Below the pieces are notes generated by a model. It searched no databases. It saw nothing but the letters and a program-made list of their open reading frames with translations, and was not told the DNA's origin. Positions 1 through 64,000 of a stretch of DNA of 64,000 nucleotides are shown one piece after another; the first letter of the stretch is position 1, and the number at the start of each line of letters is the position of its first letter. A program made the translations under genes and the position numbers. Source of the DNA: an uncultured Cellvibrionales bacterium (GTDB lineage Bacteria; Pseudomonadota; Gammaproteobacteria; Pseudomonadales; Porticoccaceae); NCBI GenBank assembly GCA_913031645.1, contig CAJWFB010000003.1:19588-83587 (forward strand), in the 5' to 3' direction.

Positions 1-48
1 GATCTTTCTTGCAGTATCATGATCTCTGCCCAACAGCATCTAATTTAA

Positions 49-1488
49 TTAGTCGACCTTTGTTTTAACCCAAAAATCAGCATTTTCGATACCTGCGGCT
101 TCCGCATCAAACGTTGGATCAACTCCGTCTTTAAGTTGTGTCTCGTAGTCTTTCAGTGCCAATAATGCCGGCCGCTGTAGAATCAAAATAGCCACAATAT
201 TCAACCACGCCATGGCGCCCACGCCAACATCACCTAGTGCCCATGCCAGGTCGGCAGACTTGATACCACCGTACATAACGGAAGTCAGCACTAACCACTT
301 CAAAAATATCATCAACCAGGGACGATGGACTTCACGATTAATAAAAGTGACATTGGTTTCAGCAATGTAGTAGTACGCCAAGATAGTAGTGAAAGCGAAG
401 AAGAATAACGAGATTGCCAGAAGGCTGGCGCCCAGTCCTGGGAGGATAGTTTCAAAGGCACTCTGCACATAAATAGGCCCCGCTTCTACGCCCCCTAACC
501 CAGTATAGAGCATAGTTCCATCTGGACCCTGCACGTTGTAGAGGCCAGTGAGTAAAATCATAAATGCGGTAGCGGTACAGACAAATAACGTGTCGATATA
601 TACCGAGAAAGCTTGAACTAACCCCTGCTTGGCCGGATGAGATACCTCTGCCGCAGCGGCTGCATGAGGAGCTGTTCCCTGGCCGGCTTCATTGGAGTAA
701 ATACCACGCTTAACACCCCATTGAATGGCCATACCAATAATCGCACCATAACCAGCGTCAAAGCCAAGGGCACTATCGATAATTAAACCAAACATAGCCG
801 GGATTTTTTCGTAGTTAGCGGCCATCACCAACAGCGCAATGAGGATATAGCCGAGCGCCATGACCGGCACCACGACTTGAGTGAAGCGAGCGATACGGCG
901 AACGCCACCAAAGACAATGGCAGCGACACCGGCGGCAATTACTGAGGCGGCGGCGACTGGAGAAACGCCCCAGGCATTTTCAACGGCAGCGACAATACTA
1001 TTCGCTTGAATACCCGGCAGACAAAAGCCAACCGCAATAATGGTGCATATTGCAAACAACCAGGCGTACCATTTCTGTCCCATGGCCTTTTCGATAAAGT
1101 AAGCTGGGCCTCCGCGGTACATGCCTTTTTCATCTTTTTCTTTGTATATTTGCGCCAATGTCGCTTCCACATAGGCAGTGGATGCACCGAGAAAGGCCAC
1201 TAACCACATCCAGAACACCGCTCCGGGACCACCCATGGCGATTGCGGTGGCTACACCTGCAATGTTGCCGGTACCAACGCGACCAGATAGGGAGATCGCT
1301 AGGGCCTGAAACGAGGACACTCCCGAGTCAGAGCTTTTACCCTGAAACATCAACGCGATCATATGGCGAAAGTGACGAATTTGTAAAAAGCGGGTGCGGA
1401 TCGAAAAATACAAACCAGTGCCTAGGCAAAGATAGATAAGCGCCGAACTCCAGATGATACTATTTAGGTAATTTACAAAGGCTTCCAC
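49..1488 (-). CDS. AGCS-family sodium:alanine/glycine symporter
   Basis: Inner-membrane carrier of the alanine/glycine:cation symporter family, which takes up small neutral amino acids with Na+. The 479-residue protein has about ten hydrophobic segments. It carries the family's conserved stretches GTGNIAGVATAI (about residues 72-83) and GGPGAVFWMW (86-95), and a later SNEAGQGTAPH motif. The start is GTG, preceded by GGAG at a spacing of 7. A second AGCS protein lies at 36119-37501. The gene stands alone, so the exact substrate (alanine, glycine or other) cannot be read from context. Family assignment is firm. Confidence 0.93.
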   Translation of the reverse strand: MEAFVNYLNSIIWSSALIYLCLGTGLYFSIRTRFLQIRHFRHMIALMFQGKSSDSGVSSFQALAISLSGRVGTGNIAGVATAIAMGGPGAVFWMWLVAFLGASTAYVEATLAQIYKEKDEKGMYRGGPAYFIEKAMGQKWYAWLFAICTIIAVGFCLPGIQANSIVAAVENAWGVSPVAAASVIAAGVAAIVFGGVRRIARFTQVVVPVMALGYILIALLVMAANYEKIPAMFGLIIDSALGFDAGYGAIIGMAIQWGVKRGIYSNEAGQGTAPHAAAAAEVSHPAKQGLVQAFSVYIDTLFVCTATAFMILLTGLYNVQGPDGTMLYTGLGGVEAGPIYVQSAFETILPGLGASLLAISLFFFAFTTILAYYYIAETNVTFINREVHRPWLMIFLKWLVLTSVMYGGIKSADLAWALGDVGVGAMAWLNIVAILILQRPALLALKDYETQLKDGVDPTFDAEAAGIENADFWVKTKVD

Positions 1489-1580
1489 GATGTTACTCCA
1501 TGTTCATTATAAGTTTTGTCGACAATGGTACAGCTCAGTTGAGCATGAGCATAATTTTAAATGCTGATAAAAAATTGTGT

Positions 1581-2060
1581 TTAAAATCCCTTGATCTGTA
1601 GCCGTAAGGAAATGTCGATATCCAGTTGAGTATGCTCTTGCATGATTTGGCGCAAATTATCGAAAAAAGGGTCTTTCATTGGTGCTATTTTTCGCGTATC
1701 CATATCAATATGACCCAATATCGTTTCATAAATGGCACACAACTGATCTTTTTCATTCAGCATCACCGCGACGAGATGAATCAGCTTCTCGTTAACTCGA
1801 TGGAGCCTGTAGCGGGTCACCACAACCTCACCCAAAAAACACTCCTTCAAATACTTAACATTGTCCTCAAGAGTGAATGAAGAAAACCCGGATTCAAAAT
1901 ATTCTGCTGAAAACCCTAAAGTCGTGACATAAAAATCTTCAATAGCCTCACCGAATATTTGCGAATAATACAAGACATTCATATGGCCATTGTAATCACA
2001 CATATTCTGAGTGATTGAGATTGGTTTTGAAGGGTAAGGAAAAGTGTGCTGTATGGTCAT
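1581..2060 (-). CDS. Hotdog-fold acyl-CoA thioesterase family protein
   Basis: A 159-residue protein of the 4-hydroxybenzoyl-CoA thioesterase-like (hotdog) type. The N-terminal DYNGHMN stretch (residues 23-29) matches the 'D-x-N-G-H-x-N' signature, in which Asp and His sit near the active site. Later residues form the usual single hotdog domain with no transmembrane segment, so it should be cytosolic. It probably hydrolyses an acyl-CoA, but the substrate is not visible. It is transcribed away from the malic enzyme gene, across a 279-base gap in which I see no strong promoter. Confidence 0.75.
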   Translation of the reverse strand: MTIQHTFPYPSKPISITQNMCDYNGHMNVLYYSQIFGEAIEDFYVTTLGFSAEYFESGFSSFTLEDNVKYLKECFLGEVVVTRYRLHRVNEKLIHLVAVMLNEKDQLCAIYETILGHIDMDTRKIAPMKDPFFDNLRQIMQEHTQLDIDISLRLQIKGF

Positions 2061-2339
2061 AAATAGTCAAAATCCATTAACTTACTGAGTTAAATAAAAA
2101 TAGTACTGTGGAAAAGAGTGCGTCCAATCGTCCCCATATTACAGAGGAATTTACCTCGACTCACCTTAAACGCAAACCGAATAGTCAGGGAGAGCGTATT
2201 CTTTTATGAATCAGATTCAAATACAAGCTTAACTGTCATATCGTTAGCTATTTAAGGTTCCTTAGCGTTAAAATGCCGATCCCAAAATGAGTCCACTCGT
2301 AACAAATGGCGCACTGCCCCACCACAACAGGATAATGTC

Positions 2340-4610
2340 ATGACCGACTCCTTTAAAGAAAGCGCTTTGAAATACCATACCCACCCCGTCCCTGGAAAAC
2401 TAGAAATTAGGCCAACTAAGCCATTAGCGAACAAAAGAGACCTTTCTTTGGCCTATTCGCCGGGCGTAGCTTATGCCTGTGAGCTGATACAAGAAAACCC
2501 TACTGACGTGGCAGCGGTGACCGCGAGAGGTAATTTGGTCGGCGTCATTACTAATGGTAGTGCCGTTCTGGGATTGGGTAATATTGGTGCTCTAGCCTCA
2601 AAACCGGTAATGGAAGGCAAGGCAGTACTGTTTAAAAAATTCGCCAATATTGACGTTTTTGATATCGAGATTGATGAAACAGATGTCGATAAATTAGTCG
2701 ACATTATTGCCTCACTTGAACCCACCTTCGGCGGTATTAATCTTGAAGACATTAAAGCCCCTGAATGCTTTATGGTGGAAGAGAGACTTCGCCAACGGAT
2801 GAAGATCCCCGTTTTTCATGATGATCAACACGGTACTGCCATTGTCGCCGCCGCAGCTATTTACAATGGTCTGCGCATTGTCGAAAAGAAATTTGAAGAT
2901 GTAAAACTAGTCGTGTCTGGTGCTGGCGCTGCCAGTATTGCCTGTGTCGACTTACTTGTGAGTATGGGGCTTCAAAAGAAGAATGTGCGCATGATCGATC
3001 GTACGGGTGTTATCTATAAAGGCCGCACCAAGGGCATGAACCCTTGGAAAGAAGACTATGCCATAGAAACCAATGACCGCACCATAGAAGATGCCATTGT
3101 GGGCGCAGATCTATTTATGGGCCTCTCAGGCCCCGGTGTGCTTAATGGTGAGCTACTGAAAAAGATGGGTGAAAAGCCTATTATTTTGGCCATGTCTAAT
3201 CCAATTCCAGAAATCATGCCCGAAGAAGCTATGGCTGCGCGTCCCGATGCGATCTTAGCCACTGGGCGATCAGATTATCCGAATCAGGTAAACAATGTAC
3301 TCTGCTTTCCGTTTATCTTCCGAGGTGCCTTAGATTGTGGCGCCTCAACCATTAATGAAGAGATGAAGATGGCCGCTGTGCGCGCTATTGCCGATCTTGC
3401 CACCATGGAAACCTCTGACGTTGTTGCTGCCGCTTACGCTGATGAGAAACTGAAGTTTGGCCCAGAATACCTCATCCCCAAGGCCTTTGATCCACGTTTA
3501 ATAGAAGTGGTTCCCATGGCAGTGGTCAAAGCAGCCATGGCAAGTGGTGTCGCCACTAGACCCATCGAGGACTTAGAAGCATACCGACAAACTCTGCACG
3601 AGTTCGTCAATCAGGCTGGATTATTTATGCAGCCGATTATCGAGGTCGCTAAAAAAGCGCCCGCGAGAATTGTGTATGCAGAAGGTGAAAATGACGATGT
3701 GCTGTTGGCTGTTCAAGCGGTCATTGATGAAGGGATTGCTACCCCAGTTTTGATTGGTGCTCGCGAACGGATGGCAGTCAAAATTGATCGTCTTGGACTG
3801 CGTATCGATCTTGACGAACAGGTAGAAATTTTTAACCCAGATAATAACGACAAGTATGAAGAGTATGCTTCTCTATATCACCAGATAGTTGGAAGAGATG
3901 GCGTTTCAGTGGCGGCGGCTCGCAAAATCATGCGCGATGATAATACTGCGATTGCCGCTGTCATGGTTGCGAATGATGATGCAGATGGTCTTATCTGTGG
4001 CAAGGTAGGTCGGTTTGACTTTCATCTCAGGGAAATCATGCATTTGCTCGGCCCCGAGGACAATAGCCAATTAGTCTCTTCCGCTGCTGTATTATTAATG
4101 CCTGACGGCCCATTGTTTTTGGCCGACACGGCCATGAATGTCGATCCATCCGCACAAGATCTAGTAAAAATAACCGAAGCCAGTGTTGATTTGGTGGCGC
4201 GCTTTGGCATCGAACCCAAAGTTGCATTGTTGTCGCATTCGAATTTCGGTACATCCAATGCCGGTTCAGCGAAAAAGATGCGTAAAGCATCCGAATTATT
4301 GCGCGAACAATATCCCGATTTACAGATTGATGGCGAAATGCATGTACTTAGCGCATTGAATCCAGCGCTGCGCGATACGATTTATTCGCAAGCCAACCTT
4401 AAAGGTCGAGCCAATGTGCTGGTTATGCCAAATTTGGACTCAGCGAATATCGCTATGGGCCTAATCCGATCATTAACGGATGCCCTGCTGATCGGCCCAT
4501 TCATCAATGGCTTTCATAAACCTGCACATATTGTCATTCCATCGGTTTCGTCGCGGGGTATCTTTAATATGACCGCATTGACTGTCGCAGATATCCATGC
4601 AGCCAAGTAA
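2340..4610 (+). CDS. maeB: NADP-dependent malic enzyme with C-terminal phosphotransacetylase-like domain
   Basis: Oxidative decarboxylation of malate to pyruvate, giving NADPH. At 756 residues it has the bacterial MaeB architecture. The malic enzyme domain covers about residues 1-420, with the catalytic tyrosine in YSPGV (39-43), [11 protein letters not shown], and a GAGAAS dinucleotide-binding turn near 195. A phosphotransacetylase-like regulatory domain runs from about 430 to the end. In known MaeB proteins that domain senses acetyl-CoA and is not catalytic. ATG 2340 is preceded by AGGA at 7 bases. It ends 6 bases from the convergent rsmI gene, with no obvious terminator between them. Confidence 0.95.
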
Positions 4611-4616
4611 CTCTGT

Positions 4617-5471
4617 TTAGGGTGACTTGTTCTGTAGTGTTAATGCCAACTGATAGAGCTGCTTTTTGTCGTCGCCAGTAATTTTGGCGGCGAGAGATGC
4701 TGCTTTTGTGATGGGTAAATCGCGCATTAATGTTTTGACTATTTTTTCAGCGTCGGCAGAAAGGTTTTCATTGCTAACAGTGTTGCCTGCGAGCACCAAC
4801 ACTATTTCTCCACGCTGTTGATTACTATCGGCGCTCACTTGCGCAAGCAATTCCTCGATAGTCCCATAAAGATAGGTTTCAAAGGTTTTACTAATCTCTC
4901 TGGCCATGAAAGCGATGCGCTCCGAACCAAACGCGCCCAGTGCATCGTTAAGAGCGGCGCAAATACGATGCGGGGCCTCATAAAAGACCAGCGTGTCAGG
5001 TACAGACTTCAGTGTCTCTAATACTTTTTGACGTTGTGTCGGCTTGGCTGGTAAAAAACCAACGAAACGAAATTTGTCAGTAGGTAAGCCCGACACACTT
5101 AAGGCGGAAATAGCCGCACAGGCACCCGGAATAGGTATCACCGAAATGCCTTGATTGCGTGCTTGTGCGACAAGCCGGTAACCGGGATCTGAAATAAGCG
5201 GCGTGCCGGCATCAGAGATTAGAGCGACGTCATTACCATCAGCTAGTCGGCTAAGAATTTTGTGTGCACTCCTCTGATCAGTATGGTCATGATAAGCAAT
5301 GCAGGGTGTATCTATACTAAAATGCTCAAGCAGTTTTTTACTGTGGCGAGTATCCTCACAGGCAATTACACTAACAGACTGGAGAGTATGGACCGCGCGA
5401 GGTACCATATCAGCTAGATTGCCGATTGGCGTGGCGACAACATATAACATACCGGATTGATTTGAATTCAT
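4617..5471 (-). CDS. rsmI: 16S rRNA (cytidine-1402-2'-O)-methyltransferase
   Basis: RsmI methylates the 2'-hydroxyl of C1402 in the decoding centre of 16S rRNA using SAM. The sequence shows the tetrapyrrole-methylase-like fold, with TPIGNLADM near the N terminus, SDAGTPLISDPGY and FYEAPHRI, all typical of the YraL family. The length (284 residues from the ATG) is usual. A TTG six bases upstream is possible but the ATG is preferred. That ATG shares the palindrome CATG with the start codon of the divergent lpoA, so each gene's promoter must lie inside the other. The rsmI/lpoA divergence is conserved in Gammaproteobacteria. Confidence 0.95.
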   Translation of the reverse strand: MNSNQSGMLYVVATPIGNLADMVPRAVHTLQSVSVIACEDTRHSKKLLEHFSIDTPCIAYHDHTDQRSAHKILSRLADGNDVALISDAGTPLISDPGYRLVAQARNQGISVIPIPGACAAISALSVSGLPTDKFRFVGFLPAKPTQRQKVLETLKSVPDTLVFYEAPHRICAALNDALGAFGSERIAFMAREISKTFETYLYGTIEELLAQVSADSNQQRGEIVLVLAGNTVSNENLSADAEKIVKTLMRDLPITKAASLAAKITGDDKKQLYQLALTLQNKSP

Positions 5472-7305
5472 GGGCAAACAATTTCTTCCACAGATTATTT
5501 ATTTAGGGTGCATCTTAGCCTTTATTAGCGGTTGTACGCCAACTGCAACAAACGACAGAGGCAGGGTTCCCCTTACCTATATCTCTGACTCTGTAGATAT
5601 AACAGCAGAGCAAAAAATAGAACTGCTATTTTCTGAGGCTCAACAGCTGGAAAAGCGCGATAATCCGCTGCTTGATGTTGCAATACTGTTTGCTCAAAAC
5701 GGTAATATTATAAGAAGTTCTGAGTCGCTGTTACTGATTAACACAGATAACCTTGATGATCGGATGTTTGTCGAGTTCTCTCTGCTCAGTGTTGAGTTAA
5801 ATTTACAATCTAACAATCCAGCTGCCGCTCTTATTAATCTCGATAATCAGCGTTTTTTAGATCTACAGCCATATTTTGGTCGAAAATACTTGGGCCGGGT
5901 GCTAAGCATTCGCAGTGATATTAATACACAACGTGGAGATGAGTTAGCCAGCATTAGCAATTCTATTGCGCTCAGCGCCCTGCTAGAAACTAAGACCGAT
6001 ATTACCAATGTCCATAATAAAATTTGGCGTCAATTAGCACGCCAGACCTACACTAACTTGCAAATCTGTCAAACAAACTCTGATGATATACTGGCTGGCT
6101 GGTGCCAACTAGCGCTCGCTAACCGACAGTATCAAAATAACCAGCAGGCTCAAGAAGCACAATTTAGCGCATGGAAGGTATCTAATAGTAATCATCCTGC
6201 GGCTTTGGTTAGTCCCTCGTGGTTCAAGCAGAGTCTGGATAATTCCACACCTTTGCAGGTTGCTATTTTGCTGCCTCTACAAGGTCAATACAAAGGACCC
6301 AGTACAACATTCTTAGATGGTTTTATGGAGGCCTATTATCAACTTCACCAACAGACGAATAGTTCATCACCAAATCTGAGAATTCACGATACCTCTACCC
6401 TGCCCATTGAACAGGCCTATAGTAATGCATTGGCAGAGGGTGCCGATATGGTGATAGGCGGCATTCGTGAGTCTGAAGTGCAAGCATTAATGAATATGCC
6501 GGTTCTAGAAGTGCCCACTATTAGTTTGAATCGTATTGAAAATAGTCAGCTTGATCAATCCTCAAACCTATTTCAGTTTGGGAATTCACAGCGTGATGAA
6601 ATGGATCAGATCGCTACCAAAGCCTGGGAGCAAGGTCATCGTTCAGTATTTTTGGTCGCTCCGATCCAGAAATGGGGCCAACAAGCCACGGCTTATTTTG
6701 CTCGCTCGTGGCAAGCCAAAGGTGGGCGTGTTGTTAGCTCAACGCTTTATTCAGATTCAATAAAAGATTTTACTAAATTTCTCAAACAACCATTACAAAT
6801 AGATTTGAGTGAACAGCGTGGCGTTGAACTGAGACGTTTCGTCAACAGTCAGGTTATTTATACTCCCCGTCGTCGCCAGGATATAGATTTCGTTGTCGTG
6901 CTGGGTTACCCGGACAGAGCTCGCCAGATTAAACCCGCATTAGAATTTCTCTATGCATCCGACTTACCCGTCTATTCGAGCTCAAAAATTTACAATGGTC
7001 TTCAACGTTCAGACCTAGATCGAGATCTAAGCGGTATCCAATTTACTGCTATGCCATGGACGTTCTCAGGTCATCTAAGCGCAGAACTTAAATCTGATGT
7101 CACTATGCACACGGCATACCGACAGCTCTATGCGATGGGCTACGACACCTTTTTAGTTCATCGCAACATAGATAACCTTCAATTAGAGCCGAAGATGCCG
7201 TTATTCGGATCGACCGGCATCCTCAGTCTTGAAGATGGTGTTATTACTCGTCGAACACAATGGGGCGAGTTTCAAAAAGGGCAGGCACGCCCAACAACAC
7301 CCTAG
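5470..7305 (+). CDS. lpoA: Penicillin-binding protein activator LpoA (LppC-family lipoprotein)
   Basis: Outer-membrane lipoprotein that activates the peptidoglycan synthase PBP1a from the periplasm. The 611-residue protein has a lipoprotein signal with lipobox ISGC at about residues 19-22. An N-terminal TPR-like helical half follows. The C-terminal half is related to periplasmic-binding proteins and begins around VAILLPLQGQYKG. Size and position fit: it is divergent from rsmI and followed by yraN, diaA and dolP as in E. coli (yraM-yraN-diaA-yraP). The start codon overlaps that of rsmI by the CATG palindrome. Confidence 0.9.
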   Translation: MGKQFLPQIIYLGCILAFISGCTPTATNDRGRVPLTYISDSVDITAEQKIELLFSEAQQLEKRDNPLLDVAILFAQNGNIIRSSESLLLINTDNLDDRMFVEFSLLSVELNLQSNNPAAALINLDNQRFLDLQPYFGRKYLGRVLSIRSDINTQRGDELASISNSIALSALLETKTDITNVHNKIWRQLARQTYTNLQICQTNSDDILAGWCQLALANRQYQNNQQAQEAQFSAWKVSNSNHPAALVSPSWFKQSLDNSTPLQVAILLPLQGQYKGPSTTFLDGFMEAYYQLHQQTNSSSPNLRIHDTSTLPIEQAYSNALAEGADMVIGGIRESEVQALMNMPVLEVPTISLNRIENSQLDQSSNLFQFGNSQRDEMDQIATKAWEQGHRSVFLVAPIQKWGQQATAYFARSWQAKGGRVVSSTLYSDSIKDFTKFLKQPLQIDLSEQRGVELRRFVNSQVIYTPRRRQDIDFVVVLGYPDRARQIKPALEFLYASDLPVYSSSKIYNGLQRSDLDRDLSGIQFTAMPWTFSGHLSAELKSDVTMHTAYRQLYAMGYDTFLVHRNIDNLQLEPKMPLFGSTGILSLEDGVITRRTQWGEFQKGQARPTTP

Positions 7306-7333
7306 TTAAATAACATAAGTATAGGACTGTGAA

Positions 7334-7732
7334 ATGGATTTCACTGGCAAGCGTAATCAACAAATGGATATTTCAGCCCTTGGCATTCAGGCCGAGCAAA
7401 TTGCGTATAACTATTTGCTTCTAAAAGGACTTACTCCTGTCGAACGAAACTTTAGGACTCGACGTGGGGAGATCGACATAATCATGCTTGATGGCAAGCA
7501 GCTCGTTTTCATAGAGGTACGTTATCGACAGTCGACTGTCTTTGGTGGTGCAGAGGGATCGGTTACTATAAAGAAATGCCAGAGACTAAAAGCGGCGGCC
7601 TCAGCCTACATGCAAACTCATAGATTAACCAATAATACCTCAGCTCGATTCGATGTAATCGCTTTGACGGGAGATTTAAGTCGCAGGGAACTTTATAGTG
7701 TAAACTGGCTTGAGAACATTTTAGTCGCTTAA
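7334..7732 (+). CDS. yraN: YraN/UPF0102 family endonuclease-fold protein
   Basis: A 132-residue UPF0102 protein, a predicted Holliday-junction-resolvase-like nuclease fold of unknown physiological role. The family core is visible: G-x-x-A-E-x-x-A-Y in the first helix, then RRGEIDII and VFIEVRYR, which carry the acidic and basic residues (Glu, Asp, Glu, Lys/Arg) of the restriction-endonuclease-like site. It follows lpoA by 28 bases and precedes diaA, the conserved order. ATG 7334 is used, and an in-frame ATG 12 codons later is an alternative. Confidence 0.9.
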   Translation: MDFTGKRNQQMDISALGIQAEQIAYNYLLLKGLTPVERNFRTRRGEIDIIMLDGKQLVFIEVRYRQSTVFGGAEGSVTIKKCQRLKAAASAYMQTHRLTNNTSARFDVIALTGDLSRRELYSVNWLENILVA

Positions 7733-7804
7733 CTATGAGCTTCATAGAAACGCCCGTTTAACCAATAACCAGAGCCAATCTAACTTGGAATTTCGCTGTA
7801 AATC

Positions 7805-8368
7805 ATGAAAGAAAAAATATTTAGCCAGTTTCAGGGTATGATCGAAATGACCATGGTGGTGGGAGATCTCTTTTCTGATTCACTTGCCAATGCTGCTGAT
7901 CTAATGAGTGATACTTTACTAACAGGCGGTACTATTTTTACCTGTGGTGAGAAATCAGGGAGTGTGATTGCCAAGCTATTGTGCGATTATCTTACCGTCG
8001 GATTTGAGATTGAGAGACCAGGATTTCCAGCACTGAATATCCATGATTTGTGCAGCCATACTAGTCGCCAAGACCAGTATTCGGATATTTTGAATATCCA
8101 TGCCAACAGTAACGATTTACTAGTTATAGCAAGCGCTGGTAATGATAATCACCAACTGCTCAAAGGGATTGAGTCAGGCATTGAAAAAGGGATGTCGGTA
8201 GTGTTATTGTCCTCGGCAAATGATAATCGATTGGTAGACGCTATGGGTTACAACGATGTTCACATTAGCGTGGCCAATTTTTCAGGTCAGTTGGCAGTGC
8301 TTGCTCAGTTCCAGATAGTGCAATGTTTATGCTCTTTGGTTGATGATAAAATTTTTGGAGGATCGTAA
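7805..8368 (+). CDS. diaA: SIS-domain protein, DiaA/phosphoheptose-isomerase-like
   Basis: A 187-residue single-SIS-domain protein. In E. coli the gene in this position, diaA, binds DnaA and times replication initiation; GmhA-type sedoheptulose-7-phosphate isomerases are close relatives. The SIS core is visible as GGTIFTCGEKSGSVIAKLL near the N terminus and LLVIASAGND, where GmhA would have an S/T-rich phosphate-binding loop. The N-terminal helix (FSQFQGMIEMT) resembles that of DiaA. Context between yraN and dolP favours DiaA over an isomerase. The stop TAA directly abuts the ATG of the next gene, suggesting coupled translation. Confidence 0.75.
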   Translation: MKEKIFSQFQGMIEMTMVVGDLFSDSLANAADLMSDTLLTGGTIFTCGEKSGSVIAKLLCDYLTVGFEIERPGFPALNIHDLCSHTSRQDQYSDILNIHANSNDLLVIASAGNDNHQLLKGIESGIEKGMSVVLLSSANDNRLVDAMGYNDVHISVANFSGQLAVLAQFQIVQCLCSLVDDKIFGGS

Positions 8369-8935
8369 ATGCGGAATTTCGTGGTGATATTAAGTTTGAT
8401 TGCCTTAGTCTCAGGTTGTACCTCAATAGTAAACGAAGTGACCAAAGAGCCCTTCAAACCCGAGCCTACCGGCCGTACCTTAGGGGCCGATATTGACGAT
8501 ACCAAGATGAGAACATTTATTGGCGTGAATCTTAAAAAGGCCGACCCGCAGCTGGAGAAAGCGCACATCAATGTTTCGGTTTTTAACGGATTAGTTTTGC
8601 TAACCGGTGAGGTTTCTAGCATCACTCTGAAAACCTTGGCTGGCGATATAGCTCGAGACTATAACGGCTCCCGTCAAGTCTATAACGAGCTGCAAATCCG
8701 CGGAAAGACATCTATCATATCACGTACCAATGACACTCTCATTAGCGGTAAAATTAAAACCAAATTGGCTTTCAACAAGGAGGTGGATTACTCAGACCTC
8801 ACGCTAACTACAGAAGACAGTGTGGTGTATTTACTTGGCACTGTATCTAAAAGTACTGGAGATTTAGCCGCCGAAATCGCCAGTAATACCAGTGGCGTTC
8901 GTCAGGTCGTTAAATGCCTAGAATATGTTGACTAA
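8369..8935 (+). CDS. dolP: BON-domain outer-membrane lipoprotein (DolP/YraP)
   Basis: Envelope-integrity lipoprotein with two BON domains. DolP in E. coli localises to the division site and outer membrane and binds anionic phospholipid. The signal peptide ends in a lipobox, LVSGC (Cys about residue 17). Two BON repeats follow, roughly residues 45-110 and 120-188, each with the 'V-x-x-G-x-V' turn (LVLLTGEV and VVYLLGTV). It is immediately downstream of diaA with no gap and is the last gene of the lpoA-yraN-diaA-dolP run. Confidence 0.9.
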   Translation: MRNFVVILSLIALVSGCTSIVNEVTKEPFKPEPTGRTLGADIDDTKMRTFIGVNLKKADPQLEKAHINVSVFNGLVLLTGEVSSITLKTLAGDIARDYNGSRQVYNELQIRGKTSIISRTNDTLISGKIKTKLAFNKEVDYSDLTLTTEDSVVYLLGTVSKSTGDLAAEIASNTSGVRQVVKCLEYVD

Positions 8936-8959
8936 ATATTATCCCGGTTGGATTGTGTT

Positions 8960-10138
8960 TTAAATTATTTCAATCGCCATTGCGGTGGCCTCCCCACCGC
9001 CAATACACAGGCTCGCTACACCTCTCTTATCACCGCGACGAATCATCGCATGAATCAGGCTGACAACGATACGTGCGCCACTGGCACCTATTGGATGCCC
9101 CAGAGCGCAAGCGCCTCCGTGCACATTGAGTTTTTCATGGGAAATTCCAAGCTCACGCATCGCAGCCATTGCCACTACGGCAAAAGCCTCATTGATCTCC
9201 CATAGATCGACCTCATCAAGAGTCCATCCCACTCGTTTAAGGGTGTTCTGAATGGCTGTCACTGGCGCAGTGGTGAACCACTCAGGTTCCTGCGCTGACT
9301 CATCATAGCCATGAATTATTGCTATCGGTTTCAAGCCTTGTTCCGCCGCCTGATCCGCCATCATCAATGTCAGTGCCGCCGCGCCATCGGAAATTGAGCT
9401 GGCGTTAGCCGCAGTAACAGATCCGTCCTTTTGAAACGCCGGTTTCAACTGAGGGATTTTATCCGGCCTCGCGTTTCCTGGCTGCTCATCACTGGAGACT
9501 AATACACTGCCACGGCGAGACATCACAGTAACAGGGACGATTTCAGCCGCAAAGTAATCATGGTCAATCGCTTGATTTGCTCGCCGTAAAGACTCCAGCG
9601 CATAAGCATCTTGCATGTCACGACTGAATTGATATTTGTTAGCACAGCTTTCGGCGAAAAAACCCATAGCAACATCTTGATAGGCATCCTGCAAGCCATC
9701 ATATTGCATATGATCAAGCATCTGCGCGTGACCAAAACGATAGCCTTGACGCGCCTGAGGTAACAGATAGGGGGCCTTACTCATGCTCTCCATGCCGCCT
9801 GCCACCAACACTTCAGACTGACCGGAACGAAGCGCATTGCCGGCAAGCATGATGGACTTCATTGCTGAACCACAGACTTTGTTAATTGTGGTACACGAGG
9901 TAGATTTGTTGAGCCCTGCTTTCAGCGCAGCTTGCCTAGCAGGTGCCTGACCTTGACCTGCCGTCAACACAGATCCCATGATGACCTCTTCAACCTGAGA
10001 GGCCTTTAATCCGCTTTTTTCCAAGGCAGCAGCAATGGCTATGCCACCAAGATCCGAAGCTGAAAGAGTGGCCAAGCTTCCCATCATTCCACCGATGGGC
10101 GTCCTAACGGCAGACAATATAGCGATTGGTTTAGACAT
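8960..10138 (-). CDS. Acetyl-CoA C-acetyltransferase (thiolase)
   Basis: Thiolase II-type enzyme catalysing reversible condensation of two acetyl-CoA, or thiolysis of acetoacetyl-CoA. The 392-residue sequence carries the nucleophilic cysteine in [11 protein letters not shown] (Cys about 89), GGMESMS, the NEAFA motif, the histidine of [16 protein letters not shown] and the C-terminal cysteine in [10 protein letters not shown]. Length and motifs are those of the biosynthetic/degradative AtoB-PhaA class. It stands alone between convergent dolP and sspB. A second thiolase is at 60181-61362. Exact chain-length specificity cannot be read from the sequence. Confidence 0.9.
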
Positions 10139-10175
10139 TAAGAACTCCTTGTCAAAACTGGTTAAAAAGAGCGAT

Positions 10176-10598
10176 CTACTTGACCACTCTCAGAGATGGT
10201 TTTGCTTTACTGATCGACTCAGTGCTATGAGACTTAGGCTTAATTTTACGCTTGACCATTCTTGGCGAAACAGGCGGTGGCTCACTACTTTCTTCAGGCT
10301 CAAACATCATGCCCTTGCCATTTTCTTGGGCATAAATGCCTAAAATAGATGAAGTTGGAAGGTACAAGTTGATGGGCATGCCGTTAAAGCGAGTAGAGAA
10401 CTCGACGGAAGTGTCATTAATAGCAAAGTCAGAAACAGCACGCGGGGCAATATTGAGGACAATCTGGCCGTCATTGACAAATTCTTGAGGAACTTCCACA
10501 CCGGCATAGTAGGCGTCGACAATAATATAGGGTGTACACTGATTGTCGACGATCCAGTCAAAAAAGGCTTTTAGCAGGTAGGGACGATTGGAGTGCAT
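10176..10598 (-). CDS. sspB: ClpXP protease specificity-enhancing factor SspB
   Basis: Adaptor that tethers ssrA-tagged proteins to ClpXP. The 140-residue protein begins with the family-typical RPYLLKAFFDWIVDN and continues with TPYIIVDA. The N-terminal substrate-binding domain runs to about residue 100. An acidic/proline linker (EESSEPPPVSP) leads to a C-terminal conserved tail ending SLRVVK, the ClpX-docking peptide. It lies 15 bases after sspA on the same strand, the usual sspA-sspB operon. The window also encodes SmpB, which produces the tagged substrates. Confidence 0.95.
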   Translation of the reverse strand: MHSNRPYLLKAFFDWIVDNQCTPYIIVDAYYAGVEVPQEFVNDGQIVLNIAPRAVSDFAINDTSVEFSTRFNGMPINLYLPTSSILGIYAQENGKGMMFEPEESSEPPPVSPRMVKRKIKPKSHSTESISKAKPSLRVVK

Positions 10599-10613
10599 AT
10601 CAAAGTCGCATGC

Positions 10614-11234
10614 TTACTCGCGAATCTCTCTCTCAAGATCAGTCAGACTTTCTTGGAAAGAGGGCCGTTCAAAAAGTCGATCCATGTAGTCTATTAGAGG
10701 TTTCACTTGGCGATTGTTGGGTAATGATATGCCTAGCTCGGGCAATCGCCAAAGCATCGGGGCCAAACAGCAGTCTACGAGGGTGAATTCTTCACTCATA
10801 AAGTAGGGCATTTCATCAAAAATACTCGCAACAGTGACTAAAGATTCACGGAACTCTTTGCGGGCTTCATCTGCTTTTTTACCCTCTGGATTGGCTCTAA
10901 TTAGGTCTAGCAAACCACACCAATCTCTTTCAATACGATAGATCCACAACCTACTTTCCGCTCTAGCAACAGGATAAACTGGCAGAAGTGGCGGGTGAGG
11001 AAAACGCTCATCGAGATACTCCATGATCACCTTAGACTCATAGAGCGCAAGATCACGATCAACCAGAGTTGGAAGAGTACCGTATGGATTAGCTTCGAGT
11101 ATTTCCGCTGTCACCGATTTTGGATCTGTATCTTCGATCTCAACAGTCACGCCTTTCTCTGCGAGTACAATACGAACGCGGTGGCTATATTGGCAAGTCG
11201 GATCTGAAAATAATGTCATTGAAGAACGGCGCAC
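10614..11234 (-). CDS. sspA: Stringent starvation protein A (RNA polymerase-associated, GST fold)
   Basis: SspA binds RNA polymerase and alters transcription in stationary phase; it has a glutathione-S-transferase fold without that activity. The 206-residue sequence has the thioredoxin-like N-terminal domain ([22 protein letters not shown], with the highly conserved SDPxCxxSHRVR) and a helical C-terminal domain. The GTG start at 11234 is backed by GAGAGG 5 bases upstream; the in-frame ATG five codons later has no ribosome-binding site. It is followed by sspB. The upstream 107-base gap separates it from the bc1 genes. Confidence 0.95.
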
Positions 11235-11341
11235 ACATACCTCTCAAGGAATATTTAATTAGTCATAAACATTGGGTGGAGGTTATAACTCCAACCAAGG
11301 AAATCGAATAAATGGGCTCAATTACATAGATTAAATAACTA

Positions 11342-13378
11342 CTAATGAATACCTTTCCAATATTCTCTATTCAGCAAAACAACGAACACTAACAATAGTA
11401 GCAGAAATAAGATAACCAGTTTACCTATATGTTTGCGCTGTTCTGCCATCGGCTCCGCAACATAAGTTAAAAAATTTACCAAATCAAACACAGCAACATC
11501 AAACTCTTCAGGTGAAAGACTTCCTGCCTGTTCTATTTTGTAACGGCCACAGGGATTATCAAGAATATCTTCACCGGTCAGCAGGTCTCGTTTTAATCCG
11601 CCATAAGTGGAGATAGCTTGACCGAACTGACACTCTGGGAGCCCTTGCAGATCTAATAGCGCATGAGGCATGCCAACATCTTTATAAACCTTGTTATTTA
11701 CGCCTAGTGGACGAGAGTCATCTTTATAAAAATTTCGCAGGTAGGTGTAGACCCACTCTGGTGATTTCGATCTCGCGACTAACGTTAAGTCCGGGGGAAC
11801 AGCACCAAACCATGATTTAGATTCTTCCGGTGGCATCGAAATATCCATCAATTCACCAATTTTCTGACCGGTGAATATCATGTTATCCATCATAATATCG
11901 TGGGGTATACCTATATCATCAGCCACTCTCTCCCAGCGAGAGTATTTAAATGAGTGACATCCCATACAGTAATTAACGGCTAACTTGGCCCCATTTTGCA
12001 ACGAAGCGTCATTGCTGAGCTGCGCTTCAAAGGGATCACAGTCGATCGTTCCGCAGGAGTAGTTGCTTTCTGCACCCACTACCTTGATAGGTATAACTAC
12101 CATGAGTGCCACAATCAATACCGCACCCAACGTTTTAGCAAACCCCATCCCACCATCCATTGTGATGCGATCTGGTTCTGGTTTAGTGGTTTCTATTTTG
12201 GTCCAAAAGTAGATACCAATAAAGTAACTAAAGTATAGAGCAGTACATATTTGCGTCAGGATCGTGCGCCCCTCTGTTGGCGCTTTAACGCCAAGATAGC
12301 CAAGGATAATAAACACTGCTGCTAATACCAGCAGCGCGATTCGACTAAAGGTTCCCTTATAGCGAATTGAACGTACGGGACTTCGATCTAACCAAGGTAG
12401 AACATACAAAATAGCGATGGCAGCCGCCATAACAATAAAGCCACCTAGCTTATCGGGCACTGCACGAAGCATCGAGTAGAACGGCGTGAAATACCAAACC
12501 GGAGCAATATGCTCTGGAGTCTTTAGGCCATTGGCTATCTCAAAGTTAGCGTACTCTAGAAAATACCCTCCCATCTCAGGCATGAAGAACAGGATAGTAC
12601 AAAATACCAGCAAAAATACCACGATTGGTACGAGATCATGGATGACGAAGTATGGAAAGAAAGGTAAGCCATCAATAGGGTTTCCATCTTCGTTCTTGTA
12701 TTTTTTAATACTGACGCCATCAGGATTGTTTGACCCTACATCATGCAGAGCGATGATGTGCATGAGCACTAATGCGATTAAAATAATTGGTATCGCGACC
12801 ACATGCAGAGACATAAATCGATTCAAGGTAATACCGGAGATTAAATAATCACCCCGAACCCATGTGGTGAGATCTTCACCCACCACTGGAATTGCTCCGA
12901 CCAATGAAATGATCACCTGGGCACCCCAGTAAGACATTTGACCCCAAGGCAATACATAGCCCATAAAGGCCTCGGCCATTAGGGCAACGTAGATTGTCAT
13001 TCCAAAAATCCACACTAGTTCGCGCGGAGGTTTGTAAGACCCATACATCAACCCACGGAACATATGCATATAGACCACAAGGAAAAACATCGAGGCGCCT
13101 GTGGAGTGGGCATAGCGAATCACCCAGCCCAATTCAACATCACGCATAATGTATTCCACAGAGGCAAATGCCTGTTCTGCAGATCCTTGATAACTCATCA
13201 AAAGCCAAACGCCCGTAACCAATTGAATTACCAACACCACCATTGACAGAACACCAAAGTAGTACCAAAAGTTAAAGTTCTTGGGTGCGTAGTACTGCGC
13301 CATGTGGTCGTTCCACAAGATTTTCAGCGTAGGCATCCGAGAATCTAACCAGGCGGCAAATCCTTTTTCTTCACTCAT
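11342..13378 (-). CDS. Fused cytochrome b / cytochrome c1 of the bc1 complex
   Basis: One uninterrupted 678-codon frame encodes both cytochrome b and cytochrome c1 of ubiquinol:cytochrome c oxidoreductase. The b part (about 1-405) has the heme ligands H91, H105, H192 and H207 and a PVWY Qo-site motif (293-296). Residues 411-436 look like a c1 signal peptide or extra membrane segment. The c1 part follows, with heme motif CMGCH (471-475), the likely axial Met at 570 (VGMPHALL) and a C-terminal anchor (about 652-670). It sits 2 bases after petA. The Bradyrhizobium fbcH gene is a known fused precursor that is cleaved after translation. An internal start at Met 407 or 411 cannot be excluded. Confidence 0.93.
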   Translation of the reverse strand: MSEEKGFAAWLDSRMPTLKILWNDHMAQYYAPKNFNFWYYFGVLSMVVLVIQLVTGVWLLMSYQGSAEQAFASVEYIMRDVELGWVIRYAHSTGASMFFLVVYMHMFRGLMYGSYKPPRELVWIFGMTIYVALMAEAFMGYVLPWGQMSYWGAQVIISLVGAIPVVGEDLTTWVRGDYLISGITLNRFMSLHVVAIPIILIALVLMHIIALHDVGSNNPDGVSIKKYKNEDGNPIDGLPFFPYFVIHDLVPIVVFLLVFCTILFFMPEMGGYFLEYANFEIANGLKTPEHIAPVWYFTPFYSMLRAVPDKLGGFIVMAAAIAILYVLPWLDRSPVRSIRYKGTFSRIALLVLAAVFIILGYLGVKAPTEGRTILTQICTALYFSYFIGIYFWTKIETTKPEPDRITMDGGMGFAKTLGAVLIVALMVVIPIKVVGAESNYSCGTIDCDPFEAQLSNDASLQNGAKLAVNYCMGCHSFKYSRWERVADDIGIPHDIMMDNMIFTGQKIGELMDISMPPEESKSWFGAVPPDLTLVARSKSPEWVYTYLRNFYKDDSRPLGVNNKVYKDVGMPHALLDLQGLPECQFGQAISTYGGLKRDLLTGEDILDNPCGRYKIEQAGSLSPEEFDVAVFDLVNFLTYVAEPMAEQRKHIGKLVILFLLLLLVFVVLLNREYWKGIH

Positions 13379-13380
13379 AA

Positions 13381-13986
13381 TTAAGCAACCTCTGCGTCGA
13401 CGCCAATAACAATAACATTATCTGATTCATACATATGGGGTGGAACCTCTAAATTCTTTGGTGCCGGAACACCCGCAAAAACGCGTCCGGAAAGATCAAA
13501 TTTGGAACCGTGACAAGGACAGAAAAACCCGCCCATCCATGAATCACCGCCCAGATCTGCCGCACCAACATCAGGTCGAAATAAGGGAGCACAACCTAGA
13601 TGAGTACAGAGCCCAACTAAAATTAAATACTCTTCTCTGCCGGCCAAAGTGCGTGCACTGCCATCAACGTAATCTGGCTGTGAAGCTTCTTGAGAATCAA
13701 CATCCCTTAATATATTGTCATCAATTTGACTGATCGCTGCGAGCGTTTCTGCAGTTCTTCGCACGATGTATACCGGTTTCCCACGCCATTCAACGACCAT
13801 TCTTGCGCCGACCTCAAGTTTGGATATATTGACCTTGACAGGGGCTCCTGCAGCCTTCGCTTTTGCACTGGGCTGCCAAGAAGCGACAAAAGGGACCGCG
13901 GCACCGACGACACCGGCTCCTCCAACAACAGAGGTTGCACCTAACAAAAACTTTCGGCGGCTCTCATTGACAACTTCACCATTCAT
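13381..13986 (-). CDS. petA: Ubiquinol-cytochrome c reductase Rieske iron-sulfur subunit
   Basis: Rieske 2Fe-2S subunit of the cytochrome bc1 complex, which takes the first electron from ubiquinol and passes it to cytochrome c1. The 201-residue protein has an N-terminal Tat-type membrane anchor with twin arginine (ESRRKFLLGA, residues 8-17). The cluster ligands are in CTHLGC (127-132) and CPCHG (156-160), with cluster-bridging Cys 132 and 158. It is first in the operon, 2 bases before the fused cytochrome b/c1 gene, matching the petABC-sspAB order of Pseudomonas. Confidence 0.96.
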   Translation of the reverse strand: MNGEVVNESRRKFLLGATSVVGGAGVVGAAVPFVASWQPSAKAKAAGAPVKVNISKLEVGARMVVEWRGKPVYIVRRTAETLAAISQIDDNILRDVDSQEASQPDYVDGSARTLAGREEYLILVGLCTHLGCAPLFRPDVGAADLGGDSWMGGFFCPCHGSKFDLSGRVFAGVPAPKNLEVPPHMYESDNVIVIGVDAEVA

Positions 13987-14161
13987 GGCGGTTCCTCAAC
14001 ATAGATATTTGGTTTTAGGGTAGATAAATCTTAAAAAAAATAGCTTTTTTACGAAAAAAAGTACGCGTTTTCTTTCGACGGGATTTTACCGGAATTGTAT
14101 TTTTTACGCAACAGAGTAATTCATTAAAAATAGGTTAACTGCCTGATTTTATTGGACAAAA

Positions 14162-14189
14162 AAAAGCCCGACCAATGGGTCGGGCTTTT
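14162..14189 (-). terminator. Intrinsic terminator after rpsI
   Basis: A perfect 12-bp stem (14162-14173 with 14178-14189) with a four-base loop. Read on the minus strand it ends in a run of T residues (from the A-run at 14158-14165). It lies 15 bases past the rpsI stop codon, so it should end the rplM-rpsI transcript and separate it from the petA operon. Confidence 0.9.
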
Positions 14190-14203
14190 GAATAAACCGA
14201 AAA

Positions 14204-14596
14204 TTACCGCTTGGAGAACTGCGGGCGTTTACGCGCCTTGTGTAGACCAACTTTTTTCCGCTCAACCTGGCGTGCGTCTCGAGTCAGGAAGCCCGCTTTC
14301 CGCAATGGAGAACGCATATTTTCATCGTAACTTACTAGCGCTCGAGCAATACCGTGTCGAATAGCACCGGCCTGTCCGAAGTTTCCGCCACCGGCTACAG
14401 TGATGTTTAAGTCAAACTTTTCTACCATATCGACAACTTCAAAGGGCTGTCTAACAATCATTCGAGCTACTTCGCGACCGAAGTAAACGTCGATGCTGCG
14501 GTTATTGATTTTAATATTACCGTTTCCAGATGTCATGAAAACACGTGCGGCGGATGTCTTGCGACGTCCAGTGCCATAAAATTGAGTATCTGCCAT
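14204..14596 (-). CDS. rpsI: 30S ribosomal protein S9
   Basis: Small-subunit protein whose C-terminal tail contacts P-site tRNA. The 130-residue sequence begins [16 protein letters not shown] and contains the conserved GGG[16 protein letters not shown] block. It ends in the basic tail [17 protein letters not shown], whose terminal SKR reaches the P site. It starts 12 bases after rplM on the same strand, the universal L13-S9 operon, and is closed by an intrinsic terminator. Confidence 0.98.
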
Positions 14597-14608
14597 AATC
14601 GCTGTCCG

Positions 14609-15037
14609 TTACAGGTCGAGTGTTTGAGGCTGCTGTGCAGTATGCGGATGATCCGCACCTACATAGACCTTCAACTTTCTAAACATTTCCCGACCCAGTG
14701 GGCCGCGGGGCAACATGCCCTTTACTGCTTTCTCAAGAACGCGCTCAGGCGCCTTCTCAATCAACTTTTCAAACGTCATGTCTTTAATTCCGCCTGGGTA
14801 ACCAGTGTGCGAATAATAAATCTTGCCCTTAGCCTTGTTACCGGTGACCGTGATTTTTTCCGCGTTGACGATGACAATATAATCGCCCGTATCGACATGG
14901 GGGGTAAATTCTGGTTTATGCTTTCCACGAAGACGAGAAGCTACTTCGGTCGCTAAGCGTCCCAAGGTCTTTCCATCGGCGTCAACCACAAACCAATCTC
15001 GTTCTACTGTTTCTGCTTTAGCACTGAATGTTTTCAT
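14609..15037 (-). CDS. rplM: 50S ribosomal protein L13
   Basis: Early-assembling large-subunit protein. The 142-residue sequence is full length and has the family blocks [37 protein letters not shown] and [25 protein letters not shown] ribosome-binding site precedes the ATG by about 5 bases. In E. coli L13 represses its own operon. A hairpin just upstream of the ribosome-binding site (15053-15069) is a candidate for the same control here. First gene of rplM-rpsI, with zapE upstream on the same strand. Confidence 0.98.
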
Positions 15038-15052
15038 TATTTCCTACCTGGA

Positions 15053-15069
15053 TTTGGGACATCCCCAAA
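15053..15069 (-). promoter_or_regulatory. Leader hairpin upstream of rplM (candidate L13 autoregulatory site)
   Basis: On the minus strand TTTGGG pairs with CCCAAA around a five-base loop, ending shortly before the AGGTAGGA ribosome-binding region of rplM. L13 is known to repress rplM-rpsI translation in E. coli through its leader. That this short hairpin does so here is inference only. Confidence 0.35.
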
Positions 15070-15148
15070 AAGGGTGCGAATTGTAATGATCAGAGAGCTC
15101 TAATACAAGGGCTGTTTACAGCAAAGTTTAACTTTTTTACAAAGTCGA

Positions 15149-16258
15149 TTAAGGTCGGTGTGGTCTAGCAAGATATTCATGGCTCTGCATCTCGAGTAAA
15201 CGACTCTGAGTGCGCTCAAATTCAAAACTTAGTCGACCGCCAGAATATAGCGTTTGTAGGGGCTGTGCAGCCGATATTGCCAACTTTACGTTGCGGTCAT
15301 AGAACTCATCAACCAAATTAACAAAGCGTCTTGCGGCATCATCGTTACCAGCACCCAGTGCCGGTATATCGGCAATAATGACAGCATGGAATTCGCGAGC
15401 AATATCGATGTAGTCATTTTGGCTTCGCGGCCCTTCGCACACTGCGGCGAAATTAAACCAAACAATATCTTCAGAGAGCTTAATAACTGGTATTGAACGA
15501 CCCTCTACCTCCAGGTCGACGCCCGCTTTTATTTCCCCCTCCACCGGCACCAATCGGTCAAAAATGTTGGCAATATCCGATGCCGATTGTTGGTTCAGCG
15601 GGCTACAGTAAAGAGGCACTTTTTCAAGTGTCCTGAGGCGATAATCAGTCCCACCATCAACATTGACGACTTTGCACTGTTGTTTAATTAAATCGATCGC
15701 CGGTAAAAACCTGACCCGCTGCAGGCCATCTCTGTAAAGCTGGTCCGGGACAATATTTGAGGTAGTAACCAGGCATACTTTTAGCGTAAATAATTCTTCA
15801 AGTAACGTCGCAAGGATCATTGCATCGGCAATATCGCTAATAAAAAACTCATCAAAACATATAATACAAGTCTCATCGGCAATCGTTTTTGCCACCTTAG
15901 CAAGTGGGTTAATTTCACCTTTGAGTTCTGTTAATTCTTGATGAACTCTGCGCATAAACCGATGGAAATGCACCCGCATTTTATTCTCAAAGGGTAAGCT
16001 CTCATAGAAATTATCCATCAAGTAAGTTTTACCCCTGCCAACCCCTCCCCATAAATAAAGGCCTTTTGGTGCCGGCAGCGGTGCATAAAATAATTTTTGG
16101 ATTAGTTTTCGCGAGGGACTCTTCAAAGAATATTGCTGTCTTTGTATCATCGCTAAGTACAGTTTCTCAAACTCATCCACCGCAGAGGCTTGAGAGATAT
16201 CCGCGTCAAAACCCTGCTGTTTAAGGTCATTTGTGTAACGTTGTCGCGGAGATGGCAT
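15149..16258 (-). CDS. zapE: Cell division AFG1-family ATPase ZapE
   Basis: ZapE is an AAA+-like ATPase that associates with the Z-ring late in division; its eukaryotic relative AFG1 acts in mitochondrial protein quality control. The 369-residue protein has a Walker A loop, GGVGRGKT (71-78), followed by YLMD, and a Walker B stretch IICFDEFF. The C-terminal residues RFEFERTQSRLLEM are typical of the family. Its position upstream of rplM-rpsI on the same strand matches other Gammaproteobacteria. It is divergent from yhcB. Confidence 0.93.
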   Translation of the reverse strand: MPSPRQRYTNDLKQQGFDADISQASAVDEFEKLYLAMIQRQQYSLKSPSRKLIQKLFYAPLPAPKGLYLWGGVGRGKTYLMDNFYESLPFENKMRVHFHRFMRRVHQELTELKGEINPLAKVAKTIADETCIICFDEFFISDIADAMILATLLEELFTLKVCLVTTSNIVPDQLYRDGLQRVRFLPAIDLIKQQCKVVNVDGGTDYRLRTLEKVPLYCSPLNQQSASDIANIFDRLVPVEGEIKAGVDLEVEGRSIPVIKLSEDIVWFNFAAVCEGPRSQNDYIDIAREFHAVIIADIPALGAGNDDAARRFVNLVDEFYDRNVKLAISAAQPLQTLYSGGRLSFEFERTQSRLLEMQSHEYLARPHRP

Positions 16259-16355
16259 CTGCTGATCATCGAGCTAGGGCTTAGAGGCAACTGTAACGAG
16301 CAAACTAATTTCTTTCAACTAGAACACCTTAGCGCCACAAAATTAAAATCTACGG

Positions 16356-16361
16356 TATAAT
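16356..16361 (+). promoter_or_regulatory. -10 element, probable yhcB promoter
   Basis: A perfect TATAAT in the 196-base divergent gap between zapE and yhcB. No good -35 hexamer lies at 16-18 bases, so strength is uncertain. The predicted leader to the TTG start at 16455 would be about 87 bases. Confidence 0.35.
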
Positions 16362-16454
16362 AAGCAGTATCAAACAAAAACATCTTGCGTATAAATAGTT
16401 ATCAACTGGACGGACTGGATTTTTATTCAGATTATAAACAAAGAGGCTGTATCT

Positions 16455-17069
16455 TTGGACGTACTCACAACTACAACACCTATCGCAGTACCTGCAATGA
16501 CTGATGCTGCATCTACAGTTGCTGCTGTAGCGCCGGCTATCGCTGGATGGTCAGGGTTTACAGTATTTATCGTAGCTGCCGTAGCATTTGCAGCCGGCGC
16601 GATAGCTACATTTGGTTTTTTTCGCTCAACTGATACCAATGCTGACGATACAAATGATATTCAGAAAAAGCTGCAACAGAGTGATCAGCAACTGAAACGC
16701 TACCAACAAGAAGTGTCTGAGCACTTTATTACAGTATCTCACTTGACCACCAATATCGCTCAAAGCTATCGGCAAATACATGAGCATTTAGCAAGCAGTG
16801 CAATACGCCTAGCAAGTCCAGAAATCGGGCGGCAGTTACTAAAATCCGGTGGCGCTGATGTATCACTACTCGATGCAGAGGGTAATCCTTTGATCAGTAT
16901 GGATGATGTCCAAGTCCCTCGAGATTATGCCCCCAAGGTGCCGGGTGGAATTTTAAGTGAGGGCTATGGTTTGGCTGACACTGAAACAGATGGTGAGTCG
17001 GAACCGTCTGAACCGCACGGCGTGAACAATTTAGATACGGAGTCAGACCCGACCGAAAATGTGAGCTAA
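16455..17069 (+). CDS. yhcB: YhcB/DUF1043 (ZapG-like) inner-membrane protein
   Basis: Single-pass membrane protein linked in enterics to cell envelope growth and division. One hydrophobic segment (about residues 33-56) precedes a coiled-coil region. The family's signature half includes LKRYQQEVSEHFITVSHLT and YRQIHEHLASSAIRL. The start is TTG 16455, supported by AAGAGG 8 bases upstream. The in-frame ATG at 16497 has no ribosome-binding site. The N terminus is Ala/Thr/Val-rich and longer than in E. coli, and the C terminus is acidic. Lying next to zapE is the usual arrangement. Confidence 0.85.
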   Translation: MDVLTTTTPIAVPAMTDAASTVAAVAPAIAGWSGFTVFIVAAVAFAAGAIATFGFFRSTDTNADDTNDIQKKLQQSDQQLKRYQQEVSEHFITVSHLTTNIAQSYRQIHEHLASSAIRLASPEIGRQLLKSGGADVSLLDAEGNPLISMDDVQVPRDYAPKVPGGILSEGYGLADTETDGESEPSEPHGVNNLDTESDPTENVS

Positions 17070-17106
17070 AATTTGCGTAAGGTTCAGGTAAACATGGAGG
17101 TTTACA

Positions 17107-17877
17107 TTGGAGTCAAATCCAGCCGATGTTCGAAATCGGGTGCGAGGCACCATTTTCCCAAGTCTATGCTGCTTGTGTAGAGACACCGTAAGATCACCAA
17201 ATGATTGCCTCTGCAATTTATGTATCAGTAATTTGCCATGGATTAAAAACCCTTGCCCTCACTGCGGCATCAGCTTCCAGAATAACCAACTATGCCCCCA
17301 ATGCCAAAAATATCCACCGCCTTTTCGGCGATGCGTGGCAGCTTTTGAATATCAACATGGCTCAATCGATCAGCTTATTATGGCCATAAAAACCAATCCC
17401 TCCTGCCCAGAGATCAAGCAACTTTCAGCACTATTCGCTAAGGTGATCGAACAGACTTACCAGAGCTCTGCTATGCCAGAGATAATTATTCCAGTGCCAT
17501 TGCATTGGCGGACGATGCTCAAAAGAGGTTTTAATCAAACAGAGGCGATAGCGATCGCTCTAGCAAAACACTTTAACTCAATCAAAGTCTTCAACAACCT
17601 CTGTCTTCGCCAAAGCTACTCAAGCCCTCAGCACCTGAAAACTAAGACACAACGTATCAAAGATATGCATCATGCGTTTGCAATAAGGCCCGCGAGACAT
17701 CGCTATTCAAAAAAAACTTCGCTATCTTTGCCTGTTTTAGAAAATAAAACGGTAGCCATTGTTGATGACGTGGTGACCACTGGCGCCACCTCTAGTGCTC
17801 TAGCCGCGGTATTAATCGATGCCGGCGTAAAATATGTTGATATTTGGACTCTCGCAAGAACAAGCTGGCATATTTAA
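17107..17877 (+). CDS. comF: ComF family phosphoribosyltransferase-like protein
   Basis: ComF-type protein with a zinc-finger-like N terminus and a PRTase fold. In competent bacteria ComF takes part in handling imported single-stranded DNA. The 256 residues carry cysteine pairs (CCLCRDT, CLCNLC, CPHCG, CPQCQ) in the first 75 positions. The PRPP-binding loop VAIVDDVVTTGAT is near 215-227. The TTG start has GGAGG at a spacing of 6. It lies 37 bases after yhcB and 23 bases before a serine acetyltransferase. No other competence gene is in the window. Confidence 0.88.
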   Translation: MESNPADVRNRVRGTIFPSLCCLCRDTVRSPNDCLCNLCISNLPWIKNPCPHCGISFQNNQLCPQCQKYPPPFRRCVAAFEYQHGSIDQLIMAIKTNPSCPEIKQLSALFAKVIEQTYQSSAMPEIIIPVPLHWRTMLKRGFNQTEAIAIALAKHFNSIKVFNNLCLRQSYSSPQHLKTKTQRIKDMHHAFAIRPARHRYSKKTSLSLPVLENKTVAIVDDVVTTGATSSALAAVLIDAGVKYVDIWTLARTSWHI

Positions 17878-17900
17878 ACTAGCTGACGGAAAATGGCGCC

Positions 17901-18698
17901 ATGAAGACTAAATTAAAATTAACTACTCAAGAAATTTGGCAAAAAATTACCGCTGAAGCTAAAGCCTCGGCAGCGGCAGAGCCGAATCTTGCCAACTACT
18001 TTGCAAATACCATTCTGAATCACAGCGATTTGGGTACGGCACTGAGCAGCTATCTAGCACAAAAACTGGCTAGCACAGCTGCGACTGCACCGATGCTGCA
18101 AGAGATTATGCAAGAGGTTTTTGCTAAGGAGCCCATTATTATCATGGTGGCCCGAGACATACAGGCTACCGTCGATCGGGATTCGGCATGCGATCTCTAC
18201 AGCTCACCTTTTCTCTATTTTAAAGGGTTTTTATCGCTACAGGCATACCGCGCCGCACATGAATTATGGCTCCAGGGAAGAACCTCGCTAGCACTACTTT
18301 TACAACATAGAATCTCTATTACCTTTGCTGTGGATATCCATCCTGCTGCCATCATCGGCAGTGGTGTAATGATTGACCACGCAACTGCATTAGTTATCGG
18401 TGAAACTGCGGTGATTGAAGATTCTGTCTCTATCATGCAATCAGTGACGCTGGGCGGAACTGGGAAAGATAGTGGCGATCGCCATCCGAAAATTCGTAAA
18501 GGCGTATTAATTGGACCCGGTGCTACCATTCTTGGCAATATCGACATCGGAGAGGGGGCTATGGTCGCCGCGGCGAGTGTCGTACTAAAAAACGTGGCCG
18601 CCCATAAAGTGGTTGCCGGAGTGCCCGCAGTCGAAATTGGCGATCTTAAAGACGACAACCCAGCAAAGGCAATGAATCACTACTTCTCTGCTAAATAA
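17901..18698 (+). CDS. cysE: Serine O-acetyltransferase (first of two)
   Basis: Acetylates L-serine with acetyl-CoA to O-acetylserine, the committed step of cysteine synthesis. The 265-residue protein has the N-terminal helical SATase domain and a C-terminal left-handed beta-helix of hexapeptide repeats (from about 140). The catalytic neighbourhood is IHPAAIIGSGVMIDHATALVIGET. Length matches enteric CysE. A paralogue lies at 23310-24092 on the opposite strand and cysZ is at 42537. Which copy is the main one cannot be told; this copy keeps the canonical GDRHPKI turn. Confidence 0.92.
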   Translation: MKTKLKLTTQEIWQKITAEAKASAAAEPNLANYFANTILNHSDLGTALSSYLAQKLASTAATAPMLQEIMQEVFAKEPIIIMVARDIQATVDRDSACDLYSSPFLYFKGFLSLQAYRAAHELWLQGRTSLALLLQHRISITFAVDIHPAAIIGSGVMIDHATALVIGETAVIEDSVSIMQSVTLGGTGKDSGDRHPKIRKGVLIGPGATILGNIDIGEGAMVAAASVVLKNVAAHKVVAGVPAVEIGDLKDDNPAKAMNHYFSAK

Positions 18699-18711
18699 TT
18701 CAACAACAGTA

Positions 18712-19674
18712 TCAGCAACGCAACCAAGAAAAAGCCAGTGCCTGATCAATTGAATCAACACCTAAGATTCCCATCAGAAGACGATCTAAACCAATAGCAA
18801 CCCCTGCGCAGGCTGGGATGCCGCTATTAAGCGCAGCAAGCAAGTTTTGATCTACCCCTAAAGTAGGCCTATCAAGGCACTTTCTGGCTTCTGTGTCGCG
18901 CTCAAATCTTAAAGCTTGCTCGTTAGCGTCAATTAACTCGAGATAACCATTGGCTATTTCGACACCATTCAAAAATGCCTCAAATCTTCGACTAATAGTT
19001 TGCCCAACACTGTTTTGACCCATCTGCGCCAACGCCGCCTGGCATTCGGGGAAGTCATAAATAATAGCCACCCCCAGAGGGAGCTGCGTTTCAATCTGAA
19101 TACTAAAGATGAGGTCTAAGCAATTAGCACGAGTCTCATCTAACCAACTGTCTGAGGCCAACTTAGCGGCCAGCAATTGTAAATCCCTGAGGTCTGCACT
19201 GTGAGGATCAAACCCAAGACTATCGAAAAAACAATCTGCGTAACTCATTTTAATGACGTCGCACGTGGTGCCATCCTCACCAGCTAGGAGTAATTTCATT
19301 AACTCGGCAACCTCAGACATTAATTGATGGTCGTCCCATCCGCACCGATACCACTCAAGCATTGTAAATTCAGGATTATGTTTTACACCAATTTCACCAT
19401 CCCGAAATGCCTTACCCATAGAATAAATGTCGCCACTGCCCGATGCCAGTAATCGTTTCATAAAATATTCGGGAGAGGTTTGAAGATAGCCTTGTGCACC
19501 CTCGGAAGAAGTCGCAATACTATTAATATTGAGGTCAGTAACAGTCGATCTCCCTAGCACCGGAACCTCCACCTCAAGCACTGAGCGCTGTTTGAAAAAT
19601 TCGCGTATGGAGGAGAGCATTACCGCCCGGCGGTGCAAGGTATTTAGACTAGCTCCTGGCTGCCATTTATTCAT
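18712..19674 (-). CDS. epmA: Elongation factor P--(R)-beta-lysine ligase EpmA
   Basis: A LysRS catalytic-core paralogue that attaches (R)-beta-lysine to EF-P. The 320 residues lack the anticodon-binding domain of LysRS but keep class II synthetase motifs: motif 2 region FRDGEIGVKHNPEFTMLEWYR and motif 3 GVAIGLDRLLMGI. It sits directly downstream of its substrate gene efp (49-base gap, same strand). The partner aminomutase EpmB, often next to efp, is not in this window. Confidence 0.95.
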   Translation of the reverse strand: MNKWQPGASLNTLHRRAVMLSSIREFFKQRSVLEVEVPVLGRSTVTDLNINSIATSSEGAQGYLQTSPEYFMKRLLASGSGDIYSMGKAFRDGEIGVKHNPEFTMLEWYRCGWDDHQLMSEVAELMKLLLAGEDGTTCDVIKMSYADCFFDSLGFDPHSADLRDLQLLAAKLASDSWLDETRANCLDLIFSIQIETQLPLGVAIIYDFPECQAALAQMGQNSVGQTISRRFEAFLNGVEIANGYLELIDANEQALRFERDTEARKCLDRPTLGVDQNLLAALNSGIPACAGVAIGLDRLLMGILGVDSIDQALAFSWLRC

Positions 19675-19723
19675 TATAAAGCGCCATTATTGCTTGCCAA
19701 AAAACAGATTAAATCGCTGATGG

Positions 19724-20290
19724 CTATTTAACACGGCCTTGATATTCGCCTGTTCGTGTATCGACCTTAATCACGTCCCCTTGATCAAGGAATAGAGGCA
19801 CTTTCACTACTGCACCGGTGACTAACTTAGCTGGTTTACTGCCGCCTTGTGCGGTATCGCCACGCAATCCAGGGTCTGTTTCAATGATTTCAATTTCGAC
19901 ATGATTAGGTGGCATCACGGAAAGAGGCGATCCATTATATAAAGTCACCATACAGACGTCTTGCTCGCTTAACCACTGCAGGGCATCGCCAACTGCATTC
20001 TCCGTGGCCTGATGCTGCTCAAAGGTATCAGGCTCCATGAAGTACCAAAAATCACCATCGGTATACAAATATTGCATATCCTGATCCATCACATCTGCAC
20101 CTTCCAGTGACTCCCCGGATTTAAAGGTTTTTTCCAGCACTCGAGAAGTCTTTAAATTACGCAGCTTTACTCTACTAAACGCTTGCCCCTTGCCCGGTTT
20201 GACAAATTCATTTTCTAGTATCGAACAGGGATCGCCATCAAGCATGACTTTGAGTCCAGAGCGAAATTCATTAGTAGAATAATTGGCCAT
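19724..20290 (-). CDS. efp: Translation elongation factor P
   Basis: EF-P relieves ribosome stalling at polyproline stretches. The 188-residue protein has the three beta-barrel domains of the family (KOW-like N-terminal, central, C-terminal OB). The modified residue is Lys 34 in [10 protein letters not shown], which fits beta-lysylation by the neighbouring EpmA and not the arginine/EarP route. The C-terminal signature around [13 protein letters not shown] is intact. Upstream, serB is on the same strand after an 85-base gap. Confidence 0.97.
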
Positions 20291-20375
20291 CGTTGTTATT
20301 TCCGAAAATGAGGTTGGGCTTGATGATAACTGAAGTTTAATAGTGTTTTTTGCATTTTACGACGAATATCCTATT

Positions 20376-21611
20376 TTATCCCGTGGTACTGCTATGTAAG
20401 TTAACAATATCTTTGTCACTGTAACCCAGCAAATAGAGTATTCCGTCCAAGCCAACATTTGAAATCGCCTGTTTAGCTGAGGCTTTAACCAAGGGTTTGG
20501 CCCTAAAGGCGATCCCTAAACCAGCAATATTCAGCATGGGTAGATCATTTGCACCATCGCCTACGGCAATCACTTGCTCAAGGCTAAGACCAAGCTCCCT
20601 GGCTATCTCGATGAGTATTTCAGCTTTGCGCTGTCCGTCAATAATGTCGCCTGCAACTTTACCCGTGACAACGCCTCCAGCGATATTCAGCTCATTAGCA
20701 TAGACGTAATCGACACCTAACTTGGCCTGTAAATGGCGTCCAAAGAAAGTGAAGCCACCGGACACAATAGCGGTTTTAAACCCCAGTTGTTTCAAACTCT
20801 TAAGCAAATACTCGGCACCATCATTGAGACGCAAGCAGTCGGCAACCGTCTGCAAAACGCTTTCACTCAGCCCCTCAAGCAGCGCTAAGCGCTGCACAAA
20901 GCTCTGTTTGAAATCTACCTCTCCCCGCATTGCGGCCTCAGTGATAGCGGCAACCTGATCACCTACGCCCGCTGCAATAGCAAGTTCATCGATAACTTCC
21001 GCATCAATCAAAGTAGAGTCCATATCAAAAACTACCAACTGCCGACTGCGACGGAAAATATTGTCTTCTTGGTAGGCGACATCGATATTATACTGCCCCG
21101 CTAGCTTGAGCAGCGACTTACGCAGGTCATCCGCATTATTTGGCTCGCCGCGTGCAGAGAATTCTATGCAAGCTTGTCCTCGGATGTCCGAATGCCCCAG
21201 AGGTAAGCGCCCCGATAGACGGACTATTTTATCAATGTTAAGCCCTTGCTCTGCTGTTACCTTAGTGACGGCGGCAAGATGGGATGCCTCTAAATTCCGT
21301 GATAAGAGGGTCACTATATGCCGCGGTTTACCTTGTAGGCCTACCCAGTTTTGGTAGCGCTCATTGGAAATAGGCAAAAAAATGGCCTGCATATTTAATC
21401 TGTCGAGAGTATCTAAAACATTAGAAGTGACATCTTCAATACGCTTATTTGAAGGTACGGATATCAAAATACCCATATTTAGTTGGTCATGGATAACGGC
21501 TTGACCAATATCCAACAAGGTTACGCCGAATTGAGCCAAAGTCTCGGTAACCGCATTGGTCACTCCCGGCTTGTCTTCCCCAGATACATTAATAAGTAAA
21601 ACAGTTGACAC
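20376..21611 (-). CDS. serB: Phosphoserine phosphatase with N-terminal ACT domains
   Basis: Last step of serine synthesis, dephosphorylating L-phosphoserine. The 411-residue protein has two ACT-like domains in the first 180 residues, as in Pseudomonas and mycobacteria, then a HAD-family catalytic domain. The HAD residues are D196 and D198 in VVFDMDSTLID, the SGGFTFF loop, and GDGANDLPML. The GTG start is preceded by GGGAT at about 7 bases. It is divergent from an AhpA-like membrane protein, as serB is from ytjB in E. coli. Serine made here feeds the two CysE paralogues nearby. Confidence 0.95.
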   Translation of the reverse strand: MSTVLLINVSGEDKPGVTNAVTETLAQFGVTLLDIGQAVIHDQLNMGILISVPSNKRIEDVTSNVLDTLDRLNMQAIFLPISNERYQNWVGLQGKPRHIVTLLSRNLEASHLAAVTKVTAEQGLNIDKIVRLSGRLPLGHSDIRGQACIEFSARGEPNNADDLRKSLLKLAGQYNIDVAYQEDNIFRRSRQLVVFDMDSTLIDAEVIDELAIAAGVGDQVAAITEAAMRGEVDFKQSFVQRLALLEGLSESVLQTVADCLRLNDGAEYLLKSLKQLGFKTAIVSGGFTFFGRHLQAKLGVDYVYANELNIAGGVVTGKVAGDIIDGQRKAEILIEIARELGLSLEQVIAVGDGANDLPMLNIAGLGIAFRAKPLVKASAKQAISNVGLDGILYLLGYSDKDIVNLHSSTTG

Positions 21612-21706
21612 AGTGGGTAATCCCGTTGATTTTTAGATACCTATTATATAAAAACTAATTGAATAGGATAGAATAGAGAGAAAATAAATTGTTTAAGGGC
21701 TCGAGG

Positions 21707-22909
21707 ATGCAGCGTCAATACGCTACCAACGTGAAACTGCCGTCTATAATTGCCTCTAGCCTCTTACTATTTGGCTTTTTGAGCTGGGTAATCATTGACA
21801 CTCAGACCTCAAAGCTCTCTCATCAAAGGGTTGAGGAGAAAAGCAATGCGACGCTCAGTCAATTAGCCGAAGTCATTAGAACACCTTTATTTACCAGCGA
21901 TATCATTGCTGTTCAATTTACTCTGCGCAATGCAACCAAAGATACGGCGATATACAGTGCCAGCTTGTACGATGTTGAAAATACTCTAATAGTACAAAGC
22001 TCTCAAGCTCAAAAAGCGCCAGCTAACCTGGAGATATTTAAACGTAATATCCTGCTTGATGAGTCCCTCGCCGGGACCTTAGTGATCGCTGTTAACAGCG
22101 GGCCAATCTACGCTGCGCACTCAAATGTATTCTTTTTATGGGCGCTCTTATGGCTGCTATTTTCAGCAGCTTGCACCTATGCTTGTTATCAACTCACCGA
22201 CCGAATTTCTCGTCGTTTAAGATCTCTAACCAACCGTTTACCGGGAAGTAGCGATCCCATGGTTGACGAAATACGTGAATTAGAAAAAAGGCTTCAACCA
22301 CTCTTATCTAACTCTCGAGAGTTAGATAATCATTCAAATGGCGGCTACTACTGTTCAGTCGTCACTGGAACGATTAAAAATCGAAAAAGTTTAGATAAAC
22401 AACTTAATCACGAAAATCTTGAATTGCTGTTTGAACATATTGACCTCTGTGTGGAGCGAACAATAGAGCTTTATGGAGGTCAACGATTAGAGGGTGGTAA
22501 CGGAGGAATATGTTTTTCTATCCGCTCAACACAATGCTCAAAACAACATATTTTAGTTTGCTTGATGGCCATGTATTCTCTGCAACAGCTACTTGAGCGA
22601 CTGTCCGTTAAACTTGGAATTGAACTGGCGATCAACTGGACACTTTGCAGTGACAGTATTTCATCATTGCCAACCTTTAGATATCACGAAAGTATAGCCA
22701 CTTTAAAAGCAGCCTCACTATCGCTATCGAATCGCATCGACATCGGTATTATTGCCTTAAAAATCATCGAATATGACGTTGATCAATTGAGTTCTATCGC
22801 TAGATTTAGCAAATTGGAAGACCACTCAGTCGTATTCCAAGGCTTTCCTGAACAACGACAGCTTTTACTCGAAAAACAAATATCCCATCTCGCCTCGATC
22901 TGTCTCTAA
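21707..22909 (+). CDS. AhpA/YtjB-like membrane protein with a degenerate cyclase-like C-terminal region
   Basis: Inner-membrane protein divergent from serB, the position of ytjB/smp. Residue numbers here count from an upstream TTG at 21689; the preferred ATG, at residue 7, has AAGGG about 8 bases upstream. Two membrane segments (about 18-37 and 147-166) enclose a periplasmic loop. The protein then extends well beyond E. coli YtjB. Residues about 219-330 resemble the layout of class III nucleotide cyclase domains, ending in GGQRLEGGNGGICFSI where active cyclases have 'K-x-I-G-D-x-x-x-A-x-F'. The metal-binding aspartates are not seen. Function unknown. Confidence 0.7.
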   Translation: MQRQYATNVKLPSIIASSLLLFGFLSWVIIDTQTSKLSHQRVEEKSNATLSQLAEVIRTPLFTSDIIAVQFTLRNATKDTAIYSASLYDVENTLIVQSSQAQKAPANLEIFKRNILLDESLAGTLVIAVNSGPIYAAHSNVFFLWALLWLLFSAACTYACYQLTDRISRRLRSLTNRLPGSSDPMVDEIRELEKRLQPLLSNSRELDNHSNGGYYCSVVTGTIKNRKSLDKQLNHENLELLFEHIDLCVERTIELYGGQRLEGGNGGICFSIRSTQCSKQHILVCLMAMYSLQQLLERLSVKLGIELAINWTLCSDSISSLPTFRYHESIATLKAASLSLSNRIDIGIIALKIIEYDVDQLSSIARFSKLEDHSVVFQGFPEQRQLLLEKQISHLASICL

Positions 22910-22914
22910 CGCCT

Positions 22915-23298
22915 TTAAAAACGACTAATATTTTCGCTGAGAATAAGACCCCACACTATAAGGAAAAAGACTAGGGATATTAGAACGGCGGCAGACCCAA
23001 CATCTTTTGCCCGTCCGGACAATTCATGGAATTCTAGGCCTATTCGATCGACTATTATCTCAAGTCCAGTATTGAGTAACTCTGTGGTCAATACGAATAG
23101 CAACGCACCAATCAATAAAACTAATTGCAGGTTAGATTCCGCCAGCCAAAAGGCTAACGGAATAAGTACAACGCAAGCGCCCACCTCACACCGGAAGGCC
23201 TCTTGGGTTTTAAATGCCGCTGCAAGGCCATGCAATGAATGAGTTATCGTTAGCACAACACGCCGATTGAGTAATCCCAAAATACCTTTTTCAGCCAT
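22915..23298 (-). CDS. dgkA: Diacylglycerol kinase
   Basis: Small integral-membrane kinase that phosphorylates diacylglycerol, recycling it into phospholipid synthesis. The 127-residue protein has three membrane segments. It carries the DgkA signature ELLNTGLEIIVDRIG (compare ELLNTAIEAVVDRI) and the upstream catalytic EVGACVV stretch. ATG has AGGAG at 8 bases. It lies 11 bases downstream of the second serine acetyltransferase on the same strand. Confidence 0.94.
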   Translation of the reverse strand: MAEKGILGLLNRRVVLTITHSLHGLAAAFKTQEAFRCEVGACVVLIPLAFWLAESNLQLVLLIGALLFVLTTELLNTGLEIIVDRIGLEFHELSGRAKDVGSAAVLISLVFFLIVWGLILSENISRF

Positions 23299-23309
23299 TT
23301 TACATACTC

Positions 23310-24092
23310 CTAGCCGTCTAAATTTTGATTCATGTTTAATGCGGGAATCTCATCAAGTGGTATTCCTACAACGGAGGCAGGAACACCAACCACAGTTGCA
23401 TGAGCTAGCATTGATTTAAGTACCAAGCTGCCAGCACCAATCTTGGTGCCCTCACCGATATTAATATCACCAATAAGTTTTGCACCGGCCGAAATCATCA
23501 CTCCATCGCCAATGGTAGGATGGCGTTTACCACCACTATTGCCATTTCCACCCAGTGTTACAGAATGTAAGACTGACACATTATTTCCGATTATCGCGGT
23601 TTCACCAATAACCAATCCAGTGGCATGATCAAGCATAATGCCTGAGCCAAGTTTTGCTCCTGGATGAATATCAACATGAAAAACTTCTGCCATTCTACTT
23701 TGCAGAAAAAATGCAACTTCACACCGACCATTTTCCCAGAACCAGCTGGCTACACGCTGCAACTGGAGGGCCTGAAAGCCCTTGTAATATAGCAGCGGCG
23801 TAAGATATTTGTCACAGGCTGCATCACGCTCAAAGCTGGCTGACAAATCTAAGTATGCGTTAGTTGCAATCTGGCTATCCGCCTCAAGTGCTTCAACTAT
23901 GATTTTACTTAGACTGGTGCTAGTCCAATTAGAATCAACCAGCTGGCCAGCCAAGATATGTCCCAGTGCCTCTGAAAAACTTGAGTGGTCAAGGATAGAT
24001 CTTTGTAAAAATGCTGATATTGCCGGTTCGGACTCAACCAGTTGATTAGCCTCATCTCTAATATGTTGCCAAACAAACTCTTCTCTAACCAT
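23310..24092 (-). CDS. Serine O-acetyltransferase (second of two)
   Basis: A second CysE-family protein. It has the same architecture as the copy at 17901: a helical N-terminal domain, then hexapeptide repeats with IHPGAKLGSGIMLDHATGLVIGET and GKRHPTIGDGVMI. Overall identity appears moderate and not that of a recent duplication. The ATG at 24092 is preceded by GAAGG about 9 bases upstream; a GTG four codons earlier lacks a ribosome-binding site. The C terminus is short and ends DEIPALNMNQNLDG. Neighbours (dgkA downstream, a VanY-like peptidase upstream) give no sulfur link. Confidence 0.9.
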   Translation of the reverse strand: MVREEFVWQHIRDEANQLVESEPAISAFLQRSILDHSSFSEALGHILAGQLVDSNWTSTSLSKIIVEALEADSQIATNAYLDLSASFERDAACDKYLTPLLYYKGFQALQLQRVASWFWENGRCEVAFFLQSRMAEVFHVDIHPGAKLGSGIMLDHATGLVIGETAIIGNNVSVLHSVTLGGNGNSGGKRHPTIGDGVMISAGAKLIGDINIGEGTKIGAGSLVLKSMLAHATVVGVPASVVGIPLDEIPALNMNQNLDG

Positions 24093-24118
24093 TGATAAAA
24101 ACACCTTCAGGAATTGAG

Positions 24119-24868
24119 TTACAACTTAACAAAGCGCTCCATGATTTCATCAATATGCGCAATGACAGTATCAAGGTACATTAGTTTTCCATCATGGAGT
24201 AACTGCTGAATGATGATGGAGGCGCTAAGCTGCTCAGCATAACCATCAGCAATCGGCCGATAACTTAAATGCCAAGGCTCAGGAGCCACTCCTCCACGAT
24301 CAACTGCATAGGGTCGATAAAATCCATAGAAATCTTTTTTGCTGCTCGACAGCATGCTATTTAACCATCCATGCATCGGTGCGAAAACGCCAGTGCCTTT
24401 ACACTCCTCAGGCACTAGCTGAATTTGATAATCGGCAATCATCGCTCCAGCATCATAGATATCAAAATCTGTCCCCCAGTGATGGCGCGATGCTCCAGGC
24501 AAAGCCGACCAACGCAATACCGCTTGAATTTTCTGCCAATCGTCAAGTTGGCTTAGGTCAATGGGGTTACTAAACTGATCGAGGACCGGCCGCAGCCCGG
24601 CTAACTTGTCATTCCAAATAACCCGCTGGCGATCAAATGATCGATAGGCGCTACAGATACAAAGATCAAAGCCTTCAATAGCTGCAGCCGCCTTTAACGC
24701 CATGAAAGGCTCCAATACTTTCTGGTGGATCTGCATATTCAAAGACGGCGTTTGGTCGTCTTTCGATTTATCTGAAATCAAGTTAACCAAATGTCGGTTA
24801 CCTGTTCCGGTCAGAATGTCCGTGCCAATAACTTTGTTTGCCGGCATAGTGTTGTCAGGCCTTTGCAT
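24119..24868 (-). CDS. D-alanyl-D-alanine carboxypeptidase family protein (VanY/M15B)
   Basis: Zinc peptidase of the LAS/M15B group that trims peptidoglycan stem peptides. The 249-residue protein contains CSAYRSFDRQ, the zinc-binding SRHHWGTDFD (His and Asp ligands) and the second half EPWHLSY (catalytic Glu and His ligand), all in the right order. No clear signal peptide is visible at the chosen start, which is unusual for a wall enzyme, so localisation is open. It is followed by the second CysE gene after 26 bases. Confidence 0.85.
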   Translation of the reverse strand: MQRPDNTMPANKVIGTDILTGTGNRHLVNLISDKSKDDQTPSLNMQIHQKVLEPFMALKAAAAIEGFDLCICSAYRSFDRQRVIWNDKLAGLRPVLDQFSNPIDLSQLDDWQKIQAVLRWSALPGASRHHWGTDFDIYDAGAMIADYQIQLVPEECKGTGVFAPMHGWLNSMLSSSKKDFYGFYRPYAVDRGGVAPEPWHLSYRPIADGYAEQLSASIIIQQLLHDGKLMYLDTVIAHIDEIMERFVKL

Positions 24869-24962
24869 GTAACTGCCAAAACTAGAGTTTATACCCCGCT
24901 GGCAAATAAAAGTAAATAATCGTTTAAAATCAGATTGTTAATTGATCCCTAACAACCGTAAT

Positions 24963-25682
24963 TTAAGGTGGAGTCAGTACTTTAATCGCCCGATGTAAAC
25001 TAATTCCCTCAGTATCTATCTTGGTTCGCCACGCTATAACCTCGACTCCTTTAGCGACCGCCAATGCCATGGTTTTGGCGTACTCAGGGTCAATATCGGC
25101 GGCAACTTCAACTCGTTCGGCAGCACTTAACTGTACACAAAATAACAATACTGCACGGTTTCCTAAACTGACCATCTCGGTTAATTCACGCAAATGCTTG
25201 GTGCCGCGCGTAGTCACTGAGTCGGGAAACATGGCAAGACCATCGCCCATATCAAGCGTGACATTTTTTACTTCGACATAACAGTCTGGTAGCTGACCAA
25301 CTGACGTTTTGAGCAAAAAATCAATCCGGCTTTTTTCAGACCCATAGCGGACTTCTGGCGTAACTAAATCATAGGCCTCTAATGAGGGAATTTGATTTTT
25401 GGCCAAAGCAGCCGCGACTAAACCATTGGTTCTGATGGTATTGATTCCAGCCAACTGGCCATAACTGGTTGTGACAATTTCTAGGGTCCCGGGCAATTTA
25501 CGCTTGGGATTATCTGATAACGAATACCAACAACTAGAGGTCTTCACCTGACAATTTTTCATTGACCCAGTGTTCGGACAATGGACAGTTATCAGATTAC
25601 CTTGGCCATCAATAATATCCGCGAAAAAGCGCTTATAGCGCCTCACAAATGTCGCCGGAAATAACTGAGGAGAATTTAACAT
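24963..25682 (-). CDS. sfsA: SfsA family DNA/RNA nuclease-fold protein
   Basis: SfsA was named for sugar fermentation stimulation in E. coli. The family has an OB-like N-terminal domain and a C-terminal restriction-endonuclease-like fold, and its physiological role is unsettled. The 239 residues show RRYKRFFADI, CPNTGSMKNC, ryGSEKSRIDFLL and CYVEVKNVTL, with the D/E-x-K residues of the nuclease-like core. Located just upstream of dksA on the opposite strand, as in several Gammaproteobacteria. Confidence 0.92.
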   Translation of the reverse strand: MLNSPQLFPATFVRRYKRFFADIIDGQGNLITVHCPNTGSMKNCQVKTSSCWYSLSDNPKRKLPGTLEIVTTSYGQLAGINTIRTNGLVAAALAKNQIPSLEAYDLVTPEVRYGSEKSRIDFLLKTSVGQLPDCYVEVKNVTLDMGDGLAMFPDSVTTRGTKHLRELTEMVSLGNRAVLLFCVQLSAAERVEVAADIDPEYAKTMALAVAKGVEVIAWRTKIDTEGISLHRAIKVLTPP

Positions 25683-25835
25683 CAGACGCGGAACCCTTAA
25701 AATTAAACAGCAATATACCTTGGCGGTATTAAAAAAACGCTCGCTGCAGTGCAGTATTGTAACAATGGTCTACTATTATCACAGCTCTTAGGTGTACTAT
25801 TTTTTACATAGATTCTGAAAATTCGTAATTTTTAC

Positions 25836-25864
25836 TTGCTTAATTGTTAAAATATCTCTATAAA
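25836..25864 (+). promoter_or_regulatory. Sigma70-type promoter of dksA
   Basis: TTGCTT at 25836-25841, a 17-base spacer, then TATAAA at 25859-25864. The predicted start falls about 25871, giving a leader of roughly 38 bases to the dksA ATG. Confidence 0.75.
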
Positions 25865-25908
25865 CTCTCGTCGTTTTTTGGGCGATACACCAACAGCGGA
25901 ATGTATTC

Positions 25909-26391
25909 ATGACCACAGCAAAAGCAAAAGCAAAACCAGCAGCGAAGAAAGGGAAAGTAGCTCCTAAAAGCTCAGTCACACTTCATGGGTTGAGTCCCTA
26001 CGTGGAAAAAAAGAATGAAGAGTACATGAATGAAAATCAGCGCGAGCATTTTAAGCAGATTTTAAAAGCATGGCGCCATGAGCTGATGGAAGAGGTTGAC
26101 CGAACCGTTACCCACATGAAAGATGAAGCGGCTAATTTTCCCGATCCCGCTGATCGTGCCACTCAAGAGGAAGAATTTAGTTTAGAGCTGCGTACTCGTG
26201 ATCGTGAACGCAAGCTCATTAAGAAAATTGATAAAACACTGATTCGTGTCGAAGAAGATGACTATGGCTTCTGTGACCAATGTGGTATTGAAATTGGCAT
26301 CCGAAGATTGGAAGCACGGCCGACGGCAGATCTTTGTGTCGACTGTAAGACCTTAGATGAAATCAAGGAAAAGCAGCTTACTGGGGGTTGA
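25909..26391 (+). CDS. dksA: RNA polymerase-binding transcription factor DksA
   Basis: Binds the secondary channel of RNA polymerase and works with ppGpp in the stringent response. At 160 residues it has a Lys/Ala-rich N-terminal extension and the long coiled coil. The coiled-coil tip contains the [11 protein letters not shown] stretch, with the functional acidic residues. The C4 zinc finger is CDQCG...CVDC. It leads into gluQ (57 bases downstream), the common dksA-gluQ pair. Confidence 0.97.
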
Positions 26392-26448
26392 TACTAGTCT
26401 GATTCTTAGCTGGTTTCAGCTTGAGCGCGAAACTCATTGGCACTAGGC

Positions 26449-27342
26449 ATGGTACAAGAAAATTTCGTTGGCCGATTTGCGCCCTCGCCTTCAGGACCTC
26501 TCCATTTTGGCTCATTAGTATGCGCCCTTGCCAGCTACCTCGACGTAAAAATTCATGGCGGACAGTGGCTGGTGCGTATAGAGGATCTAGATCCCCCTCG
26601 TGAAATCAGCGGCGCAAGTCAACACATCCTAAATCAACTTGAAGCCCATGGTTTATGTTGGGATGGCCAGGTTCTTTACCAAAGTCATCGTCTGCAAGCC
26701 TATGCTGAAGCACTAACCTTTTTAACGGATAAGCATTTGGCGTACCACTGTCAATGCAATCGCAAGCGTATATCTGAATTAAATGGTGTCTATGATAACC
26801 GCTGTCGTACACGAGGGTTGGATGCACAAAACCACGCAACACGGCTAGCGTTGCATGACCACATTGGCGTCGTGACTTTTGAAGACCAAATTATGGGTCA
26901 CATTAGCCAAAACATATGTTCAGCAGTAGGTGACTTTATCATTCAACGGCGTGATAAATTATTTTCATACCAACTTGCCGTTACCGTAGATGATGCATTT
27001 CAGGGAGTTACACGAGTGGTGCGAGGTACTGACCTACTCGATTCAACTCCTCGCCAGATCTATATGCAGCAATGTCTTGGATACAAACAACCATCTTACG
27101 CTCATGTTCCAATCGCTGTAACCAAAGACGGGCAAAAATTGAGTAAACAAAATTTGGCTGCCGGCTTACCGCCAGATAATGAGTCTCTTAATCTATGGGT
27201 CGCGCTGGACTGGCTAAAGCAGTCTCCTCCAAACTATTTAAGGGTTCTTGCGCCTGCTGAGATAATATCTTGGGCCACTGAAAACTGGGATCAAAGCAAA
27301 TTGCCCGCCACGTTAAAAGTACCTGCACCCAATGGATTTTAA
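26449..27342 (+). CDS. gluQ: Glutamyl-Q tRNA(Asp) synthetase
   Basis: GluQ-RS charges glutamate onto the queuosine base of tRNA-Asp. It resembles the catalytic half of GluRS without the anticodon domain. The sequence shows GRFAPSPSGPLHFGS (HIGH-like), a zinc-site region (CQCNRKRI then NRCR) and KLSKQN (KMSKS-like). ATG 26449 gives the expected N terminus (VQENFVGRFAPSPSG); a TTG four codons upstream is possible. It follows dksA and precedes cbrX-cbrA exactly as in Pseudomonas. Confidence 0.95.
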   Translation: MVQENFVGRFAPSPSGPLHFGSLVCALASYLDVKIHGGQWLVRIEDLDPPREISGASQHILNQLEAHGLCWDGQVLYQSHRLQAYAEALTFLTDKHLAYHCQCNRKRISELNGVYDNRCRTRGLDAQNHATRLALHDHIGVVTFEDQIMGHISQNICSAVGDFIIQRRDKLFSYQLAVTVDDAFQGVTRVVRGTDLLDSTPRQIYMQQCLGYKQPSYAHVPIAVTKDGQKLSKQNLAAGLPPDNESLNLWVALDWLKQSPPNYLRVLAPAEIISWATENWDQSKLPATLKVPAPNGF

Positions 27343-27432
27343 AGTTCATCGAGGGGCTTTGTTTGCTTTGCAGAGCAACCTTCAATACCATCAAAGATCG
27401 ACTCGGTGTAACCATTTAAAAAAACGGCGTCT

Positions 27433-27603
27433 ATGTTTAATTATCGATTAGTTGCAACACTACTACTGCTATGTATTGTCGTTTTCCCTCTCGCCATTCA
27501 ATGGGCGCTGGAGCCCTCTGGACATTGGTTCAGACTCTTTTTAGTCTGGGGATTATTGGTTTTTTCTACTTTTATTTTACAGCGTGAGCGAACTAAACAA
27601 TGA
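27433..27603 (+). CDS. cbrX: CbrX-like small membrane protein
   Basis: A 56-codon gene directly before cbrA. Two hydrophobic stretches (about residues 6-22 and 34-49) flank a short polar turn with EPSGHW, and a basic tail (QRERTKQ) follows. Its stop TGA overlaps the cbrA ATG in ATGA, so translation is probably coupled. Pseudomonas has a small gene, cbrX, in the same place overlapping cbrA. Position, size and topology agree, though a residue-level match could not be tested. It may assist or assemble with CbrA. No strong ribosome-binding site is visible. Confidence 0.75.
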   Translation: MFNYRLVATLLLLCIVVFPLAIQWALEPSGHWFRLFLVWGLLVFSTFILQRERTKQ

Positions 27604-30470
27604 ACAACCAGATCGTGCTGTTTACCCCTCTGATCATTGTCATCGCCTGCCTCATAACGCGAAAGATCAATGCGAGGACTGATCCGAAAAGCCAAAGTTT
27701 TACTTTAGCGTTGGCTCTTTTCGCGAGCACTGGCGTACTCCTAGCGACGAGCTCTATCGAAATGGCTGGACGCTACGGATACAGCATGATTTTAGCATTG
27801 TTTGGCTTCTCTTTAGTGTTTGTCATCGCACCCCTTGTACTGTTCCCGATTCGTCGACTCAGCAGCATAGTTAGGCTAGCCACGTCAGTAGATTTCCTGA
27901 TATTTCGCTATCGCGGAAAAAGCGTCGCTGTCATCAGCTGTTTGGCAACCACGCTCGCCATTATCCCACTAATTGTTGCCCAGATACTGGCGACAGAATC
28001 TTTAGTCAACAGCATTTTTAATGTCGACATCACACTAATCACCTGCTCACTTTTGTTAGTTGTGATTGGATTAACAGTGAGACAATCCATTAAAACAGGC
28101 GGTGTACAGCAACTTAGATGGATAATGGCTGCAGCAGGCATTCTGCTTATCTTGGCATTGAGTTTATCAACATGGATTGCTGTAAATGCAGAATTTGGCA
28201 GCATTACTAAGATGAATTTGTGGGTAATGGACAGTGGCCAGCAAACAATCATAAAACGTTTTGATTCATCTTATAGTCTATTCATCATTTTCCTGGCTGC
28301 TGGCGTTTCTTTTCCAGCGAACTTCAATATGCTTGTCTCTGAAGCTATTACAGATCGCCAAGCCAGCACAATGTCGTGGGCATACCCTTTGTTGATGCTG
28401 TTGGCCTGCATACCTATTTTCCCCTTGTTGTGGAGCGGCCTATCGCTGCAAACTAGCTCTACCTTTCAGGAATACCTTTTTGCTTTACCCCTAGCGCTAG
28501 AACAGCCAATCATCGCTAGCTTGGGTGCCGCCAGTGTCATTCTGATGGCTCTAGCGCTTTGTTGCAGCCTTATAATGTTTGCTACAAGGATGATTCTTAA
28601 TAGTGTTGTATTGCCTGACAAGAAGCTCTCTGAGCCCAAAAATTTGGCCCAATGGATTGATCGTCGCTACTTTACGATTGCAATCGGACTGATGATGTTT
28701 TGTATTTTGCTAAGTTTTATTGCTAAAAGTCGAAGCATCACCGATCTATATCTCGTTGGGTTTGCTGGATTGGCTCAGCTTATGCCGGGAATGATAGCCG
28801 CCATTTACTTGCCCAAGGCCAGTAGACGAGGATTTATCGCAGGTCTCTGTGGTGGTATGTCTGTATGGATGATCACACTGGCACTACCACTAATATTTGG
28901 TGATTGGTATTGGCAGGTGCCACTTATTGAAAAGCCACTGCTATTCGGTATGCAGGCTTGGGAGGTCTGGGCAATAGAAGCCTTGATACTCAATATCACC
29001 CTGTGCACCTTATTTTCTATTTTTAATAAAATGGATGACCAACAAAAAGTCTTTGCCTCCATATGTATGGCTGACAATGTCTACATACCTGTGCGCGTGG
29101 AGATAAACCAAAAAAATATTGCCGAAATGAACCAGCAACTATTTTTAGTGCTAGGCAAGGAGGCAGATAACGAGATTCAATCAGCACTAACTAGCCTGAG
29201 TTTTGATAGCACCGAAACAAGGCCAGGGGCTCTCCGCCAAATTCGGGATGCTATTAACGCTTCTTTAAATCTGCGTTTTGGCGTCCTTGCGGCAGATAAG
29301 ATAATGAGCCAAGCACTGCCGCTGCCTGCCCCCTCAGGTACACGACAAGAAGATATTTTTCTCCTCGAATCTGTACTAGCCGTGCACGGGGATCAGTTGA
29401 CCGGTATCGCTAGCGAACTCAATAAGCTTCGAGTACACCATAGTGAAATACTCGATAAATTGCCGATTGGTATTATTGCACTTGATCAAAACGGAGAAAT
29501 TCTAAAGTGGAATGCGGCCATCTCAAACTATACCTGTATAGATTCGGTTACCGCCTCAGGAAGTTCCTTACGAGATCTTCCCGACCCCTGGAGAACTGAG
29601 CTAACTGCCTTTATCGTCAGTGGTGATGTTAGCAAAGATAATGTGCGATTGGATCTCAATGGCAGCATTCGCTGGTTCAACCTTCAAAAGTCGACACAAT
29701 TATCGATGGAAGACATCAATGATAATATCATTCTGCTGATAGAAGAAAAAACTCAATCTGTGGTGCTAATCCAAAAAGCAATCGACAATGAGCGGCTTGC
29801 ATCTATGGGACGGCTCGCTGCTGGAGTTGCCCATGAGATAGGCAATCCAGTCACTGGAATAGCCTGTATTGCACAAAATTTAGAACATGAGACACAGCCT
29901 GATCAAATCAGTGCATCTGCTCAGCATATCCTTTCTCAAACAGATCGCATTAATCGAATCGTTGAGTCACTGATTGGTTTTTCACGTGGCGATAAGTCCT
30001 CTGGCCATCATTTTACGAGGGTCAATTTGCACAAAGCGTGTCAAGAAGCCATACAACTTTTAACGCTTGCCGATAATGAATCAACGCTGACCTTTAGCTG
30101 TCATATAGCGACTGAATTAGACATTTTGGGTGACTACCACCAACTTATCCAAGTCTTTCTAAACTTACTCAGCAATAGCCGAGATGCATCTCCACCTCAC
30201 AGCGAAGTCACCATATTGGCAAATTCAAGCGGTGACAAAATAAAGGTAACTATTAATGACTCGGGCACTGGCATTGCGGAAGATCTGCAGTCACAGTTAT
30301 TTGAGCCCTTTGTTACATCCAAAGATCAAGGAAAAGGAACTGGACTAGGCCTATGGGTTGTCTTCAATTTGGCCAAGGGCCTGGGTGCCGATATTGCAAT
30401 TTCAAGCCCTGCACAAAATAGCGACTGCGGAACCACCGTTGCCCTAACCTTTGATAAACTCAAGGAGTAG
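27600..30470 (+). CDS. cbrA: CbrA-like sensor histidine kinase with SLC5-type transporter domain
   Basis: A 956-residue sensor kinase resembling Pseudomonas CbrA, which with CbrB controls carbon/nitrogen balance and catabolite repression. The N-terminal half (about 1-475) is a solute:sodium symporter-like domain with about 13 membrane segments. A linker follows, then a PAS domain (about 611-715, LPIGIIALDQNGEILKWN). The HisKA domain has the phospho-accepting His 745 in AHEIGNPV. The HATPase domain has the N box (LNLLSNS, 854-860), NDSGTG and GKGTGLGL (911-918). All kinase motifs are intact. Gene order gluQ-cbrX-cbrA-cbrB-pcnB matches Pseudomonas. Confidence 0.92.
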   Translation: MNNQIVLFTPLIIVIACLITRKINARTDPKSQSFTLALALFASTGVLLATSSIEMAGRYGYSMILALFGFSLVFVIAPLVLFPIRRLSSIVRLATSVDFLIFRYRGKSVAVISCLATTLAIIPLIVAQILATESLVNSIFNVDITLITCSLLLVVIGLTVRQSIKTGGVQQLRWIMAAAGILLILALSLSTWIAVNAEFGSITKMNLWVMDSGQQTIIKRFDSSYSLFIIFLAAGVSFPANFNMLVSEAITDRQASTMSWAYPLLMLLACIPIFPLLWSGLSLQTSSTFQEYLFALPLALEQPIIASLGAASVILMALALCCSLIMFATRMILNSVVLPDKKLSEPKNLAQWIDRRYFTIAIGLMMFCILLSFIAKSRSITDLYLVGFAGLAQLMPGMIAAIYLPKASRRGFIAGLCGGMSVWMITLALPLIFGDWYWQVPLIEKPLLFGMQAWEVWAIEALILNITLCTLFSIFNKMDDQQKVFASICMADNVYIPVRVEINQKNIAEMNQQLFLVLGKEADNEIQSALTSLSFDSTETRPGALRQIRDAINASLNLRFGVLAADKIMSQALPLPAPSGTRQEDIFLLESVLAVHGDQLTGIASELNKLRVHHSEILDKLPIGIIALDQNGEILKWNAAISNYTCIDSVTASGSSLRDLPDPWRTELTAFIVSGDVSKDNVRLDLNGSIRWFNLQKSTQLSMEDINDNIILLIEEKTQSVVLIQKAIDNERLASMGRLAAGVAHEIGNPVTGIACIAQNLEHETQPDQISASAQHILSQTDRINRIVESLIGFSRGDKSSGHHFTRVNLHKACQEAIQLLTLADNESTLTFSCHIATELDILGDYHQLIQVFLNLLSNSRDASPPHSEVTILANSSGDKIKVTINDSGTGIAEDLQSQLFEPFVTSKDQGKGTGLGLWVVFNLAKGLGADIAISSPAQNSDCGTTVALTFDKLKE

Positions 30471-30499
30471 AATGTGGAGCCTTGGCAATAAACTGCTTA

Positions 30500-30539
30500 A
30501 AATACAGAAATACAGAAATATAGAAATATAGAAATACAC
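30500..30539 (+). repeat. Five tandem copies of an 8-bp unit between cbrA and cbrB
   Basis: AAATACAG, AAATACAG, AAATATAG, AAATATAG, AAATACAC, directly abutting. The array occupies 40 of the 94 bases between the cbrA stop and the cbrB GTG start. Copy-number slippage would change the spacing between the two genes. Confidence 0.9.
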
Positions 30540-30564
30540 CTAAATTGTTTGAGTTTATAAAGAC

Positions 30565-31833
30565 GTGAATTTTATTAGTAAAAGAATTTTAGTCGTAGAG
30601 GATGAAGAGATCATCAGAATATCTCTTGTCAAACTGCTTGAACGACATCACTATAAAACCGAACAAGCGGTGAGTGTTAAAGCGGCACTAAATACCTTCA
30701 ATCTTAATGAATTTGACTTAATCATTAGTGACCTGCGACTTCCAGGAGGCTCTGGCGCAGAACTCATTGGCGCTGTTGGTAATGTTCCCGTTCTAATTAT
30801 GACCAGCTTTGCCAGTTTAAGATCAGCCGTCGATATCATGCGACAAGGAGCCGCCGATTATATTTCTAAACCCTTCGACCATGAAGAATTAATCAGTTCA
30901 GTGAAACGAATCTTAGATCATGAGTCTCATGGAAGCGTACCTATCACCACAACTCAAGCCCCTCTTCTTGGGAATAGCCCTGAAACTCTCAATATTTTAA
31001 ACACTATTCGCAAAGTAGCACCCACAAACGCGCCGGTGCTGATCTCAGGTGAAACAGGCAGCGGCAAGCAGGCTATTGCCAGAGCAATTCATCACGCTAG
31101 CACCCTGAGTGATAGGCTGTTCACAGTTATTAATTGCGTAACTGTGGCAGAAAATGAAATCAAACATTATATTGATCTGGTGACCAAACAAAATGACCCA
31201 GCAAGTGTGTTTTTAAGAGATCTATGTCAACTTCCAGCTAACTTACAAGACAATATATTGAAGTTGATCAAAACCAGTAATGTTCGCGTCGTGGCTTCTA
31301 CAACGAGAGATTTAAATGAACTCTCTAAAATAGGCCTATTTCGTGAGGATCTCTGGCTCGCTATTAATGTTATTCATATAGAGGTACTCCCTCTGAGAGC
31401 GCGGCCAGCTGATATTGTTCAGTTGACCGACTATTTTTTAGGCCAATTTAGCCAACAACTAAACTATGCCGTCACTATTTCAAAGAATGGCATGCATTCC
31501 CTGAGTCAAAATACGTGGCCGGGAAACATCAAGGAACTGAAAAATACGCTTTATCAGGCGGCTATTTTACTCGAGGCAGGAGAACAAATTTCTCCTGCCA
31601 TGTTAGGGCTAGATCATCAATCAGGCAGCCCTACTCAAAAACAGCATCAAACGTCGTTAGCCATGTCTGCTAATGGTGATGACGCTCTATCACTCACTAA
31701 TTACTTTACGCAATTTGTATTAGACAACCAAGACACAATGAGTGAAACCATACTGGCGGAAAAGCTAGGCATTAGCCGTAAAAGCCTTTGGCAACGACGC
31801 AATAAACTTGGAATTAGCCGTAAAACGGATTAA
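30565..31833 (+). CDS. cbrB: CbrB-like response regulator with a degenerate sigma54-activator domain
   Basis: NtrC-type regulator paired with CbrA. The receiver (1-120) is intact: E12/D13, phospho-acceptor D56, T80, K102. The AAA+ domain keeps Walker A (GETGSGK, 162-168). Only 23 residues separate Cys 191 from the Walker B strand, where usual proteins have about twice that, and no GAFTGA is present. The Walker B acidic pair is R218-D219 instead of D-E. FRED (259-262) remains, but the second arginine finger is Ala 266. The Fis-type helix-turn-helix (about 396-418) is intact. Length is 422, against about 478 in Pseudomonas. It therefore probably does not act on sigma54 polymerase. The GTG start has no clear ribosome-binding site. 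Confidence 0.88.
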   Translation: MNFISKRILVVEDEEIIRISLVKLLERHHYKTEQAVSVKAALNTFNLNEFDLIISDLRLPGGSGAELIGAVGNVPVLIMTSFASLRSAVDIMRQGAADYISKPFDHEELISSVKRILDHESHGSVPITTTQAPLLGNSPETLNILNTIRKVAPTNAPVLISGETGSGKQAIARAIHHASTLSDRLFTVINCVTVAENEIKHYIDLVTKQNDPASVFLRDLCQLPANLQDNILKLIKTSNVRVVASTTRDLNELSKIGLFREDLWLAINVIHIEVLPLRARPADIVQLTDYFLGQFSQQLNYAVTISKNGMHSLSQNTWPGNIKELKNTLYQAAILLEAGEQISPAMLGLDHQSGSPTQKQHQTSLAMSANGDDALSLTNYFTQFVLDNQDTMSETILAEKLGISRKSLWQRRNKLGISRKTD

Positions 31834-31889
31834 GAAAATTTAATTTGAAGCTTAAACCACAGAAATTCTCATAAAAACGCACGAAATGC

Positions 31890-31918
31890 TTGAAGTGGAT
31901 AGATTAATAACTGAGAAT
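31890..31918 (+). promoter_or_regulatory. Candidate sigma70 promoter of the cbrB-pcnB intergenic RNA
   Basis: TTGAAG (31890-31895), a 17-base spacer and GAGAAT (31913-31918). It is a moderate match, placing transcription start near 31925, just before the first hairpin. I looked for a GG-N10-GC sigma54 element over 31801-31945 and found none. Confidence 0.45.
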
Positions 31919-31924
31919 ACGAAT

Positions 31925-32055
31925 TCCACATTGTTTGTGTGGGTAATAATAATAACTAACAATAATAATAACGTTGGATTGCGAAAGGGTTTGGTAGGCT
32001 TAGGCCTCAAAGCTCATTTAAAGGGGCTGTCTTTTGACAGCCCCTTTTGCTTTGC
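31925..32055 (+). ncRNA. CrcZ-like Hfq-binding small RNA candidate
   Basis: A predicted RNA of about 130 nt between cbrB and pcnB, the position of CrcZ in Pseudomonas. Elements in order: a 5' hairpin (CCACA 31926-31930 with TGTGG 31938-31942); an unpaired A-rich tract at 31945-31972 made of four ARN triplets (AAT x3, AAC), one T, then five more (AAC, AAT x3, AAC); a second hairpin (TTTG/AGGC 31990-31999 with GCCT/CAAA 32004-32011); and a 12-bp terminator stem. Such A-R-N runs are the Hfq distal-face signature, and CrcZ sequesters Hfq/Crc through AAnAAnAA motifs. It is much shorter than CrcZ (about 400 nt). The transcript ends are inferred. Confidence 0.7.
32020..32055 (+). terminator. Intrinsic terminator of the CrcZ-like RNA
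   Basis: A perfect 12-bp stem (32020-32031 with 32036-32047) with a TTTT loop, GC-rich in its middle. It is followed by a T-rich tail (TTTTGCTTT). It ends any transcript from cbrB or from the small RNA before pcnB. Confidence 0.92.
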
Positions 32056-32066
32056 AGGGATCACAG

Positions 32067-32072
32067 TATAAT
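32067..32072 (+). promoter_or_regulatory. -10 element, probable pcnB promoter
   Basis: A perfect TATAAT lies just after the terminator and 98 bases before the pcnB ATG. The matching -35 region would fall in the terminator's T-tail and is poor. This supports separate transcription of pcnB from the small RNA. Confidence 0.4.
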
Positions 32073-32169
32073 CGCAGGGCTACCCTATTTCCCAATGCTA
32101 ATAAGTCACACCGCGGGTACGATCCTCTGTTAAACTGGCACCTCATCAAAGACTATTGGTTAGCAATCA

Positions 32170-33525
32170 ATGCTTAAACGCATCCTCAATTATTTTGACG
32201 ATAAAACTCAATCATCAAACCCCTCGGTTATAGATGGCGCCGACTACTCTTTGAGCGCCAACATGATCAGTAGAGACGCTCGGAAAGTTGTCGAAACTCT
32301 TCAAGACGCTGGATTTGATGCCTATGTAGTTGGTGGGGCTGTGCGCGACTTACTCCTCGGCATCAAGCCTAAAGATTTTGATGTAGCCACCAATGCAGAG
32401 CCCTCAGAAGTTAAGTCTTTATTTAGACGATCACGCATCATTGGCCGCAGGTTCCAAATCGTTCATGTACAGTTCAGCCGCGAACTTATCGAAGTAACCA
32501 CCTTTCGCTCCAATGACCAAACAAGCCAAGGTGCGGGAAATAAAAATATAGGCCTGAGACAGCAAAGTAAGACGGGAATGCTAACCCGAGATAATATTTT
32601 TGGATCCGTAAATGAAGATGCCAGCCGCCGAGATCTTACCGTCAATGCGCTTTATTACAATCCTAGCGACAATAGCATCCACGACTTTACTAGTGGACTG
32701 GACGATATCAACAGTCGGACTATTCGGATCATTGGAGACCCGTCTACCCGCTATCGCGAGGATCCTGTGCGACTTCTTCGCATCGTCCGATTTGCGGCTA
32801 AATTAGGGTTTGGTATTGACGCTCGTAGCGCAAAGCCTATGAGTAAGTTGTCTGCCAATCTGGCCCAGGTATCCCCACCCCGATTGTTTGATGAGACTCT
32901 AAAGCTGTTTATGAGCGGAAAAGGTGCGGCAATATACGTCTTACTGCGGGAATATAAATTGTTCGATTATTTAGTTCCTCAAGCTAATCGTCTGGCCAAT
33001 GACGGCAGCAGCAATGCTAACTGTTTATTTGAGCAAGCATTTATAAATACCGACCGTCGTATTAGCTCTAATCAGAGAGTTACCCCTGCCTTTATCTACG
33101 CTGCATTGCTTTGGCCTGCGGTGGCAAAACTGGCGGAGAATTTGAGAGCGAAAGGAAATTCTGCGAGTTATGCGTTGAGCAAAGCATCCAGTGAGATCAT
33201 TTCCAAGCAGATTCATATCACCGCTATTCCAAAACGCTTTACTATTCCGATGCGTGAAATTTGGGATCTGCAATTGCAGTTGCCAAGACGTGGTGGTCAG
33301 CGTGCGAAACGCTTAGCCGAAAACCCTCGCTTTCGGGCCGGGTATGATTTTATTTTACTGCGTGAACAAGCCGGTGAAGAGCTTAATGGCCTAGGGCAAT
33401 GGTGGACAAAGTATCAGGAGGCTAACCCCGAGGAACAGCAACAGATGGCTGATGAGGTGGGTAAAACTATGAAAAAAAGGCGTCGTAGTCGAGGCCCCAG
33501 AAAGAAAAAAACCTCCGAAGCCTAA
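32170..33525 (+). CDS. pcnB: Poly(A) polymerase I
   Basis: Adds 3' poly(A) tails that mark RNAs for decay. The 451-residue protein has the nucleotidyltransferase core with YVVGGAVRDLLLG and KPKDFDVATNA (the D-x-D metal ligands). The RNA-binding domain (RRDLTVNALYY, REDPVRLLRIVRFAAKLGF) follows. The C-terminal tail is very basic (KKRRRSRGPRKKK). The start is ATG 32170; E. coli pcnB uses a non-AUG start, but that is not needed here. The stop overlaps folK's ATG in TAATG. It lies downstream of cbrB and the small RNA as in Pseudomonas. Confidence 0.95.
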   Translation: MLKRILNYFDDKTQSSNPSVIDGADYSLSANMISRDARKVVETLQDAGFDAYVVGGAVRDLLLGIKPKDFDVATNAEPSEVKSLFRRSRIIGRRFQIVHVQFSRELIEVTTFRSNDQTSQGAGNKNIGLRQQSKTGMLTRDNIFGSVNEDASRRDLTVNALYYNPSDNSIHDFTSGLDDINSRTIRIIGDPSTRYREDPVRLLRIVRFAAKLGFGIDARSAKPMSKLSANLAQVSPPRLFDETLKLFMSGKGAAIYVLLREYKLFDYLVPQANRLANDGSSNANCLFEQAFINTDRRISSNQRVTPAFIYAALLWPAVAKLAENLRAKGNSASYALSKASSEIISKQIHITAIPKRFTIPMREIWDLQLQLPRRGGQRAKRLAENPRFRAGYDFILLREQAGEELNGLGQWWTKYQEANPEEQQQMADEVGKTMKKRRRSRGPRKKKTSEA

Positions 33526-34013
33526 TGAATATCTCCTATATCGGTCTCGGCAGCAACCTCTCTGGCTCGATGAGTGATCCGCAGCATCAATTAAATAGGG
33601 CAGTGGAAACGATTAGACAGCATGCTAATATCCACGAATTTAAGCTCTCCTCGTTTTACAGTACCAGCCCCATAGGCCCTCAGGATCAACCCGATTATGT
33701 TAATGCCGTGGCGCGACTAAAAACCACCTTGCAACCTCTGCAACTTTTAGATTACCTGCAGGAAATTGAAGACCAACACCAGCGCAAACGAGAGCTTCGC
33801 TGGGGAGCTAGAACGCTTGATCTCGATATATTGACCTATGCAAATTTCGAAATAGTTAGTGAACGATTAACCATTCCACATCCTCGAATGGGCGAGCGCG
33901 CATTTGTTTTAGTGCCGTTATTAGAATTAGATGGCCATTTTTTCAGCGCACAAGGCAAAAGCGCGGCCGATTTGTTGGCAAACTGTGCCGATCAAGGTAT
34001 CGTAAAGCTTTAG
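33525..34013 (+). CDS. folK: 2-amino-4-hydroxy-6-hydroxymethyldihydropteridine diphosphokinase
   Basis: Folate-pathway kinase that pyrophosphorylates hydroxymethyl-dihydropterin. The 162-residue protein starts with YIGLGSNLSG and contains the pterin/ATP motif ELRWGARTLDLDILTY and the C-terminal IPHPRMGERAFVLVPLLEL. It overlaps the pcnB stop by one base. The pcnB-folK-(kinase)-panB order is conserved. Confidence 0.96.
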   Translation: MNISYIGLGSNLSGSMSDPQHQLNRAVETIRQHANIHEFKLSSFYSTSPIGPQDQPDYVNAVARLKTTLQPLQLLDYLQEIEDQHQRKRELRWGARTLDLDILTYANFEIVSERLTIPHPRMGERAFVLVPLLELDGHFFSAQGKSAADLLANCADQGIVKL

Positions 34014-34043
34014 TGGCGATAAAGAATAATATTGAGGTCATCC

Positions 34044-34760
34044 GTGGACGATAGTCTATTAGTGAATCTAAATTTAGAGCGATCGGCTATATCCATACCT
34101 AGTTATATTGCCGTTGAAGGCCCTATCGGTGTCGGTAAAACCACGCTAGCCAAACGTCTTGCCACGACCTTTAACTATGATATTTTGTTAGAAGAACCTG
34201 AGACCAATCCGTTTCTTGAGCGCTTCTACAGAGACCGACGAACGCATGCCCTACCCGTTCAATTACATTTTTTATTCCAACGTATGCAAAAACTACAGGC
34301 AATACGACAGGGTGATATTTTTCAGCAGGTACGCGTTTCAGACTTTTTGATCGACAAGGACCCATTGTTTGCGAGAGTAACCTTGGAGGATGACGAATAT
34401 AGACTCTACCAAACAGTTTATGACAACATAATTACCGATCTACCAAAACCTGATTTAGTCATCTATTTGCAAGCACCAACAGCAACCTTGTACGAGCGAC
34501 TCCAGCGTCGAGGAAATGCTATTGAGAAACCTGTCGAAGAATCTTATTTACAACAATTAAACGATGCATACACACAGTTTTTCTATCACTATGATGATAC
34601 CCCGCTACTCATTGTGAATACGTCAGAGATAAATTTAGCGAATTGTGAAAATGAAAGTGATTACCAAAACTTAGTGCGCTACATATTGCAAACACGTTCA
34701 GGTCGCCACTACTACAATCCACACCCAATGGAAGAGACACTCAGCGTCTCTTCCATGTAA
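34044..34760 (+). CDS. Deoxynucleoside kinase family protein
   Basis: P-loop kinase of the deoxynucleoside kinase (dNK/dGK/dCK) family, expected to phosphorylate a deoxynucleoside for salvage. The sequence has YIAVEGPIGVGKTTLAKRL (P-loop), LLEEPETNPFLERFY and a lid region with YERLQRRGNAIEK. The GTG at 34044 follows GAGGT by 5 bases; a TTG four codons upstream is the alternative. The last codons lie in a perfect inverted repeat. It sits between folK and panB, as commonly in marine Gammaproteobacteria. The preferred nucleoside is not evident. Confidence 0.88.
   Translation: MDDSLLVNLNLERSAISIPSYIAVEGPIGVGKTTLAKRLATTFNYDILLEEPETNPFLERFYRDRRTHALPVQLHFLFQRMQKLQAIRQGDIFQQVRVSDFLIDKDPLFARVTLEDDEYRLYQTVYDNIITDLPKPDLVIYLQAPTATLYERLQRRGNAIEKPVEESYLQQLNDAYTQFFYHYDDTPLLIVNTSEINLANCENESDYQNLVRYILQTRSGRHYYNPHPMEETLSVSSM
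34728..34756 (+). repeat. Perfect inverted repeat at the 3' end of the deoxynucleoside kinase gene
   Basis: ATGGAAGAGAC (34728-34738) pairs with GTCTCTTCCAT (34746-34756) around a seven-base loop, ending one base before the stop codon. There is no T-tract after it, so it is not a classical terminator. It may stabilise the mRNA end or act in the 56-base gap before panB. Confidence 0.85.
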
Positions 34761-34816
34761 TACTAGAAACATAGTAAAGTGGGGGATTGCGTCACGTTTG
34801 AGGTCATGTCGACACT

Positions 34817-35608
34817 ATGAAAACAATTTCCATAAGAACATTAAGTGCGATGAAAGAGAATGGCGAAAAGTTTGCAGCTATTACGGCCTATGACTACACC
34901 TTTTCACGCTTAATCGAAAATTCTAGCATCGAAGTATCGCTGGTAGGGGACTCACTGGGCAATGTCATTCAGGGCCGGGATAGCACGATCCCAGTCACCG
35001 TTGATGAAATGGCCTACCACACTGCTGCCGTTAAGCGGGGTAACAATCGTTCTCTTTTGGTGAGTGATATGCCATTTATGTCTTACTCCACAGAAGTTAA
35101 TGCCCTTGATAATGCCGCAGTTATTATGCAGGCTGGCGCGCAAATGGTTAAGCTCGAGGGGGGCGAATGGCTGGCAGATACAGTCTATTTGCTCAGCGAG
35201 AGGGGTATTCCCGTCTGTGGCCATGTGGGCCTCACTCCGCAATCAGTGCACAAGCTCGGCGGCTACAAAGTCCAAGGTAAAGAAGATGCAGCGGCTGATC
35301 AAATGATTCAAGAAGCGCTGATTCTCGAAGAAGCTGGCGCTGACCTTATGGTTATAGAATGCGTTCCCTCATCTCTGGGTGCCGCTTTAAGTAGCGCGTT
35401 GAGTATTCCTGTTATTGGCATTGGTGCTGGCGCAGATACTGACGGGCAAGTTCTGGTATTGCATGACATGCTCGGTATTTCGCAGCGGCTACCCAAATTC
35501 ACCAAGAACTTTCTTGCTGGCAAAGACAGCATTCAAGAGGCTATCACTGCCTACGGCAATGACGTTAGAAGCGGCGCTTTCCCTGCATCAGAGCACTGCT
35601 TTAAATAA
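34817..35608 (+). CDS. panB: 3-methyl-2-oxobutanoate hydroxymethyltransferase
   Basis: First committed step of pantothenate synthesis: transfers a hydroxymethyl group from methylene-THF to ketoisovalerate. The 263-residue protein shows AITAYDYTFSRLIE, LVGDSLGNVIQG (metal ligands), GHVGLTPQSVHKLGGYKVQG, VIECVPS and IGIGAGADTDGQVLV. Length is standard. The usual next gene, panC, is replaced here by a glutathione peroxidase gene. The ketoisovalerate precursor depends on IlvC, also in this window. Confidence 0.97.
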   Translation: MKTISIRTLSAMKENGEKFAAITAYDYTFSRLIENSSIEVSLVGDSLGNVIQGRDSTIPVTVDEMAYHTAAVKRGNNRSLLVSDMPFMSYSTEVNALDNAAVIMQAGAQMVKLEGGEWLADTVYLLSERGIPVCGHVGLTPQSVHKLGGYKVQGKEDAAADQMIQEALILEEAGADLMVIECVPSSLGAALSSALSIPVIGIGAGADTDGQVLVLHDMLGISQRLPKFTKNFLAGKDSIQEAITAYGNDVRSGAFPASEHCFK

Positions 35609-35632
35609 TTTTTATCGATAAGGATGTTAACC

Positions 35633-36118
35633 GTGACAAGATCAACAACCATTTATGATTTCACTGTACCCACCAGCAATGGCCAAGAACAATCATTGGC
35701 TGACTATAAAGGCAAAGTAGTACTTATCGTGAATACCGCCAGTCAGTGTGGTTTTACGCCCCAGTATGAAGGTTTAGAGATACTGCACAACAACTATAGC
35801 GAACGGGGACTGGTAGTGGTAGCAATGCCGTGCAATCAATTTGGTGCGCAAGAGCCAGGCAACAATGATTCTATCCAAGAATTCTGCCAACTCAATTATG
35901 GACTTAGCTTTCCAGTGATGGGAAAAATTGACGTTAATGGCGCTGCGCAACACCCGCTTTATCGCTACCTGACTAAACAGGCCAAAGGGCTTATAACAGA
36001 TAGTATTAAATGGAACTTTACCAAGTTTTTAGTTAATCGTGAGGGTCAGGTAATAGAGCGTTTTGCATCGGTCACTAAGCCCGATGCACTTGCCAAGCAC
36101 ATTGAAAAATTACTGTAG
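35633..36118 (+). CDS. Glutathione peroxidase family protein
   Basis: Thiol peroxidase of the GPx family reducing hydrogen peroxide and lipid peroxides; many bacterial members use thioredoxin. The catalytic tetrad is visible: Cys in NTASQCGFTPQYEGL, Gln in MPCNQFGAQEPG, and Trp/Asn in IKWNFTKFLV. The active-site residue is Cys, not selenocysteine. GTG 35633 has AAGGA at a spacing of 8. An ATG three codons upstream sits too close to that site. Its stop abuts the stop of the convergent AGCS gene. Confidence 0.92.
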   Translation: MTRSTTIYDFTVPTSNGQEQSLADYKGKVVLIVNTASQCGFTPQYEGLEILHNNYSERGLVVVAMPCNQFGAQEPGNNDSIQEFCQLNYGLSFPVMGKIDVNGAAQHPLYRYLTKQAKGLITDSIKWNFTKFLVNREGQVIERFASVTKPDALAKHIEKLL

Positions 36119-37501
36119 CTAGTCTTTGTTACGCAACGCAGCAAAATAAATCTTCGCCGCTTGATTGACCTTTGGGGATAGATACAAAGCAGAAATCATC
36201 GTCGGTATGGCCATCGTTGCATAGGTGGCCAGAATAAGGCCGTTAACGATATCCATTGAAACCACAGCACCCCCAAGCAGCAGTGCCAAATAGACCGGTG
36301 TATAATAATGCTGACGATCAGAGCCGAGAAGAAATCCAGTGCATTTAGCGCCGTAGAACCACATAGTGACCATGGTGCTAAAGCTCAATAAACCCACCAT
36401 GACTAATAATAGGTAAATTCCGGTGTTTGGGAACACTTGCTGGACCGCTCGAGCCGTCATGGTCACCCCTTCCACGCCCTCGGCACTCTGCCAGACCCCG
36501 GTCAGTAAAATAATTAAGGCGGTGCAGGTACACACAACTAAGGTGTCTATCACTGGCCCAACCATGGCCACAATACCCTCTCTAATCGGTTCCTGCGTTT
36601 TAGCCGCACCATGGGCCATGGACTCCGTGCCAATGCCAGCCTCATTAGAGAAAGCGCCACGCCGCACACCAATCAAGATAACAGCACCTACAGAGCCTCC
36701 GGCTACCGCCTCGCCGGTGAAGGCATCAGTAACTATTAACAGTAAAGTGGCAGGAATATCCGCAGCAAAGGTATAGAGAACGGTACCTGTCATGTAAAGA
36801 TACAAGAGCACCATCGAAGGAACTAACTTCACGGTTATTCGCCCAATACGCTCAATACGTCCCGCTATTACTAGCCACACCAAAATGGCCACCGCCGAAC
36901 TAGATATTAGATCAAAAGCAAAATGATTTTCGGCCGTCGCTATTCCAGAAGGGATTGCCACAACGTCGCGCAGAAGTTGAATAAATTGATTGGCTTGAAA
37001 AAGTGGCAGAGCGCCGATAGTGCACGCCAGTGCAAATACGACAGCTAAAGGGTACCAGCGTTTTCCCATACCTTCGGTGATCACATACATCGGACCACCT
37101 TGCACAGTCCCATCAGCATCCTTTCCCCGATACATAACCGCCAGTGATGCAGTATAAAATTTGGTCGAAACGCCAACAATGGCAGTCACCCACATCCAAA
37201 ACACTGCACCCGGACCGCCCATACTAATCGCAATGGCGACACCGGCAATATTGCCCAAGCCAAGGGTGCCAGAAAGAGCCGTTGCTAGGGCTTGAGAATG
37301 AGGAATATGACCAGGGTCATTGGGGTCGCTGTACGTGCCACGTAAAAGATCAATCGCATGGCCAAAGTACCGATAGGGCCGGAACTGCGAGTAAACCATA
37401 AAGAATATACCACCACCCACTAGCAAGACAACGAGTGGAGTACTCCACATTAGATCCGCCCATGCATTGAGAAAATCTTCTATTTGCTTCAGTGTTGGCA
37501 T
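36119..37501 (-). CDS. AGCS-family sodium:alanine/glycine symporter (second)
   Basis: Second amino acid:cation symporter of the AGCS family in this window. It has about ten membrane segments and the family blocks GTLGLGNIAGVAIAI, MGGPGAVFWMWVTA and SNEAGIGTESMAHGAA. It is clearly diverged from the copy at 49-1488 (SNEAGQGTAPH there). The ATG at 37501 is chosen although neither it nor the TTG eight codons upstream has a good ribosome-binding site. Substrate not determinable. It is convergent with the glutathione peroxidase gene and lies downstream of fur. Confidence 0.9.
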   Translation of the reverse strand: MPTLKQIEDFLNAWADLMWSTPLVVLLVGGGIFFMVYSQFRPYRYFGHAIDLLRGTYSDPNDPGHIPHSQALATALSGTLGLGNIAGVAIAISMGGPGAVFWMWVTAIVGVSTKFYTASLAVMYRGKDADGTVQGGPMYVITEGMGKRWYPLAVVFALACTIGALPLFQANQFIQLLRDVVAIPSGIATAENHFAFDLISSSAVAILVWLVIAGRIERIGRITVKLVPSMVLLYLYMTGTVLYTFAADIPATLLLIVTDAFTGEAVAGGSVGAVILIGVRRGAFSNEAGIGTESMAHGAAKTQEPIREGIVAMVGPVIDTLVVCTCTALIILLTGVWQSAEGVEGVTMTARAVQQVFPNTGIYLLLVMVGLLSFSTMVTMWFYGAKCTGFLLGSDRQHYYTPVYLALLLGGAVVSMDIVNGLILATYATMAIPTMISALYLSPKVNQAAKIYFAALRNKD

Positions 37502-37553
37502 AGGACCAGATTCAATTCCATTCAAAGAGTAGGAGTAGGCTGCTTTTAAATAG

Positions 37554-37958
37554 TTAGATTGGTTTTACATACAACACTAGGCTATGGCCAACAACCTTGT
37601 AACCATTGTCTTTGGCAATTTTTGCTTGAATCTTTTGAATTTCAGCATCTTGAAACTCAACGACCTTACCTGTCTCAGTACAAACCATATGATCATGGCC
37701 ATCACCACGATCTAATTCATAGACCGCAGGACCGCTGTCAAAACTGTGTCGAGTAATAAGTCCAGCCGCTTCAAACTGAGTAAGAACTCGATAGACCGTC
37801 GCTATACCAACATCTTCTTGAGCATCACGCAACGCTTGATAGATATCTTCCGCCGTCATATGCCATTCGGGTGTACTCTCCAAAATTTGCAATATCTTGA
37901 TCCGCGGCAGAGTGACCTTGAGACCGGCCTTTTTTAGCTCCTGATCTTTCTGATTCAT
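37554..37958 (-). CDS. fur: Ferric uptake regulator Fur
   Basis: Iron-sensing repressor. From the ATG at 37958 the protein is 134 residues, the Pseudomonas Fur length, beginning NQKDQELKKAGLKVTLPRIKIL; GAAGAG lies about 7 bases upstream. An ATG 14 codons earlier would overlap the bamE leader and gives an untypical N terminus. The winged helix has EDVGIATVYRVLTQFE, and the metal site is GHDHMVCTETGKVVEF. The second Cys of the enteric CxxC pair is absent, as in Pseudomonas Fur. It is divergent from bamE. No clear Fur box was found in the short divergent gap. Confidence 0.95.
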   Translation of the reverse strand: MNQKDQELKKAGLKVTLPRIKILQILESTPEWHMTAEDIYQALRDAQEDVGIATVYRVLTQFEAAGLITRHSFDSGPAVYELDRGDGHDHMVCTETGKVVEFQDAEIQKIQAKIAKDNGYKVVGHSLVLYVKPI

Positions 37959-38027
37959 GGTTTGCTCTTCTTTATTTTTGAGTATCCGGTTATTATCCAT
38001 GTTCTCGACTCTAACTGGAACCCCACC

Positions 38028-38375
38028 ATGCGAATAATTCTTTTGAGCCTAGTATTTTTATCGCTCCTAACCTCTGGCTGCACTTGGGTGAAGTTTCCTG
38101 GCGTCCACAAAATTGACATTCAGCAAGGCAATATTCTCGATCAAGAAATGATCGACAAATTGAAGATAGGCATGACTAAAGCTCAGGTGAAGTTCGTTCT
38201 GGGGACCCCTCTTGTTGCCGATACATTTAACCAAACACGCTGGGATTATCCATTCCGACGTCTCTCAGCGACCGGAGTTGAAACAAAAGAAGATGTTGTG
38301 GTCTATTTTGACGACCAAGGGTTTTTAAAAGAAATTGCCGGCAATTACACATTGACCGAAACAGCGATCGAGTAG
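38028..38375 (+). CDS. bamE: Outer-membrane assembly factor BamE (OmlA/SmpA lipoprotein)
   Basis: Lipoprotein subunit of the BAM complex that inserts beta-barrel proteins into the outer membrane. From ATG 38028 the protein has 115 residues, a signal peptide and lipobox LTSGC. The SmpA/OmlA core includes KLKIGMTKAQVKFVLGTPLVADTFNQTRWDY in substance, with the conserved 'G-M-T-x-x-Q-V' and 'W-D-Y' elements. Earlier in-frame starts would put about 22 residues ahead of the signal. It is divergent from fur, the conserved omlA-fur arrangement. Confidence 0.94.
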   Translation: MRIILLSLVFLSLLTSGCTWVKFPGVHKIDIQQGNILDQEMIDKLKIGMTKAQVKFVLGTPLVADTFNQTRWDYPFRRLSATGVETKEDVVVYFDDQGFLKEIAGNYTLTETAIE

Positions 38376-38444
38376 CTGTTGGCGAAAAAAGGCCGCCATT
38401 CGAAGAGTCACTGAGCCAATAAACTAGCAGCGAAGGTAAGCCTT

Positions 38445-39695
38445 ATGAATACACCAAAACTTTCGCAATCTATCGAAACATCCAAATCAGCGACGCTTCA
38501 GCATCCTATCGCAGAGAAACTGCGACTCGTTAATTTAGACATTATTCGTGGCGTCGCCTTGCTTGGCATACTCGTCATGAATATCCAGTCATTCTCGATG
38601 ATTTTTACGGCCTACTCCAACCCTATGAGCTTCGGTGACTTTTCGGGATCAAACCAAACCATCTATTATTTCTCGCACCTCTTTGCCGATCAGAAATTTA
38701 TGTCTATCTTCGCAGCGCTCTTCGGAGCGGGCATTATTCTGATGACATCCGGTTTAGAAGAAAAAGGTGTCGACCCAAAAAGGCTACATTACCGTCGAAT
38801 GAGTATTTTGGCCGGCTTTGGCCTGATACACTTGTATCTACTGTGGTACGGCGACATCTTATTTGTCTATGCTGTCATGGGTATGATAGTTTTTAGTCTG
38901 CGCCATAAATCGCCTCGGTTTCTCCTTATTGGTGCATCCATAGCGGTGCTGATAACCGCCGCGATTATGTATCTCCTTTCAGTAGCAATGCCGTATATGA
39001 GTGAGTCCGATTTGCAAGAACTGATGACTGATTGGATGCCTACACAAGACGCTATGAATGCAGAAATCAGAGCCAATCAATCAAATTGGCTCGGCCAAAT
39101 GGCCCATCGCCACACCATGGCTAATGCAATGTTGCTAAATTCGCTGTTCTATTGCCTGCGAGTCTTAGGGTTAATGATGGCAGGCATGGCTTTATTTAGA
39201 ATAGGCTTTTTTTCTCATCGATTTAGTAATCGATCACTGCTGTTGCAGGGTTTGGCATGTTTTACTGTAGGTGGCATCCTAATTACCGCGCGCCTTGAGA
39301 GTAACATTGCCAACGGGTTTCCAATCGAAAATATGCTTCCACAGGAAAACTACTGGGGAAGCTTACTACTGGCATACTCTTACCTCTGCTTATTAGTGAT
39401 CTTTTGCCGCCTCAACATTTTTGACAAAACTAAACGCGCGCTATCCAATGTCGGACGAATGGCCTTAACCAATTATCTATCCCAGACTTTGATCTGTACA
39501 TTTATTTTTTATGGCTGGGGACTTGGAAAATTTGGCACCTTTGATCGAACAGAGCAACTAGTTCTAGTCCTCGTAATATGGATAATTCAAATAATATTTT
39601 CTACGCTGTGGCTGGATCGCTTTAAGTTCGGCCCACTCGAATGGTTGTGGCGATCTATGACGTATGGAACTAGGCAACCCCTCAAACGACCTTAG
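38445..39695 (+). CDS. DUF418 (YeiB-family) membrane protein
   Basis: A 416-residue multi-pass inner-membrane protein of the DUF418/YeiB group, whose function is unknown. The N-terminal block is typical (RLVNLDIIRGVALLGILVMN). The C-terminal DUF418 half contains NVGRMALTNYLSQTLICTFIFYGW in substance and ends with a WLDRFKFGPLEWLWRSMTYG-like segment, the family's most conserved part. About ten hydrophobic segments. It stands alone between bamE and the convergent rnfH-ratA pair. Confidence 0.85.
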   Translation: MNTPKLSQSIETSKSATLQHPIAEKLRLVNLDIIRGVALLGILVMNIQSFSMIFTAYSNPMSFGDFSGSNQTIYYFSHLFADQKFMSIFAALFGAGIILMTSGLEEKGVDPKRLHYRRMSILAGFGLIHLYLLWYGDILFVYAVMGMIVFSLRHKSPRFLLIGASIAVLITAAIMYLLSVAMPYMSESDLQELMTDWMPTQDAMNAEIRANQSNWLGQMAHRHTMANAMLLNSLFYCLRVLGLMMAGMALFRIGFFSHRFSNRSLLLQGLACFTVGGILITARLESNIANGFPIENMLPQENYWGSLLLAYSYLCLLVIFCRLNIFDKTKRALSNVGRMALTNYLSQTLICTFIFYGWGLGKFGTFDRTEQLVLVLVIWIIQIIFSTLWLDRFKFGPLEWLWRSMTYGTRQPLKRP

Positions 39696-39705
39696 TAGAG
39701 TCACT

Positions 39706-40017
39706 CTAGAGCTCTGCCTGTCGCTTCCTTTTGGCTTCCTCCGCTCGGCGGCGGCGAATTTCTTTTGGGTCTAGGGTTAAGGGACGGTAAATCTCCACTC
39801 GGTCACCTTCTTGCAACGCATAGACATCCGCTTCAGCAAGACCTTTACTGCCCAGCACCTGAGAGAAGATACCCACTTTACTGATATCCAGCTCAGGAAA
39901 TTTTTGTGGCAAATCAGATTTATCGATGGCCTGTAAAGCGGTGGTGCCGGAAGACACTTTAAGTGAAATCAGAAATTGTCTATCAGGCAGCGCGTAGGCC
40001 ACCTCCACATTAATCAT
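39706..40017 (-). CDS. rnfH: RnfH family (UPF0125) protein
   Basis: Small ubiquitin-like beta-grasp protein of unknown role; in E. coli it is encoded beside ratA. From ATG 40017 it has 103 residues beginning INVEVAYALPDRQFLISLKV. It contains VGIFSQVLGSKGLAEADVYALQEGDRVEIYRPL in substance, the RnfH signature. A TGAGG site lies 8 bases before this ATG. The longer frame from a TTG would run back into ratA and is not needed. It starts 10 bases after the ratA stop. Confidence 0.9.
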   Translation of the reverse strand: MINVEVAYALPDRQFLISLKVSSGTTALQAIDKSDLPQKFPELDISKVGIFSQVLGSKGLAEADVYALQEGDRVEIYRPLTLDPKEIRRRRAEEAKRKRQAEL

Positions 40018-40027
40018 GGCGGCAGCC

Positions 40028-40471
40028 TCAGACACTACTTTTCCCATAGACTTTGTCCGCTCGGAGGCACAGAGAATCAACCAAATTATTAGCTACTCCA
40101 GCAAACAAATTAGAGGCGGCAAAACTCAAGCTTCTGCTACTGAAATCAAATTCCATATCAAGCTCGACCTTGCAGGCTTTTTCAGTCAATGCCGTAAAGA
40201 CCCAGTCACCGCGAAAGGTTTTGAAAGGTCCATCTTCCAATGTCATTTTTATCTGCGAGGGCGCCTGCAAGTGATTGCGTGTCATTAGGCTCAGACTTAC
40301 TCCGGCCTTTTTTAAATCTAAGCGTGCAAGCATCGTCAGGTCAGAGTGTTCAAACACTTCTACGCCGTAGCACCCATCCATAAAAGAGGGGTAATTAGAC
40401 ACGTCATTGACCAAATCAAACATTGCCTGAGCAGAATGCATAACCAGTGCGGAACGCTTTATCTCGGTCAA
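40028..40471 (-). CDS. ratA: RatA/COQ10-type START-domain protein
   Basis: A 147-residue START-like (polyketide cyclase/COQ10) protein. In E. coli RatA was reported to bind 50S subunits and block subunit joining; homologues such as COQ10 bind ubiquinone. The sequence opens with MTEIKRSALVMHSAQAMFDLVNDV-type residues and has YPSFMDGCYGVEV, both family hallmarks. It is usually adjacent to and divergent from smpB; here an NSS symporter gene lies between. Whether its main role is in ribosomes or quinone chemistry is open. Confidence 0.92.
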   Translation of the reverse strand: MTEIKRSALVMHSAQAMFDLVNDVSNYPSFMDGCYGVEVFEHSDLTMLARLDLKKAGVSLSLMTRNHLQAPSQIKMTLEDGPFKTFRGDWVFTALTEKACKVELDMEFDFSSRSLSFAASNLFAGVANNLVDSLCLRADKVYGKSSV

Positions 40472-40484
40472 GAGTGATTACCTA

Positions 40485-41858
40485 TCATGCAAAAAATTTG
40501 TCATACACACCCATTATAAACACCAGCGCAATCGCAAAGGGAGCAATGTACTTAATGGTCAGTTCCCACACTTGCATGACTCTTGCTGAGGTGCCCTGCA
40601 TCTCAAAATCAATTACATCGCGCTTGATAATGTAGCCAACAAAGAGCGTAATCAGCAGTCCACTAATCGGCAACATAATGTTGGCGGTGAGAAAATCAAG
40701 AAAATCGAAGAAGGTGAAACCGGCAACTTTATACTCCGCCCATATGTTAAACGAAAAGACGCTACCCAAACCCAGTATCCAGGCGGTACCGGCAATGATC
40801 AAATTCGCTTTGGCTCGGCCAATATGTTTTGCCTCCATCAACCAAGCAACGCAGGGTTCAAGTAGCGAAATTGCTGAACTCCAGGCTGCAATAGATACTA
40901 AAACAAAGAACACAGCACCAATCAGCAGTCCACCGGGCATACTACCAAACGCGACCGGCAAACTAATAAACATCAATCCCGGCCCAGCACTGGGCTCAAT
41001 GCCCGATGTCGCAAACACAATAGAAAAGATAATTAATCCAGAAATTATCGCTACTGAACTATCAAAAAATGCCACGATAAGAATCGTTTTGCCGATATTC
41101 GCATTCTGCGGCATGTAGGCACCATATGCCATGATCGCACCCATACCAATACTCAGTGTAAAGAACGCCTGGCCCATGGCTTCAAGTACACCACGCCATG
41201 TCAAGGCCTCTAAATCGAAGCTAAACAAAAAATTAACTGCGGCAGAAAAATTGCCTTTAAATATTGCAAAACCCAGCAACATCAACAACATAATAAAGAG
41301 CAGCGGCATTAACGTTTCTACCGCAATGCCAAGGCCTTTTTTGACGCCACCCACCACCACCGCAACACAGAGGCCCATAAAGATGGATTGCCAAAAAATA
41401 AGTCGACCCGGATCAGATAAAAGAGTACTAAATGCAGCGGCGGCAGACTCACCATTAATACCCTGCAGCTCGCCAGAGGATATTAAAAATATATAGTCCA
41501 GTGCCCAGCCAGCAATAACTGCATAGAACGATAGAATCAGTAATCCGGCAAGAACGCCAATCCAGCCAACACTCCGCCACAGTGAGTTGGCATTGCTATG
41601 GGCAACAACTTCATTCATCGAGTTGATCGGGCTTTGACGACCATTGCGACCAATCAACACTTCGGACATCATCACCGGCACGCCAATCAATAAAATGCAG
41701 CCAAGGTAAATCAGTACAAAGGCACCGCCACCATTACTCCCAGCCACATAGGGAAATTTCCACATGTTACCCAGCCCCACTGCCGAGCCGGTGGCGGCCA
41801 TAATAAATGTCCATCGACTGGTCCAGGTGCCATGCATTCCTTTTTGTTGCAGTGCCAT
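40485..41858 (-). CDS. Neurotransmitter:sodium symporter family (NSS) amino acid transporter
   Basis: LeuT-fold Na+-coupled transporter, probably for amino acids. The 457-residue protein has about 11-12 membrane segments. It begins with the NSS hallmark WTSRWTFIMAATGSAVGLGNMWKFPY (shown in part) and continues GGGAFVLIYLGCILLIGVPVMMSE. The unwound TM1 Na+-site residues (GSAVGLGN) are intact. Codons 4-6 read AACAAAAA on the mRNA, fitting the AAnAAnAA motif described in Hfq/Crc-controlled Pseudomonas genes. It is inserted between ratA and smpB. Confidence 0.93.
   Translation of the reverse strand: MALQQKGMHGTWTSRWTFIMAATGSAVGLGNMWKFPYVAGSNGGGAFVLIYLGCILLIGVPVMMSEVLIGRNGRQSPINSMNEVVAHSNANSLWRSVGWIGVLAGLLILSFYAVIAGWALDYIFLISSGELQGINGESAAAAFSTLLSDPGRLIFWQSIFMGLCVAVVVGGVKKGLGIAVETLMPLLFIMLLMLLGFAIFKGNFSAAVNFLFSFDLEALTWRGVLEAMGQAFFTLSIGMGAIMAYGAYMPQNANIGKTILIVAFFDSSVAIISGLIIFSIVFATSGIEPSAGPGLMFISLPVAFGSMPGGLLIGAVFFVLVSIAAWSSAISLLEPCVAWLMEAKHIGRAKANLIIAGTAWILGLGSVFSFNIWAEYKVAGFTFFDFLDFLTANIMLPISGLLITLFVGYIIKRDVIDFEMQGTSARVMQVWELTIKYIAPFAIALVFIMGVYDKFFA
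41841..41848 (-). promoter_or_regulatory. AAnAAnAA motif at the start of the NSS transporter gene
   Basis: AACAAAAA on the minus strand, 8 bases past the ATG. In Pseudomonas such motifs near start codons of transport genes are bound by Hfq/Crc. An 8-base degenerate motif occurs by chance fairly often, so this is only suggestive. Confidence 0.25.
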
Positions 41859-41983
41859 ACAATACTCTCCGATAATTCAGATCAAATTGTACTCATTCAA
41901 AGACTAACTACCTAATAAATGGCCAATGTATTTAGATTACTTACGCAATTAGCAATAATTGATGAAAAACATGCAGTGCCACG

Positions 41984-41989
41984 TATAAT
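41984..41989 (+). promoter_or_regulatory. -10 element immediately upstream of smpB
   Basis: A perfect TATAAT ends six bases before the smpB ATG (41996). Transcription would therefore begin at or near the A of the start codon. TTGATG upstream is at a long 19-base spacing. No ribosome-binding site lies between. Confidence 0.55.
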
Positions 41990-41995
41990 CACGGC

Positions 41996-42469
41996 ATGAC
42001 GAAGAAAAAGCCAAAGCAGCCCTCAAACACCATTGCGCTAAACAAAAAGGTCAAGCATGACTACTTTATCGAAGAGACATTCGAGGCAGGCTTGGTGCTG
42101 CTTGGCTGGGAAGTCAAGAGCCTGCGCGAAAGCAAAGTTAATCTCACCGACACCTACGTATTTGTTCGCGATGGCGAAGCCTGGCTAATTGGCACTAACA
42201 TCACACCACTATTGTCAGCCTCAACTCACTTCGTGACTGATGCAAAGCGGACACGCAAATTACTGCTCAATCATCGCGAGTTACAAAAGCTTGAAGAAGG
42301 TGTAAATCAAAAAGGCCATACCGCGGTATGTACCGCCCTGTACTGGAAAAATCACCTGATTAAATGTGAGATCGCACTGGCTAAAGGCAAGGCCAGCTAT
42401 GATAAGCGCATGGATGACAAAGAACGTGACTGGAATCGTCAAAAGCAGCGCCTAATGCGTCATTCTTGA
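41996..42469 (+). CDS. smpB: SsrA-binding protein SmpB
   Basis: Partner of tmRNA in trans-translation, rescuing stalled ribosomes. The 157-residue sequence is near-canonical: [33 protein letters not shown] (in part), the central GTNITPL block and the basic C-terminal tail [28 protein letters not shown] (in part). Start ATG 41996 matches the E. coli N terminus (MTKKK). A TATAAT six bases upstream implies a leaderless mRNA. The tmRNA gene is not in this window. Confidence 0.97.
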
Positions 42470-42536
42470 TTTCTGACGATTGCAGAGTTTGCTCATCCCA
42501 CGGAACTGTTAAGTACGCTTATCAAAGGATATTACC

Positions 42537-43304
42537 ATCAACAACCAACCAACCATAATCAATGCAGTCACCGGCGGCCCCTCACTTATGCTTGAGGGTT
42601 TGAGAAAGCTCGGGCGGAGAGATATTCGTTGGCTGGTTCTGACTCCGTTGCTGATTAATTTTATCCTGTTTGCCCTGGCCACCAGTTTTGCTGCCAGTTG
42701 GCTACAAAACTGGATTACCGCCATCACTACTTCAGTACCTGACTGGTTGCAGTGGCTCGTATGGGCTATTTGGTTTCTGTTTGCGATCTTGGCGCTCGCT
42801 ATTTACGCTTTTACCTTCACTATTTTAGCTAACCTTATTGGGTCTCCCTTTTATGGGGTGATTGCTCAAAGGGTGATTGCCGCAGAAATCGCTGTCGACC
42901 AAAGTAATATATTAACTGAGAGTGGATTACTTAGTGGAGCATGGAATAGCCTGGTTCGAGAACTTCAGTTAATTGGCTATTTTCTGCCAAGAACAGTAGC
43001 TGTTGGAATAGTAGCTATGATGATGAGTTTCATCCCGGTGGTAAATTTGCTTGCACCAATCATTGCAGGTAGCTGGGCCGCTTGGTGCTTGTGTCTGCAG
43101 TATTTAGACTATGCCGCAGATAGCCAGGGCGTCACATTTTTAGCGCTGCGCAAAAAGGTCAGTGACAATCGGTTAAATTCAATGGGATTCGGTTTGACCG
43201 CATTGCTGGCCTCGGCCATTCCGTTGGTAAATCTGGTGATGTTACCGGCATCGGTAGTTGCCGGCAGCCTACTGTGGTGCCGACAACATCGTGATATAGA
43301 CTAA
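42537..43304 (+). CDS. cysZ: CysZ/EI24-family membrane protein, probable AUC start
   Basis: Sulfate permease-type protein CysZ (EI24 domain), with four to six membrane segments and the conserved GSPFYGVIAQRV and NLLAPIIAGSWAAWCLCLQYLDY (in part). The first ATG (42588) would remove the conserved N-terminal helix, which is encoded upstream as NAVTGGPSLMLEGLRKL. The frame is open from 42513 but has no ATG, GTG or TTG before 42588. An ATC at 42537 has AAGGA 7 bases upstream, so a non-AUG start is proposed. The stop overlaps the convergent rhlB stop. It could supply sulfate to the cysteine pathway with the two CysE proteins. Confidence 0.8.
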   Translation: MNNQPTIINAVTGGPSLMLEGLRKLGRRDIRWLVLTPLLINFILFALATSFAASWLQNWITAITTSVPDWLQWLVWAIWFLFAILALAIYAFTFTILANLIGSPFYGVIAQRVIAAEIAVDQSNILTESGLLSGAWNSLVRELQLIGYFLPRTVAVGIVAMMMSFIPVVNLLAPIIAGSWAAWCLCLQYLDYAADSQGVTFLALRKKVSDNRLNSMGFGLTALLASAIPLVNLVMLPASVVAGSLLWCRQHRDID

Positions 43305-44704
43305 GGTGCTGTTTCTTCTGGCACGTCCCCTTTAGGTGCATCTGCTTTGGGCGCGCTGACTGGCTTTTTCTTGGCAGCTGGCTTGGGGACTGCCACTGGT
43401 TGAATAAGATGCTCTTCGGGCATGGTGCAAGGCAACTTCATATCTAACAGTTTCTCTATAGGCTCTAACAGAAAAGCGTCATCCTCACAGGCAAAACTAA
43501 TTGAGATACCGGTCTTTCCTGCGCGCCCTGTGCGACCAATGCGATGCACGTAGTCTTCAGGTTCTTCAGGCAGCGTGTAGTTAATGACGTGGCTAACACC
43601 ATCGACATGAATACCACGCCCTGCAACATCCGTTGCAACCATAACGGTCAAAGCGCCTGATTTGAACGAATCTAGCGCTCTCATACGACGATTCTGAGGC
43701 ACATCACCAGATAGGATACCTACTTTGAAACCTTGTTTCCTAAGCTTTTCATGCAAGGTGCGGCAAATATCTCGGCGATTAGCAAACACCATGACACTAT
43801 CAACATCGTCACCCAGTAGTATGTTATTTAAAACAGTAAATTTTTCTTTTGCGGTAGTAATTAATATCTGCTGATCAACTGTGTCGGTAGCAACACGTTC
43901 GGCACCTACCTCAACTGTGACTGGCTTATCTGTCCAGGTTTCAGACAGACGCAATACTTCAGGGGTGAAGGTGGCCGAGAACAATAGCGATTGCCGATCT
44001 TCGCGCTTGGGGGTTAAGTTAACTAGGCGTCGCACCTGCGGAATAAAGCCCATATCGAGCATGCGATCAGCTTCGTCAATAACCAGCACCTCAACACGAT
44101 CAAGATAGATATCTCGATTGTTAGCAAAATCCAATAACCTGCCCGGTGTACCCACCAAAATATCACAGTCATGCTTTTTCATTTTTTGCAGTTGTTTGCC
44201 ATAATCCATACCACCCACCAATGTGTGTGCGGTTAGATTGGTATGTTTTAACAGTTGCGTTGCATCATCACCAATTTGAATAGCGAGTTCTCTCGTCGGT
44301 GCCAAAATTAGGGTTCTGGCTTCACCCACAAAACGCTCGTCTTCAACCGGGTGATTAATCAAGTCAGTAATGATATTAATTAAAAATGCAGCGGTTTTAC
44401 CCGTACCCGTTTGTGCTTTGCCAACAATATCATGGCCGTTAAGCGTATGCGGTAACGAGGCCCCTTGAATAGGCGTGCAATATTCAAAACCCGCATCTTG
44501 AATACCACGCATCAGTTGCGGCGGCAAATCAAAATCATGGAATCTAGCTTTCCCTTCTATGGGTTCAACCTTGAAGCTGGCTATATCCCATGGCTTGGTA
44601 TTGCTGCGTTTGCGGCGATTGGCCGGTTTCTTTTTCGGCGCTTCAACGGCTACAGCGTTGGTCTCGGCAGATGGAGTAGTAGTTTCTTCAGTCAATTTAA
44701 TCAC
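43301..44704 (-). CDS. rhlB: DEAD-box RNA helicase RhlB
   Basis: ATP-dependent RNA helicase; in enterics RhlB works in the RNA degradosome. The 467-residue protein has the Q motif region (FHDFDLPPQLMRGIQDAGF), motif I AQTGTGKT, motif Ia PTREL, motif II DEAD, motif III SAT and motif VI HRIGRTGRAG, with MLDMGFIPQVRRLV. The N-terminal extension is basic and Lys/Arg-rich (KKKPANRRKRSNTKPW) and the C terminus is Ala/Pro/Lys-rich, as in Pseudomonas RhlB. The start codon is GTG with a weak ribosome-binding site. Confidence 0.92.
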   Translation of the reverse strand: MIKLTEETTTPSAETNAVAVEAPKKKPANRRKRSNTKPWDIASFKVEPIEGKARFHDFDLPPQLMRGIQDAGFEYCTPIQGASLPHTLNGHDIVGKAQTGTGKTAAFLINIITDLINHPVEDERFVGEARTLILAPTRELAIQIGDDATQLLKHTNLTAHTLVGGMDYGKQLQKMKKHDCDILVGTPGRLLDFANNRDIYLDRVEVLVIDEADRMLDMGFIPQVRRLVNLTPKREDRQSLLFSATFTPEVLRLSETWTDKPVTVEVGAERVATDTVDQQILITTAKEKFTVLNNILLGDDVDSVMVFANRRDICRTLHEKLRKQGFKVGILSGDVPQNRRMRALDSFKSGALTVMVATDVAGRGIHVDGVSHVINYTLPEEPEDYVHRIGRTGRAGKTGISISFACEDDAFLLEPIEKLLDMKLPCTMPEEHLIQPVAVPKPAAKKKPVSAPKADAPKGDVPEETAP

Positions 44705-44923
44705 GCAGTTTGGTTATCAAAATTTAATAGGGAGGGCAGAGACGTTATTTACCGCCCTCAAAGGGCGCGGAGTGTAGCAGAATTGTACCCCGCTCGCTGA
44801 AAAGAATAGTTAGGGGCTTTTTTTATCGTTGGTGAGACTTAAAATATTGATGCGATGTAAATTTTTCTTCCTTTGCCTGGCCTATTCAAGGACACTAGAA
44901 ACTCATTACTTAAAAACAGTTTT

Positions 44924-46348
44924 ATGTCCTTAGTCCCTGTCCAAAATGAGCCAATGACCTCATTAAAACGGCCGAGATTCGCCGATAATGCGCGATCTCT
45001 TATGCGTCTTGCCACCCCTTTAATTATGGGTCAGATCGCTGTGGTTGGTATGACAGTGACCGATATTTATATCGCCGGCCAGGTGGATGCAGATACGCTG
45101 GCCGCACTGCAGTTGGGTGGCAGTGTATGGTCGCTGATCAATCTAGTGGTAATTGGTATTATGATCGCCAATAGTCCTATTATTGGTAATTTTTGGGGTG
45201 CCAGGCAGTTAGGCCGAGTGCGCTTTCAATTTCAGCAAGCGTTGTGGCTCGCTCTACCGATAGGAATAGTAGTGGTGTGTGCGGTACTAGCGGGTATCCA
45301 TGTACTGAGCTACTTAGAGGTTTCAGAGCGCGTTTATCAAATTGCCAGTGGCTACCTGTACCCCTTTGTCATTACTGGCTTTATGTTCCCTGCATTCTTC
45401 GCGTTTCGTACCTCCTTTGAAGGCATGGGTGATACTCGTCCGGTGCTTGTGTTTAATAGTGCGGCTTTTTTCCTCAATGGTATTCTCGATTACGCCCTCG
45501 TTTTTGGTCATTTTGGATTGCCACAGCTCGGCGGTGTCGGCGCTGCATGGGCGACCGTAGTGGTGATGTTTTTTTTAGTCTCCTGCATGGCCATTTATGG
45601 TCAGCGCTCTAAAACCATGCGAACGGTTGACCTGTACCGAAATTTTGCCGGCCCTAATCTCACTAGCCTTGCCGAAACGCTCCGCTTGGGTATTCCCATT
45701 GCTCTAAACATTGCCGCGGAGTTTAGTTTCTTTGCAATCATTCCTTTTATGATTGCTCACCTTGGTGCGGAGGTTGTCGGCGCTCATGCTATCGCTATTA
45801 ATATCGACTCTCTGGCATTCATGGTGCCGCTGGGAATTGCTCAGGCACTCACTATTAAAGTCTCTCACGCCCAAGGCAGCGGTAACCCAGCGGAGGCAAG
45901 AGTATTTTGTCTTGCTGGTTTTAAGCTGGTATTGATGCTTGGATTGATGATGAGTGCGGCCAAAATAGTCTTTCGCCATGATATTGCCATGCTGTTTAGT
46001 TCAAACGTCAACGTGCAGCTAATTACTGCTAACTTATTCTTCTTTGCCGCCGCATTGGGTGCGGTTGATTGCTTACAAATGGCCTGCAGTGGAGCACTTA
46101 GAGGCTACAAAGATACGCGGGTACCATTAATTATTCAGGTCATCGCGTTCTGGGTAATCGCCTTTCCAATCGCCTATAGCCTTGCATTGACTGATTTTTG
46201 GGGGCCGCCGCTGGGCGTTTATGGATTCTGGATGGGCACGGTTATCGCGTCCAGCGTGGCCGCTACATGTTTGATAATACGCTGGAATTTGGTCTCAAAA
46301 ACGCAAATTAGATTGGCTAGCCAGCCTGTGGCAAGCAACCCATTGTGA
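44924..46348 (+). CDS. MATE-family multidrug/Na+ antiporter (NorM-like)
   Basis: Efflux pump of the MATE family exporting cationic compounds in exchange for Na+ or H+. Twelve hydrophobic segments are visible, with the N-terminal block RLATPLIMGQIAVVGMTVTDIYIAGQV (in part) and the symmetrical second half (LRLGIPIALNIAAEFSFFAI). Several starts are possible: a TTG at 44873, ATG 44924 and ATG 44954, none with a good ribosome-binding site. ATG 44924 is used. It overlaps the convergent prmC gene by 32 bases at its 3' end. Confidence 0.92.
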   Translation: MSLVPVQNEPMTSLKRPRFADNARSLMRLATPLIMGQIAVVGMTVTDIYIAGQVDADTLAALQLGGSVWSLINLVVIGIMIANSPIIGNFWGARQLGRVRFQFQQALWLALPIGIVVVCAVLAGIHVLSYLEVSERVYQIASGYLYPFVITGFMFPAFFAFRTSFEGMGDTRPVLVFNSAAFFLNGILDYALVFGHFGLPQLGGVGAAWATVVVMFFLVSCMAIYGQRSKTMRTVDLYRNFAGPNLTSLAETLRLGIPIALNIAAEFSFFAIIPFMIAHLGAEVVGAHAIAINIDSLAFMVPLGIAQALTIKVSHAQGSGNPAEARVFCLAGFKLVLMLGLMMSAAKIVFRHDIAMLFSSNVNVQLITANLFFFAAALGAVDCLQMACSGALRGYKDTRVPLIIQVIAFWVIAFPIAYSLALTDFWGPPLGVYGFWMGTVIASSVAATCLIIRWNLVSKTQIRLASQPVASNPL

Positions 46349-47177
46349 TACGTTGGAGCTGATTAAAATCAGTCTTAGTTTCAATGCTAATAAAACCTGC
46401 CGCTCTAAACAATTCTCTGACGGTACTACCCTGCCGATAGCCATGTTCAACCAGCAACCAACCGAGTGCCTCTAAGTATTTGACACTGCTGCCGATCACT
46501 TCTCTTAAATCATCTAAGCCATCAACACCAGATACCAGCGCTGATGCAGGTTCAAAACGCACGTCACCCTGAGTGAGATGTGGATCGTCAATTTCAATAT
46601 AAGGCGGATTACTCACAATTAAGTGATAATTCGATAATCGTCCAAGCAGAGGTACCTGCCTGAACCAATCACTTTGATAAATCATTACATTGTCAATTTG
46701 GCAGTAATGACTATTTAACTCCGCTAGTTTTACCGCCGCAGGTTCTGAGTCTACGGCTGTTAACTGCCAGTTGGGCCGCTCCTTCGCTAGCGCCAGGGCA
46801 ATTGCTCCGGTGCCAGTACCCAGGTCAATGGCACGACAATTATCAGGCAAATCTAAAGCTAATGATGTCTCAACTAGCAATTCAGTTTCGGGCCGCGGAA
46901 TCAGTGTCTGTGGGGTTACTTTGAGATCGAGACTCCAAAATCCTTGGCTACCGATGATGAAAGCAATGGGCTCACCGGTCAGGCGACGTGCAAACAAGTC
47001 TTCGAAAATGACCACCTGTGCTGATAACAGCACATGCTCTGGCCAAGTCTTCAACCACGCTCGGTCAACATCCAGGGCATGGCTCAACAGAAGCTCCACA
47101 TCTAACACTGCCGTGTCGCTAATATCCTTTAGCTGATCAGCATATTTTAATAAGGCGGTAACCGAATTAATTTCCAC
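46317..47177 (-). CDS. prmC: Peptide chain release factor N5-glutamine methyltransferase
   Basis: Methylates the glutamine of the GGQ motif in RF1 and RF2 with SAM. The SAM-binding GTGTGAIALALA and the catalytic NPPY (in LIVSNPPYIE) are present. GTG 47177 starts 10 bases after the prfA stop with GGGAG close upstream. A longer frame from ATG 47228 would overlap prfA and adds an Arg/Ser-rich peptide not typical of the family. It is directly downstream of its substrate gene prfA. The 3' end overlaps the MATE gene tail to tail. Confidence 0.94.
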   Translation of the reverse strand: MEINSVTALLKYADQLKDISDTAVLDVELLLSHALDVDRAWLKTWPEHVLLSAQVVIFEDLFARRLTGEPIAFIIGSQGFWSLDLKVTPQTLIPRPETELLVETSLALDLPDNCRAIDLGTGTGAIALALAKERPNWQLTAVDSEPAAVKLAELNSHYCQIDNVMIYQSDWFRQVPLLGRLSNYHLIVSNPPYIEIDDPHLTQGDVRFEPASALVSGVDGLDDLREVIGSSVKYLEALGWLLVEHGYRQGSTVRELFRAAGFISIETKTDFNQLQRITMGCLPQAG

Positions 47178-47187
47178 GTCTCCCAAC

Positions 47188-48270
47188 CTACTGCGACAAC
47201 TGCGCGAGTTGCTCAGCCTGAAATTCATTCACCAGGGGTTCAACAATCTCGGTAAGTGAGCCCTCCATGATCTCACCCAGCTTGTAGAGAGTCAGATTAA
47301 TTCGATGATCAGTGACCCGGCCCTGTGGAAAATTATAGGTACGAATACGCTCAGAACGATCGCCGCTACCAACCAAATTTTTACGCTGATCTGCATGCTC
47401 TTTGGCCGCCGCCTCATCTTGGGCTGAAGTCAATCTGGCCTGCAGCACTGACATCGCCTTAGCACGATTTTTATGTTGTGACCGCTCGTCCTGACATTCA
47501 ACCACTAACCCAGTGGGCAGATGCGTCAATCGAATAGCCGAATCGGTTTTATTCACGTGCTGACCACCAGAGCCTGACGCTCGAAAGGTGTCTACGCGAA
47601 GATCACCTTTGTTAATTTCAATAGCATCTTTTTCATCGGCCTCGGCCATAATGGCCACTGTACAAGCAGAGGTGTGGATTCTGCCCTGTGACTCGGTATC
47701 AGGTACTCTCTGAACACGATGGGCGCCCGATTCAAATTTAAGCTTAGAGTAAACACCTTGGCCAACTATCCTGACAATAATTTCTTTGTAGCCACCGTGA
47801 TCACCTTGATTCTCGCTGATCACTTCAACTTTCCAGCGATTTGACTCAGCAAACTTGCTATACATGCGAAACAAATCTCCAGAGAAAATAGCCGCTTCGT
47901 CACCCCCGGTTCCTGCGCGAATTTCTAAAAATACATTTTTCCCATCGTTAGGATCTTTGGGCAATAGTAACCGTTGCAAGTCGACTTCCAGCACCTCTAA
48001 TTGCGCCTGGCCATCTTGAACTTCGTCATTCGCCATGGCACGCATATCAGGATCAGAATCTTTAAGTAATAGCTTAGCCTCATCAATATCTGATGCTACC
48101 TCAAGAAAGCTTTGATAACTTTTCACCACAGGCTCAAGTTCCGCATATTCCTTAGAGAGCTCACGGTACTTATTTTGATCACTGATGATTTCAGCATCAC
48201 TCAAAAGCGCACCGACTTCTTCATAGCGCTCTGCGAGCAGATCTAACTTACTCAAAATTGATGCTTTCAT
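47188..48270 (-). CDS. prfA: Peptide chain release factor 1
   Basis: RF1 recognises UAA and UAG and triggers peptide release. The 360-residue protein has the codon-recognition P-x-T motif in [18 protein letters not shown] (here P-D-T) and the catalytic GGQ in [14 protein letters not shown]. Size is standard. It lies between hemA upstream (51-base gap) and prmC downstream, the conserved hemA-prfA-prmC operon. Confidence 0.97.
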
Positions 48271-48321
48271 GCTATTTAAAGCCTAGGTTATTTTAGTGAA
48301 TTAATATTTAGTAGGGACTAA

Positions 48322-49581
48322 CTAATGCTTTTTGTTGCTCAGATCAAACAACTCATTGGCAACATTAATAGCGTCATCTCGCCCTTCTTCGCCAGCCTTC
48401 TTAAGTTGAGTGGTCGGCTTGTGAAGGAGTTTATTGGTTAGATTTCGTGCTAATGTGGTGATCACATCAGCTGAATCTTTGCCCTGCTGCAGCGAAGCCA
48501 TCGCTTTATCTATCTCCGCATCGCGGATTAATTCAACGCTGTTACGAAAAGCCCGTATGGTATCCACAGCAGCCAATGCACGGTGCTGTTTTACCCAGTT
48601 TTCAACTTCTTGGTTGATTATTTCTAAGGCCAGATCTGCAGCGCTACTTCGAGCTCGCATATTGTCTTGCACGACCTCTTCAAGATCATCAACTGTATAC
48701 AAATAGACGTCTGGAAGCTCCTCTACCTCAGCTTCAATATCTCTTGGGACTGCAATATCAACCATAAAGAAGGGTTTGAATTTACGTTTCTTTAATGCTG
48801 ATTCCACTGCACCCTTACCGAGTATAGGCAACTGACTGGCTGTTGATGAAATAACGATATCTGCGTGGGGTAAAAAGTCGGGGATATCGGCCAATAAAAT
48901 CGCATCGGCTGAATAAACTTCAGCGAGTTCTTGGGCGCGACTCAATGTTCTATTAGCAACGGTGATTTTACCAATTTGTTGGTCGCGCAAATGCTTGGCG
49001 ACCAAATCTATAGTCTCTCCTGCGCCAATCAATAAGGCGTGAGCGTCCTTTAAATTAGTGAAAATTTGCGCCGCTAGATTAACCGAAGCGTAGGCCACGG
49101 AAACCGGATTTTTACCAATCGCTGTTTCGGAGCGCACTCGCTTTGCGGCTGAAAAAGCAAGCTGAAACGCTTGATTGAGGAAGGTCGATACGGTGCCTGC
49201 TTCGCGGCCCACAGAATAAGCCGACTTAATCTGACCAAAAATTTGCGGCTCGCCTAAAACAAGCGAGTCTAGGCCGCTGGCGACGCGCATCATATGCGTG
49301 ATGGCCTGTTCATCGCGATAACAATAATAGCAGTCTTGTAACTGGTTGATTTCAACCCCTTTGATCATTGATAACCAGGTTAGCAACTGAACATCAGAGG
49401 TTTCACCAAACAAATAGACTTCGGTACGGTTACAGGTAGACAACAGGGCTACTTCTTGAACATGCAGAATCGAACGAGCGTCTTGTAGCACCTGAACCAC
49501 TATTTCAGGAGCGAAGGCAATTCTTCCGCGAAGATCCACAGAAGCCGACTTGTGATTGATACCAAAGGCTAAGATACCCAT
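48322..49581 (-). CDS. hemA: Glutamyl-tRNA reductase
   Basis: First step of C5-pathway tetrapyrrole synthesis, reducing glutamyl-tRNA to glutamate-1-semialdehyde. The catalytic Cys is in LLSTCNRTEVYLFGE (about residue 50). GEPQIFGQIKSAY, the NADPH-binding LLIGAGETIDLVAKHL and the C-terminal dimerisation helix are present. ATG 49581 is chosen; a GTG directly before it is equally possible. It is divergent from the TPR lipoprotein gene, as in Pseudomonas, across a 200-base gap. Confidence 0.96.
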   Translation of the reverse strand: MGILAFGINHKSASVDLRGRIAFAPEIVVQVLQDARSILHVQEVALLSTCNRTEVYLFGETSDVQLLTWLSMIKGVEINQLQDCYYCYRDEQAITHMMRVASGLDSLVLGEPQIFGQIKSAYSVGREAGTVSTFLNQAFQLAFSAAKRVRSETAIGKNPVSVAYASVNLAAQIFTNLKDAHALLIGAGETIDLVAKHLRDQQIGKITVANRTLSRAQELAEVYSADAILLADIPDFLPHADIVISSTASQLPILGKGAVESALKKRKFKPFFMVDIAVPRDIEAEVEELPDVYLYTVDDLEEVVQDNMRARSSAADLALEIINQEVENWVKQHRALAAVDTIRAFRNSVELIRDAEIDKAMASLQQGKDSADVITTLARNLTNKLLHKPTTQLKKAGEEGRDDAINVANELFDLSNKKH

Positions 49582-49781
49582 CACTGTTAAAAAATAATCC
49601 TACTTTTCAAAGCCTACCTACCCAACAATCTTTATCGAATTTCTGTTATTACGGGTAATTTTACACAACTATCCCTCTGGAATGCAGTTTAAACTCAAAA
49701 CATTTGTCAAGAATGGCCTAAAAATCACCGAGTTTTACGATAGCAATTGTCTTACGGCTAAATATCTATGAAAATAGGCGA

Positions 49782-51527
49782 ATGAAAGTAACCATAAATC
49801 TCAGCCTTATCTTATTCAGCATTGCGCTTGCTAGCTGCGCTAGCCAACCGTCTTTAATTGCGACTGAATCATTGCTCCAAGAGGCTGTGGAATCCAGTTT
49901 AGCCCCAGAAAAGACAGATCTTCCGCTGGAGAAAATATCCAGCGAAAGCCTTTATGATCTCCTCGTGGGCGATGTTGCGCTGAGTCGCAACCAATTTGAT
50001 ACCGCTCTGGCGAAATATAGCTATCAAGCTCGAGTAACTAATGATCAAGAAGTGATTAAATTGACCCTGCGTATTGCCGAGCATTTAGAAGACCAGTCCA
50101 CACGTGTAGAAATGGCTCGACTGTGGTTAGAGGTGGCACCTGACAATACTGAGGCTCATCGTGCCGCACTGGACACTTTCATGGCCAGTGGTAATGTTTT
50201 AGAAGCCTTAGATCAAGGCGGTTGGCTGTACCAAAATCGTGATGATTTAGACGCTTTTATTTTTGTCTCTACGGCAGCGGTTGTATCGCCAAAATTATTT
50301 ACCTCGATTATTGACCACCTTGCAACCTTGTCATTGAGCGATGAAAAGAAACCAACTATTCGGTTTATAGAGGCCATCTTTTATCAAAAAAGCAATCAGC
50401 CGATTAAGGCTGAGACTAAGACCCGAGAATTTTTAGCGCTCAGAGGTAACGACCAACGCGGTCTGCTGCTGCTGGCACAGTTGTTACATCAACAGCAGAG
50501 AAAAGATGAGGCTATAGCCGTCTTGGAAGAGGCCTTGCAAGATGATCCCTCAGCTCGTAAGTTACGCCTGCAATACGCGCGCTTTTTGGCCGCTGATTCA
50601 GTAGATAAAGCCATCATCCAATTTAACTTATTGCAAGCGGACGACCCTAAAGACCAAGAGGTGAACTTCTTACTTGGTCTACTGCGTCTCAGCCAGAACA
50701 AATTTGATCTGGCAATTCCATTATTTCAACAGGCCTCAAATACCCCCAGCCTGAGGGCCAATGCACAATATCATCTGGGCACCATCGCCGAACGGCAGAA
50801 TCGAATTGTCGACGCCATCAATCACTACACTCAAGTGCGGTTTGGACGTAATTATATTGTTGCAGCATCCAGAGTCAGCACACTTTTGGCGACGCACCGC
50901 AATATCAATGAAGCGCGACAATATTTGCAGCGGTTGCGTTTTAGCCAGCCGCAACAGGCAGTCAGCCTTTTTCAGGTAGAGTCCAATCTTCTTATCAGCA
51001 TGCAGCAGCCCGCGCAGGCTCTACAAATACTATCATCTGGGCTAGAGACCTTCCCCAATGATCCAGAATTACTCTATGCGCGCTCAATGGTGGCCGAGCA
51101 ACAAGATAACTTTGCTCTGGCTGAAAGTGACCTTAGAATATTGTTAGCGCAGGATGAAAATAATGCCACCATACTCAATGCTTTGGGCTATACCATGGCA
51201 CTGCACACTGATCGACAACAAGAAGCTTATGACCTTATCATCCGTGCCTATAACTTGAGCCCCAACAGTCCATCTATTATCGACAGTCTCGGCTGGGTAC
51301 TATTTAAACTAGGCCGCGCCCAAGAGGCCTTAACCTATCTTGAGCAAGCCTATAATATGGTGTCAGACCCAGAAATAGCGGCCCATCTAGGGGAAGTTTA
51401 TTGGGTACTGGGAAATAGCGAGCAGGCACTGGAACTATGGTCTAAAACACTAAAACAACATCCTAACCATCAGGAAATTATGCAGACTATGCTGCGCTTG
51501 GGTGCTTCGGCGTCGATAGCCCCATGA
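49782..51527 (+). CDS. TPR-repeat lipoprotein upstream of lolB
   Basis: A 581-residue predicted outer-membrane lipoprotein with signal peptide and lipobox LASC (Cys about 19). Many tetratricopeptide-like repeats follow (for example DEAIAVLEEALQDDPSARKLRLQYARFLA in part, and PNSPSIIDSLGWVLFKLGR with AQEALTYLEQAY near the C terminus). Homologues sit in the same place, between hemA and lolB, in Pseudomonas, but the function is not established. Its stop is 10 bases before the lolB ATG, suggesting an operon with lolB and ispE. Confidence 0.85.
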   Translation: MKVTINLSLILFSIALASCASQPSLIATESLLQEAVESSLAPEKTDLPLEKISSESLYDLLVGDVALSRNQFDTALAKYSYQARVTNDQEVIKLTLRIAEHLEDQSTRVEMARLWLEVAPDNTEAHRAALDTFMASGNVLEALDQGGWLYQNRDDLDAFIFVSTAAVVSPKLFTSIIDHLATLSLSDEKKPTIRFIEAIFYQKSNQPIKAETKTREFLALRGNDQRGLLLLAQLLHQQQRKDEAIAVLEEALQDDPSARKLRLQYARFLAADSVDKAIIQFNLLQADDPKDQEVNFLLGLLRLSQNKFDLAIPLFQQASNTPSLRANAQYHLGTIAERQNRIVDAINHYTQVRFGRNYIVAASRVSTLLATHRNINEARQYLQRLRFSQPQQAVSLFQVESNLLISMQQPAQALQILSSGLETFPNDPELLYARSMVAEQQDNFALAESDLRILLAQDENNATILNALGYTMALHTDRQQEAYDLIIRAYNLSPNSPSIIDSLGWVLFKLGRAQEALTYLEQAYNMVSDPEIAAHLGEVYWVLGNSEQALELWSKTLKQHPNHQEIMQTMLRLGASASIAP

Positions 51528-51537
51528 GGTGTCATTG

Positions 51538-52128
51538 ATGCGTTGGTTAAAGTTAGTCTTTGTGGTGGTTTTTGTCAGCGGCTGTAGTTCTCTGATGACA
51601 AAGACCAGCCAAGAAGACGTGCTGAACTATGACCCCACTGAAATTGGTCAAATTAATCACTGGCAAATAAAGGGTAAGCTGGGGTTTAAATCAACAAATC
51701 AGAGTGGTAGCGCTGCGATCAATTGGCAGCAGCATGAGGCGGACTACACAATAACGCTCAGCGGGCCCTTCGCCTCTGGGAGGGTCATGATTAGTGGTAA
51801 CCATCAGATCGCCGAAATGCGCAGTGGCGATAAGATATTTAGGCACTCCCCACAACAACTGGCAATGCAACTCACCGGCTTACCCCTACCCATAGATTTT
51901 CTAAGTTCTTGGGTAAAAGGTCTCCCTTCCAAAGACGACCAGACCTTGCAACACTTTGTCACTAACCCAAACGGCAGCGCTACCAGCTTTCAACAACATA
52001 ACTGGCATTTATCGTTTTCTGATTATCGCTTCACCGATCGAGGATACCTACCCCGAAAAATAATCGGCCAACTGGGTGAACAAAGCTTTAAACTAGTAAT
52101 AGCCCAATGGATTTTTACAGACAATTAA
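51538..52128 (+). CDS. lolB: Outer-membrane lipoprotein receptor LolB
   Basis: Receives lipoproteins from the LolA chaperone and inserts them in the outer membrane; itself a lipoprotein. The signal peptide and lipobox FVSGC are at the N terminus. The mature part shows HWQIKGKLGFKS and GSAAINWQQHEADYTITLSGPFASG (in part), typical of LolB. ATG 51538 has GAGG 8 bases upstream; a GTG three codons earlier overlaps that site. One base separates it from ispE. Confidence 0.92.
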   Translation: MRWLKLVFVVVFVSGCSSLMTKTSQEDVLNYDPTEIGQINHWQIKGKLGFKSTNQSGSAAINWQQHEADYTITLSGPFASGRVMISGNHQIAEMRSGDKIFRHSPQQLAMQLTGLPLPIDFLSSWVKGLPSKDDQTLQHFVTNPNGSATSFQQHNWHLSFSDYRFTDRGYLPRKIIGQLGEQSFKLVIAQWIFTDN

Positions 52129-52129
52129 A

Positions 52130-53017
52130 ATGACCCACGCGATGGAGCCTATGCAAAGTCTTAGTTTACCCTCACCGGCAAAGATTAACCTTTTTTTGCA
52201 TATTATCGGCCAGCGGGCAAACGGGTATCACGACCTGCAAACCATCTTTCAACTGCTCGATTTTGGCGACAATCTCACTTTCCTTTCCAATGGATCTGGA
52301 AAAATACAGTTAAACGGCAATATTGACGGGGTTGATGAAAAAAATAATTTAATTATTCGTGCTGCAAAATTACTTCAAGCGTCAACCGGGTGCGCAAAAG
52401 GCTGCACTATCGATTTGGATAAAAAACTACCGCTGGGTGCTGGCTTAGGCGGCGGAAGTAGTAACGCTGCGACAACGCTTATGGCTCTCAATACCCTTTG
52501 GGACTGCGGCCTAACGACCGATTTATTGGCCGCGCTAGGGGGAAAAATTGGTGCCGACGTGCCTGTTTTTATCCATGGTCAGAGCGCATTCGCTGAAGGA
52601 ATTGGTGAAATATTGACGCCCATCGAACTACCCAAAAAGTGGTTTTTAGTCATAACACCTAATTGCCAAGTGTCGACTGAAGAAATTTTTTCACATCCTC
52701 AATTGACAAGGAACTCTTCACCCATCAAAATACGCGCCCTTCCAGAGGGACAGTGCAGAAATGACTGTCAAACGTTAGTAGCAAGTCTCTACCCAGCGGT
52801 TGAAAAAGCGCTAAAATGGGCAGAAAATTTTGCAACCCCTCTGATGACTGGAACAGGTGCAAGCGTATTTTGTAGCTTTGGCAACCGTGCAGAGGCCGAG
52901 AAGGTCCTTGCCCAGCTGCCAGAGCAATGGAGTGGGTTTGTGGCGAAGAGTGTGAATGACTCCCCGCTACACCAAAAATTGAGTAACTGTTTTACTGGGG
53001 CGTCGCCAAGCGGTTAA
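52130..53017 (+). CDS. ispE: 4-diphosphocytidyl-2-C-methyl-D-erythritol kinase
   Basis: GHMP kinase of the non-mevalonate isoprenoid pathway. The sequence shows [17 protein letters not shown], the ATP-binding [15 protein letters not shown] and the C-terminal MTGTGASVF. The start could be ATG 52130, 52142 or 52151; none has an ideal ribosome-binding site. The last seven codons, including the stop (coding GASPSG), lie inside the tRNA-Gln gene that begins at 52996, so the CDS and tRNA overlap by 22 bases on the same strand. Confidence 0.94.
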
Positions 53018-53070
53018 GGCAACGGGTTTTGATCCCGTCATCGGAGGTTCGATCCCTCCCGCCCCAGCCA
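52996..53070 (+). tRNA. tRNA-Gln (anticodon TTG)
   Basis: A 75-base cloverleaf with encoded CCA. The acceptor arm TGGGGCG pairs with CGCCCCA, the anticodon arm is ACGGG-TTTTGAT-CCCGT with anticodon TTG, and the T arm has GGAGGTTCGATCCCTCC. Its 5' end overlaps the last 22 bases of ispE, and prs begins 33 bases after it. The ispE-tRNA-Gln-prs order is also seen in Pseudomonas. Confidence 0.97.
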
Positions 53071-53103
53071 TTTCAAACTATCACGAGCATTGGGAAACAT
53101 GAC

Positions 53104-54045
53104 GTGGCTAGATTAATGATCTTTACTGGAAACGCAAATCCAGACTTGGGTAATGAAATTGCTCGTTCACTGGGTGTTAGTCCGAGCAATGCCCATGTTG
53201 GACTCTTCTCAGATGGCGAGATAAATATTGAGATCCGCGACAATGTGCGCGGTCACGACGTATTTATCGTTCAACCAATCTGTGCACCAACTAACCGAAA
53301 CCTGATGGAATTGGTTCTGATGATTGACGCACTAAGGCGCGCATCAGCCGGCCGCATCACTGCAGTGGTACCCTACTTCGGTTATGCACGCCAAGACAGA
53401 AGAGTACGCTCAGTACGTGTCCCTATCAGTGCCAAAGTAGTTGCGGATATGCTTTCTAACGCTGGGGTCGATCACGTTCTAACTGTCGACTTACACGCCG
53501 AGCAGATTCAAGGATTTTTTAACTGTACGGTAGATAATGTCTACGGGGCGCCTGTTTTGCTCGGTGATATAGAGCGTAGAAACTACGCCGACCTTCAGGT
53601 TGTTTCTCCTGATATTGGTGGTGTGGTCAGAGCCAGAGCAGTTGCCAAACAACTGGGTTGTGATCTGGCCATTATTGATAAACGTCGGCCCTCTGCCAAT
53701 GAGAGCGAAGTAATGAATCTCATTGGTGAAGTTGAAGGGCGAACCTGCGTTCTAGTCGATGATATGGTCGACACCGCAGGCACCTTATGCAAAGCTGCTC
53801 AAGCGCTGAAAGAAAAAGGCGCAACTAAAGTAGTAGCCTATGCAACCCACGCAGTTTTGTCGGGTGCAGCGATAGAAAACATTGACAACTCAGAGCTTGA
53901 TGAATTGGTCGTCACTAACAGTATTCCACTGCGAGATGACGCCAAAAAATGCGATAGAATACGCGTTCTTCCTATTGGTCCTCTTCTCGCTGAATCGATA
54001 CGTCGGATTAGCAACAAAGAATCAATCAGCGCCATGTTTTTATAA
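53104..54045 (+). CDS. prs: Ribose-phosphate pyrophosphokinase
   Basis: Makes PRPP from ribose-5-phosphate and ATP. The GTG at 53104 gives a 313-residue protein starting [15 protein letters not shown], the expected N terminus, with GGGA 8 bases upstream. The same frame is open further upstream into the tRNA, which is not a plausible start. Motifs: [29 protein letters not shown] and the PRPP loop [14 protein letters not shown]. It is followed by rplY after 90 bases. Confidence 0.96.
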
Positions 54046-54135
54046 CAGGGCATGATATAACCGCCTCATAAGAGGCTCTTAAACTCCATTACAGGTCTGG
54101 TCGCGGTCTGCAATGGCATAACTTTGGAGACTATA

Positions 54136-54822
54136 ATGTCTACTGATTTTACATTACATGCGAAAGGTCGCGAAGATACAGGGAAAGGTGCGAGCCGCCG
54201 CCTGCGTCGTCTGGCCGGAGAAATACCTGGAATTGTCTATGGTGGGAAGAAAGATCCTGCCAAACTGACTCTTCTGCACAAAGATGTGGCTAAAGCGCTA
54301 GAAAACGAAGCGTTCTATTCTCACATTGTGTCTTTGGATATCGATGGTTCGTCTGAAGATGTTATTTTGAAAGATGTGCAACGTCACCCCGCTAAGAAGA
54401 TTATCTTACACCTAGATTTTTTGCGTGTTAACAAATCTACTAAGCTGCAAACAAGAGTGCCACTGCACTTTACTAACGAAGATATCTGCGTAGGCGTTAA
54501 AACCGACGGTGGCATAATCGCTCATACCATGACTGATCTGGAGATATTCTGTTTGCCTAAAAACTTGCCTGAGTTCATCGAGGTTGATATGGCTGATATT
54601 GAACTTGGACAGAGTCTCCACATTTCAGATATCAAGCTGCCTAATGGCGTTGAAAGTGTTGCTCTAAGTCATGGTCCTGATCACGACTTATCGGTAGTCA
54701 CGATTAACAAGCCAAAAGCCGTAGTCATTGAAGATACTGCACCTGAGGCGCCTGCAAATGATGCGGATGATGCGGATAATGCCGATGACGCGGATACTTC
54801 AGAGGACGCAGGCGAGGAGTAA
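54136..54822 (+). CDS. rplY: 50S ribosomal protein L25 (general stress protein Ctc form)
   Basis: 5S rRNA-binding ribosomal protein of the long, two-domain Ctc type. ATG 54136 with GGAG 7 bases upstream starts STDFTLHAKGREDTGKGASRR (in part). The N-terminal L25 domain has IPGIVYGG and the C-terminal TL5-like domain follows. The tail is very acidic, built on repeated D-D-A/D-N-A triplets (last about 20 residues). The prs-rplY-pth-ychF order is conserved. Confidence 0.95.
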   Translation: MSTDFTLHAKGREDTGKGASRRLRRLAGEIPGIVYGGKKDPAKLTLLHKDVAKALENEAFYSHIVSLDIDGSSEDVILKDVQRHPAKKIILHLDFLRVNKSTKLQTRVPLHFTNEDICVGVKTDGGIIAHTMTDLEIFCLPKNLPEFIEVDMADIELGQSLHISDIKLPNGVESVALSHGPDHDLSVVTINKPKAVVIEDTAPEAPANDADDADNADDADTSEDAGEE

Positions 54823-54852
54823 TCTTCCCCTGCTGACGAAAAGGCCCTGACA

Positions 54853-55437
54853 TTGGACGCGCCCGTAGAGTTAATCGTAGGGCTGGGAAATCCCGGCTCT
54901 ACCTACCATCGAACGCGCCACAATGCTGGGGCCGACTTCGTATTGGCCCTTGCAAATGCCTGCAACGTAGCCATTAAGCAAGAAGCCAAGTTTTTTGGTG
55001 GTACCGCTTTACTGCAACTAGAGGGGCAATCACTAAGGCTATTGATTCCAAGTACTTTTATGAATCTCAGCGGCAAGTCTGTCGCAGCCATAGCAGGTTT
55101 TTACAAAATACCTACCAACCGTATCTTGATTGCCCACGACGAGCTTGATCTATCACCAGGCACTGCGCGTTTTAAAAAGGGCGGTGGCCATGGTGGCCAC
55201 AACGGATTGAGGGATACTGTTCAGTGCTTGGGTAATAGTAAAGAGTTTGCGCGTCTTCGGATTGGCATCGGTCATCCGGGCAATGCAAAGCAGGTGACTG
55301 ATTACGTTCTAAAGAAAGCGCCTGCCCTAGAGCAAGAACTGATCGACCACAGTATGGATGATGCCATGCGATATCTGCCGTTGGCAGCATCAGGTCAATG
55401 GGAAAAAGCCATGACCGCGCTTCACAGCACAGAATAA
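54853..55437 (+). CDS. pth: Peptidyl-tRNA hydrolase
   Basis: Recycles tRNA from peptidyl-tRNAs dropped by ribosomes. The 194-residue protein has VGLGNPGSTYHRTRHNAGADFV with the catalytic His (in RHNAG), FMNLSGKSV, AHDELDLSPG and GGHGGHNGLRD. The start is TTG 54853 with AAGG about 10 bases upstream; no ATG or GTG fits the conserved N terminus. Located between rplY and ychF. Confidence 0.95.
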   Translation: MDAPVELIVGLGNPGSTYHRTRHNAGADFVLALANACNVAIKQEAKFFGGTALLQLEGQSLRLLIPSTFMNLSGKSVAAIAGFYKIPTNRILIAHDELDLSPGTARFKKGGGHGGHNGLRDTVQCLGNSKEFARLRIGIGHPGNAKQVTDYVLKKAPALEQELIDHSMDDAMRYLPLAASGQWEKAMTALHSTE

Positions 55438-55487
55438 ATTTATAGCTGGCTATTCCAGCTGTCACTACTAGTCACAAGGATTTCATT

Positions 55488-56579
55488 ATGGGTTTTAATT
55501 GCGGCATTGTCGGCCTACCTAACGTTGGCAAATCAACCCTATTTAATGCACTGACCAAAGCGGGCATCAGTGCTGAAAATTTTCCATTTTGCACTATCGA
55601 ACCGAACACAGGTGTGGTGCCTATTCCAGATCCGCGCCAAGACAAAATTTCTGTGATTGTTAAGCCAGAAAAAATAATCCCTACGAGTATGGAGTTTGTT
55701 GATATTGCTGGTTTGGTCGCCGGTGCCTCTAAAGGCGAAGGTTTGGGCAATCAATTTTTAGCCAATATTCGGGAAACTGATGCTATTGCGCATGTTGTGC
55801 GTTGCTTTGATGATGAAAATGTCATTCATGTTGACGGTAAAATAAGCCCTGTAGACGATATTGACGTTATCAATACGGAACTGGCGCTGGCTGATCTTGA
55901 GAGTGTCGAAAAGGCGCTACAGCGCGTTGCAAAGTCAGCCAAAGGTAAAGACAAAGACTCAATCGCGCTGCAGATAGTGCTGGAAAAGATTCTTCCTCAT
56001 CTCAATGAAGCAAAACCACTGCGCTCGTTTAAACTGAGTGACGACGAACTAAAGCTACTGAGACCTCTTAGCCCATTAACACTCAAGCCGACCATGTATA
56101 TTGCAAATGTCGACGAGGAAGGCTTTGAAAATAATCCCTATCTAGATTCAGTGATTACCATCGCCGAGAGCGAAGGTGCCATCGTGGTACCTATCTGCAA
56201 CAAGTTAGAAGCTGAAATAGGCGAGCTTGAAGACGATGAGCGCGATGAGTTTTTGCAAGAACTAGGTATGGAGGAGCCCGGTTTAAACCGTGTTATTAGA
56301 GCCGGTTACACCCTGCTAGGCCTTCAGACTTACTTTACCGCAGGCGTTAAAGAAGTGCGCGCTTGGACAATCCCTGTGGGGGCAACCGCGCCTCAATCTG
56401 CCGGCAAGATTCACACCGATTTTGAGAAGGGCTTTATTCGCGCAGAGATCGTCGGTTACGACGACTATATCGAGGGTAACGGCGAGCAAGGCGCAAAAGA
56501 TGCAGGAAAATGGCGTCTCGAAGGCAAAGACTATATCGTTAAAGACGGTGATATTATTCACTTCCGCTTCAATGTTTAG
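55488..56579 (+). CDS. ychF: Redox-regulated ATPase YchF (OLA1 family)
   Basis: Obg-related NTPase that prefers ATP and binds ribosomes. The 363-residue protein has G1 [18 protein letters not shown], the [20 protein letters not shown] block, the NVDE G4-like motif (NxxE in place of NKxD) and a C-terminal TGS domain ([29 protein letters not shown]). Length is standard. It follows pth by 50 bases. Confidence 0.97.
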
Positions 56580-56585
56580 TCCCTT

Positions 56586-57500
56586 GTGAATATCCTGTCT
56601 GGGCGCGGGAAGTTCGGCTTATTTTTAGCCACTTGCACCGCCTTTATGTGGGGAGTACTGCCAATTGCACTAAAGGGGGTACTTACTACGCTGGACCCCA
56701 TGACCACCACCTTTTTCCGGTATTTTATTGCCGCGGTATTAATTACTCCGTTTCTATTAATCCGTGAAAAACTGGTTAATCGGCACAAGTTTCGATCAGT
56801 GAAGCTAAACCTTCAACTGCTATTAGCGGGGTTATTACTGGTATGTAATTACGCCCTCTATATTTTTGGCCTTGAACGCACCACACCAGAGGCCGCGCAA
56901 CTCATGATGCAGGTTGCACCAGTGATGTTGCTGCTGGCCGGCGTAGTGGTCTTCAAAGAACGTTTCTCAATCCTTCAATGGTTGGGTTTTGTCATCTTTG
57001 TATTGGGTTTGTTGATGTTTTTCAGCCCTCGATTTGCAGACATCTTTGTATCTCTCAGTGATTACGGTATTGGATTGCTGATGCTGGCCACTGCCGCAAC
57101 CACCTGGGTGGGTTATGCCATTATCCAGAAATTCCTTATCAAAGAATTTAATCCCGAAGAGACCATGCTCGTGTTTTACTGGATTGGCGCTATGGCCTTC
57201 TTGCCTTTTTCTAGCTTCGATACACTTTCTGAACTCACAGCTATTCAATGGTCTTTACTGGCCTTCTGCGGGCTTAATACACTCGTCGCCTACGGTTGTT
57301 TCTCAGAGGCCCTGGCCCACATTGAAGCCTCTAGAGTCAGTGCAGTCATTGCCCTCACACCCTTAGTCACTCTGGTTGCGGTGCAGTCAATACCAATGCC
57401 CGGCATAGTGGCTGAGTCCCTGCAGACCATCACCATACTTGGAGCAATTTTTGTGGTAATTGGGTCGATTATGACCGCGACACTGAAAGGTCGCGGGTGA
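56586..57500 (+). CDS. EamA-family (DMT superfamily) transporter
   Basis: A 304-residue inner-membrane protein with ten hydrophobic segments in two EamA repeats. The repeats begin near LATCTAFMWGVLPIALKGVL and GIGLLMLATAATTWVGYAII. Such proteins export amino acids or other metabolites; the substrate is not apparent. The GTG start is 6 bases after the ychF stop. It is convergent with ilvY. Confidence 0.88.
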   Translation: MNILSGRGKFGLFLATCTAFMWGVLPIALKGVLTTLDPMTTTFFRYFIAAVLITPFLLIREKLVNRHKFRSVKLNLQLLLAGLLLVCNYALYIFGLERTTPEAAQLMMQVAPVMLLLAGVVVFKERFSILQWLGFVIFVLGLLMFFSPRFADIFVSLSDYGIGLLMLATAATTWVGYAIIQKFLIKEFNPEETMLVFYWIGAMAFLPFSSFDTLSELTAIQWSLLAFCGLNTLVAYGCFSEALAHIEASRVSAVIALTPLVTLVAVQSIPMPGIVAESLQTITILGAIFVVIGSIMTATLKGRG

Positions 57501-57511
57501 GCGTCATTAGT

Positions 57512-58417
57512 TTATAGTGAATTCAGCGTTACACTAGGACTCTGTGGCACCATGCTTAGAAACGCTGAGATCACAGGGTCTTCTAGATTGCGTTTAAAAC
57601 AGCAAAGCCCCAAATCAAAGGGGGCAATTTGCGTATCTGGTAACAGCTCCACTAGATCTTTTACCGGACTATTATCGGCCACCACAATAGGCGACAAACC
57701 TATACCAAAGCCCAAGGCCACCATACTCACCAACGCCTCTTGCCCCGACACCTGAGCATACACATTGGGCCGCCCCGCGTGTTTATGCTTAAACCACTGT
57801 TCAAAGCGTTTTCTGGCAACCCCGTGTTCAGGCAGAATAATGGGCACATTTGCCCAATCTACGCTGTCCGCCTGAAGTGCTTTTTTCACCACACCGTTTA
57901 TCTTGGGCGTCGCAATACCGAGGGGCACAGTCGCTATGTTCTGAAAATGAATGCTACTGGAGAGATCATCCGATTTCGCTGCTATGGCAAGGTCAACACC
58001 TTGATTCTTAATTTGATCAATACCATCCGCCGCATCTCCGGTATCAAGATAAATATCTACATTGGGGTGTGCTTGCCTAAACTTCTCCAACAGCGGTGGT
58101 AAATAGGCATAGGATGCCGTCACAGAGCAATAGATATTCAGCGACCCCGACAATTTCTTCTGCGTCTGGTTAAGTGACTGCTTGAGCAATTCAAGCTGAT
58201 CTATTTGCTGCTCAACATAGGTTAAAAACTGCTGGCCTTCCTTGGTCAAAATCACTGACCGATTATCACGAATTAGCAACTGACTACCCAACTGCTCTTC
58301 GAGCCTTTGAATGGCTCGGCTCAAGGTGGACGGGCTAATGTGGTTTGCCGCCGCAGTTTTGCCGAAGTGCAAACTGCCCGCAAGGTGTTGAAACAAACTC
58401 ATTGATCGAATATCCAT
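57512..58417 (-). CDS. ilvY: LysR-type regulator IlvY
   Basis: LysR-family activator of the divergent ilvC gene. In E. coli IlvY responds to acetolactate or acetohydroxybutyrate. The 301-residue protein has the N-terminal helix-turn-helix (FGKTAAANHISPSTLSRAIQRLEEQLG, in part) and a substrate-binding domain with LYCSVTASYAYLPPLLEKFR (the IlvY-typical 'Y-C-S-V-T-A-S-Y'). Its position divergent from ilvC with a 169-base gap supports the name. The operators lie presumably in that gap. Confidence 0.88.
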   Translation of the reverse strand: MDIRSMSLFQHLAGSLHFGKTAAANHISPSTLSRAIQRLEEQLGSQLLIRDNRSVILTKEGQQFLTYVEQQIDQLELLKQSLNQTQKKLSGSLNIYCSVTASYAYLPPLLEKFRQAHPNVDIYLDTGDAADGIDQIKNQGVDLAIAAKSDDLSSSIHFQNIATVPLGIATPKINGVVKKALQADSVDWANVPIILPEHGVARKRFEQWFKHKHAGRPNVYAQVSGQEALVSMVALGFGIGLSPIVVADNSPVKDLVELLPDTQIAPFDLGLCCFKRNLEDPVISAFLSMVPQSPSVTLNSL

Positions 58418-58586
58418 ACCTAATGGTACGCAATACCTATGGTTATTGCAAAATATGCAACGTCATGTTGTATACATATCGTTTTAAGCAACGCTATTTT
58501 TTAGTTACACTGCGGATCGATAGGCCAATGCGCCTGACATGAACACACTTGAACAAACAACCGCACAGCGGTTACTGGAGAACACA

Positions 58587-60074
58587 ATGGCTAACTATTT
58601 CAATACTCTCAGTCTCAGCAGCAAACTGAGTCAGCTGGGCAAATGTCGCTTTATGGATCGCAGTGAATTTACCGATGGTTGCGACCTTATTAAAGACTGG
58701 AACATCGTCATTATTGGTTGCGGTGCTCAGGGCCTAAACCAAGGCCTCAACATGCGCGACTCAGGACTCAACATTTCCTACGCTCTGCGCGCTCAGGCTA
58801 TTGCCGAGAAACGTCAGTCTTATCTTTGGGCCTCTGAGAATGGCTTTAACGTGGGCACTGCCGAGGAACTGGTCCCAGCCGCTGACTTGGTCCTCAACTT
58901 AACTCCAGACAAACAGCACACAGCCGCAGTCACCTCGGTGATGCCACTAATGAAGCAAGACGCGACGCTGGCCTACTCTCACGGCTTTAATATTGTCGAA
59001 GAAGGCATGCAGATTCGCCCAGACCTCACCGTCATTATGGTTGCCCCCAAGTGTCCCGGTACTGAAGTGCGCGAAGAGTACAAGCGCGGCTTTGGCGTAC
59101 CCACACTGATTGCTGTACACCCAGAAAATGACCCTAGAGGCAACGGCCATGCCATTGCTAAGGCCTATGCCTCTGCTACCGGTGGTGACCGTGCCGGTGT
59201 ACTGGAATCCTCTTTTATTGCCGAAGTTAAGTCTGACTTAATGGGCGAGCAAACTATTCTGTGTGGCATGTTGCAAACCGGTGCCATCTTGGGCCATCAA
59301 CAACTCCTCAACCTAGGTGTTGATGCAGCCTATGCACGCAAGTTAATTCAGTACGGCTGGGAAACAGTCACTGAAGGACTTAAGCATGGCGGTATTACCA
59401 ATATGATGGATCGTTTAAGCAACCCTGCCAAAATAAAAGCTTTCGATATGGCAGAAGAGCTGAAAGTTATCTTGGCGCCGTTGTTCCAAAAGCACATGGA
59501 CGACATTATTGAAGGTGAGTTCTCTCGCACCATGATGGTTGACTGGGGTAACGATGATGCCAACCTTTTAACGTGGCGCTCCCAAACCGCAGACACTAGC
59601 TTTGAGCAAGCCGCAGATTGTGATATCGAAATAACTGAGCAAGAGTACTATGACAAAGGTATTTATTTGGTCGCCATGATCAAAGCTGGCGTTGAGCTAG
59701 CCTTTGACACAATGGTTGCCTCAGGCATTATCGAAGAATCTGCCTACTACGAGTCACTGCATGAAACGCCATTAATCGCCAACTGCATTGCTCGTAATAA
59801 GTTGTACGAAATGAACGTGGTGATCTCTGATACTGCCGAATACGGCAACTACCTGTTTACTCATGCTGCAGTGCCACTACTCCAAGCACACGCCGATGCA
59901 CTAACCTTAGAAGACCTAGGCGGCGGTTTAACCGACCCCTCAAATGCCGTAGACAACATTCGTTTAATTGAAGTCAACGATGCCATTCGCGACCACGATG
60001 TAGAAATTATTGGTCACGAGCTGCGCGGGTACATGACAGACATGAAACGCATTGTAGAATCAGATAACGCCTAA
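58587..60074 (+). CDS. ilvC: Ketol-acid reductoisomerase, class II (long form)
   Basis: NADPH-dependent second step of isoleucine/valine synthesis. ATG 58587 with GGAG 6 bases upstream gives 495 residues beginning ANYFNTLSL...LGKCRFM, close to E. coli IlvC. This is the long class II enzyme with two C-terminal knotted domains, not the about 338-residue class I form of Pseudomonas. Motifs: [18 protein letters not shown] (NADPH site), [20 protein letters not shown] and [11 protein letters not shown]. It is controlled by divergent ilvY and closed by an intrinsic terminator. Its product path supplies ketoisovalerate for PanB. Confidence 0.96.
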
Positions 60075-60082
60075 TAGTGAGT

Positions 60083-60100
60083 GGTCGCTATCTGGCGACC
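60083..60100 (+). promoter_or_regulatory. Stem-loop directly after ilvC
   Basis: GGTCGC (60083-60088) pairs with GCGACC (60095-60100) around a six-base loop, beginning 8 bases past the ilvC stop. It has no T-tract and precedes the main terminator. It may protect the mRNA end. Confidence 0.5.
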
Positions 60101-60110
60101 CATAGATACA

Positions 60111-60148
60111 AAAAAGCCCGGCTACTGTTTAAGTGGACGGGCTTTTTT
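60111..60148. terminator. Bidirectional intrinsic terminator between ilvC and thiolase gene
   Basis: A-run plus GCCCG (60111-60120) pairs with CGGGC plus T-run (60138-60148), with a 17-base loop. A and T runs on both sides allow termination in both directions, serving ilvC and the convergent thiolase gene. Confidence 0.85.
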
Positions 60149-60180
60149 AATTACTGTAGCGTGATCCAGTAATGTTTCTA

Positions 60181-61362
60181 TTAAGAGTTAATCTCAAACA
60201 ATCCTGCTGCACCCATGCCGCCACCAATACACATGGTAACAACACCATACTTAGCTTTACGGCGACGGCCTTCAATTAACAGGTGCCCAACCATGCGTGA
60301 ACCTGACATGCCGAACGGGTGACCAATAGAGATTGAACCACCATTCACATTCAGCTTGTCCATTGGGATACCTAGAGTGTCCCGGCTGTAAATCACCTGA
60401 CTGGCAAATGCTTCGTTTAGCTCCCACAGATCGATATCGTCTACAGTGAGGCCAGCTGCCTTGAGCAACTTAGGTACAGCCACAACAGGACCAATCCCCA
60501 TTTCATCTGGCTCACAACCACCAACGGCAAAACCGCGGAAGGTACCGAGAATGTCTAAACCACGTCGCTCAGCTTCAGAGCGCTCCATTATCACCTGTGC
60601 AGAAGACCCATCAGACAGCTGAGAGGCATTACCCGCAGTAATGAAGTTGCCTTCACCCATAATAGGTGCGAGGCTCGCCAACCCTTCAATGGTCGTGGAC
60701 GGACGGTTACAGTCGTCTCGTTCAGCTACAGCAGCTTGCTCGGTGATTTCTCCCGTTTCTCTGTTCTTTACTTTCATGATGGTATTCATGGCAACAATTT
60801 CGTCGTCAAACTTGCCGGACTCTTGTCCTGCAGCTGTGCGCTGCTGGCTGATCAGTGAGTACTCGTCCTGCGCTTCACGGGAAATACTGTAACGATCAGC
60901 AACAATATCAGCTGTCTTGATCATTGGGTACCACAAGCCGGGGTACTTGCCATATAGCTCAGGCTCAACCGTCTCATGGGGATCACTAGTACCCGGGATT
61001 GAGATGCTTTCAACACCCCCAGTTACCATAATATCCACGCCTTCAGCGATAATACGCCCTGCGCCCATAGCCAGTGACTGCAAGCCAGATGAACAAAAGC
61101 GGTTAATAGTCGTGCCTGATGTAGTGACGGGGCAACCCGCGGAAAGCGCAGCGTTGCGGCCAATGTTCATACCAGTAGTACCGGCATGTGCAGCGTTACC
61201 TAAGATGACATCATCCACTTCAGCGGGGTCAATTCCGGCGCGCGCTATAGCATGCTGAATTGAATGAGCCGCTAACTTCACTCCATGAGTATTGTTAAAT
61301 GCGCCTCGAGCTGCCTTGGTTAAGGCTGTTCGCGCTGTGGATACGATTACTGCTTCTCTCAT
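60181..61362 (-). CDS. Acetyl-CoA C-acyltransferase (thiolase, second)
   Basis: A 393-residue thiolase of the degradative type. The nucleophilic Cys is about residue 90 in [19 protein letters not shown] follows, and NEAFASQV, the histidine of [16 protein letters not shown] and the C-terminal [10 protein letters not shown] are present. It lacks an adjacent FadB-like partner, so its role in beta-oxidation of a particular acyl-CoA is unclear. It is clearly different from the AtoB-like enzyme at 8960. It lies upstream of the ilvC terminator on the opposite strand. Confidence 0.92.
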
Positions 61363-61488
61363 TATTCTGTCCTCTGTCGGTCTGCTGAATGTTAGATTTG
61401 TTGATAGGTATTATTACCGCTTAGCGCCACTTTTAACAGAGTCTAATAATGACTATTCAGTACCCACCTAGTGTGGTGCTGCGGGTCA

Positions 61489-63105
61489 TTATTTTTCGTC
61501 AGTGACGAGGGTTTTAACTAGCGATACCGCCATGAGTGCCATGACAATAGAAAACGGCAACGCACCAATAATCATGACTGAGCGCAATGCATCCATTCCA
61601 CCGGCGGCCAAGAGCACACCGATCAATATTGCAAACAAGGTTCCCCAAATGACCACATGTTTGGTTTGTTTTTGACTCTGATCACCCCCTGAAGCGAGCG
61701 TATTAATAATCAAAATGCCTGAATCGGCTGAGGTGACTAAAAACGTTAGTAGCAACACCACGATAACCAGTGAAAGACCAACCGCCAGTTCAGGGGTGAG
61801 AATTAAATTAATGGTCTCAAACAATTGTGCCGAAATGTCCGCGTTGACAATAGCACCCTGAGCAATACCTGAAACCTCAAGGTCAATGGCCGTTGCACCA
61901 ATGAAGGCAAACCACACTAGACAAATTAATGACGGAATAATCATCGCCCCAATAACATATTCGCGAATGGTTCTTCCGCGAGAAACCCGTGCTAAAAACA
62001 GCCCCACAAAGGGAGCAAAGGCAATCCACCAGGCCCAGTAGAAAATACTCCAGGACGCTTGCCAGCTTTCAAGAGCCACTGATGTTTCTGTGCCTGCTGC
62101 CTGCCATACCGTGGTAGACATTGCCGGGAGCGCAATTAAGTAATCCCAGATAGTGTAAAAAAATGTTTGTAGCGCAAAAAAGGTGGCGCCAAACAGAACA
62201 AAAAACGCGATTAAGAAGACTGATAGACCCATGTTAATGTTAGACAGCCACTTAATACCCTTCTGCAAACCAGACATTGCCGATAAACAGGACGCACTGA
62301 TAATTAAAATTAGGCCCATTAACTGCGCTAGCAAGGTCGGCTTGCCGCCCACACCCACCAACCAATCAGCACCGCTAATATTAAACAAGCCAGAGGCAAA
62401 CTGAGACACTCCATAACCAATGGTGACACTCAAACCAACAATGGTGGCGAGAATGGCCACAATGTCCACCACATGACCAAAACCTCCCGACATAGCCCGG
62501 CCAAACAGTGGCTGCAATGCACTTCGAATGGTCAGCGGTAAACCGCGATTATAAGACAGATAACCCAAGGAAATACCCACCACGCCATAACAGGCCCAAG
62601 GAGTTAGACCATAGTGCAACATGGCCCACTTATAGGCATTGCGCACATTATCTTCATCTAGTCCGGTTGTCAGGCCTTTAATGGTGTCAGGGTTGTTCGC
62701 AAAATGGAAAATCGGCTCAGCGGTTGAGTAGGTCAACATGCCTATGCCGATACCGGCGCCAAACATCATAGACAGCCAAGTAAACATGGAAAACTCTGGC
62801 GCATCTCCCGCTTGCCCCAATTTTACATGCGCGGTTCGCGGCCAAATGCCAAGGGTTAAACAGACAATGGTATAAAAGGCAGTAACATAGACGTACCAAC
62901 CACCAAAATTTTGTGTCGACCAAGTTTGAACATCCAGCAAGACTTGACCCGCTGCAGAGGGCGACAAACCCACCCATAAAATGAGCGCCGCCACTAGAAT
63001 TTTTGGCATCAATGCCACAACCGGGTTAAAGCCTTGATAAAAACCTGAAGGTCTAGTGGTAATTGTTACCGCTTCACTCTGATCATTAGCGTTTATTTGA
63101 ACCAA
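61489..63105 (-). CDS. BCCT-family betaine/carnitine/choline transporter
   Basis: Na+- or H+-coupled transporter of quaternary amines such as glycine betaine, used for osmoprotection or as a carbon source. The 538-residue protein has 12 membrane segments. It carries the Gly-rich stretch GAGIGIGMLTYSTAEPIFHF and the BCCT signature YWAWWIAFAPFVGLFLARVSRGRTIREY (in part). The start is TTG 63105 with GGGGAG 8 bases upstream. The leader on the minus strand is A-rich (63143-63175). The C-terminal tail is short, so osmosensing like BetP is unlikely. Confidence 0.94.
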   Translation of the reverse strand: MVQINANDQSEAVTITTRPSGFYQGFNPVVALMPKILVAALILWVGLSPSAAGQVLLDVQTWSTQNFGGWYVYVTAFYTIVCLTLGIWPRTAHVKLGQAGDAPEFSMFTWLSMMFGAGIGIGMLTYSTAEPIFHFANNPDTIKGLTTGLDEDNVRNAYKWAMLHYGLTPWACYGVVGISLGYLSYNRGLPLTIRSALQPLFGRAMSGGFGHVVDIVAILATIVGLSVTIGYGVSQFASGLFNISGADWLVGVGGKPTLLAQLMGLILIISASCLSAMSGLQKGIKWLSNINMGLSVFLIAFFVLFGATFFALQTFFYTIWDYLIALPAMSTTVWQAAGTETSVALESWQASWSIFYWAWWIAFAPFVGLFLARVSRGRTIREYVIGAMIIPSLICLVWFAFIGATAIDLEVSGIAQGAIVNADISAQLFETINLILTPELAVGLSLVIVVLLLTFLVTSADSGILIINTLASGGDQSQKQTKHVVIWGTLFAILIGVLLAAGGMDALRSVMIIGALPFSIVMALMAVSLVKTLVTDEK

Positions 63106-63270
63106 AATTTATACTCCCCAATAGTGACCATTGGCTGCTATTGTTACGTTCATTTATTTTTTTATTTGTTTCAATTCGATGCTACACCCATACATTCTGT
63201 TGGCAACACTTGAGCGAACACCACCGTCCGGTAAGGTATCCTATTGTACTCCCTTTATGAGAGCAACGAA

Positions 63271-63362
63271 TTAACCGAAAAAGGTGTCGATGAGACTTGA
63301 CTCAGCGCCGCGGCAAGTGTAACTTCTCGCCTCCAAAATGGCCGGTCACTTTTTCGGTTAAC
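63271..63362. repeat. 92-bp element bounded by 13-bp inverted repeats, upstream of tRNA-Met
   Basis: TTAACCGAAAAAG (63271-63283) is repeated inverted as CTTTTTCGGTTAA (63350-63362), ending 6 bases before the tRNA. An inner ACTTG/CAAGT pair and the palindrome GCCGCGGC add further structure. The 263 bases between the BCCT gene and the tRNA hold no convincing gene or strong promoter. It could be a folded leader of the tRNA transcript or a tiny mobile-element remnant. Confidence 0.7.
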
Positions 63363-63368
63363 ACCTAT

Positions 63369-63445
63369 GGCTACGTAGCTCAGCTGGTTAGAGCACAGCA
63401 TTCATAATGCTGGGGTCGGTGGTTCAAGTCCACCCGTAGCTACCA
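63369..63445 (+). tRNA. tRNA-Met (anticodon CAT)
   Basis: A 77-base cloverleaf with encoded CCA. The acceptor arm GGCTACG pairs with CGTAGCT, with one G-T pair, then ACCA; the D arm is GCTCAGCTGGTTAGAGC; the anticodon arm is CAGCA-TTCATAA-TGCTG; the T arm is GGTGGTTCAAGTCCACC. The paired first acceptor base indicates an elongator-type tRNA. Elongator Met is most likely; a lysidine-modified Ile-CAT reading cannot be fully excluded by anticodon alone. Confidence 0.93.
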
Positions 63446-63487
63446 TCTCTTTTTGTTACCTTCTTCTCTAAACTAACGCAGCCAAGC

Positions 63488-63913
63488 TTAATCTGCAGTT
63501 AGCGTTTTAAGCAGGTCATCTATTTCTTTTTTAAGGTCTTTGTCAGCGACTTTATTGGCACTGGTTTTAGCATCTTGGAGGTTTTTAGTTGCCGCCTCCG
63601 TTTCACCTAATGCCAGCTGCAAGGTCGCCATAGAAAATGCGATAGATGACATGTGATCTTTGGAATTAATAGCTGTAGCTTTTTGTAGGGCTTTTCCGTA
63701 GCCGGCTACAGCTTCCGTTAAGTCTTCTGTAAAGTCAGCTAGAGTCTCCCACTGTTCTGGGTGATCTTTATCGGTATTTTCGTTATCTACGCAAATGGCC
63801 TTGAGCTCGGCATAGAGTGATTCAAAGGCTTCTACATTATCTTTTTTTGCCGCCACCATGAGCTTTTCAGAAAGGCTATAGACCTCCTTATATATTTTGG
63901 TGTTAATCATCAT
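63488..63913 (-). CDS. Hypothetical helical protein, TPR-like
   Basis: A 141-residue soluble protein from ATG 63913 (AGG about 7 bases upstream; a second ATG follows directly). I do not recognise the family. It is predicted almost wholly helical. The second half (YGKALQKATAINSKDHMSSIAFSMATLQLALGE, in part, then A-x-K-N-L-x-D-A) looks like one or two tetratricopeptide-like units. It is rich in Lys, Glu and Ala and has no signal peptide or membrane segment. It is convergent with tRNA-Met. It is likely a real gene given codon use like its neighbours, but function is unknown. Confidence 0.65.
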   Translation of the reverse strand: MMINTKIYKEVYSLSEKLMVAAKKDNVEAFESLYAELKAICVDNENTDKDHPEQWETLADFTEDLTEAVAGYGKALQKATAINSKDHMSSIAFSMATLQLALGETEAATKNLQDAKTSANKVADKDLKKEIDDLLKTLTAD

Positions 63914-64000
63914 TCGATGCCTATTATCTACAGCCAACAAAATAACAAATAGTGCCTCATAAAAGTACTCTATTTGCCCAGTTTAAAATATTTTTAGGTG

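Follow-up and report, generated by a model that had tools for sequence, protein, structure and literature searches.

A predicted RNA gene that is conserved, structured and independently terminated lies between cbrB and pcnB in a bacterium of the SAR92 clade of Porticoccaceae, and we explain it best, with confidence a little above even, as a reduced RNA of the CrcZ lineage that would titrate Hfq in SAR92 through a single site. The window, by which we mean the whole 64-kb stretch of DNA analyzed (64,000 nucleotides), comes from this clade, and its nearest relatives are SAR92-clade/HTCC2207-like genomes. On the plus strand, a gene for a cbrA-like sensor kinase (27600-30470), with Pfam matches to HisKA, HATPase_c and PAS, is followed by a gene for a cbrB-like response regulator (30565-31833), by a gap of 336 bases, and by pcnB, encoding poly(A) polymerase (32170-33525; TIGR01942, 499.7 bits against a cut-off of 305.65). 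The cbrA label derives from position and relatives, none of the NCBIfam equivalogs listed having scored above its cut-off. The cbrB-like protein comprises a receiver (REC) domain, a degenerate AAA+ domain lacking the sigma-54-contacting GAFTGA loop, and a C-terminal HTH; its Pfam matches are PF00072, PF00158 and PF14532, the HTH being assigned from the sequence without a Pfam match.

The predicted RNA gene occupies positions 31925-32050 (about 126 nt), also on the plus strand, and a sigma-70-like promoter, TTGAAG-N17-GAGAAT, is predicted from the sequence directly upstream (31890-31918). The RNA begins with a 5' hairpin seen in the RNA fold (31925-31943), followed by an A-R-N tract (31945-31972), which is a predicted site for the distal face of Hfq and has homologous tracts in relatives. 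The tract consists of four triplets (AAT three times, then AAC), an extra T, and five triplets (AAC, AAT three times, AAC). It is followed by a conserved linker, GUUGGAUUGCG (31973-31983), which contains UUGGA and whose form in the family is often GGAUGGAUUGC, by a second hairpin in the fold (31987-32015), and by an intrinsic terminator with a 12-bp stem and a UUUUGCUUU tail (annotated at 32020-32053, and at 32020-32048 in the fold), found in the fold and in the helix test. An earlier note on this DNA had described an element of about 130 nt between cbrB and pcnB, with a 5' hairpin, four plus five A-R-N triplets split by a T, a second hairpin and a terminator; its coordinates were right, these parts are seen in the sequence and the fold, and to them we add the sigma-70-like promoter and the conserved linker. 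A generic promoter scan missed TTGAAG-17-GAGAAT, which carries 8 of 12 consensus bases where the scan demands 9, and generic scanning gave a different, weaker terminator-like stem at 32011-32028 instead of the long terminator.

Conservation and Folding of the Candidate RNA

The segment 31920-32055 folds at -45.2 kcal/mol (z -4.62), and none of 200 shuffles was equally low. The ARN4-N-ARN5 arrangement occurs a single time on the two strands of the 64-kb window, while by chance it arose in one of 200 dinucleotide-shuffled versions of the full window and never when the gap by itself was shuffled 5000 times. Comparison of the gap across relatives, which had been proposed as a check on the triplet run and the hairpins, sets these parts apart from diverged flanks: identity, given for the four nearest genomes and for six genomes, respectively, is 95/91% in the A-R-N tract, 77/74% in the 5' hairpin and 95/88% in the second hairpin, as against 67/58% just upstream of the promoter and 71/64% in the spacer between terminator and pcnB. 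The corresponding values are 91/86% in the promoter, 96/93% in the linker, 97/87% in the terminator, and the opening 60 bases of pcnB reach 86/79%. Among near relatives, the linker equals the A-R-N tract in conservation.

RNAalifold, applied to the family-wide alignment A1, found the terminator as the sole helix, and the helix test was therefore moved to 29 SAR92 sequences. This alignment (A2) holds 29 of the 36 delimited SAR92 RNAs, G024, G028, G014, G042, G058, G059 and G040 being omitted, and the structure examined is the fold of the window's own RNA (G000), from which a weak pairing between linker and tract was taken out before the helices were counted. Both-sided changes in the helices amounted to 88 cells, as compared with 30.6 +/- 5.2 in 500 shuffles, a comparison in which kinship alone can push sequences above the shuffles without any structure. 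Paired cells made up 84.7%, against 38.6-59.7% with the partners slid by 1-3 columns, these slid controls being biased toward the unslid version. Both-sided changes occurred in five of the six pairs tested in the 5' hairpin, whose register MAFFT put wrong in some rows, an effect that counts against this hairpin, in four of ten pairs of the second hairpin (74% of cells paired), and in seven of twelve pairs of the terminator. Weaker among the five helix measures was the number of further pair types (43 vs 39.3, matched by 12 of the 500 shuffles). Conservation and covariation, limited as they are to the stretch from promoter to terminator, indicate an element under selection.

Immediately 5' of the tract, 25 of 36 SAR92 sequences have a strong stem, compared with 7.6% of shuffles; elsewhere it was found in none of 13 sequences from the sigma-54 genera (3 of 16 being unplaceable), in 3 of 10 from genus g14, and in 6 of 15 from g5, g6 and g11. 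The 5' hairpin therefore goes with the sigma-70-type forms, and protection of the RNA 5' end is a plausible role for it.

A Short RNA in Porticoccaceae and Longer RNAs in Sister Genera

The region upstream of pcnB was retrieved from 96 of 112 family genomes, and a covariance model, R1, was built from 44 of the family RNAs, which were included among the loci then searched. R1 matches 84 of the 96 loci, with all 90 matches lying within about 715 nt of pcnB; when whole genomes were searched with stricter filters, 82 of the 112 had a match at E 0.01. The SAR92 isolates H921 and H231 (G038 and G018) both carry the RNA, scoring 105 and 108 bits, respectively, with the model. Among the 12 loci without a match, two are truncated where the contig stops (G045 and G032, the latter having a match on another contig), one shows a candidate RNA by eye (G004), and two belong to genomes of 1.2-1.3 Mb from another genus (G075, G082). 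The other seven are SAR92 genomes (G012, G013, G036, G037, G044, G052 and G053, HTCC2207 and MOLA455 among them) with no R1 match at the locus or in the rest of the genome, in which pcnB lies only 116-193 bases beyond the end of the cbrB match; the loci of the HTCC2207 subclade (L196, 5900-6010; L082, L085, L087, L089, L090, L091 and L092) keep both cbrB and pcnB. To judge from these loci, one SAR92 subclade, HTCC2207 included, has lost the RNA by deletion. In the earlier note, loss of the triplet run amid neutral divergence, in relatives retaining cbrB-pcnB, was to count as evidence against a functional RNA; seven SAR92 genomes do keep the genes without the run, but the whole RNA is deleted there and the run has not drifted.

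In Porticoccaceae, 71 of 85 delimited RNAs are 124-165 nt long in the groups measured, and they contain 0-3 A-R-N tracts, with group medians of 4-12.5 triplets and of 9 in SAR92; among the sigma-54 genera, the four-triplet rule yields a zero score for 3 of 16 entries (G096, G004, G094). The short form is therefore common to the genera of the family, so that the compactness remarked on for the window was rightly described, and is a trait of the whole family. Six of seven genomes of genus g11 have a tandem pair of RNA copies upstream of pcnB (L110, L107, L116, L117, L122, L127), resembling a local duplication of the CrcZ/CrcY type. The RNA adjoins pcnB without a cbrB match in the fetched 5 kb in g5, g6, g11 and parts of g10, g14 and g1. 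One g10 locus (G070; L125, 1-3300) has a gluQ-like gene, instead of cbrA, before cbrB, and none of the g10 regions retrieved gave a cbrA match.

Cellvibrio, Gilvimarinus, Microbulbifer and Pseudomonas also have an RNA between cbrB and pcnB; theirs is longer, carries 5-10 A-R-N tracts and is preceded by a sigma-54 site, as in CrcZ. The comparison set comprised 39 named loci (L214-L252), by name outside Porticoccaceae or unplaced. TGGCAY-N5-TGC was found within 700 bases upstream of pcnB in 36 of them (all except L215, L226 and L244), and a cbrB match upstream of pcnB in 38, the exception being L219, where the contig starts. After the sigma-54 site, 5-10 A-R-N tracts were counted in each of the 35 loci measured, and L214 has the site with no A-R-N runs after it. 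The RNA is 244-515 nt long in the 19 of 35 loci with a terminator found; the terminator rule found none in all ten Microbulbifer and six of eight Pseudomonas-like loci, whose length was set at the maximum of 400.

The Rfam model of CrcZ, RF01675, has no match in the window at the gathering threshold, nor in the gap up to E 10. In the sample of the order, it exceeded its cut-off in 19 of 390 genomes and reached E 0.001 in 71 under stricter filters, and none of the 18 Porticoccaceae was among them even at E 0.001. Matches in the gap to mir-2, STnc390, STnc70 and others were rejected, their scores lying below Rfam gathering thresholds; the sole matches in the window at these thresholds are two tRNA genes (52996-53067 and 63369-63442). 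R1 was likewise discarded as a bridge to other families, with weak matches only (5 of 372, E 0.003-0.009). Since no model gives a strong match across families, common descent rests on position and synteny, promoter and composition. Most likely, an ancestor had a CrcZ-type RNA at this position, and the present RNA derives from it by reduction to about one Hfq site. Position, A-R-N content and terminator give good support to the CrcZ-like character claimed earlier, as does the same sigma-54 promoter layout in sister genera, and a covariance-model search, suggested at the same time, succeeded with our own model at 84 of 96 loci and failed with RF01675. Because RF01675 has no match, we regard the predicted RNA as a new CrcZ-like variant outside formal Rfam CrcZ membership.

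CbrB, the Promoter and Candidate Partners of the RNA

A GAFTGA (or GSFTGA) loop is present in 15 of the 58 cbrB genes found across the 96 loci, and is absent from 42, namely from all 37 of g1 (SAR92), two of g8 and three of g14, the gene of G096 being a fragment. In G022, G025, G059 and G111 (loci L059, L060, L083 and L094), the AAA+ domain is gone altogether, and CbrB consists of receiver and HTH. These forms make up a natural series from a sigma-54 activator to a two-domain regulator. The promoter follows the protein: the strict sigma-54 pattern TGGCAY-N4-6-YGC, applied to the sets with and without GAFTGA, was found before the RNA in 15 of 15 GAFTGA genomes of the family, as well as in G096 (shuffles 0.2-0.5%), and in none of the 35 genomes tested that have a cbrB without it; in the window, there is no -24/-12 site before the RNA. 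A looser pattern also matched G016, G021, G043, G064 and G092, of which G016 is not matched by the strict one. A sigma-70-like pattern, TTG-N19-22-TANNNT or NA(T/A/G)AAT, is present before 30 of 36 SAR92 RNAs, against 12% of shuffles, and in none of the 15 GAFTGA genomes; this pattern was devised after the sequences had been seen, with the shuffles and the GAFTGA genomes serving as control.

Loss of sigma-54 itself was considered and ruled out, RpoN being present in 107 of 112 genomes, the window's included. A search for the CbrB operator consensus, TGTTAC-N12-14-GTAACA-N15-19-GTAACA, ahead of the RNA covered 85 genomes, and only G094 beat all 100 shuffles, which is about the chance level. On the CbrB tree, the GAFTGA label changes twice over 35 rows; these are 35 of the 58 available, since a motif filter removed 22, including the window's own, and G052 was excluded by name. 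With the states clustered and only two changes of the label, the association of the loop, promoter and Crc states therefore reflects few events.

A Crc orthologue, with Pseudomonas Crc (PDB 4jg3) as the reference (E 2.6e-69), is present in 38 of 112 family genomes, that is, in 26 of 26 from g3-g7, g9 and g11-g13 and in 12 of 17 from g10. It was found in none of 50 SAR92, 3 g2, 2 g8 and 14 g14 genomes, where matches are weak, if any; in five SAR92 genomes viewed closely, the lone Crc-like gene is exonuclease III. A Crc-like match at E 1e-35 is present in 298 of 390 genomes of the order, and the absence of Crc in SAR92 is for this reason probably a loss. Genera g5, g6 and g11 keep both Crc and the RNA, with no cbrB in the fetched 5 kb and only loose sigma-54 matches (G064, G092); the losses are therefore separable. 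The SAR92 RNA thus appears to have outlived both its known partner, Crc, and its switch, CbrB/sigma-54.

Hfq was found in 107 of 112 family genomes, in all of the 70 most complete and in the SAR92 genus, and was not found in the window's own assembly, which is 88% complete. In the SAR92 genomes G014, G020 and G022, Hfq contains SIFLVNGIKLQG, with Phe at position 25; in PAO1, Y25D is described as a distal-face mutation of Hfq (PMC4063720). CsrA is present in 89 of 112 family genomes, the window's included, and gave no match in six RNA-bearing genomes, some of them incomplete (G021, G022, G024, G026, G051 and G056).

The candidate resembles CrcZ (RF01675; with CrcY and CrcX in Pseudomonas and Azotobacter) in its cbrB-pcnB slot, its A-R-N tracts and its terminator and, through the sister genera, in the CbrB/sigma-54 promoter layout. 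However, whereas CrcZ is about 400 nt long with 5-6 sites, the SAR92 RNA is about 126 nt long with one bipartite site of 4 + 5 triplets, has no RF01675 match, carries a 5' hairpin that the sigma-54 genera lack, and occurs with a sigma-70-like promoter, a CbrB without GAFTGA and no Crc found in the genus. The sRNA99 of Acinetobacter baumannii, with A-rich motifs, is likened to CrcZ by its authors (PMC12802169), and it is on the description of these motifs that our comparison with it is based.

Possible Function and Its Significance

In P. aeruginosa, Hfq is described as blocking A-rich translation starts, and CrcZ, with 407 nt and six A-R-N stretches, as titrating Hfq via the distal face (PMC4063720). 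In our preferred reading, a CbrB/sigma-54 promoter would have driven a longer RNA with 5-10 A-R-N tracts in the ancestor, and the SAR92 RNA would act in the absence of Crc, its transcription starting at a sigma-70-type promoter. Binding of Hfq by the predicted RNA is likely. Its bipartite site, whose nine triplets fit one Hfq hexamer (six pockets), would bind the distal face of a single hexamer, so that less Hfq would be free to repress uptake and catabolic genes at their A-rich translation starts, while the 5' hairpin and the terminator would shield the RNA. Growth-dependent transcription would set its level, or else the remodelled CbrB, working as a receiver-HTH regulator, would do so in place of sigma-54 activation, and the UUGGA-containing linker may give a second contact, with CsrA or with a target mRNA. 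Against this explanation, a single site per RNA makes a weak sponge; moreover, the RNA seems to be lost in seven SAR92 genomes, and the search of the genus turned up no Crc, which belongs to the known mechanism. A more specific version, a Crc-free one-site mini-CrcZ with a sigma-70 promoter under a receiver-HTH CbrB that would have given up first the AAA+ loop and then, in some genomes, the entire domain, and possibly with CsrA as a second client, is put forward tentatively, as we doubt that all of its elements hold.

A bare sponge model leaves the conservation of the linker unexplained, and two other readings give the linker a part. The A-R-N tract might only anchor the RNA to Hfq, while pairing with target mRNAs would fall to the linker GGAUGGAUUGC or to a hairpin loop, as in class II Hfq sRNAs (ChiX, MgrR, CyaR type), which combine an A-R-N element for the distal face of Hfq with a terminator. 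The candidate shares both with them, together with one conserved possible seed segment, and its order of A-R-N, possible seed and terminator is the class II layout; in addition, there is about one Hfq site per RNA, the linker matches the tract in conservation among near relatives, and, of 82 family RNAs scanned, 62 have it in recognisable form (22 with exact GGAUGGAUUGC, 40 with a related form). Yet the remaining 20 have no form of it, it is predicted to be unpaired on average at only 0.50 in SAR92 and 0.44 elsewhere, and the locus, unlike those of class II sRNAs, holds a multi-site RNA elsewhere, the six-tract CrcZ being described as a working sponge (PMC4063720). On balance, we consider base pairing as the main function unlikely.

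A two-protein RNA, in which the A-R-N tract serves Hfq and the UUGGA/GGA linker serves CsrA (RsmA family), would join carbon use to the Csr system. In P. aeruginosa CrcZ, the UUGGA motif is described as needed for RsmN binding, and AGGGA for RsmA (PMC6061880). The presence of UUGGA in the linker and of CsrA in most family genomes, the window's included, fits this idea; but 7 of the 29 aligned SAR92 sequences have UUUGAUUGCG-, UUUGAUUACG- or UUAGAUUGCG-like linkers without GGA, the six RNA-bearing genomes named above, some incomplete, have no CsrA match, and the linker GGA lies outside the hairpin loops of the predicted fold. RsmY/RsmZ and CsrB are sponges titrating a translational regulator. 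The candidate is like them in the proposed titration and in the GGA of its linker, but it has one GGA segment only, outside a hairpin loop, and its main repeat is A-R-N. We find the two-protein reading distinctly improbable. Lower still do we rate the idea that the element is no free RNA and belongs to the cbrB transcript, as its 3' UTR or an attenuator, or that it is a relic without present function, which is very improbable: its place directly 3' of cbrB, its deletion from one SAR92 subclade and a promoter that is a prediction from sequence would suit such an origin, but the RNA is kept at loci where no cbrB was found, it has promoter-like sequence of its own that is conserved, and both-sided pair changes occur in three helices.

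No report of a CrcZ-like RNA in SAR92 or Cellvibrionales, and no paper naming both SAR92 and small RNAs, was found in a literature search whose scope excluded most subscription papers and all preprints. A 2022 review calls the cbrA-cbrB-crcZ organisation unique to Pseudomonadaceae (PMC8871633); the present data, against this claim, put a layout of this type in several further groups. The one-site titrator that we favour would stand at the end of an apparent natural reduction series, which leads from a long RNA with many Hfq sites, through one of about 140 nt with one site and with Crc and sigma-54 retained, to a single-site form of about 130 nt that lacks the sigma-54 site and occurs without Crc. 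The series opens to test the question of how many Hfq sites, and which partners, an Hfq sponge needs. SAR92 is described as an abundant coastal group (PMC10746254), for which the RNA predicted here is a candidate regulatory RNA.
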